In this document: positions 1 through 64,000 of the stretch, piece after piece
Layout: each line of letters starts with the position of its first letter
Numbering within the stretch: position 1 is the first letter of the stretch
DNA from: Pristionchus mayeri
Lineage: Eukaryota; Nematoda; Chromadorea; Rhabditida; Neodiplogasteridae
DNA: 64,000 nucleotides
Direction of reading: 5' to 3'
Assembly (NCBI GenBank): GCA_036245805.1
Contig: BTRK01000002.1
Location: 20,515,067 to 20,579,066 of the forward strand
Position numbers and translations under genes: made by a program
Notes under the pieces: generated by a model
What the model was told of the DNA's origin: nothing
Database searches by the model: none
Seen by the model: only the letters and a program-made list of their open reading frames with translations

Positions 1-770
1 AAGGTCGGTTCCCCGAAGACCATAGCACGAGATAAGAGGAGACCGTTGATATTTTGAGCCACTCTGACAGATAAGATACTCTTACTCACCATCTTCTTCC
101 TCTTCTCCCATCCCGACACTCGCACTGCCTTTAGACGAGCGTGTTCCTCTCGATGAGATCTCAACATTCCCTCAGCCATCTCATTGAGTGTCGTCCTTAC
201 CTTCCTAGCTCCTCGCAAGTATTGGGACAGCTCACGCCTCCCTCGTACTCGTCTGATCCGTCACAGCAGTCTGCATATGTTAAGTGTACCCAAACCTACA
301 CATATATTTTATAACAAGCTTCATTGTTTTCTTACCACAGATACCATCGTTGACTCGGGAAGAAATGAGGAGTTGCGGAGTGTGCAGACGATTCTCACAG
401 TAGAAATGGCCATTGGGGCATGCGGAAGTACCTGTAAAATATTAGTAAAGGGTTCATTATCTTAATGGTGCAATAGCAAGAAAAATAGTGACTAAGAGTG
501 CTCTAACCGGGCTCATCGCTTCCATCGGAACAGTCACAGTAGTCATCATTGATCTGTTCGTACGGGATGCGGGCTGATCCATCCAGACACTGGAATTCCT
601 TCGCACGAGAGTAGAATGCAGACCCTGACAATGGGAGATGATTGGAACTGAAAAGATATAGGAGCTACGAGCCAAAATATATAAGGAAACTAACTGGAAG
701 GAGGTACTCCCTTCGGAAGCATTGCTGCGTGAGCGACAGATGAAGCAGCCACGAGGCACAATAACAACAT
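1..770 (-). CDS. Glucosidase II beta subunit (PRKCSH-like), 3' end outside window
   Basis: Non-catalytic subunit of ER glucosidase II, which trims glucose from N-glycans in the ER lumen. Four exons read cleanly on the minus strand: 770-695, 624-508, 431-336 and 270-201. Exon 1 gives a signal peptide starting [15 protein letters not shown]. Exons 2-4 give the family hallmark of two LDLR-A-like modules: [38 protein letters not shown], then [19 protein letters not shown]. Phases match at each junction. Downstream (200 to about 75) a reading [19 protein letters not shown] resembles the coiled-coil segment that follows in this family, but it is out of phase with exon 4, so there is either an odd short intron or an indel near 201. 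The C-terminal MRH domain and ER-retention signal lie outside the window. It is divergent with dnj-20 across a 1.1 kb spacer. Confidence 0.9.
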
Positions 771-1862
771 CTTCAACAAATCAATCGATGCTGTGTGAAT
801 GTATCGTAGAAACATATACAAGTACAAAACGCTTTATGTACAAAGCGACTCGCCTTGTACATAAAGCTTTGAAAGCGAGATCACGGAAGAGCCGGAAACA
901 CGGCAGACTTTTTGCGGAGAGCCCGTTGAGAAAAAAGGTTCTCGCAAGGATCATTTTGCGTGCGGTTGAGTGCATTGCGTGTATCATAAGTTTCTTCACT
1001 TTCCAAATATATTTCACGGTTTTGTAAGTACGGCTGCAATTTGTATCGCTGTGACATCAGTGAATACCGTAGTTTTCAGCAATTCTGCCCATTTCTACCG
1101 TAATAAAAACCTTTTTTTGAAATGTGGTACGGAATTCAGGCAATTCCAAGTGCTTTCTTACAGTTTGCAGGGACTACACGTGTACGGCGCTAACTGAGTA
1201 TTTTTTCTTAAGCATTGCTGGGTTGATGCTACCGCGGGGTCACTTTTTGGGTTTGTCCTCCGTGAAAAGTCTGCCGTGCGGATAGAACAAAAGAGCTCGT
1301 AGCGTACTGATGCGCGTTCGAGTCGCACCACACACCACGAAAATGCCGACGAGCCATTTCACCTACAACGTCCCGGCTCTTCCGTGAGATGGCCATCGCG
1401 TGCGGCGCATGTAGATCGTGAGGGCATCGCTAACTAACTTGCAAATTTGGTTACTGTAATGTCACTAAAACTAGTACTAGTTTTAAAACTATAAAATTGA
1501 TCGATGATTTTTTTTAATGTTTATACTACTCAGCGCATAGGCTACTCAAATACCGGAAATATCCTTAATTAATCCATGATTAAGGATATGCGCTTATAGT
1601 CCTTATAACTCCCATCGATTAGATGCCCTAATAGACCTGGTTGGCGGTATACTTACTTTTATCGAAAATTAGGTGATGCCCCCCCTTGACAACCAATATT
1701 TATAAATGTATTCAAAATCTCGAAGTTCACCGCAACGTCACCGTCTTGAGAGCCGCTTATGAGGCCGTCATTTAGCACGCCACCGTCGTTCTCTATGCCG
1801 CGTCAGCGTTAAAACATATCTCACTTTTGAATCCAGCGTATTAAATAGTTCTCCTTCAGAAT
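771..1862. promoter_or_regulatory. Shared divergent promoter region of glucosidase II beta and dnj-20
   Basis: This 1.1 kb stretch holds no convincing gene. It separates two start codons pointing away from each other, both for ER-lumen folding factors. An ACGT-core motif, AACGTCA (TGACGTT on the minus strand), lies at about 1734-1740, and a CCAAT box lies near 1694. Both are of the kind used by unfolded-protein-response promoters, but single short matches prove little. The part from 1200 to 1450 is GC-richer and the rest is AT-rich. Confidence 0.4.
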
Positions 1863-4800
1863 ATGCGGTTGATAGAGCCGTTGCTCATCTCTCTCGCCGT
1901 CTTCGCTGAGTTCGTGCTATCAGGACGTGATTTTTACAAGATCCTTGGCGTTTCCCGAAACGCAAACGCGAATCAGATCAAGAAAGCGTATCGGAAGCTT
2001 GCTAAAGAACTCCATCCCGATAAGCACCATGGAGATGAATCGGCTCACGAGAAGTTCCAAGACTTGGGAGCTGCTTATGAGGCCAGTTTTATTCTGTGAT
2101 TGTGATTGCCTATACGTTGACCTACTTCCGTTTATGCTCATTTTATTTAGGTCCTGAGTGATAAAGAAAAGCGAGCAATCTACGATAGATCTGGAGAAGA
2201 AGGTGTCAACAAAATGGGAAATGGAGGTGGAGGTACGTACATTTTCAAATGTCCTAAGTTATCGCTCTCGGTGTTCGTTCCCCAAATGCGCACAATCTCG
2301 TTCTCTGTGACGATAGGACCAGGCTATTGTGATTGTTTTGATATTACGTTGGTTATATATTTATTTTATCTGCGCTAGATGGCGCACGAGACGCAGATAA
2401 TTAATAATATGTTATGATACATAAAACAAACTATCTTAAAAAATCAACATCTCCAGCGACTTGGCACTGACCGAAAATTGGAATTCCTTCTGACTTCACC
2501 AATAGGTACTAGATAATCGACGAGGGAAACCGCATCGCCAGAATTTCGATCCGCATCAGCACACGCAGCTGCGTCGATCTTAAAAAAAAACTACAGTAAT
2601 CCTCTAAATTTTTTATATCAATTCCAATCACTGCTACGGGCACGGCCCCTTATTCGTCGACATTAGAAAACCTAATCCGCCTAATTTTTCTCGAACGGAA
2701 ATCGTTCAAACGTGCCTAAATTGACCCTGCCTCAGGAAATTGCGGGTCGCTTCAAAATTTACAGTATTTACACCTCTCCACGGCAATTTTTTTATCAACA
2801 CCCTGTTGAAAGAAATGGTCCCTTTCGCGAACATTTTTAAACACAGAAAGACTTGCTAAAAATAGGAATACATAGATTTTCTACAGTAGACATACAGTAT
2901 CTCTACAGTATATATTGCTACCTGATAAACAGCTAGGCATAGGTTGCCTGAGATACGGTACATTTAATTTGAAAAGTTACCATCGTGCAGGAACGTATAA
3001 TGCACCGCACTACCCTGATTGGCAATTTTTAGCGGACCATTTTTCTCTAGTGTGTTGATGAAAAAAATGCCGTGCCTCTCCTCTGCGTCTTTTGCCAAAT
3101 TTCAGTTTGCAATTCACTGCTAAATAGAGAATTGAAGAACACGGTCAAGTGGGCGGAGTTAGGCGGTCCGATTTTTCTAATGTCGACGGGCAAGGGACCG
3201 TGCTACGGGTCAATCGAATCGAGCTTGGTCTGATTTTACCTCCACGGCCCGTTAAAACCTCCGGGGTCAGAGCCGCAACGCGTAAGAAATGCGCGTGGAG
3301 TTCGCTGTAGCGAAATAATAATAATCCTAGGATTAATATTGGGTGAGCGTTCAATTTTTGGTTTAAAAAATATTATTTGTTTATATAATCTATTCCGCAG
3401 AAGCACAACGAATATTAATATTTCAAAAAAAGGTATACATGTACGTCATTTAGGCGAAAAAAATGGACAAAACTATGTTAGCTTTCGTACTCGCTGTCTT
3501 CAAATCGACAGAAGTCACTTCATTAAATATGTCTGGTCGTGAATTTACCATGTATACATTCTTACATACATGCCTCATAAAAGTTAGGTTCGAAAAAATA
3601 TAAATAATTTGATATACGTTAGTAAAACAGTCTAAAATGTCGTTTTGGATAGTTTTAAAAGAAATTTAAAAAGCGACAGAACTTGTTTGATTGCCACATT
3701 TACGCTAAATCGAGTATATATATGGATGCATAACGCAAGCGCCTATAAAAGTTTGGTTTGCATTAATTTAAAATAAATTTATTTTTTAAATTAAAAATCG
3801 AAAACTTCCAAAACAAGCGAAGTCCAGGTGCAGAGCCGGCACATGTTTTGTTAAAATTCATACAAATTATACCGTATTTTCTGCACTCCTAACAAAATAT
3901 TTTATTCGTGAACTGGTCCGCGTCACGGCCGCAACGCGGTTGTCTGACCGGACTCTTTTTCCACTGTTTAACGGGCCGTGACCTCCAAGAACGTTCAATT
4001 TTTTGATTCCATTCGAAATGGAGATTTTTTTCTCACTTTCGACAGCATAGTAATTTTTTATCTCGTCATTCCGGTCCGATATTTTCTATGAAAAGTTATG
4101 TTTTAGTAATTCATTTTTTTATAAAACAAAAATTCTGGCGATGCTGGTTGGTTTCCCTCGTCGAGTACTACCTATTGGTGAAGTTAGAAGGAATTCGCAT
4201 TTTCGGCCAGTGACAAGTCTATTTCGGCATTGTCTGATTGTGTTATAAATGATTGACCCTCCTCACACTGAGCATGAAAGTTGTCTACAATGGAGTCAAT
4301 AACGAATCTTCAGGAGGCCATGATCCTTTCTCGTCCTTCTTCGGTGATTTCTTTGGTGGCGGTGGAGGAGAAAGAGACGAGAGGATTCCACGGGTGCGTT
4401 TATTTAAATATTATCGTAATTTTCAGCAAGACATATTTCTCGGCTGTGTCGTAAAAAATGAGTGTATTTTCTTGCAGGGTGCGGACGTTGTGGTGGATCT
4501 ATGGGTTTCTCTTGAAGAACTCTACTCTGGACACTTTGTCGAAGTCAAAAGGAAAAAGGTAAATTTTCCACCACACTTGTCAGTTCACTATCTACTATTT
4601 CCCCATTAACCAAATATGACGCCGTATTTCTAAGGCTCGGACAATTCAGCGAGGACCTGGCACACCAATTTTTCGAAAATATGGTTTTCGGGGTTGTTTT
4701 CGACGCTGATGACGATGGTCAGCTTCATTTTGCATAGTTGACCTCTAATGACGCGCTGCGGCGCGCTCGGAATCGACGACTTTTCCGGTTCATTCTGTCG

Positions 4801-6608
4801 ATTTCCATTAAAAGTTGCTCTAGAAACATGAAAATTGAATTCCTGGGGTAATTTTCGATTCTCTACACGCTCACGTACAAACCATCACCCTAAGAGATCG
4901 TATTCATTGCTTTCAGCACAGGATGTATGCTTAAACCTCAAAAGTGCAAGTCACCAATTTCAGAACAGATCCTTGTCCGTAGGCCAGAAAACAATTTTTG
5001 TGCAAATCTAATTCCGGTGATGTGAGATATGATCACATGAAGTTGTACTTGAGCGTGTAGAGAATCGAAAAATACCCCAAGAATTCAATTTTCATGTTTC
5101 TAGAGCAATTTTTAATGGAAATCGACAGAATGAACCGGAAAAGTCGTCGATTCCGAGCGCGCCGCAGCGCGTCATTAGAGGTCAACTATGCAAAATGAAG
5201 CTGACCATCGTCATCAGCGTCGAAAACAACCCCGAAAACCATATTTTCGAAAAATTGGTGTGCCAACGTTTGTCCGAACCTTAGAAATACGGCGTCATAT
5301 ATATTTAAATTGTAGGCAGTTTACAAGGCGGCTTCAGGCACTCGCCAGTGCAATTGTAGACACGAAATGAGAACGGAGCAGATGGGAATGGGCCGATTCC
5401 AGATGTACCAAGTATGTCCATCCCCCCACTCAGTCTAATTGCTGGATGAGCAGGTGAAAGTGTGCGACGAGTGTCCCAATGTGAAGTTGGCACAGGAGAC
5501 GAGGACTCTCGAGGTAGGATCTCCCATGGGGGGAATCCTCTCCTTACTCATTCTGTGTCAGGTGGAAGTGGAGAGTGGAGCAGAGGATGGAGATGAGCAA
5601 GTCTTCGTGGGAGAGGGAGAACCACACATCGATGGAGAACCTGGAGATCTCAAGTTCAGAATAAGGACTCAGAAACATCCCAGGTACATATCACATCTTG
5701 CTCCGTTACTGTGAGAATAGAAAGCGTAGCAAGTTGGTGTGCCTCGGTGCACAAAGGAATCAGCAGAACGGAACGGAACGTTAAATGTACGGTAGCTGCC
5801 TGTCATGCTGTGCCTGCACGCACAGCACAAGACACAGCACGACAGGCAGCTACCGTACATTTAGCGTTTCGTTCCGTTCTGCTGATTCCTTTGTGCACCG
5901 AGGCACACCAACTTGCTACGCTTTCTATTCTCACAGTACTTGGAGTGAAGTGAGCCGCAGTTGGTGTCTTTGAGATTCGAGAGGAAGGGGAACGATCTGT
6001 ACACGAATGTGACGGTGTCTCTGCAAGATGCACTGGTGGGATTCTCGATGGAGATAGATCATCTGGGTGGACACAAAGTACAAGTAGTGAGGGAGAAGGT
6101 GAGCATCGAATGGAGGGAGTGAGAGAGAATCCATTTGATATCACAGGTCACATGGCCTGGAGCGAGAATCAAGAAGAAGGACGAGGGGATGATCAGCAAA
6201 GAAGACTCTTCCATCAAGGGAGCTCTCTACATCACTTTTGATGTACAATTCCCAAAAGGCGAAATAAGTCAGGTAAAATCAAACAACATTAAAACATTCA
6301 TATGTAAAGGCATAGATACTTCACATTTGTTTTTTTCTCTCCATGGACCAGGCCACGGACCGGGCGGATTTCATTGTGGCGGTCCGTCGGGTTAGGGGCG
6401 GACATTGGTTTGCTTATTTAATGATGCAGTCTGTCCATCAGTTTGCAGCAAGATGGGTGCAATTTTTATGGTCTGTCGGATAGAGTTCGGCATGCTTGAT
6501 TCCTCACTGCTCTTTCTCTGATTACAGATACAGAAGGACTCGATAATGGAGATTCTGCAGCAGCAGGATGTGAACCCTATCATCTACAATGGATATCGAC
6601 CCAATTAG
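1863..6608 (+). CDS. dnj-20: ER DnaJ co-chaperone, DNAJB11/ERdj3 type
   Basis: Soluble ER-lumen J protein that delivers unfolded clients to BiP. Ten exons: 1863-2081, 2151-2232, 4314-4393, 4478-4558, 5316-5411, 5454-5513, 5562-5683, 5975-6098, 6147-6272, 6528-6608. They sum to 1071 nt (356 aa), matching the family's about 355. Order: signal peptide, J domain with LHPDKHHGD, Gly-rich linker, C-terminal domain I with the ERdj3-specific Cys pairs CNC and CDEC ([10 protein letters not shown]), domain II ([32 protein letters not shown]), ending in IIYNGYRPN. Every junction phases. Intron 1 has a GC-AG boundary (GAG|GCCAGT). Introns 2, 4 and 7 are enlarged by transposon-like inserts. The C. elegans orthologue is dnj-20. 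Confidence 0.95.
2458..4219. mobile_element. TIR element in dnj-20 intron 2, carrying a nested element
   Basis: Imperfect terminal inverted repeats of about 90 bp are visible. The left starts at 2458 (GACTTGGCACTGACCGAAAAT, then AATTCCTTCTGACTTCACCA). The right is its complement, ending near 4219. No transposase is readable. A separate 562 bp element sits inside (2641-3202). The intron without this insert would be about 320 nt. A solo piece of the same terminus lies at 14386-14465. The class is not determined. Confidence 0.8.
2641..3202. mobile_element. Non-autonomous TIR element, copy 1 (7-bp target duplication)
   Basis: It begins CACGGCCCCTTATTCGTCGA and ends with the imperfect complement TCGACGGGCAAGGGACCGTG. 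It is flanked on both sides by CTACGGG (2634-2640 and 3203-3209), a 7-bp target-site duplication. It is non-coding. A second copy of the family lies at 21368-22650. Confidence 0.85.
4618..5296. mobile_element. Long-armed palindromic MITE filling dnj-20 intron 4
   Basis: Two near-identical inverted arms of about 255-260 bp (4618-4880 and 5043-5296) begin GACGCCGTATTTCTAAGG and end with its complement, flanked by ATAT on both sides. The element ends 19 nt before the exon 5 acceptor, so almost the whole 757-nt intron is this insert. Its transcript would fold into a long hairpin. There is no coding capacity. Confidence 0.9.
5707..5938. mobile_element. Palindromic MITE with TA ends in dnj-20 intron 7
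   Basis: The 232-bp block is almost a perfect palindrome: TACTGTGAGAATAGAAAGCG at the left is complemented by CGCTTTCTATTCTCACAGTA at the right, with arms of about 110 bp around a short loop. The terminal TA suggests a TA-targeting (Tc1/mariner-like) parentage, which is an inference. Removing it leaves an intron of about 60 nt, normal for this locus. Confidence 0.85.
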
Positions 6609-7154
6609 ACCTATTCAGCAGACTCATTGCCTATTCCCATTCCACTAGAGAGTCTAATCTCATTCTGCCTTATCTTAATATATTTCGCTTGATTAAAAAT
6701 GTACGGGGTATAATAATGGACTTTCCGAATGCCTTCTCTTTCCTTAGATGATATTATATTATTATACCCTCCTTGTATAACTAATAATTGTTGTTCGTGT
6801 TCTCATGCAATAGGGCTGACATGTCTAACTGTGATACCATTCAATTATCTAATCTTGTACCCTCTCCTTTTCCGTATAGGAATATTTTTTTCTTGGAGAA
6901 TATTGTTCCATATTATTGCTAAACAGAATTAATAAAATAAATTCGTTGGCAATAGCACTATTGATGGATCCTAAATAGAAGTTTCTATCTTCATGCAATA
7001 CTTCTCTTCTTCTATATATAATTATATTCAGTTTTGTAATATTGAGTGTATTAAGAGAGGGGAATCTTCTCATTGTGAGTGAGCCATTGCGGGGACGGGA
7101 GTGCCCTCTCTCGTCTACCGTAATCCCTTGAAGGGATCGATCGGGGGTTTATCG
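6609..7154. other. Intergenic, dnj-20 to USP gene
   Basis: This is 546 bp of AT-rich sequence without a supported gene. It must hold the dnj-20 3' UTR and the promoter of the next gene. Confidence 0.6.
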
Positions 7155-10100
7155 ATGACCTCCAAGTGTGCTCATCTATGTGAGGGTAGAATGAAGAAGG
7201 AGTTGGGCAAGTACGAGGCTCTTCTCTCTCATCTCGTTTTCCCCTCTGATTCTTCTCGGGCATTCAAGAAGGTACTCCTCCCTCCCTCATAGGGGAGAGA
7301 CTGGATCGCTTGCAGCGAGCCTTCCAATCGTGTGCAGACTGTGTGGGCAAAGGATCAGCGAGAGACTCGGGAGTCATGATTTGTGTCTGTCTCGAATGCC
7401 CCACTTACTCCTGTCTTACCCATCTCCTCCCTCATCTCAGAGATCATAAACATCCCTTTGGTACGATTTATATCTCAATTCACGGCTAGTATATTGGCAT
7501 GAGATGAGAGATGGTGAGATTCGATCTTTAGCACTGTCTCTCGAGACGGGGTACATATACTGTCTTCGATGTGGAGATTTCGTGTACGATCGATTAATGG
7601 AAGGAATGAGGACGGAATCACTCAACAAATTGAGGTGAAGCTACTTCTTAATCGTTCTCCCACAGCAGAATCACTGATCTGTTCGCGCACTCCATTTCTA
7701 TGCGTTGTGCTACAGTATTACTTGAGTCGCGTCAGACAGCGTTTTTGCATCATAATTTTCAAACTACATTTTGAACGATTTTCTAACTGTTTTCCGATTC
7801 TTGGGCATGTCCAAGTTCACTGAAATCAATTGAAAAGAAGGAGGATTGCAGGGCGACTCTGGGATTGTCAGTGGTTTCATCGTGGAATCCATCGGATGAA
7901 GATCTGCAGAGACTGGCCAGGAGCAGATCCACCGATGGAGGAGCCAGTCAGTTCACACTCACTCATTCTCCCCCTCTCCTTCCCTGAGGAGTGCTCTACC
8001 CGAATTGACCCAGCTTTATGCTTTCTCATTGCAAAATGCTGTGCATTTTGTGGTCCGAAGCACCCTGATAATTGTGATTGCATCATTGATGTTGAATACG
8101 TTAGTCTAAAATACTTTTATTTAGTTGGTGCTCGATCGATGAACTATACTGGGCGTAAGTTGAATAGAGTATAGTGCGAGTGTCACGTGAGAGTAGTGTG
8201 AATGGATGGAATGGATGGATGTAGTACTTGTGCACTTGCTTGAGTGTGCTTAGTATACTGTAGTGTGGTAGTGTTGAGTGATGGTGGTGATGGGTGTATT
8301 TCAGCAGTGCGGGGGATGGTGAATATGGGGAACACTTGCTTCATGAACTGCATCCTGCAGTCTCTGCTGCATTCGCCCTCCCTCAGGGATTTCTTCCTCT
8401 CGCACACTCATCGATGCAAGTGAGCACCCTCCTCTCACTTCTTCTCTCTCCTTCTCTCATTGGGAATCACTCCCCATTTCAGTATGACTCCACCCACTTC
8501 TTGTCTCGTGTGTGAGATGCAGAATGCATTCCAGGTTTCTTTTTTTTTATTTTCCCACTTCGACATACGGTGATTTATTGGGATAAATATTTCAATTATA
8601 CGGATAATTTATCAATGAAGCCTAAGCCTAACAAGAATTGGATGAGAGTGATGAACGATATGCGTGAGGCTGTTACATTATTTGTAAATCATGAAGGATT
8701 TGAACGCTTAAGCAAGGGTTCAAGGTACTTGATCCCTTACAAAGCGCTGAACGTACCCGATTTTGGTAAAATGTTACCTAATTGCACTTTCAGCGCTTTG
8801 TAAGGGATCATATTCCTTGAACCCTTGCTTGAGCATTCAAAGCCATCGCGATTTCCAAATCATGTAACAGCCTCCTATTATGTGCTAGATCAGTTACGAG
8901 GTGAGAAAACACATATTTACAGTAAATAATAGTGAAGAGAGGATTCGATGAAATATGTCTCGTGATTTTTCTGAGGTCATGGCGGTGCTTTCATCACGAA
9001 GATTTGAAATCGTTTCATGATATTATAGTGACATTCTTGCAGTTCTTTTACAATGGGAACAATCGTCACTCATTCGTGCCCCATACTATGCTGCATACGG
9101 TGAGTATCCCCCCATGATAGAGAACTATCTGATGGGAGGGATGGATGGTCACTACTAGGGATGGCAATACGGTTCGGATAGGGGATTATCCATTAGCAAA
9201 TGCACGCGCGTCGCGGCGATTTGGATTATCCACTATCCATTCACTATCCAAACCGCCCCGACGCGCGCGTGATGCACTAAAAGAGGTCTGGATTATCCAA
9301 ACGGAACGGATTATGCGGATAGTACAACGAATAGTTCGGATTATCCGTTTGATCGCGCGCCATGCGTCGCTTCGAAATGGATAATCCGTATCCATTTGGC
9401 ATTCCCTAGTCACTACATTCGTCGACGATTTAAGAATGAAAGCATTACATCGCGACTTCGTTTTTTTGAAAACAAAACAGTCACTTGGGTAAACATATTT
9501 GGGTGGTGGGAGAAGAGGCTGGGCATAACTCACTTGACGTGGTTGTAGGTGTGGACTCGTTCTTCTCTCACTGGGTACAGTCAACACGATGCTCACGAGT
9601 TCTTCATCACTGCCATCGAGATGCTCCACAGAGACTCGCGCACTGAAGACCCCTTCAAGTCTCGTCAGTCACCGTCCCCCCTTTTTCGGCATTTCGTACC
9701 ATAACCGAAATGGCTGCCACTCTGTCCTGCTATCAATTTTACATGCTCGTATCTCTGACCGACCCTCCAAATTGGAATCAATCAAATTTCCATATTTCCA
9801 TGTCTAATTATTTTCTGATCTTGCGATCCGGAAAGAGATAGCGCATGTAAAAAATGGAGAGACGCCAGTTAGATAGGAAGACGAGGGAAGTGGAGATGGA
9901 GTGATTGCAGCCTCGATGAATCACTCTTCTCGAGACTGCAAGTGCATCGTCGACCAGTTGTTCACCGGCCAGCTACAATCTGATCTCAAGTGCTTCTCTT
10001 GCGAGTGAGTCTGCCCCCCCCCCCTGCCCCCTCTTCGTTTCTTCTTTATTCCTATCCATTGCAGGAACGTTTCAACGAAGGTAGATCCATGCTGGGATAT

Positions 10101-11291
10101 CTCACTCAATCTTCCACAGGGAGAAAGGGAATTGTCCCTCGAACGGTGCTTAGAAGGGTCAGTTTTTTGCTATCTCTCTAATGTAATCAACTGAAAAGGC
10201 TTATTGGGAGGGGGGAAGTAATGACCTCTCTGCCAGATACGTGTGCTCCGAAGTGCTCGATTCATCGTTTCCATGCAGTGGTTGCCGTTCGCAGGGACTG
10301 CAGAAGCAATTGTCATTTCTGTCTGTTACTCCCTCTCTTCTCTCTTCCAGATACATCCTTGTCTCTCTCTCTCTCTCGTGGAGGAATGCTCACATTTCTC
10401 ATAAATAAGAGAATGATGATTGATTGCAGGAGAACTCCTGTAATTTGCGTGTTCCATCTCAAGCGATTCGAACATGATACTCATTTACGCAAGAAAATGA
10501 CAACACGAGTAACGTAAGTCTTCGCTCTTCCTCACTACTCTCCAATGGACTATTTTTTTTGTTGATAGTACACTACTTTACTCAAAGATGGAACATTGTG
10601 CACGAGATATATTCAGATTTGCTGAGAAATTGGACATGTCTCCTTACACGACCACTTACCGAAATCATCCTCAACGGTTCGACTACTCGAAAGGATCTAC
10701 AGCACACATAAATAGGAGGAGTTACGAGTGAGTGGGCACTCTATTCACTCGTCTTCTTTTAACTAGTAATTTCACTTCACTGAACGGACGTTCAATGAAA
10801 AATACGTAAAAGTAAAACGTACGTAAACGTAACTTATAGAGCGTAATTATAATGATGCCGAGAGGTTGTCGATTGTCTATCCTCTTCTCCCCCTCTCAGA
10901 TACACTCTCTTCGCTGTGGTTCAACACGAGGGAAGTCTCGACTCGGGCCACTACACTGCCTTCGTACGCAGTTACAACTCATGGTATCTATGGTGAGTTG
11001 TCCCCCTCCCTCGTTCCTATCTCTCCCTTGTAGTGACGATGAGAGGATCAAGGCAGTGCCCATCGAGAAGGTCAGTCAAGCTAGTGTTCACATGGGGGAG
11101 TAGTGAGGCAATGCATCCTCCTTTTTAACTTCAATTACATTTGTTTCTCTTTCGTAGTACTAGTTGTATCTTAATCACCGGCAGATCTAATTTATCTGTT
11201 AGTGCTTCTCCACTTGGAAGTCTAATTGCAGGTTTTGGCTGCGGAGGCGTACATCCTCTTTTACCATTCCACTCACATCAAATTCAAGTGA
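7155..11291 (+). CDS. Ubiquitin hydrolase, USP22/Ubp8 type (SAGA deubiquitinase)
   Basis: Cysteine protease of the kind that removes ubiquitin from histone H2B in the SAGA module. Exons run from 7155 (MTSKCAHLC) through 7298-7460, 7532-7634, about 7838-7946, 8308-8419, 8483-8534, 9043-9099, 9549-9663, 9911-10004, 10064-10157, 10237 to about 10290, 10430-10513, 10617-10727, 10900-10992, 11034-11070 and 11232-11291. The N-terminal ZnF-UBP finger has CADC, CLEC and [11 protein letters not shown]. The Cys box is [14 protein letters not shown] and the QQD-like box is [11 protein letters not shown]. Zinc pairs CFSC and CSGC follow, then FHLKRFEHD and the His box SGHYTAF. It ends [14 protein letters not shown]. 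Two problems: the first intron would be only 26 nt, and exon 3 to exon 4 does not phase, so an indel or a missed mini-exon is likely there. Confidence 0.9.
8010..8090 (+). other. Exon-like fragment in USP intron 4
   Basis: Within the 361-nt intron between the linker exon and the Cys-box exon, one frame reads [20 protein letters not shown]. This resembles the CxCIIDQIF zinc-knuckle segment that the same gene encodes properly at 9911-10004 ([13 protein letters not shown]). It is misplaced relative to the protein order. It could be a decayed duplicated exon or chance. Confidence 0.3.
8667..8878. repeat. Inverted repeat in USP intron 6
   Basis: Arms of about 86 bp (8667-8752 and 8793-8878) are imperfect complements: GAGGCTGTTACATTATTTG at the left matches CAAATCATGTAACAGCCTC at the right. 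It is probably an old MITE core. No clear target duplication was found. Confidence 0.7.
9156..9408. mobile_element. hAT-like MITE with 8-bp target duplication
   Basis: The 253-bp insert begins TAGGGATGGCAATACGG and ends TTTGGCATTCCCTA. It is flanked by GTCACTAC on both sides (9148-9155 and 9409-9416). The 8-bp duplication and TAGGGATGGCA-type terminus are characteristic of hAT elements. The inside is built of repeated GGATTATCC motifs on both strands. It lies in USP intron 7. Confidence 0.9.
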
Positions 11292-11915
11292 GCTTCCCCG
11301 TCGGTATATTGATATATTATTGATTGTCAACCTTAGTGCCTGTCCTGTCCTAGAATTAGCCATAATATTTAGGTCTTTTCATTCCAATTGAAACTCGTTT
11401 GTTGATTGTTTTCCTTGTTGAGATTGTTCGAGTATAATCATTCTTTATTCTTTCCATATCTCTGACACTTCTAGCTTTCGACGTTTCTTTTCTCCATAGG
11501 TCTCATCCGTTTGTACACTTTTATCAATTTCCATTGTTGAATTCTCACAGCGAAAGTGGTCTCACACTAATGTCAATTGAATACGGTTCACGCTATAAAT
11601 GTAATTCGTACACGTCATCGAATGATAGAATGGTGATGCGATAGTAAAGTAAAGTGAACAGTAGAGTGTAGGAGATGCAATGAATAGATGGATAAGAGGG
11701 AGTAATTGATGGTTGATTAGAATTAGGCGATTTGACCCGAGAGGAAGAAGGTTCGACTGTTCGTGCACGTCGAGTAATTACAAATAATACAGTGGATTAG
11801 GGATGTACAGGAGGGATCAAATGAAGGGGAGAATCACAGTGACTGGGAAGGGAGAACTGGCTTCGACCGAGATAGAGGGTACAGTTGCATTGGTAGAAAG
11901 GAAGAGACTAGAGGG
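11292..11915. other. Intergenic between convergent USP and RNF11-like genes
   Basis: This is 624 bp between two 3' ends. It should contain both 3' UTRs. No additional gene is supported. Confidence 0.6.
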
Positions 11916-13124
11916 TCAATTGGAGGCAGAGGAAGAGGCGATCTCACTCAGTTTCAGAGTGTTATGGGCAGTGAATGAGGAGAGCATCGTTGAATCGACG
12001 GGTTCGAGACACGAGGGACAGTTGAACGAACGAATCTCAACCATTCACGTAATGCTTCAGATAAGAGCATTCATGCCAAGTATACCGTCAATAGAACTCG
12101 ACTCACCAGCCAGTCGTCGACGCACTCAACGTGGAATTTGTGCATGCAGGGAAGGTATCGCACCTGAATAAGGAGATCAAAACGTGCAAGTTATCGCATC
12201 GAAAGATTATTCGGAACTTTCCTAGAAGCCTACCAAGACCTGCCCAGTTTGCCCTCCCCCCCTTTGGGTTGCGGGCCGAGTACTTAACCATAAGCAGTCA
12301 ACATCCAAGCCTAAGCAGTGTAAGCAGATCCCCAAGCAAGTTAGGCCTAAGCCTGATCTCAGCCAGATTTTTTTCCTTATAATGTGAAAGAGGTGGAAAG
12401 GGAGGAGCTTGGTACGGTTCCAAAAAAGTACCAATTCTTCTTTTTTTTCTCGCTTTTTTCGGCTTAATTTTTTTCGTAGGGTCTGTTTGATGAAAATGGA
12501 TCCTGCATGAGCACTATTTGAACAAGCCAAAATAAAAAGAGCGTTACCAAGGCCATTTCGCTTTTCATTCGCGTTTTATCAAACCTAATTTTAGTAAAAA
12601 CCGTAATCCTGAGAGATGTTCATTATGAAATTATGGTATCGAATGTATAAAACAAAGATAATTTCCCTCGCTATGATATTGGGTGGTAAGTTGACTGATT
12701 GATTCTTTCAATTAATATAACTGTGAACCCACTCTCTCTCCAGCATCCAGATTGCACATGCAGATGGCACATTCGCTCTCCCCCATCTCCTTCCGATAAC
12801 TAATGGCTGGAATCTGGAATGAGTGAATGGAGTAAGTAGAGAGATCTAAGGGTTACCTGTGCAAGGAGAGACTTCACTCGATTAGACTGTTCCTGACTCA
12901 TTTGCTCACTCTCATTTGGAATTTCACTTCGGCTATTTCGTTCGTATAGATTATTTACATATGAACTCTGGAAAAGGAATACTGCACGCTAACTACGTTT
13001 AAAATGAACTGACGTTATGAGGAAGGGCGAGCGGATTCGTATATGAAGAAGGCACAGGATGAGAGGAGGAGGAAGATGAAGGAGTAGAATGATTTCCCCC
13101 CATCAGTGGTAGACAGTTGCCCAT
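11916..13124 (-). CDS. RNF11-like RING-H2 E3 ubiquitin ligase
   Basis: Small membrane-anchored E3 ligase adaptor. Five exons: 13124-13014, 12892-12857, 12813-12733, 12163-12107, 12035-11916. The sum is 405 nt, 134 aa, all in phase. The N-terminus MGNCL matches the myristoylation/palmitoylation signal of RNF11. A linker EQSNRVKSLLAQ follows. The RING-H2 reads CAICMCNLDAGERV, then RYLPCMHKFHVECVDDWL, then IRSFNCPSCLEPVDSTMLS, almost residue for residue the RNF11 RING. The PPxY motif used by vertebrate RNF11 to bind HECT ligases is not obvious here, and the C-terminal tail is about 20 residues longer. It was found from splice-phase and motif reading; the open frames on the opposite strand are shadows. 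Confidence 0.92.
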
Positions 13125-13558
13125 TATTTCACTCCAAGATCATAACACTGAAATAATTCATCGATTGAGCGATTGATTGGAGGACGAATTACAACTCTCT
13201 CTTCACATGACTATGTAGTACACGGGAATGAATCGATTCCCACTCTGTTTCTCTAGTACGAGAGAAGTCTCCCTTGACGGGAAACAGCAGAAATGCATTC
13301 ACTATCTGTACAGAGGGAAAATCAAAAAGATAGTGGAGTGACCACAAAGAAAGAAACTATTTGATCTAGATATAGCGAGTATTTAAAAAAAATTTTTTAT
13401 CGAATCAACAATAACAGCAAATAACAATTGAGCGTCTTATCAGAGAAGCAGACGTTATCAGTCTCGAGTTTTCACTATGAATCAGAGCTTTGTCGCATAT
13501 CACTACACACATATTCTACGCATAACTGATAATGTTTGCTTCATTAACAATGAATCCA
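13125..13558. other. Intergenic upstream of RNF11-like gene
   Basis: This is 434 bp between the RNF11-like start and the REXO4-like stop, both on the minus strand. It is AT-rich, and no gene or clear motif is seen. Confidence 0.6.
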
Positions 13559-14845
13559 TCACTTGTATCTTTTTATCTCGTCTTCCCACTTTGCTTTCAT
13601 ATTCAAATAGATCCTCAATGCGACTCTTGCATCAATGATCGAATCGTGCTCACCCTCAAAGCGATAAAATATCAAAGACCTTTTCCACAAGAGTACCTGT
13701 TGGATGTCGATTCCGAGTATTTTACTGGCCAATAATTTGAGTGAGGGATGAGCGACAGGAGGGTTGAGAAGTTGCCTGAGACAGTATAATGAAAAGAGAA
13801 GTGTGAGCATATGAATGTACCGAATGGCTTTGCACTTGTACGTGTCACGAGTGAGTTTCCTCGGATGGGAAAGTGCCAATACTCGCATGTCATTATGGAG
13901 AGCGTGTCCCACCACGATCCGTCCTTCCATTATCTTGTGCACTTCCTTCTGGACGTCCTCGAATCGCGACGCTGCAAGTGATCATCAATGAGCATAATTT
14001 GTAAAATAAACTTACCATTGATAAGGTGAGCAGGTCGGATACCGGAAACAGCAGTGCGATAGTCAACCACCTACAATTTACGTCAAATTAGATTACACAA
14101 ATGCAACTTCTGAATTCACCTTCATCTTTGGTCTGACGTATTTATCGTACACGATTTTTCCTCCTTCATTTACAATGGATACTCTGGCGAGATTGTCGTC
14201 TTTTCCTCCTTCCCCAACTCCCACATACTCGCAATCGATGGCGATCACACGTGTCAATTCACCCCTATAACACACCCTTTTTGAGAAAATCGACATATTT
14301 CAGGGGAAAAATCGACGCTGCATTCCTTGAGAAATTCTAACTTTGTTTTTATTTAATTAAAGCGACACTCGTCTTCCTAGTGATACTCGTCGGTTTTCCT
14401 CGTCGAACACTATCAGTTGGTGAAGTCAGAAGGATTTCGAATTTTCGGCGTGCGCCAAATATATTTCGGTTCTGTCAGATAGGTATTTAGATAGTGTGTT
14501 CTATCAACCAAATATATACCATCAACCGTAGCACATCCATTGAAAAGAAATGAAACATACTTTTCTTTGTCTTCTCCAGTCACGGGAACTTCCTCCCTCC
14601 TCATCTTCTTCGCACCAGGAATCTCGGTTTCTCCGGTGTCGTTCACCTTTCTCTTCTTCTTCGATGATTTGAATGGAATTTCTTTCTTCTCTTTTGGAGG
14701 AGCATTTGCTTCTTCTTCTTTCAGCTTCTAACATATAAAATAGTTCACAAAGATAAATATTCAACAATTTTACCATTTGAAGAACTTTCCAATTAGGGGC
14801 TACATCTTTCGCTTCGATCTTTCCACCCTTCTTGAGCGGAGGCAT
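13559..14845 (-). CDS. REXO4-like DEDDh 3'-5' exonuclease
   Basis: Nuclear/nucleolar RNA exonuclease of the REX4/ISG20 group, linked to ribosomal RNA processing in yeast. Seven exons: 14845-14774, 14727-14561, 14264-14120, 14070-14016, 13971-13821, 13775-13697, 13654-13559. The sum is 765 nt, 254 aa. The N-terminal region is basic with an SSKKKRKV nuclear-localisation signal. Exo motifs: [11 protein letters not shown] (ExoI), [12 protein letters not shown] (ExoII), [14 protein letters not shown] (ExoIII), all catalytic acids and the His present. [13 protein letters not shown] is the conserved linker. The intron at 13820-13776 is 45 nt, in frame and without a stop, so its retention would add 15 residues. 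The second intron holds a solo transposon end. Confidence 0.93.
14386..14465. repeat. Solo terminus of the 2458-4219 TIR family
   Basis: About 80 bp in the REXO4-like intron 2 match the right end of the dnj-20 intron element: GGTTTTCCTCGTCGA and GGTGAAGTCAGAAGGA, then TTTTCGGC. Only one end is present, so this is a decayed relic. Confidence 0.65.
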
Positions 14846-15376
14846 CCTGAATTAATCAAACTATTTAATTTTAAAATTAAAGACAATTACTAAATCTAGA
14901 TTAACCTCGCATAACGCGTTAGTTATATAACTAATTAGAATTTTTTAATGCAAAGAACCAAGAAATCGCATTATTCAAAATGCTTCTAAAATTAAATGCA
15001 CGAGAAATCCAATAACTTAGGAGCTGGAGATACTATTTCAATAAGAAAATGCTAAAAATTATGCAAACTAAATTAATTAAACTCATTAACACAATTAACG
15101 ATGAAGCTCATATATTCACCGTACCCTCCACCAGCTTGTGAAGTTTGATGGGTCAGTTTTTATAGATATTGTGTTTCTCCTAATATATTCAAAATGAATA
15201 TTTTTTCATTATTCATTGAAAAAAAATTTCTGTTGTAAAGAAAACTGGGAAATAAAAAAAATAAAAAAACCACATTAATAATAATAATAAATTATCTACG
15301 CCCGAGGCGCGACGAAACAGTAAGATACATGAGTGATCAAATAGCAAGAAAATGGGTGGGAATTGACTCTCAGTAA
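14846..15376. other. AT-rich intergenic DNA
   Basis: This is 531 bp, strongly AT-rich with A runs and an (AAT)n stretch near 15280. It includes the REXO4-like promoter. No gene is seen. Confidence 0.6.
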
Positions 15377-15640
15377 TTATTCAGTGTGAGAGAGTGTGGC
15401 GATTAAGGGATGGTTCAAAAATCGGCGCTTGAATACTCGCATGTTGGGGGCGGTTCGAATTTCTTCTGGGAGTTGGGAATACAATCTGGATGTTCTAACA
15501 GGAAAGGAATGAAATCTAGAAGTGCTAGTGGTCAGTTCGATATTGATACCAAATGTTGATGTTCGATATCGCTGGTCTCGTTGAGGTTTGTACACATAGA
15601 ATGATGAACGGGGAATAATAGTGGATCCAGTCATAATCAT
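15377..15640 (-). pseudogene. C-terminal fragment of a non-LTR reverse transcriptase
   Basis: An 87-codon open frame ends RTSRLYSQLPEEIRTAPNMR and then VFKRRFL. This is the pattern found at the extreme C-terminus of LINE-type reverse transcriptases (R..RLWN.LP..I....S...FK..L). No polymerase catalytic motif is present, so this is a 5'-truncated relic, typical of target-primed insertion. Identification rests on this tail pattern only. Confidence 0.6.
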
Positions 15641-16116
15641 ATGAGTACATTACTATGAAGTTAAGAAAATCCGCCAATTACATTGTATTTTCATTATGAA
15701 AAAGTACGACAAATAAATTGTACTCAATGGAGGGTGCGAAAACGACCAAATTCAGTGATATTTTCATATGGGAGTGAATAGTGTTGAGAATACGGCTTTG
15801 CGTCTCCTCTCCTCGCACGCTCTCTCATTGACCAGACTGGGAGTGTGTGGGATGAGGAGATCCTTCTGCTCAGAAGATACCTCACTAACAAACTGCCTCG
15901 TTTCCATCTCATGGATATTATAGACGTGATTCGATTGTTAAAATGGATTGTTTTCGTCTGGATGGATCTCCCTCCGTTCAGAGTTTCTCCGTTTCTTCCT
16001 CCAATGGTTATCCAGCCCCTTCCTCCCGTCGATTCACCTGCAGGGAGAGGATATAAAGAGACTGAATCATCAATCGAAACCATCCCCTCTTCCTTCTTCA
16101 ATCCATCCATTCCAGT
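15641..16116. promoter_or_regulatory. Promoter region of the small secreted gene, with TATA box
   Basis: A TATAAA sits at 16052-16057, 60 bp before the ATG at 16117, in otherwise pyrimidine-rich sequence. Long open frames on both strands here look like compositional artefacts. The position fits a strong, regulated promoter. Confidence 0.5.
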
Positions 16117-16471
16117 ATGCGATTCGTGCTTCTCTTCGTGTTCATCTCTTGCTTCATTGCTTCGGAGGCCTACTTCGGAGAGGATCTTATCAAGGCACCG
16201 GGAGACTTCTTCACTTCGGTCTCTCCCATCCCACCCCTCATATACATCACCCTTCTCATTCCAGCTCATGGACAAACTGAAGGACCTGACTGGAGGAAAG
16301 GAAGGAATTCCTCCCACTGGAAATTCATCCCTGCCTGAACCTGCTCCCATTGTCGACGAGAAGACGGGAGGGAATGGAGTGAGTGAATGAGGGATCTGCT
16401 AATCAATAATCCATCGTCTTCAGGATTCTCTTCCCAACCCTCCTCTTCCCGTTGAGAAGAAGCAGGACTGA
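16117..16471 (+). CDS. Small secreted protein, 87 aa, unknown function
   Basis: Not recognised. Three phased exons: 16117-16218, 16265-16378, 16424-16471. The start is the first ATG after the TATA box. A clear signal peptide (MRFVLLFVFISCFIASEA) leads a short acidic, Pro- and Gly-rich mature peptide with YFGEDLIKAPGDFF, LMDKLKDLTGGKEG and a PNPPLPVEKKQD tail. There is no cysteine in the mature part, so it is not a defensin or toxin-like knot. The dibasic EKK sites could allow processing. It could be a secreted peptide precursor or a matrix component. Confidence 0.75.
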
Positions 16472-16981
16472 ATAGATATTTGACTCACCTACTTGATATC
16501 CCCTCGAATAAAAGTTCCTAGTTCTTCTCCATTCCCGACTGAGAAGCCCCTCAGATGCACATTGTGACGATGCAATGTCTCGCTCTCGTTTAAATATTTA
16601 TCAATCGAACATCTCCTAACAATGCATACCTATACAAACATTGATATTTCTCAAACAGGATTTAGGTCTTGCAGACAATTATTCACACATAAAAGTTCAG
16701 TCACATCAAGCTAGTTTATAGTCGTCAAGGGACGACGGGGCAGTCCAGTGAGGCAGACTGCTGAGATACATAGTCACTAGTATTCCATACTAATTAAAAG
16801 GATCTACAAATAGTAAAGAGCTTGAGTTGAGTGGCATCTTGGCACGAAATGAGGATACTGTAATAGAAGTATTGATTCACGAGGAATGGCTTTGATTTGC
16901 CTGGTAGTCACTGTAGATCCCTTCATCAGTTGCACTCGAATGGACACTGAGAGCGAGGGGACGAATAGGCTGCACTGCAAT
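16472..16981. other. Intergenic between convergent secreted-protein and Notch-like genes
   Basis: This is 510 bp holding the two 3' UTRs. No further gene is supported. Confidence 0.6.
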
Positions 16982-19442
16982 TCATTCCATCCCATCTTCC
17001 ACTTGGGGTTCAACCAGACCGTAAGTGTGATGGGAAGAAGATCCCATCGTGTCATCCTCCTTCACTGTCACTTCTTTCCATTTGTGCAGTCGCAGATTCT
17101 GAATCGATTGAGACTTCCATCGGACAATTTCTTACCTTGAGATAAGGGCGATTCTCGTCAGTTAATTCTCCCTCCGATACTCCTTTCAGAAGATTCGCCA
17201 TCTCGAAGAGGAATGATCGATGTCCTCTCCCCCCCTCACCTCTATCACCCCTCTGCTCCTCGCTAGATCCTCTGCTCTCTTCTTCTCTTTGTCCCTTCCC
17301 ATCTGCAATCCCATCCCGTAGTTCCTTCATTCCCTTCATCAGCTCACCACATTGCATTTCCCTCCTCTCATCATCATTTCCACTATCTCCATTCCACAGT
17401 ACTGCACTGCATAATGGAGAGGAGATCTTCCCCTATCGTCAACTGAATTCGCATCCGCACCTGCAATGATTCGGTTGAAAGGAGTAGGGTTCGCAATTCG
17501 AGAGCACGTAGTAAGACGGCATCTCCCTCCTCGGATAAGGGGAGGGGAGAGGCTACCCTGAATTGCCATCCCTAGAAAGGAGTTGTACCTCTCTCTAGAA
17601 GCAGCTCAATCTGCTCTCGGTGGTTGTTCATCACAGCGAGATGGAATGGAGATCGATGGCAGAGTAGGGGATCGTCTCCCTTTAATCATTACATGCACTA
17701 TTACCAACCTTCCTCCACTTCTTTTATCACATAAGCTAGCAAAAAACCGTCATAGTTCACTCCCCCCCCTCTCCATTTTTTTCGGTCTCAAACTACCCAC
17801 TCGTTATGCCCAGATTTACTCACATCCATTCCTCTCAAGTTTATATCCGCTCCACAATCAATCAATAATCGGGAGAAATCGGTCGACTCGTAACTCATCG
17901 ATAATTTCAGAGCACTCATGTTACGGTAATCGCAATGGTCGATCTGAGAGAGAGAGCCAACGAATGAATAGAAGAGGAAATACTGACCATTCTAAGTACG
18001 GTAGGGAACTCGAGAAGAGTAGAGAGGGTCTCTATCGAGGAAGAGGAGACTGCGAGATGCAGCAATGATTGGTGCTTGTCATCTACTATCGAAGGATCTG
18101 CACCCTCAAAGAAAGAAGGATGAGAGGGAGAGAGGGGAGGAGGAACCATCGAGAGAAGCCATCGGAGGAATGAGACTGGTCTGTGCATTATAGAGAGATG
18201 AAGGAGTGATCGACCATCTACAACCAGAGATTGCACTCCTCAAGGGAGAAAGAGATACCTCGATCTACAGTGTTGATTGACTCTCCACACTTGATGAGAG
18301 CCTTGATGTCTTCCTCTATGGATTGATTGGTAGAAGAGACGAGAGCATGGAGAGGAGAGTCCTGTCCCCTCTCTACTCTATTCACTTCATTCACCACTAG
18401 AGAGGAGCTGTGAATGGATGAGTCTCATCGTGGCCTCTCACCCCTTGCACTCTGCTCCTCATCGATGGATCCTTCCTTCGAAGACTTCCGTCCATGGAAG
18501 AAACAGATCAAAGCTGATGAAATATTGATTAGTTGAGAGATGAAGAGAGGATGGATACCCAATAGAAGGAGGGAGACTGCTAGGATGGGAAGGAAGAGGA
18601 AGGGAAGGGGAAGAGTCCATCCACTCTCTTCTCTCTTCCCGTACAGAAGGGAGAGCATGAAGGGAGACACACTCTACACCAGAATACTCTCACTAGTCTA
18701 TCAAAGACAACTCTGACCTCATCCCTCATCGACTGATACCATTGTCTCATCGATTCATCCAATTTCTTCATGCAGTCCTTCCAACAATCCATTCGTTTCA
18801 GAGAGAGCATTACTTGGATGGAAGAGATGTCAGGAGGATTCTGAGAGGACGATCAAATGGAGAGAATGAAGAGAACCCACTGGTTCTCTCTCAAGGTACA
18901 GTCTCCGATTTGGTCCCTTTTGAGGTGTCCATTCCCAGATGAGGAGATCGAGAGAATCACGAACTATCTCCACTCGACTACTGCAAGAGAAGGAGATGGA
19001 GATGGAGAGGGAGAGGGAGAGAGACATACCCAGTGATTGAGGAGATCTCGGAGAGAAAACGATGGGAGATGAACATAAAGTCAGGAGGAGAGATGTGAAG
19101 AGCCAGCATCAACTTCCCGTCGCTCTGTGAAGGGAAAGTGGAGAGTAGATAGGGAGGGGGAACCTCATTGATAGAGCCGCAGTCCCCTCCATCCAATCCA
19201 CACTCTGCACTACTGCACTCGAGATCGCAGAGATTGTCAGATGAAACCTCCCTGGAAGAAAAGGAAAGAGAAGGAGAGAGGGATGACATACCGACAGAAT
19301 ACCAAGTTGAAACAAGTAGGACGAATGGGGTAGATCAGATCTATGGGAAAGAATGAGGGGGGAGAAGGAATGAGATTGACTGACCTCGTCGTTGAGAAAG
19401 AATCGATGTTGATGAGGGGAGGAATAAAAGGAGAAGAAGCAT
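16982..19442 (-). CDS. Compact Notch-like receptor lacking EGF repeats
   Basis: Single-pass receptor of the Notch family. Seventeen exons: 19442-19385, 19340-19292, 19251-19164, 19124-19030, 18980-18881, 18840-18718, 18673-18559, 18513-18442, 18396-18259, 18217-18147, 18104-17988, 17943-17824, 17679-17589, 17460-17348, 17302-17240, 17201-17136, 17098-16982. They total 1596 nt (531 aa) and every junction phases. Order: signal peptide [19 protein letters not shown]; one LNR with six cysteines (PTCFNLVFC, NLCDLECSSAECGLDGGDC); NOD (GKLMLALHISPPDFMF); NODP (DCWKDCMKKL); transmembrane PFLFLPILAVSLLLLG; about seven ankyrin repeats, e.g. GADPSIVDDKHQSLLHLA and GADANSVDDRGRSPLHYAV; then a short tail. 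There are no EGF repeats, and a usual Notch has ten or more plus three LNRs. No W-x-P RAM motif is seen after the membrane. Confidence 0.88.
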
Positions 19443-19811
19443 CGGAGGAAAGATGATCACGAAGGATGGGAGAGAGAGATGGGAGTGGATCGATGAGGGA
19501 AGGAGAGAAGGGTCACTGATCTACCCCCACTGGCATCGTCAATCAATATGAGGCCGTGTGCCTCAAGAGCAAGACACGGAACAGACTATATATAATTAGT
19601 CGCGTGTATGTACTTTGGAATGTAGTAATGAGAACTAGTTTAAAAATATGAAATGTGGAAAATGAGGAGAGCGAAGGGCGAACTGTTTCTTTTCTTGCCG
19701 GGGAAATGGTTGATATTGGATATTCATAGTTTTACTTATGATCTCTAGATACTTTATCTTGCACAACTGAAGTTTCAGAAAGTTTTCCTCGTTCCGAATA
19801 GAGGTCATTCT
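19443..19811. other. Short intergenic upstream of the Notch-like gene
   Basis: This 369 bp separates the signal-peptide exon from the stop of the E2 gene on the same strand. No cysteine-rich EGF-like exon can be read here on the minus strand. Confidence 0.7.
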
Positions 19812-20528
19812 TCATTTGGCCTTTCCTTCCTTCAAAGACTCTCTCAGTTGAGTGAAGAAAGCGGGCCGATTCTGAATGAGATGGAGAGAGGGAGAGGAGA
19901 GGGGAGAAACCTTGAGGAAGAGTTCAGCTGCATCCAGAGAGATCGGACGATTTGTGTCTGGCTCGATCAGATGCACCATCACATTCATGATCACTGTCCT
20001 CAATCAATATTCTATCACTACCGTACTCTCCTACCATTCTCGAGGGTGCAAGTGGCCTTCCAGTTGTCATAAGAGAGGATTGCAATGCACACTTCTCCTT
20101 CCTTATCCACATTCGGATGGACGATCTATCATCATCTCCTTTACTCTTCATTCACTTTCCTAGTCCTACCTTACTCTCGAACTTGATCTTGGGTGGTTTG
20201 AAAGGGTAATCGACTGAGAGATCAGCGATTAAGACAAACGGAAGGCCCTCCAGAGGAGCCGTCATCTGTTATTCTCACAGTATATCACCACAAATTACTC
20301 TATCTCTATCTCTTACGCATCGGCATTTGATTGTGAAGCTATGCTCCATCGTATGCTTATCGATCGATTCAACGATTGGATTCAAAGTGATAGAAAGTGT
20401 ACGAATTTCCTAAAATTACAATACCATGTCGAAATATATTTTAATGGAATCTAATATTCACCAACCTTTTCTACGCGCTGCTTGTGAACGTTTTTAGCAT
20501 AAGCGATTGCAGCTGTTGCACCGTCCAT
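19812..20528 (-). CDS. UBE2L3-like ubiquitin-conjugating enzyme E2
   Basis: Carries ubiquitin as a thioester for HECT/RBR ligases. Six exons: 20528-20466, 20409-20317, 20265-20170, 20125-20035, 19993-19911, 19871-19812. The sum is 486 nt, 161 aa, all in phase. Motifs: DYPFKPPKIKFESK, then VHPNVDKEGEVCIAIL with the catalytic Cys in GEVC, and NWKATCTLENVI. The HPN turn and F-K-P-P match UBE2L3 (UbcH7/UBC-18), as does the overall length (154 aa). The N-terminal half is divergent. The minus-strand position just upstream of the Notch-like gene (369 bp gap) closes off space for missing receptor exons. Confidence 0.88.
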
Positions 20529-21367
20529 TTCAGATGGAGGATGGATAGAATGAAAGGGAAAAAGAGTGAAGCTTATTGAACTATTTCGATGTAATTACGA
20601 TTGTGGTTATGCAAATCGATAAAAATCGAAAATATCGTGCCTTAAAAGGAATTGAGATACGGTATCGCGACTACGATATGAAATACTTATTGAAATCCTG
20701 TTCTGTTCTTAATCCAATAATGGCCAATAACAATTTGACTTCTTCATTAGAGCTTATATTTTCTTATATTTTCTACGCTTACAAACTTCAGCGAGACCGA
20801 ACGTCTCTCTCGGAACCACCATTGAACTGACCTGTCCGAACGATACTAGGTCGGATGAGGAATACCGCCTTTGATATATCAAAGGATACATGATGGAATT
20901 GTTCTCATCCGATCTAGTGCCGAGCGAACCTCACGTGAGCTCGACTTCCCGATGCAATTCGTACTGTCCCTAACATCCGAATATTCAAGTGTCGATTGGA
21001 AAGCCACCTGATAATCGAAGACCAATGATTGGCGTTCATCCATCCTGCTGCAATCATTACTTAATCGCGATTAATCACCTATGCATCTTCTGGTTTCGTC
21101 GCGTGTTTCGTGTATATATTTTATTATGCAGATTAATTATACTTTCAGGGAATCTACAACCCCGATCGAGAGAGCGATGCGCGAAAATTGGCTTGGATGT
21201 ATGTTTTAATATTTTAACAATTTCTTTAATAGGTAAATTCGTTTTTTTTCTAGACCATGCAAATAATAAGTGGATTTAAATATTTTTCTCTTACTACTAG
21301 TACTATTATGGAATAAAATCACCAACTGAAGGAAGTTTTGCATGGAATGATGTGATTTGCCTTATAG
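20529..21367. other. Intergenic with a small imperfect palindrome
   Basis: No gene is supported. A 14-bp repeat CTAGGTCGGATGAG (about 20846-20859) is complemented, with one mismatch, by CTCATCCGATCTAG (20904-20917), with TTTGATATATCAAA between them, suggesting a decayed short MITE. Confidence 0.5.
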
Positions 21368-22650
21368 CACGGCCCCTTATTTGTCGACATTAGAAAACCT
21401 AATCCGCCTAATTTTTCTCGAACGGAAATCGTTCAAACGTGCCTAAATTGACACTGCCTCAGGAAATCAACTCGAATCTAGATCCAGTCCTGATTTTCCA
21501 GTTACAGTAATCTTGATTGCTCGAACGATTTTATTTTTATTATTTATTTTACTTATTTTAAAATATTATTAAAAGCTTTTATAATGATATTATATTTTCG
21601 AATATAATCTAAAGGATGAAGTAAAGGCTAGAATGAAATTGTTCGGTTGGAAACTCTCCGTAAGATTCAGATTGGTCGTCGATTGGTTACAGTTGTAACT
21701 TCTCTTTAGGTGGGGGTCTACTCGGGCTCAGGCATTCTGGGATCTCCACTTGTAAAGTGAGAGCTATGGACTATTCGGTCCCAGGTCGACTCGCGGAGGA
21801 ATAGGGGAGACAGGCCAGGGACGAGGTAGAGAGGGATGGACTCGTTGAGACGAATCGAAGAAGGAGAGCAGAGCTCTCCTTTTTTGCTAATGGATAATCC
21901 ACTATCCGAAACGCATTGATCTCAATGAAGACGATTTTTGATAGAGATTTCGTCGATACCTATGAGACCCTTGCCAAGTTAATTTTATTAGTCTAAACTA
22001 CTGTTTACCGTGGGGAAATTCAACCACTGAGGATTATCTTCGGGAGAACCCTTCTGAGAATTAAGGTGGTTGGCATCTATACTCATCGAATGTATGATGT
22101 TACAGGTTTTCTTTAATGAAACAAGCAAATTCATCAAATTAGATTATTTAGGAGTATATACTATCATTATAAAAGCTTTTAAAAATATTTTAAAATAAGT
22201 AAAATAAATAATAAAAATAAAATCAGTTTGTTCGAGCAACCAAGATTACTGTAACTGGAAAATCAGGACTGGATCTAGATTCGAGTGCCTAACTCGAATC
22301 TAGATCCAGTAAATTCATCAAATTAGATTATTTAGGAGTATATACTATCATTATAAAAGCTTTTAATAATATTTTAAAATAAGTAAAATAAATAATAAAA
22401 ATAAAATCAGTTTGTTCGAGCAATCAAGATTACTGTAACTGGAAAATCAGGACTGGATCTAGATTCGAGTGGAAATCAGGAAATTGCGGGTCTTTTAATC
22501 TTCAAATTTTACAGTATTTATACCTCTCCTCTGCGTCTTTTGCCAAATTTCAGTTTGCAATTCACTGCTAAATGGAGAATTAAAGAAAAGGGTCAAGTGG
22601 GCGGAGTTAGGCGGTCCGATTTTTCAAATGTCGACGGGCAAGGGACCGTG
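21368..22650. mobile_element. Non-autonomous TIR element, copy 2, split by a nested element
   Basis: Same family as 2641-3202: it starts CACGGCCCCTTATTTGTCGA and ends TCGACGGGCAAGGGACCGTG. It is flanked by CTTATAG on both sides (21361-21367 and 22651-22657), again 7 bp. Its middle is interrupted by a 1 kb element at 21470-22470. Outside that insert the two copies are highly similar. Confidence 0.88.
21470..22470. mobile_element. Nested foldback element with 8-bp target duplication
   Basis: It begins ACTCGAATCTAGATCCAG and ends with the complement CTGGATCTAGATTCGAGT, flanked by GGAAATCA on both sides (21462-21469 and 22471-22478). The inverted arms include TTTACTTATTTTAAAATATT. The right arm is duplicated in tandem (about 22129-22287 and 22312-22470), with a short junction copy of the terminus between. 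The 8-bp duplication fits hAT-type insertion. It is non-coding. Confidence 0.85.
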
Positions 22651-22762
22651 CTTATAGTATTGCGATAACCGGCTTTTTCCATTTGCAATGTCAATTTTAC
22701 CATTTATGCATCCTAACAAAATATGATAAGTGAATGCTGCCTAAGATAATTTAAAGCTAGGA

Positions 22763-25700
22763 ATGTTGATGATTTTGAATGTGAAGGGTCGTTCTTATTA
22801 TAAACCACAGAGAATTCCTCTTGAACACACCCGGCCATTTTTAAAGGATTCCGTTATTTCATTTTTTATAGTTGGAATGGTCGATGTTGAATGGCTTCGC
22901 GTGCCGTCGAAAAGTCACAAGCGAATTCCGGTGCACATTGAAAGGTTGATATTTTTGTGATTGAAAAATAGTATTGGTTACATAATTGATAAATGTAAAA
23001 CTTCAAGTCGTAGAAAATTTTCTTGGGAAATACATATATGTATCCGTTATCTATGAAAAAAAATGAAATTACAATATTAAAAAATACGTCTAAATTTTAG
23101 TTTTATATGTAGCAAGGGCAATGGGTATTTTTTCAAATGCACTAGATGAATGTTTTCTTTTGTTGCTTCTATGTAATCAGTGATGCTGAAACGATCGAGA
23201 AACATAAAATATGGAAAAGATTTTAAAGAATAAAAATACAGCCATTTTTCAAAATTGCTTTGGGAATGATGAGTTGTGTCAGTGAGCTGGGTCAGAAATG
23301 CAATTTTTGCACCTTCAATAATGATAGTGCACTTTTCACAAATCAGAAAGGCTAAATTCGTCATTTGCAAAATTCCAGTTCTGGCCATTCTAGTGACAAT
23401 ATCGGTACTTCCGGATAGAAATATTGTCTATTGTGATACATGGGAAGATAGCTGAATGTATGCCCGAAATAATAGAAGTGATTTTGTTGAATGGGAAAGC
23501 CTACGGCCACGCGGCGGAGCAAATAACCTCGAATTCGGAAAATTCTCAACAAACAAATATAGTTTTCGGTGCTTTCGGTTGAGGAAAATCGGTCATATGA
23601 CATATGCAGAGGTAGCTCAGATAATTATCTACAAGATCCGCTTGGTTTAATCGAGGGGGACGACCTCCGCCGGCGAGGATGAGCAAAAAAATGAGCAAAA
23701 TATCCGTTTTCCGCGACGCGACATTTAGACAAACAAATAAAGTTTTCGGTACTTCCGGTTGAGGCAAATCGGTCGTGTGACCTATGTAGTGATAGCTTAG
23801 ATCAATATCTACAAGATGCACTTGGTCTAATCAAGGGGGACGACCTCTTCCGGCGGAGGTAGGTCAAAGAATGTCTCAAAGACAAGCCAGATTTTAAGAG
23901 GCGGTAATACAATTTAATTGAATTTTTTTCAAGATTGGAATGCACTAAGGGATGAATACGTCAACTATGAATCGATCAAGAATAAAAAAATATAAAAATT
24001 ATAACAAATTCAAACTAAAAATCAATATTTAAAATAGCCAAAATTGGTGGTGTGCCATGGCCGATTTATCTAAAAGTCGTCACATATTCAAACGTGCAAC
24101 CCACACTGCCCTTGCTAATAATTTATATGAAAATATAACTATTCAGCTTTGAAAAAATAACTATATGAGTGCGTTTGCCGAAGAATCGATCAGAGCCCGG
24201 CACGGCAAAAAAATCCGATTTTCCAATTTTGAGTGATTTGGGGTTCTCAAGGGCGCTGGAGACGATAGGCGTTCTCATTTTTGCACGTAGAGCTTCCGTT
24301 GGCTCCAGACGACGTTGCGTCGAATTCACATTTTGAGGCTTTACATTGCTCAATTGAGCGCTAAAATTAGTGGAACAAATTTTCTGGGGTGAAATTTTAT
24401 GGAGAACACGCTCGTGTATTTCATTTGTTATGATTTTGTAATTAAAAAATTAAAAAGCCAATTTTTCGCTTATTCAATCCCGAGCTTAGCAAATACATGG
24501 ATATAACCGCCGTGACGAGATGATTCCAGATCTATATTTTTATCTAATTATGTCATCCAAATTTTGAGAAATGTTAAAAATAGTGGTCCGTTTGAGCCTA
24601 ATTTGACTTGTCTCGTCCGATCTTCCTCCTTCACCTGATTTCAGACCCTCTGGCAGTCGCCTCCTCTGCCTCTATTCCACACCCCCTGGCAGTTTCACGC
24701 CCTTGCCTCGTCTAACTACGCGTTTTAATCTGTTTTCAGTGCACTCTTTTTTAGTTTTCTCAAAATTTGGATGAAAAAATTAGATAAAATTATAGATCTG
24801 GAATGCTCTCGTCACGGCGGTTCTATCCATGTATTTGCTAAGCTCGGGATCGAATCAGCGAAACAATGGCTTTTTAATTTTTTAATTACAAAATCATGAC
24901 AAATGAAATGCACGAGCGTGTTCTCCATAAAATTTCACCCCAGAAAACTTGTTTCACTAATTTTAGCGCTCAATTGAGCTTTTTTAAGCCTCAAAATGTG
25001 AATTCGACGCAACGTCGTCTGGAGCCAACGGAAGCTACGTGCAAAAATGAGTACGCCTATCGTCTCCAGCGCCCTTGAGAACCCCAAATCACTCAAAATT
25101 GAAAAATCGGATTTTTTTGCTGTGCCAAAATCTTTTGGATTTGCTCGACTTTTAGGCAAACGCTCTCATATAGATATAGCTAATATTTTGTTCCGGCTCT
25201 GGGACGATTTTCGGGAAATTTTACAGATCTCTGGCTCAAAATTATAAACAATAGTTTGTTGTTTTTTAGACGCTTCCCCATCGCGAATAACAAAATCCTC
25301 GTTGAAGCTTTTGCGAAGATCGACAGAAAGTACGTCACAATCATTACATGCCCTAATCAATCTGAAGCTTCAGTGGCGGTTTGTGCTTGTCTGATTGTGT
25401 CGTTTATGATGCCATTTAGATTCCTTTCCTTGTCGGTAGCTTATCTGCTGAATATGATGAAAATTTCAAGATGATTATCGCCCTGAAAAGGCACACACAA
25501 TATACTATTGATATTCTGAATGAGGTTGCTTTTTATCTGTCACTCTTTTTTGTATATAGAAATGTATTTTATAGTTGATAGTCTCATCAGAGGGTTTATC
25601 TCCTATAAAACATCGACAGAATGATCGGGATAAAAATCTCGTGATTGCCACTTTTCATAAAGTTCATAATTACGTTGATGAGGTACGGTAGATGTGTGAA

Positions 25701-28700
25701 GTGAGGAGTTATGTATATTGAGGCACTGGGTCTCTCTGATTCTCAGTTGACACATCTGGTGATAGAGGGATTCGATGGAGACAACTGCCTCGATTTGGAG
25801 GTACAGTTGCGGCCGAAATTCTATCACCTTCATATTTTTTCAAGCATAATTTGCCTCAATCTTATTCGAGCTTCACGAAATTTTGGCTGCAGTCATAATT
25901 TATGATTAACAATCCAATGAACTACTCGTTGAGAGTATCATCGTAGTGTACAGTACGTCACCTAGAAATCAATATTTCGTTCAAAACCGAGTTTTTCGAG
26001 AAAATGAATGCCAAAAATCTAGAAATAACATTATGCAAATATTAATTAGCAGGTGAGAAAGAGCAACTTTCGGGCATTTGTATGCGCATTTTAGTATATT
26101 TTTGGGCTGTGGTAGATCAATTCATTCTACAGTACTTTTTAGTGCATTTATGGTTGTAACTTAAATTCTAAAGAAGCAATCGAGCTCAAATTGGTAGGAT
26201 AGTATACGTAGGTTGTGCCTATACTTATTTGCAAGTTTGGAGTTGACTGGCTTCGATATCTCCGAAATTCTCATTTTTGGTATGCATTCCATTGACGAGC
26301 TGTATGTTTTTTTCGGCACTCAGAAAGTGAGTTGGAGATTCCACAATGAATGCCGAACAGATCTTTGAAATTTGGTATCTATTGGTCACAGTTCCATATA
26401 GAAATGATCCTTCTAATTTAGCCGATTTTGTCAAAAACCGGTCATTTTGGACGAAAATGGCAAGTTTTTGACAAATTTTAAATGATTGAAATTATCATAT
26501 CTAAACGGAAATGTGACCATTAAATACCAAATTTCACATATCTGTTTGGCATTCATTGTAGAATCTCCAATTCACTTTCTGAGTGCCGAAAAAATCTACC
26601 CAGGACATACAGCTCGTCAATGGAAGGCATACCGAAAATGAGGAGTTTGAAGATATCGAAGACAGTCAACTCCAAACTTGCAAATAAGTATGGGCACAAC
26701 CTACTTATGCTATCCTACAAATTTGATCTCGATTGCTTCATTAGGATTTAAGTTAAAACTATAAATGTACTGAATTGAATAAATGTACTAAAAAGTACTG
26801 CAGATTGAATTTGTCTACCACAGCCTAAAAATAGATTTACATTTCAAGCGAAAGGTTCGAATGCCCGAAAGTTGCTCTTTCTCATCTGCTAATTCATATT
26901 TGTATAATGTTATGTCTAGATTTTTGGCATTCATTTTCTCGAAAAACTCGGTTTTGAACGAAATATTGATTTCTCGGTGTCCTACTGTACACTATGATGA
27001 TACTCTCAACGAGTAGTTCGTTGGGTTAGTAGTCATAAATTATGAGAGCATCCAAAATTTCGTGAACCTCGAATAAGACGGAGGCAAGTTATGCTTGAAA
27101 AATATGAAGGCGATAAAATTTTGGCCGCTACTGTATATTCATATGCGATCGATCCACGAAGAAGTCTTGTAGTTGCTCTCTCTGGCTCTTCAGTTGTCTC
27201 AGACACAGAAAGGGGAGAAGTTGAGAGTGATCGTGCTCACTGATGGATTGGAGCACGAGGCAAAAGTAGGGAAGCATGGAATGATTGAAGTGCATTCACT
27301 CGCCTTAGGGACGAGTGCAAAAAATAAGTCAAGGAATTAGCCCGATACAATGTGTCAATTTGCTTTCTACTGAGAAGAACCGACCAGACAGGTATCTCCC
27401 CCTTTCATTCGTGATATTCTGCCAATGACTGACAGAGATGTCATCGTTCTCAATTCGACTACTTCCGATATCACACAAGTGAAGGAGGAAGTTTACGATC
27501 GTATTGATAGGTATATAACATTGTCCGTTTACAGGCAAATATATTACTACTCGTTCTGCCTAACCTTCAATGCTTTTAGAGGCCAACCAATTTTTTTGTT
27601 TAAGGTCGATGATAACTGAAGTGAATTTGGAAACGGAGGATCCACTGACACCGAATCAAATCATGGATCATGTCATCAACACTGTCTTGCTTATCAAACA
27701 TTTCATCTCGGATGAGATGGATAGAGGGAAGGGCTCTCCATTCACATACGTTGTATTCATATCAACACATAAGGTTTGTTACAATCTAAATGAGAAATCT
27801 CTCATCGTTACAGATCATGCGGATTATGGTGCAAGAAATAAAGCAAATCACAATGAATACGAATATCGAACTACTGATCTTCAGAACAAACCGTGATATC
27901 AAATGCGCGCGAGAGATGAACGGGAGACAAATCGTGAGTGGTCGGTGATTGTATTCACTTGCACCTTTCTCATCAGGTCCTTCTTTTGGAATCCGCTGAA
28001 GATGCATTCGTTCTTGATAAAATCAACATAGTTATTGATATGGGGTTAACTTCTTGGAAGTCAAACCTATCATCAATCGGAAGTAATCGCGTCAGGTAAT
28101 ACACGAAGAGAGGTTGAAAGAAGTAGTCATTTTAGGACGATATGGGCGGATAGAGCGAGAATGATTCGAAGGGCAAATTTGGTGGAGAGAGGGACTGTCG
28201 CCTATCCATTCGACAGCGCCAGACTCCAATGGATGAGGTCTCTTTCTCTGCACCTGTCCATCTGGACATTCTAGGGAATAAGCATAATAATGAATATGTG
28301 TTCTTTGTTCTTCAATTTTGTGATAGATGTTTCCGTTACTAGCTTCAAATATGTACATTAGTTTAATATTCTCAGAGTTCGTTCGATCTCGAAGTTCCCT
28401 GGATACGATCTTGAGATGGTGCTAAGACCTCATTAATCACCCATCCAAACAATAATTTCAGCGATACTTTCACGATAGTAAGGGATGGAGTTATGTATTG
28501 AGTGATGAACGAACGGATAGTTTCATGAAGAAAGCAGAAGACATCTCTATTCGAAATGGACTCATCTCATGTAATGATCCGTAAGTTACATTTACCACGC
28601 CCTTATTCCTTGTTTATTCGCGGTAGTCGTCGCGGATAAGACCTTACTCACAATTGAACGAGCGATATCTTGGGAGGAATTTGATGTGTCATTCCTTAGT

Positions 28701-30569
28701 AGTTGCACTGTGGACCGATCTGTTTGAGGCGATACTGCACCCCTGTTGGTTCCTTCTGTTCGGCAGTTCTTCCTTCTCTTCCTCCTCAATTGGCTAAACT
28801 CGTCCTGTGTGGGATAGTGTGTGGATGTGAGGATGGAGCAGTAGCACTCGCCACCATTCTCAGTGAGGACGGAAGTCAGTCCTACTCCATTCTTTCTACT
28901 TCAAAATACACCAAATTGTATTAGATTGCCTTTCCGAATTGTATTCCACGTTACTATCATAATAGTAATAAATGTAAATTTGTGAAGGACCATAGTGGCT
29001 GGCCAATGAAGGAAGCTTTCGTCATTTAGATCGGTTTGCATATAAACGGGATGGGAAACATAGTAAAGACTTGTTTCTAATAGATACCCAAACGTGTCTA
29101 AAACATAATTTTTTTACACCGGTCTTCATATCGATGTTCTTCAGGTTTATTCAAAATTTCTTCATGAAGATTGCTCGTTTTTTCAGAGAATTTTTCGATT
29201 TTCTGCTCGAAAACCCCAATGAGATTTTTGTTATGCTCAATTGAAATTCCACGGATCTGGATACATCATCTGAATATCATCTATTTCAAAACTTGGCATT
29301 TTGTTGCACCGATTTTTGTTTTTTTAAAATTATCATCCATTTGCCAGCCCTAATCGTGATTTAAATTGAACATGAATGTTATTTCAATGACATTTTTGCA
29401 GTAGTTTTTGAGTGCTCTAGGAGGATGAGTTCACTAATGGAGTGCGTGAAGGTAGGAGTGAGATCGGAGCATCTCGCCCTCCTTCATGCTTATGATCGGT
29501 GAGGCTTCTCCTCTCTTTCTCATTCGCTACCGCATTTACAGCAGATATTGCTCATCTGGCTTATTCTCTACGCATTACAACAAAGTAAAGAACATGGAGA
29601 AACGAGAAGTATTATTGAGATCGAGAATCAAGGTATATAGAGATGGTGTTTATATACTCATCTCATAAAGGTACTCACTTTTTGCAGAAAAATTCGGAAC
29701 GAGTAGGTCTTGGTAAATTTAGTGATGATGAAGAAGTGGAGAAGAGACTTTTGTGTCAGTTCCTTCTTTATTTTGACTGTCAAATATTTTTAAAAAAGAA
29801 AATAATTTAGTGGCACTGGCAATGGCCTTTGGAGACAGAATAGGATATGCTCTGATTGGAAATGATGATGGGGAGACTCGGTTTTTCCACCTGGAAGTCC
29901 CCGACGACCGAGACATGAAATGTCAATTCGAAGTATTATTTGATCTATTTGAAATGTTCATTCGAAATGTATTTGTAGACGTCTACTAAATTCAAAGCTG
30001 GTGATGAAGAAGCGGGAATCTTCTATGAATTGAGAGAGAAGGATAAAGAGGTCCGCACTCTCATTTATTTCACTGAACTTTTTAAAGTTTTGATTCCAGA
30101 AATATTGTACGTTGACGACAGAAGTGACGATGGTGCCTCTCTCCATTCTGGCAGCCATCGGGAATATTGGAGGGAGAGCAGAGAAGATGGAGGACGGACT
30201 ATTTCTCACTACCAATTCAGGGGGGCTGCATATTCAAGTTTGTATATTCATACATTTAAAAGAAGTTTCTCATAGTGGTGAAGTGGAAGGAAATTTTTTG
30301 GAACAAATGAATATGCATAGGGTAGTGCGTGTATGGCCATACTCTTGATAGTGGTATTGAAGATGAGCTCTCTCGAGCACGTGGAGGAGGTGATTGATAT
30401 TCGGAATGAAGTGTGGATGGAAGTGCAGAGAGTTGCCCTCTCTTGTCTCCAATCCGATAGATACCTCGTCCAGTTCAAGACGGAGAGAGACAAGTGGATG
30501 GACGAACTACTCCCTCTACTCACTCCCCCCACCCCCCTCCCCCTAGGCTGCCCTTTACAATACGTATAA
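22763..30569 (+). CDS. DEAH/RHA helicase-fold protein with degenerate catalytic motifs
   Basis: SF2 helicase-like protein, probably RNA-associated but predicted inactive. Exons: up to 22944, 25270 to about 25450, 25575-25682, 25747-25800, 27194 to about 27327, about 27376-27510, 27605-27773, 27814-27933, 27977-28095, 28136 to about 28255, about 28462-28582, about 28700-28874, 29402-29498, 29542-29632, 29688-29754, 29811-29932, about 29981 onward, and about 30364-30569. RecA1: FPIANNKILVEAFAKIDRKY, then VTIITCPNQSEASVAV where GxTGSGKT belongs. Motif II site: THLVIEGFDGDN. Motif III site: RVIVLTDGLEHEAK. Motif V site: IVLLLESAEDAFVLDKINIV. Motif VI site: DRARMIRRANLVERG. HA2: TPVGSF..LPSLPPQLAKLVL. 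OB start: VRSEHLALLHAYDR. Some junctions (27.3, 28.3 and 30.1 kb) are not resolved, and the true start may be at 22880. The TDRD9/Spindle-E or YTHDC2-like clades are candidates. Confidence 0.75.
23548..23870. repeat. Direct repeat, two units of about 175 bp
   Basis: A block around 23551-23680 (TTTTCGGTGCTTTCGGTTGA ... GGGGGACGACCTCCGCCGG) recurs at 23730-23860 (TTTTCGGTACTTCCGGTTGA ... GGGGGACGACCTCTTCCGG). The spacing of about 175-180 bp suggests a satellite-like or tandemly duplicated relic in the first large intron of the helicase-like gene. Confidence 0.7.
24161..25173. mobile_element. Foldback element 1 in helicase-like gene (arms of about 415 bp)
   Basis: Left arm 24161-24573 (CTATATGAGTGCGTTTGCC ...) and right arm 24758-25173 (... 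GGCAAACGCTCTCATATAG) are highly similar inverted copies around a 184-bp spacer. It lies about 100 bp upstream of the exon at 25270. No transposase is seen. A transcript through it would form a long hairpin. Confidence 0.85.
25804..27133. mobile_element. Foldback element 2 in helicase-like gene (arms of about 600 bp)
   Basis: Left arm from 25804 (CAGTTGCGGCCGAAATT) and right arm ending 27133 (AATTTTGGCCGCTACTG) pair over about 600 bp, with TA on each side. It starts four bases into the intron: the donor is GAG|GTACAG at 25801, so the element's TA end forms part of the splice donor. Without it the intron would be about 60 nt. Confidence 0.88.
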
Positions 30570-33372
30570 CAAATTGTGATTTAGTTTCTGTAAATAGAAG
30601 ATGATCCACACCTCAGTCCTTATTCTACTCCCTTGTTCTTACACTAATCAGGTCATTTGTTATCGTTATCGTTAGGAGACTAAATGGTCGAGAATCAATC
30701 TTATCAAGGATCAAGAGAACCCGACTCCTTTTTATGGCTTCTGAAGAGAGTAGTGATAGGGTGGCCTCGGAGGAGGGGCAACGAGTCATTTTCCCTATTG
30801 ATTGATCAGTCCCTTTCCAATCAAACCCTTCTTTATCCATCTACTTTTTGTGAGAGTCTTCACCTCCAATCCTCTCTTTGTATCATTTTGTTCCTCTCCA
30901 CTGCACAATCCAATTCCCTGATCTCACCTCGAGAGGTCACTAGTAGTCTCTTCTCCATTCATCAATTACAGTACTAATCCCCTTCCATCCACCCAAATCC
31001 CTTAATTGATTCTCCCAATCAACACATCGTTCTCAACAGGAAGTTCCCTTCACTTCTCTCTTCTCAGTCATTTTCCGCCCCACTTCAAATTCATTTCGCA
31101 CCTGTTGCATGTAATGAGTCCCTTTCTGGTTACGGTATATCTTCCGGGGGTATAGATGGCTAGGGGAAGTTGGTGAGTAATGTATTCTATTGAGGGGGAT
31201 GTTTCTAGGCAGCCCTTCCTCGTGAAATGGAGATTCTTTTGTCTCTCGATTCCTCGGATGGAAGAAGGAGGGATATAATCTGAGATTGCGGAGATTCTCC
31301 CTCAGGGCAATGTTTATGTTACGAACTTCTTGTAGAATGCTCGAGCTTTGCGCAAGCTTGGAAGGGAGAGAGAGATGGAGATGCACTCTGTTCCATCCCG
31401 ATCAGATTGTAGTCTCCTTGCTAGATCATCTCTGAACCCTTGAGTTCCGCTGTGTCCCTCACTCATCTCAACCCATTTGTCTCAAACGAGAAGCCATTAA
31501 TCAATAGGGATGTGAAGGGGGTTGAATCCCTCTTGAATGCAAATGAATCTCGCACCTTCCCCTAGAGATTCACTAATAATTCATTGTCCCCTACTGTCAA
31601 TCATACAACTACTTATGGAGTCACTCAATCGGAAGACATATTCAGAGTAGATCAATACTCCCCCAACCACAGTAAACAGTTTCTTTCCATTTGCATTATA
31701 CCCTAATGTGTGGTGACAATAGAAGTGAAGAGGTTACTTTTCCCTTCTGGTTTTTCCCTTTCTCTTACTCTCAGGACAATCGAACCCTTTGTGATAGCAA
31801 TCGGCCTCTTTCCGGCTAAGCATATCCCGGGTCGAGGGAGATCGCTATCGAAATTTCCTTCTTTTACTCATCGCCATTTGTTGTCCTCTTGCTGTCTCCC
31901 TTTCATGCCATACTCATAAGGTCACGCTTCTTCCCCCAAACATTTCAAGTTCTTTTCTTGCATTTGGGAGTTGTGGGATCAGATTCGTCGTTTGGTCAGC
32001 TGAGGATCAAGATTTACTGTCTCTACTCACGGTTGTTTCCAGTCTCGAGAGTGTTATGCAAGTGATAGATGAATTTATGAGGTGATGTTTCCTCAGATAA
32101 ACTTCTCTCTCCCCATATTGGGTAATCTCGAGGCCATACTCGTAAACGCACTCCCTCATCATAATAGATAGATAGTTGATGTATGGTAGGAGGAAGAGTA
32201 TCTAGACGACCCTCACTTACCTATTTACTCTCGTTTATCTCGAGGAATTGCTGCGAAGTGGGTAGATGCTAATCTATTCCCATTCCACACCCTGTATCTA
32301 CCCGATTCACCCCTTCCTCTAGATAGTGAACACTCTTCCTTCCCTCCGTTCAGTCTTAGCCAGAGGCACAATGAGAAAAAGCGGGCCATTTATTTCTACT
32401 TGAGTAACTTCAATCCTCAAATAGATCGACTCCACTATCTTTCCTTCCCTCTTCTGTTGTTTCCTGCAGCGTACTGCTGTCTGAACTCACTCAGTGATTT
32501 CAACAATGCATGACTGACTCTTTTGACGCTGTCAGGTCTGGCATAATCATGTCATTCTAGTATGGCATGTCGTTTTTGGTGTCCATAAGACCAGAATTAT
32601 ACAATAAAAGTGAAAAATATATTTTACATATCGATCGATAAATAATAACTTTCATATCCCCGCAAAATCGAATCAGGAATTTAGTTATTGATTAGATACA
32701 GTGTCTTCGCGTTTGTTCGTGTGCGAATTGCGTTTCGTAATTCCTATTTTACCAATTTTTGTTGATTTTTATTCCCGTTGCTTGTGACTTTTGTTAGTGA
32801 TCCGCATTTTTCATTAAATCTCGCTCATTCTTTACTAGTTCCATCAACTCGTTCTTTTGCTATCTCCAGTTTGACAATCTCTCTAATCATATAGTGATAA
32901 CAACGCAAATACGGAACCCTCTTAATGTTCTCTTGACTAATGCGTCTCGTTCAATCAACCTAATTCGTACAATCACTCAAACTTTCCATTGGGTCTTCTA
33001 ACCAGCTCTCAAGAGTGCTAACTGTTGTCATTTTCATATGGCAAAATATTCAGCGGAAGAGCATCTGGTCATATACACCCCCCTCTTTATTTCTCTGATT
33101 CTCCTGTCTTTTCCATCAATCTCCCAAGTGACCGCTAGCTCCGCCCTTCTTTCTTTCTCGAGTCTCCGCCTCCCCATCCTTTCTCTCCCATCTCTCACCC
33201 TCCATGTCGCTGTCCTTTCTCTCCCTATTCTCTGTTCGGATTCGTATTTTCAACACTTATTTGATAATGTGTTTTTCAGTGCGTATACAAGTAGAATCGG
33301 GAGGCATTAGTCACAAATCCATTGGAGGAATGCGATAGAAGTGATTGGCTGTGTACGCTATTCACCTTCACA
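30570..33372. other. Gene-free region upstream of vab-1
   Basis: This is 2.8 kb with no reading frame that behaves like coding DNA. It is TC-rich on the plus strand. It probably holds the 3' UTR of the helicase-like gene and the vab-1 promoter. Confidence 0.5.
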
Positions 33373-49472
<16,100 letters not shown>

Positions 49473-50446
49473 TTTCTCCCCTCTCCCCTTCTTAGTTGAT
49501 AGGATATCTCTGTACAGTATTGTCTCCATCACTCACGGGTTCCTCAATCGATATCACAAATGGCTCCTCACTCGTACCGTATGATGGTGTATGCTGGTAG
49601 GTAGTGTGTCGCACCCTTCCCCGTTCCTCTCAATCCTCATCTCATCACGGGTGCTCAATCGATGTCTCTCTTAAGCTTCCTTCCGTCCCCAATTGCCTCC
49701 TCAGTCGCACGATTCCTTCCTCTTTCCCTGTGTAATCTCCCCGTTTCACTCACCTTCCACCCGATTATCCATAGTATCTTGCATCGTCTCATAAGACACT
49801 CCCCTCCCCTCCCCATCCCTTCCTTCCCCCTTCTGAAGTCTCTCGACTCTAACTCCCATAACTCCTCACTAATCACGAACTCTGTACATCGTTTGTGGTA
49901 CTCTGCATATCTCTTTTAAATCGTTCTGTGCCGTTCCTATCCGTCTTTCTGTACACATGTGCATCCATTATCGTTACTCTGTGATAGATCCATCGCTTTC
50001 CTTCTCCTTATTCCTTCCTTCCTTATTGCATTATCAGTATCACTTAGCCCCTGTTGCTCATTCATCCCGGATAATAGAATTGACCGAATAGTCGTTGTTT
50101 TTTTTCCTTTTTTTTATTTTCAAATTGTCTCGTTGCAAGTAATAAGATGGTCTAAGACGTCGAATACATTGTCATGTTTACTACGAGAGATTTGATTCAA
50201 CCGCCTTTCCTTTTTTGATTCTGTCGCATGATAAAGGTGCTCATATAATGATTTGAAATGAATAAGTCACAAGTTTTCGCCTACTGTAGCCATACCTATC
50301 TGTCTTTCATAGGGCCTGTGTTTCGGTGCACTTGTGTTTTGGTCTTTCTTTTTCAATTGTGCCTGTACCACATGTGATGGCCAGACCCGACAACTTTATA
50401 GTTCGATATACGACGTAAGAATAGAATCGAGTCTTCTTCTCTCTAC
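49473..50446. other. Intergenic between convergent vab-1 and kinase gene
   Basis: This is 974 bp, T-rich toward 50100. It contains the two 3' UTRs and no supported gene. Confidence 0.6.
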
Positions 50447-51861
50447 TCATTGTTCCCAATCGTAGGGGAATTCCTGCAAGACCGACCCTCTCCTCTCCTC
50501 CACTCTCCTATCCCACCTGCACTCCACAGATGACGATGGCCTCTTTGCACAATGCTGTTATCGCGGCGTAGTCCGGAGTGTCGAAGAATTTGCCCTTAAT
50601 CAACTATAGTTATCTGGAAGCGTGATAGGAGCCAACGTTGTCTAGAATGGGGAAGACTTCCATGAGCTTCCTTGGGCAACCTCCGAACAACTCCTTGTAC
50701 TTCTCCTTCCTGCAGTCTTTCTTCTTCTGACCTACATCCTTCGGATCCTGAATCGACACTGGTTACTGTAGAGCACTAGCCGGGTCATGAGAGGATGGAG
50801 AGTGTTACAGAGATGTTTCTCCACGGGAGATGTCCTCTGATCAACTCGACGACCATGTACAACCACGATTCGATGTCGTCCTTCCTGCACTGCTCCCTCT
50901 GGATGTGACACGCGATGGGCGCGTATTTGACAGTCCCTCAAGGGATAGTAGAGAAGAGTAGAGAAGCTCTCCCTCTACCTCTGAATCCTGCCAGTTTACG
51001 AGGGTTCCTCAGAGTTCCGTCGTCTTTGATGTACTTTCTTGCCATTCCGAAGTCGAGCATGTACACCTAGTGAAGAGATGAGGAGATAGACATCATGCTC
51101 CTTGCCTTTCTCTCCTCTGCGATTATTCGTCTGCCAACAGTGTAGTTAGCGGGTTTGATATCTCGATGGAGGTATCCGATCTGGTGCAGATCCATGATTG
51201 CCTCGAGACACTGAAGAGGGGAGAGAGAGGGGGGGGAGGGGGAGACACACCTGCTGTCCCACTGAGAGTGCAGTACCCATCGAGAATCGACGAAGGGGCG
51301 AGGTCGTTCGTAGATCCTGAGTGGAAGAGAGAGGAGAGAGGGAGGGAGAGGAGAGAGGGAGGGAGAGGAGGAAGGGAATACCTGCAGTGATTTGCCCACC
51401 AGAGTCATCACGAGGTAATTGAAGTTGTGCTTCTGTCCCTTCCCGAATATCTCGCAGAAATGACGAGGCTAAGGATGAGGAATCTCCACTCTTTCACTAT
51501 TCTCCTCCTCTTCTTGCACCCTCTCACTAGACGGGAACTCACTCTTTCTGTTCGATTCAACTCCATGAGTACGACTACTTCCAATTTGAGCATTTGGAGA
51601 GGTTCCGCCATTGATTCCACCTGCTCGATCCATTCGAGGGAGGAAGGGTGGAGATTCACGCACCTTGAGCGCGTGCAATTCATCGTTATCCTTGTCTTTG
51701 ACCATATAAACTGCTCCGAATCCTCCCTCTCCCAATTTCTTCATCACTGCGAATTTGCCTATCTGAGTAAGAGAGGGAATGAAGGAGAAGATGGAATATG
51801 AATGTTGTACCTCCTCCCCTTCCTTCAGTTGTACTAGTTCGCAATTGAGAGGAGCAGCCAT
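50447..51861 (-). CDS. TTBK-like casein kinase 1 family protein kinase
   Basis: Ser/Thr kinase of the greatly expanded nematode CK1/TTBK-like family, often sperm-expressed in C. elegans. Eleven exons: 51861-51811, 51762-51664, 51620-51543, 51468-51382, 51316-51251, 51210-51106, 51066-50979, 50936-50809, 50747-50637, 50594-50517, 50473-50447. The sum is 918 nt, 305 aa, all in phase. Motifs: KKLGEGGFGAVYMVKD, HALKVES, YLVMTLVGKSLQDLR, YLHRDIKPANY, YMLDFGMARKY, RDD-like RKDDIESWLYMVVEL, LPWRNI. It ends with FPYDWEQ; the PYDWE end is common in nematode members. Catalytic Lys, Asp and DFG are all present. The intron after AEERK has a GC donor (AAG|GCAAGG), a canonical GC-AG intron. Confidence 0.93.
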
Positions 51862-52020
51862 GCCGATCGATTGATCGACGACCACTCGAGAAGCAGAGAA
51901 GAGAGGAGAATGGAGAGAGGAAGAGGGCAGGAATTGGATTGTCTGAGAATGAATGCAACCAGATTTATGCAATATCTCCGAACACTCTTTTCATCTCTTC
52001 TTATTTTCCCGTGATAATAT

Positions 52021-54467
52021 CTATGTCATATTATTTATTGAGTCACAAAGCATCTTAAACATATCACAGAATGCTCTACTTTGATTAATACTTCCATTTG
52101 GAGTATCGGATTGAGGAATTGCTTGATATGAGATGTGTGCTTGGAAGATGCCATAGAGACTCCACGAGTGAAGGGAGAGACGATCTCCCTCTGAGATATA
52201 CCAGTAGGAGGGGAGATCATTCGTGCAGTGACTGAATGGAGTGAGTGGGGATGGAGCGAGGAACGGAAACTACCGTATCCCTCGGGGTCTCGCGTCCATC
52301 TTCCCTTTGACTTCGATGCCTGCATAGACACAAGAGGAGCTAAGTGCCCCTGCTAGTGCTTCTATTCTAATCTGGACTTTGTAACCAGGAGGAGACTGAA
52401 AAGGTTAGATGAGAGGAAGGAGTCTTCTTGAACCTCCTACCTTAAATAGATAGGAGCATGTATCGTAATCTGTCTGCATGGTCTTTGTGTTGTGCCCCAC
52501 TGAGATCTTCGTCTTCTGGATGGAATCACGGGCATCGAAGACGAGTAGACATCCATCTGGCTGAATGGAGAAGAGAGGATGAGGGAAGGGGGGGGGGGGA
52601 GGGAACTGACATCTCCTTCACAGTATCTTCCTCCGTATCCTTGAGGACAGAGACAACGACTGCATTCATTGACATCCTGCACTCCTCCATTGTGACAAGT
52701 GATGAGGATTCCCTCGCAGTCGGCTGGAGAGACAATGGAAGGTAGGAAGAAGGAAGGAAGAATACCATAGCACCCGTAGAATGTATTGATCAGAGCAGCA
52801 TCATAGAAGGACGGTAAATGACCTCCCATCGATTTCTGATAGACGGGGTCAGATGAGAGGAGGGTAGGCTGTCCATTTGATGAGAACCTGAGAAATGATG
52901 AGAAGTGGTGAGGGGAGAAGTGGAGTACAATGTATCTGAGTAGTGGAGGAGACTGCCGTATTCATACGGTATTCCGAGTGTGGAAGAGGTCGAATACTTC
53001 TCGAAGTCGTGTTCTGATCCAGGCTACGAGTTCAATGAAGGATATCAGGATGGATGGGAATATCCAACCATTATGTTCTCACTGAGAACAGTAACGTATG
53101 AATCTCGATCGTCTCTTGATTGAGTGTGAAATACTCCCAAAAGATGTTCCACTTCATGGATTACTGTACCCAACTGAAATTGATAATCACATTATTCCCA
53201 CCTTTTTATTATTGGTTGGTTAAATAATACTATATAACAAGCCTTCTGCAAGAATTAAGGAAATTGAGATACCACCAGATCAAATTAAATGCCACACTTT
53301 TCGTTGAAACTTAGTTTATTGATATTATTGTGGGTCGGAACAAGACATATCAACCTTTTTTTATTCCCTACTAAATCGATATTCTAGAGCAAGAGATTTG
53401 GAAAATGGTAGATATTCCTCAACATATTTTGATCGTAGCATCCAACGGTGAAAAAATATCGTGTGGGGATATACATTTTTCTCTCAATAAAATGCGATTG
53501 AGTTGAGTTATAATATGCAGAAGCGATAGGTAAAAAAATCGAGAAGATGCAAATTTGACCAAATCATGTTGATAAGTCGTGTTCCGATCACAAAATAGTA
53601 TAGGTATACTAAGTTTCAATGAGATTTATGAAACTGAATATTTTTTGTGGAATATATTCCCTCATTAAGACAATGAAGCACGTCTCCATTTTTAACGGGA
53701 ATGAACTTACAGACTTGCATGAATCTGCCAGACTCATCGTCTGATCTCCACCAACTCTCCCTACTGTAGATGAACAGCCCTCGTTCGCGTAGATGGAGAC
53801 TCTGTTGAATAGCTGAATTGGAGTGAGTGACTCACTTCCCAGACCTGTCCTTCCCCTTGCCGTCTTCAATTAATCGAACACAAGTGAGATTCTGCCAGTG
53901 ATGGATGGCATTGTGGAGAGTCTCCCTTACATGGTCACCTGACTTCAACTCCTTTGAGTAGCATGAACCTATATACTAACTGATGTTGTATATGGAATAG
54001 GGTATGGGATCCCTTCCCCAAGAAGAAGCCAGATGAGTCACTGCTTGTCGAGTGGATCGATGCCCACTCTTGTGAGTGGAAATGAGCGACGTTAGTTGTT
54101 CACTTCGAGATTGATTAAGGATAGAAGAAGGATAATGATTACTCAGTCAGTTGAATATCTCCTTCGAAGAGTGAACTAGTGAGACCGCCTATTCGGTTGG
54201 TTCGTGATATCTCACTTTCCAGCATATCTGAGTGCATCGGCTGTAATCAAGATTCCATTTCTTGATTAGTGACCCTCTGACTTCTCTGAGCAAAGGTTGA
54301 CGACTGGGATCGAAGTCAGTATCCCATTTGGCCATCTCATCTTGGAATCGAGATAAACGAAGTCTCTGAAGAGTTAAAAATGGGATATTGAAAACGAGAA
54401 GCGAACTAACTGGATTGGCGATGACAGAAAATACTAAGCAGGAGATGTGGACTGAGATTCGTGCCAT
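52021..54467 (-). CDS. Astacin-family zinc metalloprotease (NAS type) with EGF and CUB
   Basis: Secreted protease. The N-terminal exon encodes MARISVHISCLVFSVIA, a signal peptide, then a prodomain with LFEGDIQLTE. Catalytic exons: WGRDPIPYSIYN; a helix HVRETLHNAIHHW; ANEGCSSTVGRVGGDQTMSL; then the zinc motif at about 53172-53105, IHEVEHLLGVFHTQSRDDRD; and the Met-turn region YEYGSLLHYS. Then come an EGF-like module (CHNGGVQDVNECSRCLCPQG, then YGGRYC, about 52720-52615) and a CUB domain ending at the stop at 52021. The three zinc His and catalytic Glu are intact, but the residue after the third His is Thr instead of the usual Glu. The 53.2-53.7 kb intron is the longest. C. elegans has about 40 NAS genes; I cannot assign which. 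Confidence 0.88.
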
Positions 54468-54817
54468 TTTCTACGTTCCATCATCTCATCACCCTCACTT
54501 TTATCCCTTTATGGAAACAGCTGAGTAAAGAGAGGCAAGGAGTATGAGATGAAGAGTATAGTGAGAGCCATCAAAGCAATCAGAAGGGAACAATGAGGGA
54601 TGACCCCATTCATCACTTCCATCTCAATCCGCAGTTCAACTAGGAAAGGACAAAGGAGGGAGGGAAAAGCCGTGGGCGGTTCTCATTCGACTGCTCGCGG
54701 TTCAATGTCACATTGTAAGGGGAAGAAGAGGGAGCAGCGAGAGACGATAACTTATCCTTTATTCTACATCTATCAATTGTACAGATAAGATGACAAGATG
54801 GTATGGAATGGTACTGC
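54468..54817. other. Intergenic, collagen 3' end to astacin start
   Basis: This is 350 bp between two minus-strand genes, and contains the astacin promoter and collagen 3' UTR. No gene is seen. Confidence 0.6.
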
Positions 54818-55921
54818 TTAATAGCCAGGGGCGGTTCTGGGGGGAGGGCAGTGGTCGCATCCTCCTCCGGGTCCAGATGCTCCGATCTCTCCAGTCTCTC
54901 CATCAGCTCCCTTCTGTCCGGGTTGTCCATCACGGCCAGCATCTCCAGAAGGTCCCTGAGGTCCATCACGGCCGGGCTTGCCAGGCTGTCCAGACTCTCC
55001 ATCGGGACCAGGAGCACCGGGAGGACCGGGAGGACCAGGTCTTCCAGCGGGGACGGCAACCTCCTCAACAACACCATCAGCTCCCTTCTCTCCGGCCTTT
55101 CCGGGCTGTCCGTCGGCTCCAGCAGGTCCCTGAGGTCCGGGCTGTCCGGGCTGTCCAGGGGTTCCGTCGGGTCCGGGGAATCCATCCTGTCCGTTGTTTC
55201 CGTTGGGTCCCTTGGGTCCGGGGTTTCCGGGAGGTCCGGGGGGTCCAGCGGGGCAGTCGAAGCAGAAGTCTTCGGGGTTGGGCTGGGCATCGGCAGCAGC
55301 ATCCTCTCCATTGACTCCATTGTTTCCGGGGTGTCCATCCTTTCCATCGGGTCCATCGGGACCAGGGGGTCCGGGGGGACCAGCCAGACCAGACTTGCAG
55401 CTGCAGCAAGATCCCTGCTGCTCGGCGGGGGCTGCGTGCACGGGCTCGTCATAAGCGGGCTGGGGGGCGGGGGGAGAGACGACGGGGGCAGACTCGCCGT
55501 AGCCAGCCTGTCTCTTCTCGATGCGACCTCGCACTCCCTTCAGCGTCTGCAGACGTTCGTACTGGTCGAAGAGACCAGAGGTGCGATGCTTGCAGAAATC
55601 AACCTGAAGAGGGTACTGTATGAGTACGGTACGGTAGCCTACGGTAGGACAAGAGAAGACTACGAAGGCATTGATGAGGACAGTACCTCGGTCTGGAGGG
55701 AAGACTGCACGTGCTGCATGTAGTTGTAGATGGAGGGGATGGCAATGATTGCGGTGAGAGTGGCCACGGTCCTGAAGGGAAGAAGTGAGGATACGGTAGG
55801 GAAGGAGAATCGATAGAGAGGGAGTACGGTAAGAGACTCACGAGATGGAGATTCCGAAGAAGGCGATTCTTCGGAGGGATTCCGCCTCACGGACCATTGT
55901 CTTCTCATCGGTTCTCTCCAT
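54818..55921 (-). CDS. Cuticle collagen
   Basis: Structural protein of the nematode cuticle. Three phased exons: 55921-55842, 55771-55687, 55603-54818. The sum is 951 nt, 316 aa. The N-terminus has the nematode col signature: cytosolic [18 protein letters not shown], a hydrophobic signal-anchor ([20 protein letters not shown]), then homology box A and a subtilisin/furin site RGRIEKR. A CCSCK Cys cluster precedes interrupted Gly-X-Y blocks (for example [16 protein letters not shown]), with CFDC and CDHC cysteines at the breaks for trimer cross-linking. Long open frames on the opposite strand (up to 306 codons) are artefacts of the G-P repeats. Confidence 0.96.
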
Positions 55922-57577
55922 TGCAAAGGACGATGCGATGATGAGAGAAGGGGGGCCGTCCCTCCTTTTATACCCACGACTAGGATGAAGGACATACAAA
56001 AAAGAGAGGAACGAAGAAGGAGAGAAGTGTGAACGGAGAGAAGAAAGAAGAGGTTGTAATGGACCTTGAGGGGATGAACTCACGAGAGTTAGATGAAGAT
56101 ACTCATCTAAGAGAGAAAGAGAAAAGGACGAAGGACAATCAACGAGAGTTCACAACCAACTCAATCACTTTGGCAGTAGGCGATGATGGCAGAAAGGGAA
56201 AGGAGGGCAGGAACGGCCTTTCGAGCTGAGTCCATGGATTGGCGTGATAGGATTGGTCACAATGACCACTCACTACTCATTCTCATCATTTTTCAAACTA
56301 ATAAGTTAGTGAGGCATTCAACAACAATTTCTCAATATTAATACAATTTTTGACAACAATTGGAAGCAACAATTTCAAAATAGGTCTCTTTATGTCAAGT
56401 TACGTTCTGGTAATTCGCTTGATTCTCCGATTTTAAGTCTCCACGAATAAAAATATAACACAAATGGCATCCAAACTGGCGAGGATCGGAGCGATCTAGG
56501 CTCTGAAGAATCAGAACATTCTTTTTGAGATTTTTAAACTAAAAATATATTTTTTTTATATTTATTTTTTTTTATTTTTACTTATTGTTGTGCTAATTGT
56601 TGATGTCGTATAAACGTTATTCTTACATAAATGTCGCATACCCCCCAAGTCTTTATGGTGTTGTGGGTAAACCTCGTCTCGTCGGATACGATAGGGGCTC
56701 TAAGGAAAAGCCGGAAAAGTATGTTTTTTTTCTTCTGTTTTGGTGATTACCAATTTCGCAGTGATATCCTTCTTCCTCCTTTCTGACCATCGCCTTCTGT
56801 CTTATCTTTGTCTTCTCACTCTTATCACCTTGTGCCTCACTTGAATGTTTCCGTGCTCCCTCAAATGATTCAGCGCTTCCAGCTGTTTTTTTTAACTCTT
56901 TTAGCGTGTTCTTACCTACTCAAACTCACGAGAGAAGTGTGTAATGCGTGAGACTAGTCGTTGTCTTCTGAACATGATGGAGACCTTCTCTTCCATCTCT
57001 CCCTCTCTCTCTTCTTCCTTCTCTCTGTTCAGTTGTTGACTACTCTCCCTCCTCTTGTACCTTCCTACAGTCATCGATTCTCTTGCTCTCTTTCAATTCC
57101 CTATCTTTCCATATCAGTGATAGTCGATCACAGCTTATCGCACTCTTCTCCATTCGATGTCTCCGTTTTCTCCGTCTATACTCCCTCCTGCCACCCTCCT
57201 CCTTTCTCTTCCTTTTTATTTTGTCCTCAACAATGATCCATGCCCTTTCTTCCCTCCGTTCCATGATCGTTGCGCTCTTCAAATTCAGTTTCATCTGAGC
57301 ATATTTAGTTTATTATTGAGTATTTCGTGGGAACAGCCCCATCCCTCTTCCTCCCTCCCTTCTCATTTTTCCTTTCCATCACTCACTAACTTGCCCCGTC
57401 TATTTTTCTTTGTATCTCGGGTCTTGACGTTATTTCATTCTTTGGTATTTTAAATTTTTTTCTCTGATGTTTGCAATCAATTGCGGAATATTAACGACGT
57501 TCCTTAGTATTCAATAAAACAGTTACGCCTTCAATGCCATTTTCTCTCTTTCCCAAATATAAGCTTCTTTCAAGGGT
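55922..57577. promoter_or_regulatory. Divergent intergenic region between collagen and pld-1
   Basis: This 1.66 kb separates two divergent start codons. 56.3-56.7 kb is AT-rich; 56.9-57.4 kb is TC-rich. No gene is supported. It must hold both promoters. Confidence 0.5.
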
Positions 57578-60500
57578 ATGAACACTGCGGAAGGAACAGC
57601 AGAAGAAGCAGAGAAAGAGGAGAGAAACGGAGATGTGATTGAGATTCCCCTTAATGAGGTTAGATAGAAAGAGATTAGCTATGAAGGAGTAAAGCACGAA
57701 TGTTGCCAAGTAATTCAAATAGGTAATTCGAGGAAATGGAATAGGAAGTGGTTGGAGTTTGATTGATCTCCTCTTGTATGGAATGATTTCCGGATTGCAG
57801 AATGGGTCAGTGGATGGATACTCATCGGGCGAGGAGATACTCTACTGTGATTGCATCGCAGCAGCTCTCTCCCAATCACTCCCTGGCACTCCTGGTCGGA
57901 AGGGTCAGCAATACGCTTGGCCAAACCATTCCGCATACCCATTCGCTACGTCCTCTCCCTACTCTGATTTAGCAGTATGCGAGGGAGAGGCATGTATCGA
58001 TTCGTTACGCAGCATCGTTTGGCCAATCGTAGTGAGGAGTAGAGTTGGAAGATAGGGAATCATCTCTTGATTCTGCACTCTGCTGGTCGATCTTTGAGGA
58101 GAGGGAAGAGGGAGAGGAAAGGAGAGTTGAGTAGAGAATGAGAAGGACGAAGAGATGGATTACCATCCTCGTGTTGGTTGATGAATGGAGGAGGATATGA
58201 GTGAATAGGGATGATGAGGATGAGGAGGATGAAGGGGAGGGGGACAGTCTTGGAGCAAAACTATCTACATCCTCGTTTCCGCAATTCCCACTGCTGGAAA
58301 TGGACCCTCTGTAGGGAAGTGCGGGGGAGGGGGATGGAAATAACTCTGCCATCGCTTACAAGGAGATAGAGAGAGTAAGGGGCGAGCATATGATTGATTG
58401 AGTCTCTTCCAGGAATCATTCCTTACACCTCTGTGTATGAATCTCAGACGGAAGCTCGCAAGAGGGGATACTGGATTCCCGGAGTGCCCGTCAATGCCAA
58501 GATCTCCAAAGTTGAGAAGAACACTGATCGAATTCATTTCATCAATCTCTACTGGCGAGTATCTAAAGTATTACTTCTCTTTGATAGCCACGAATCCTCT
58601 CGAAAGGAATTCAACATCTGCTCGGTTCTTAGGTTATCTACTCATATTTGAGTATTCGAAAATATTGATTGTAATTTGAATAAGAGACAACCTATTCTAT
58701 TAGGTCTTCGTTGAAAATGGAGTAGTGAATAATAATTTGCTCTTTAGGTACACAATAGATCTGGAGCACGGTCCCTACAAATGGAGTGTCCGAAGGAATT
58801 TCAAGGACTTCACCATGCTCAATAATCGATTGCGAGCCCATCGAGCAGCAGAGAGACTGCGAGCTCCCATGAGGAGGTGAGGGAGGGAAGGAGAGTAGTG
58901 AGAACTTCCTTTCGAGTGACATCCATACCATCCTTTTACGTTGATTGCGTTCTAAATATCTCACTCTGAATCCCATGCAAACCCACTTACACTTCACGAT
59001 CAGATATCATTCGACTACTCGACGGTAAGAGAAAGAGATGATGTATTGAGAAGATTGTCGATATTGCTTAATCTTAAGAGTGATGAGAGCTGTCCATGAG
59101 CAACCAGTCTGGGGATTGAGTAAAGTTGCTTAGGTTGCGGAAAATGAAATTTAATTCATTTAAAAATGTTTTTTTTGTGGATTTGTAAGGTTGTTGCAAA
59201 AGCATGCGATTATTCGAATCATTTAGTAGTACTTGTCCCTTGGAAATATGCATGCTGCTTCATCCACCATTTTCGGCTTCGGAATGTGATACTTTCAATA
59301 AGGACAGCGATATAATCATTGGTCGATCCCAGTTATTGATTTTGCTGGAATTTGTGCGTCATTTTGGATCCGAGTTTACCGTAATTTCTTGCGTAGATTG
59401 CAAGATTGGTTTGGTTGAAATATGCGAATAAATATTAAAGTTAAAGTATACCCCTTTAGAAACAATACTAGCTTGATTGTGCCTTTAGGTTTGAAAATCA
59501 AAGTTAGGACACAAAAACTCTGCAAGACTGCATAACTTATGGAGAGTGCTCATCATTGAACCGGAAGCTTGAGTAATGAGTGATAGCTAGTGCTTATCTG
59601 ATCCCTCCATTACATATTCCCTTATCTAAGCTTGATGTGTTCCAGACTTCGACATCCGAGGAGGTGAGGTAGATTATATGGTAGATCTGAGTGAGTAGTA
59701 CCACTGAGCACAGTTGTGGATGCGCACTCATATGATGAGATGGAGAAGACATTCAAGTGAACACACAACTATATAGTTTTTGAGTGACCATATGCGTTTT
59801 TTACGAGTATTAGAAGGGATGAAAACCCCTGTAGACCCCTCATAGGGGTTTGCAACCGTTGAATTCCTTCTAAAAACGACAAAATAGTGTGTTCATCTGA
59901 ATTTTTTCTAGGCCTCATCATATCACCCCCCCCCCCCCCCATTTTCCCCATTCGAATGCAGTGTTGTCACTGATTGGTTCAGTTGTGATGTGTGGAAAAC
60001 TGTGATGATTAAAGTTACCAGCCGATGACGAAATCCCCATCCAAAGGTTATATGTGGTGCTAGAGCGCCGCGTGTGTGCAAGTGAAAAAGCGTGGCAACT
60101 TCAGCCTGATCCTTTCTGGCCATCCCCTAAGGCTATTATTCATTTTTTTTGTGGATTCTTTCACAGCGCATCGTCTCTCCGATGGAAAGTTAATGGTAGG
60201 GGTGAATTTGGTCGTCGGCTGGTAACTTGAAGTAGCATGTTCTTCCTGTTCGAGATGACACTTAGTCTCCTGCTAGAGTGGAGGAGGGAGGGAAGGGGGA
60301 TGCATTGCAGGGCTCAAGAGAGAGTGGACGAACTGCTCGAGAACGTGGGACTGGACTTAGTCCCCGATCACAAGGAGGACTGTCCCTACTACAAGAAAGA
60401 ACGAGCAGCCAGGAAAGAGAAGGTACTCTCCCTATCCACGAGCAATGCGAGGGGGCTATGCCTCTTTGCTCTTGCCTGAAGCACACTGATAGACGGTGCT

Positions 60501-63500
60501 CACTTGCAGCACTAAAGTGCTATCGTAAATTGAACGTGGTGGAACAATAGTCCAGGGTGTGATGAGAGGAGGACACGTAGATCTTGAATCGAAGATGAAT
60601 GCATTAAATGGGTAGCTTCACATATCATATTTTAGATTGAAATACTGGAGAGAGAAATGGATGCATTCCAATTGAACGGAGAAGAGAAGGAAAAGGCGAA
60701 GAGGGCTCCTCTCGCAATGCAGGAAAGTGTGAAGGAAGAGCAGTGGAACAAGAGCATCGAACAGGCAGTTCAATGTGAGTGAGGAGAGGGGAAGAGTGAG
60801 GAGGAGGAGAGAGAGAGGTGCTTGCAGCGGGTATTCTATCGGAAGAGGAAGGAGGAGGGAAGGGAGAGGAAGGAGAAGCGAAGAAGAGCAAAGTGCAGAA
60901 GAGACGGAGGATGGCTCATCACTTGCCTCACTTGCCCCTCATTCCGGAGGGTATGGTATCGGACCATGAGCAGAGAAGGGTTGGTAGTCCATTGGAGGGA
61001 AGAGCAAGGGAAAGGAGTCGAGTCATTGCAGCAAGAGATGGAGAACTGGCTGCAGATGGTCCTCCATATCCCCATGGATAGAAATCATCACGAGACGGTC
61101 AGCTTATTCTCACCATCCACCATCCCATTCCTATAGCACTGTATTAGGAAGGACTGGTCCAATTGAAGATACTCATTTACGAATACACCATTGTAGGCCG
61201 AATTTCTGGAAGTGAGTCGATTTTCTTTCGTGAATGACCTGGGAGGAAAATCGATCGAAGGATTCGTGAAGAAAAGACCTGGTCAGATTTCACATCTTTT
61301 GATTTAACATGTTTAACTTATTCTGATTGATTAAGAATAAATAGGGGAAAGATCTCGATTGACGACATGTGATTAAGGGGGAGCTCGAGTGCTCGTCTCA
61401 TGGAAACAGTGCTGTGTACGGTATATGGTCCCCTGGTCGAAGAGGTGAACTCCCTCCTTCTTCAGAGGGCCAGATTGTGGATGAGAATGGATGTGATTGA
61501 GATGGTTGATGGTTCGTGACTCTTTCGTTGCATACATGGATCCTCGCACAGAGGAGATCAGACTAGTGCTACTCATGGACAAGGACTTCCAAGTGATGGT
61601 CAGTGGGGAGAGAGAGGGGGGAGGGAAGGAAGGATTGCAGGCAGGGGGGAAGGAAGTGTACGGCATACCCGAGGGACTCGTCATCATGAACACCCAACAG
61701 TCAGTCCATTATATCACTTATCACTCCTTCCTATCAGTTGTGGAACTGGCTACTACTGTACCTCAAACCGTAAGCTTATTCGACCCAAAGCAGTTAATGA
61801 GCCGAAATTTTAGGAACAAGTTATCAAGCGTGGTAAAATGATATTTGTAAATGGAATATTAGAGCGAGATGGATGATTGCAGTGAACTGCAGTTGAAGTG
61901 TCGACGAGTAGTCGACACTCTGGAGTACAAGAGAGTCATCGAAGCTGCCATGGCTGCCCACTCGGGGGTGAGAGAGATTGTAATATATCCGAAGTAGATC
62001 ATTAGAATAGTCGGCACGATCTAATCGATGTATCTAATTGAGTGAATGATTAATGGAGTAATCAGGCGATCTGGCTGGAACCCCATCGATTCGGATCGAC
62101 GTATCCCGTGAGAGAGAAGAGCTACGTGAAGTGGTTCGTGGATGCACGACCATTCATGTCACAAGCAGCTGATATGATGGAACTGGCGAGGGAGGAGATA
62201 TTCATCGCCGATTGGTGGCTGAGTCCAGAGGTGAGAGCGAAGAGAGAGAGAGCGAGAAAAGGGGAAAGAGGAAGGAGATAATGATAGTTAGTTGTAGATC
62301 TACATGAAGAGACCAGCAACAGAAGGAACGAAGTGGAGACTAGATCAGATATTGAAGAGGAAGGCAGAACAAGGAGTGAAGGTGAGTGGAGGAGTGGGAG
62401 GGGAGGGAAGAGAGGGGGAAGGGGTGGGAGGAGGAGAGGGTGCAGAGAGGGGCTCTTGCAGATCTTCGTGCTTATGTACAAAGAGATGGAAATGGCGCTG
62501 GGATTGAATTCGATATACACGAAGAAGACTCTCCAGGCACTCCATCCCAATATCAAGGTTCGTAGTAGGGAGAGGGTTTCTCTCTCTTTGTCTCTGCAGG
62601 TGATGCGTCATCCCGACCACAATCTGTCGAATGGGACCTTCTTCTGGGCCCATCACGAGAAGCTGATAGTAGTGGACCAATTGGTGGCATTCGTGGGTGG
62701 AGTCGATCTATGCTTCGGAAGGTGAGGAAGGAGGGAAGATGGAGTGACTCTCTCTCTCTCCTCAGATGGGATGATCACGAGCATCTTCTCACTGATCTGG
62801 GATCAGTTCAATTCGCGGGTAATCATGCCCTGACTGCCCCTGCATCGAGTGACTTCGGCCTGGTCAGTCGAGTATCCCCTCTCTCCTCTGATTGAGGGGA
62901 TGGATTTCAGTTGCGAGGGATGCGTCAATTGGCATCTGCCCCCCTCACTCTCTCCCCTCTCGGATTGGAAGAACACGAGGAGGTGCATGCATTCCATACA
63001 TTCGTTTAGTTCCGTAATATTTTAGTAATATTATTTTATAGGTACCAAAGGGAGACTCAGCTGTGATAGCGAGGAACGAGGAGACAGAGAGAGGAAAAGG
63101 AGGAGGAGGAAGAGAAGAGGTGGATGAAATCGATGGAACTGCCCACTCTATTACAAAAATAACTGTGAGTGTGGATGGTTTGGATGGGTAGGGAGAGAGA
63201 AGTATTGGTGGTATAGATCACGGATGTGGAAGGAGTGAAGAGAGACCCCGTCGAATACGAGGAGAAGGTGGAAGAGGAAATTGTGTACACTGAGAAGGGA
63301 ACCAATCGACCTATTGTCACCATACTCAAGAAGAGTTAGTCCATCCTTTCCTATCTACTCCTTCTTCGTCCTCGTCTCGTCTCTTTGATTCGATTCTCTT
63401 CTCAGCTCGTCGTGCGAAGAGTGCTTCTTCCGCTTCTTCGACAAAGGAAGAAACGAGTGAGAAGGAGAGGGAGAGACCATCCACCACTCTCAATGATGAG

Positions 63501-64000
63501 AAGGGAAGGAAGAGGAAGGTAAGTCCCCCTCCTCCCCCCTCCTCTTCCCCTATCCTCATTCCTTCCCTTGCAGCAGTCTCGTCGTGCTCAATCTGCTCAG
63601 ATTCGTCGTGATCAGGGAGGAGATTCAGTGCATGCGAAGGGATATGCACCATCGATGATTGAGAGGAATGTGAAGTGAGAAGGAGGAGGGAAGAGAGAGA
63701 GGGGGAAGGACATTCCAGAGAGGGGATGGATCTGGCAACCGCCACTCAGATGTACAAGGAGTATGTTGAGAGTGGAGTGATTCAGAAGGTGAGTGAGGAG
63801 GATAAGGAGAGAGGGATGAGTATCTTATGGTGCAGGAGAAAGGACGTGCCCAGACTCCGCCCCTCTCTTCATCCAAGAAGAATCCATTGTCGAGAACAGT
63901 GGAGAAGTTGAAGACGAATCGAGCGAAGAGGAGATGGAAGCAAGTGAGGGAAAGAGGGAGAATGGATAGTCCATGGAGAGGGCATTGTAGGTACTGGATA
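57578..64000 (+). CDS. pld-1: Phospholipase D (PX-PH-HKD), 3' part outside window
   Basis: Hydrolyses phosphatidylcholine to phosphatidic acid at membranes. Exons seen: 57578-57658 ([19 protein letters not shown]), 57801-57974, 58248-58310, 58403-58558, 58748-58876, 60311-60422, 60636-60774, 60828-60983, 61032-61097, 61197-61281, 61378-61444, 61502-61598, 61641-61699, 61883-61967, 62065-62230, 62298-62381, 62462-62557, 62600-62721, 62766-62818, then further exons to 64000. PX domain: [34 protein letters not shown] then [12 protein letters not shown]. Catalytic half: [27 protein letters not shown], and the first HKD motif [18 protein letters not shown]. The exons after 62.9 kb are charged and Ser/Lys-rich, fitting the variable loop between the two HKD motifs; the second HKD lies beyond the window. 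The stretch 58877-60310 has no confident exon. Confidence 0.92.
58877..60310 (+). other. pld-1 intron with no confident exon
   Basis: This is 1.4 kb between the PX exon and the 60311 exon. A short phased candidate exon near 59000-59023 was not accepted. It contains a run of about 15 C at 59926-59940 and a small TIR element near its 3' end. Confidence 0.5.
60013..60230. mobile_element. Small TIR element (MITE) in pld-1 intron
   Basis: AAAGTTACCAGCCGATGACGA at about 60011-60031 is complemented by TCGTCGGCTGGTAACTT at 60213-60229, giving a roughly 218-bp element. Its internal part is related to the vab-1 intron relic at 48655-48690. No target duplication was settled. Confidence 0.65.

Follow-up and report, generated by a model that had tools for sequence, protein, structure and literature searches.

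Receptors of the LIN-12/GLP-1/Notch type combine EGF repeats, three LNRs and a heterodimerisation region in the ectodomain with a RAM tryptophan motif, seven ankyrin repeats and a post-ankyrin basic run in the intracellular half. The number of EGF repeats ranges from 10 in Caenorhabditis to 36 in humans, according to the available part of a broad survey (PMC2770060). In human Notch1, as described in the accessible text of PMC3145759, a void lined by alanine/glycine lies over helix 3 and is plugged by the LNR-AB linker, and removal of LNR-A, the AB linker and LNR-B facilitates ligand-independent activation. Binding of NICD to CSL is attributed predominantly to RAM and less to ANK, with MAML1 needing ANK, in the available part of a review (PMC3415683). 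In Caenorhabditis, Notch genes have undergone duplication and differ in their number of EGF repeats (PMC6457397); by the accessible text of this study, sequences <700 aa were removed, so a gene of the size described below would have been excluded. The broad survey, in its available part, took LNR + EGF + ANK as diagnostic of Notch (PMC2770060) and would thus have missed a protein that lacks EGF repeats. Literature searches across open-licence PMC papers returned no description of a nematode Notch without EGF repeats.

We analysed a 64,000-nt stretch of the Pristionchus mayeri genome (C2 20515067-20579066; hereafter, the window), whose minus strand carries a gene that we call mini-Notch. Its product is ordered like LIN-12/GLP-1/Notch, with a signal peptide, an LNR, a probable heterodimerisation region, one membrane span and then seven ankyrin repeats. 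In contrast to these receptors, it lacks EGF repeats, the RAM tryptophan motif and the basic run after the ankyrin repeats, and it has a single LNR where they classically have three.

Independent exon assembly from the ATG at 19442, with GT-AG introns placed by hand, gave 17 exons and 531 codons and reproduced the count of the first-pass annotation. The annotated P. mayeri protein P0001 (PMAYCL1PPCAC_06877, partial; 100% identity in the protein search) agreed with this model over exons 1-16 and over exon 17 as far as 17020. The last exon, which the first-pass annotation had read through to a stop at 16982, was wrong. By identity with P0001, an intron at 17019-16975 is followed by exon 16974-16901, a GC-AG intron (16900-16858) and the last exon 16857-16804. 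The corrected model thus comprises 19 exons and 561 aa with the stop at 16804, and it is identical to P0001 from the sixth residue of P0001 onward. Its C-terminus ends HSTQALYYL, which is kept in the P. entomophagus protein P0003. P0001 begins five residues ahead of ATG 19442. The PPCAC pipeline, named in the label of P0001, combines homology models from P. pacificus with ORFs transcribed in mixed-stage RNA-seq (PMC7992802, in its accessible part). The partial 5' start of P0001, together with a C-terminus that has no counterpart in the P. pacificus protein P0002, suggests that P0001 is a transcript-based model.

Exon 1 (19385..19442; all features here lie on the minus strand) encodes the signal peptide. 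Topology was assigned by hydropathy only: a hydrophobic N-terminal stretch was present in all three mini proteins with an intact N-terminus and one further span in all four minis, with an extra weak peak at 334-354 in P0002. Exons 2-3 (19164..19340; 19340-19292 and 19251-19164) encode a single six-cysteine LNR, which scored 29.5 bits against the Pfam PF00066 cut-off of 21.2. One above-cut-off LNR was likewise found in each of the three minis with a readable N-terminus, and the LNR pattern occurred exactly once in the window, in mini-Notch itself, in line with the single LNR claimed at first pass.

The absence of EGF repeats was also borne out, as Pfam, EGF patterns and the leader-LNR junction agreed. 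Pfam returned no EGF match in P0001, P0002 or P0003, and the gap between leader and LNR leaves no room for such a repeat. On the minus strand of the window, EGF patterns, which do recover such units in three control loci (L009, L011 and L012), gave a single plausible unit at 52.6 kb, 33 kb upstream of mini-Notch, and none closer on this strand. This unit lies beside a zinc-protease motif typical of astacins; by motif, window positions 52300-53600 (minus strand) hold a putative zinc protease gene of the astacin type that includes the EGF-like unit. The upstream neighbour of mini-Notch (19812..20528, same strand; a 161-residue spliced translation from ATG 20528) was read as an E2 ubiquitin-conjugating enzyme at first pass and limits the 5' end of mini-Notch. 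Its stop is 369 bases from the mini-Notch ATG, as had been argued, leaving no room for missing EGF exons. An assembly gap, named in the first-pass annotation as a possible hiding place for such exons, was looked for, and the 64,000-nt window contained no N. Upstream of the E2-like gene, at 21400-22500, repeated AT-rich segments carry the same words in direct and inverted orientation and possibly represent a mobile element. EGF exons hidden upstream of mini-Notch are unlikely because of the neighbouring gene at 369 bases, the EGF and LNR pattern results and the P0002 and P0003 proteins, in which the leader runs straight into the LNR.

Exons 4-5 (18881..19124; 19124-19030 and 18980-18881) encode the predicted NOD region, i.e., the first half of the heterodimerisation domain (HD), and exon 6 (18718..18840) a NODP-like region with two conserved cysteines. 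Exons 7-8 (18442..18673; 18673-18559 and 18513-18442) encode a presumed S2-bearing stalk, the membrane span (hydropathy maximum 2.93) and the juxtamembrane segment. NOD (PF06816) reached 13-14 bits in two of the four minis (14 bits in mini-Notch), under the cut-off of 20, and was not listed by Pfam for the other two. NODP gave no Pfam match in mini-Notch up to E 1; its homology was assigned via alignment to the midi proteins described below. When the first 219 residues of mini-Notch (to the membrane span) were compared by phmmer with PDB sequences, seven human NRR chains were matched at E 1e-11 to 4e-8 (Notch1 at 1e-11 to 5e-11, Notch2 at 5e-9, Notch3 at 2e-9 and 4e-8). These seven, all Notch NRRs, were the only PDB matches at E up to 0.001, and a mini/midi profile matched eight sequences at this threshold, namely seven Notch sequences and one pappalysin. 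The best-aligned stretch of human Notch1 was LNR-C + NOD. The evidence for the NOD and NODP proposed at first pass is mixed: the NRR match at E 1e-11 runs into NOD, but NOD stayed below the Pfam cut-off and NODP had no Pfam match. An AlphaFold2 model (six sequences) had a mean pLDDT of 61, with residues 1-72 and 172-204 at <50, so the LNR is of low confidence, and any reading of LNR packing and S2 exposure from it was set aside. Foldseek and VIA-align matches were also set aside as NRR evidence, as ankyrin-fold chains fill the lists.

These low NOD and NODP scores, and the partial flag on P0001, are what speaks for an artefact, i.e., a truncated model, a pseudogene or EGF exons lying upstream or in a gap. 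Such an artefact is very improbable and largely refuted by the same start in the models from two further species, the 19 open exons, the window free of N and the distance of 33 kb to the nearest same-strand EGF pattern.

Ankyrin repeats are encoded by exons 9-15 (17240..18396), with the seventh repeat continuing into exon 16. Five Pfam Ank families matched mini-Notch (1e-26 to 1e-12), and seven helix pairs were predicted, mostly at pLDDT 70-95. Hydropathy, Pfam Ank and the helix pairs are thus in accord with the signal peptide, membrane span and about seven ankyrin repeats of the first-pass annotation. Exons 16-19 (16804..17201; the first two at 17201-17136 and 17098-17020) encode the end of repeat 7 and the C-terminal tail. 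Where midi proteins P0004, P0005 and P0006 carry DQGYGSEES after their basic run and SFG(L/I)P(N/K)W near the C-terminus, the minis P0001 and P0003 have TDEG(I/V)YSDYQ.

The intracellular half had been taken as ordinary at first pass, but it is missing both the RAM tryptophan motif next to the membrane and the basic run behind the ankyrin repeats. The phi-W-phi-P pattern was absent after the membrane in all four minis; the one match in P0001, EWTP at 118, is extracellular. The motif was present shortly after the membrane, as IWFP or VWFP, in all three database midis. It was also found in the expected context on the gene strand in four of the seven other P. mayeri loci with LNR matches (L009 APEWTPP, L011 APVWIPP, L014 APVWFPP and L015 APVWTPP). 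In the three remaining loci, which are incompletely modelled, the pattern was not found (L012, L013) or occurred only as an unrelated-looking IWLP far downstream (L016). RAM may thus have been lost in these loci too, in which case its loss would not be special to mini-Notch. Against 177,635 PDB sequences (up to E 10), the midi juxtamembrane segment had a single match, the RAM peptide of LIN-12 in 3BRD, and a weak one (E 0.37). With the P. pacificus mini segment, an unrelated chain (E 0.51) was matched and RAM was not. At roughly the RAM position, the P. fissidentatus and P. pacificus minis carry FEIP and YDLP, respectively (aromatic-acid-aliphatic-proline), which are perhaps a RAM remnant.

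The post-ankyrin basic run (best 7-mer with 5-6 K/R) was present in all three midis and had no counterpart in either mini with a C-terminus (P0001 and P0003). Basic stretches occur elsewhere in the minis, with RDKEKKR (5 of 7) within the last repeat of P0001 and RRRKR at the membrane in P0008, so nuclear import of a mini fragment is possible. Because the RAM motif and the basic run are missing, constitutive release of a fragment may still not lead to conventional signalling through LAG-1. A contribution to CSL/Mastermind complexes can, however, come from ankyrin domains by themselves, and RAM loss therefore need not abolish LAG-1 signalling.

The first protein search returned three proteins among 964 candidates: P0001 of P. 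mayeri, P0002 of P. pacificus (473 aa) and P0003 of P. entomophagus (581 aa). An alignment search, in which the best 7994 candidates by common words were scored within a limited length range, returned five; new among these were a P. fissidentatus protein, P0008, and a fragment from P. mayeri, P0007. None was returned from outside Pristionchus by these searches, which rely on common 5-residue words, so remote relatives may escape them. A search of related nematodes for an EGF-less orthologue, proposed at first pass, thus yielded P0002 and P0003. As annotated, P0008 (PFISCL1PPCAC_28727) has no LNR. When its first residues were treated as a shifted reading, 22 of 24 orthologue residues were attainable with the best codon choice, and the fixed LNR positions were all attainable, which occurred in 0 of 5000 shuffles. 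This test fixed the LNR signature positions only, and a stricter version requiring the variable residues found nothing. The public P. fissidentatus model therefore appears to read the LNR exon in the wrong frame, which would hide the LNR. P. fissidentatus is a basal species (PMC11544036, accessible part), and its mini relative indicates that the gene probably predates the sampled radiation.

The LNR was the most conserved domain of the minis, with 88-91% protein identity (three pairs among three species, P0008 left out). It was followed, over six pairs each, by NOD (62-80%), ANK (62-69%), NODP (48-58%), the juxtamembrane segment (25-41%) and the stalk with the membrane span (17-52%). An LNR so well conserved speaks for an NRR remnant that still folds and works. 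A receptor that is under tight autoinhibition and has acquired a new ligand could explain it equally well. When the own genome (290.8 Mb, 73 contigs) was searched with the first 450 residues of mini-Notch, nine of ten matches lay in the mini gene, and the tenth was a weak ankyrin match with two stops on C6. We are nearly certain that mini-Notch, with this architecture and conservation, is a real, Notch-derived gene of Pristionchus. As judged from sequence, it is an unusual Notch variant that is EGF-less, single-LNR and RAM-less.

A second reduced form, the midi-Notch class, comprises P0004 (P. fissidentatus), P0005 (P. pacificus) and P0006 (P. mayeri) and is previously unreported. Midi and mini genes share their exon plan. 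Unlike the minis, the midis have two LNRs, a RAM motif, the basic run and one six-cysteine EGF-like unit, which lies behind the leader and was recognised by pattern only, with no EGF reported by Pfam. The two midi LNRs align to human LNR-B and LNR-C (mini/midi profile). P. pacificus has both forms (mini P0002, midi P0005), and its mini gene is PRIPAC_88740. No midi was returned for P. entomophagus (three proteins among 5510 candidates). In P. mayeri, P0006 corresponds to locus L014 (C6 30.21 Mb). A second midi gene, with two LNRs and a readable RAM motif, lies in L015 (C4 21.44 Mb) at 3746-6467, where the annotation holds only the 183-aa partial protein P0007.

These are two of seven other P. 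mayeri loci with Notch-type LNR matches (eight matches). The other five are L009 (C1 20.79 Mb) and L011 (C1 20.81 Mb), which lie on opposite strands with ~17 kb between their LNR matches, L012 (C6 20.62 Mb), L013 (C6 57.07 Mb) and L016 (C1 1.55 Mb). An additional above-cut-off NOD match was seen at C6 20.60 Mb. C. elegans has two Notch genes, and the P. mayeri LNR loci represent an expansion by comparison. The fuller Notch homologues that the first-pass annotation had suggested seeking in the same genome are present as EGF-bearing loci. Since these loci are accompanied by four DSL-domain matches in the genome, the classical Notch pathway persists and is available for modulation. The yardstick of three LNRs, used at first pass, did not hold within this genome: the best-read EGF-bearing locus, L011, has two LNRs, L009 one and the midi two, although the counts for L009 and L011 would miss intron-split LNRs. 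By eye, the two LNRs of L011 (3668-4069) resemble human LNR-A + LNR-B, and L009 (6749-6203) has one clear LNR, with the first looking degenerate.

Of the 18 mini introns, 11 matched both P. mayeri midi genes in alignment column and phase, including the one that splits the LNR, compared to four for L011, three for L009 and none for L016. The NRR matches and the introns in common with RAM-carrying midi genes place mini-Notch in the Notch family by descent. Only the common introns, and not the tree described next, point to mini and midi being nearer to each other than to the canonical genes. A single deletion from intron 1 into exon 4 of a midi-like gene would yield the mini ectodomain. In a tree of 11 rows, the minis formed one side of a branch with support of 100/100. 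The order of mini, midi and canonical rows reached 82/86, and the midi branch 54/50 when the long row L016 was left out; the canonical rows are local spliced-alignment models with spurious pieces. Stepwise loss was dropped as a tree result, as this order is weakly supported.

Among the parts that mini-Notch lacks are LNR-A, the AB linker and LNR-B, whose removal eases Notch1 activation, so the weakened negative regulatory region put forward at first pass is plausible. The part of the NRR that mini-Notch retains equals that of engineered human Notch1 without these elements. Unlike the engineered deletion, mini-Notch is natural, occurs in four species and is also RAM-less. This equivalence raises the possibility of a constitutively cleaved Notch, in which S2 would be exposed, the ICD would activate LAG-1 targets via its ankyrin repeats and transcription would set the dosage. 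We regard constitutive cleavage as unlikely, given that the RAM motif and the post-ankyrin basic run are gone and that residues at the void could stabilise the closed state.

The residues at the void were compared at four positions, counted ungapped from the second NODP cysteine. The human Notch1 residues there, which we take to be A A G A, correspond to L R Y M, V K Y I, V R Y I and I R Y I in the four minis. Thus, three of the four positions carry bulky residues (L/V/I, Y, M/I) in every mini, and a WY pair is invariant in all four. The midis read I E D L, I G D L, I G E I and L R A L, and the canonical models A L G E (L011) and I Q E E (L009). Bulky void residues are therefore not restricted to the minis, as they also stand at the first and fourth positions in the midis and at one position in the L009 model. 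We hypothesise that these bulky residues could occupy the void from inside and so stabilise the closed state.

A void filled in this manner would suit a receptor for another cue, either a ligand or a force from membrane or matrix, whose LNR-C/HD is autoinhibited and plugged by the bulky side chains of its own third HD helix. The LNR as the most conserved domain, the invariant WY pair and the bulky hydrophobics at void positions described as alanine/glycine in the accessible text of PMC3145759 are consistent with such a receptor. It is nevertheless distinctly unlikely: the change is not wholly specific, being partly present in the midis and the L009 model, no partner domain exists outside the LNR, and the structure model is unreliable in this region.

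The EGF-bearing Notch loci in the same genome would allow mini-Notch to serve as a co-receptor, or as a decoy by its ectodomain, forming dimers via LNR/HD with full-length receptors of the LIN-12/GLP-1 type and altering their cleavage. Conservation of LNR and NOD but not of the juxtamembrane segment fits this arrangement. We consider such a decoy quite improbable, as it leaves the ankyrin repeats, conserved at 62-69%, unexplained, and we know of no dimer interface for LNR-C.

The mini product, as read from its sequence, lacks both the EGF repeats for DSL binding and the RAM motif for CSL/LAG-1 docking. The best overall explanation, which we hold with moderate confidence, combines a conserved Notch-derived gene uncoupled from DSL ligand and RAM docking with a probable modulator role. 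The modulator mechanism itself is offered more tentatively, at slightly less than an even chance. The LNR-C/HD unit would be a protease-sensitive stub, cut by ADAM and gamma-secretase without DSL pulling, and the ankyrin domain, released or tethered, would modulate transcription rather than switch it alone. It may compete in, or attenuate, the LAG-1/Notch/SEL-8 complexes built by full receptors; alternatively, its output could follow a CSL-independent route. An ankyrin module that modulates rather than drives LAG-1 is favoured because the void-linker parts are absent together with RAM. The first of these actions would resemble that of NRARP, a small ankyrin protein acting on the CSL/Notch complex. 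This likeness is proposed for the working of an ankyrin module on that complex only: in contrast to NRARP, mini-Notch is a membrane protein with LNR/HD, and its binding is hypothetical. The RBPJ-NOTCH1-NRARP structure (6py8) was among the structural matches of the mini model, as were many ankyrin proteins.

A broader reading, which we hold possible if on balance doubtful, is that a single genus has dismantled Notch from both ends, and that two degrees of reduction coexist in one genome. The LNR-C/HD would then gate an output that is new and either independent of CSL or attenuating, and a self-plugged HD would possibly take the place of the LNR-AB plug. What Notch architecture needs for autoinhibition and output has so far been studied by engineered deletions. 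Evolution made and kept such deletions in Pristionchus, with one LNR in the mini and two in the midi, each with its own intracellular half. P. pacificus carries both forms, and CRISPR is said to work robustly in this species (PMC11544036, in its accessible part). Ligand-free regulation, a minimal LNR/HD unit and RAM-free output are thus testable in a whole animal, beside intact receptors.
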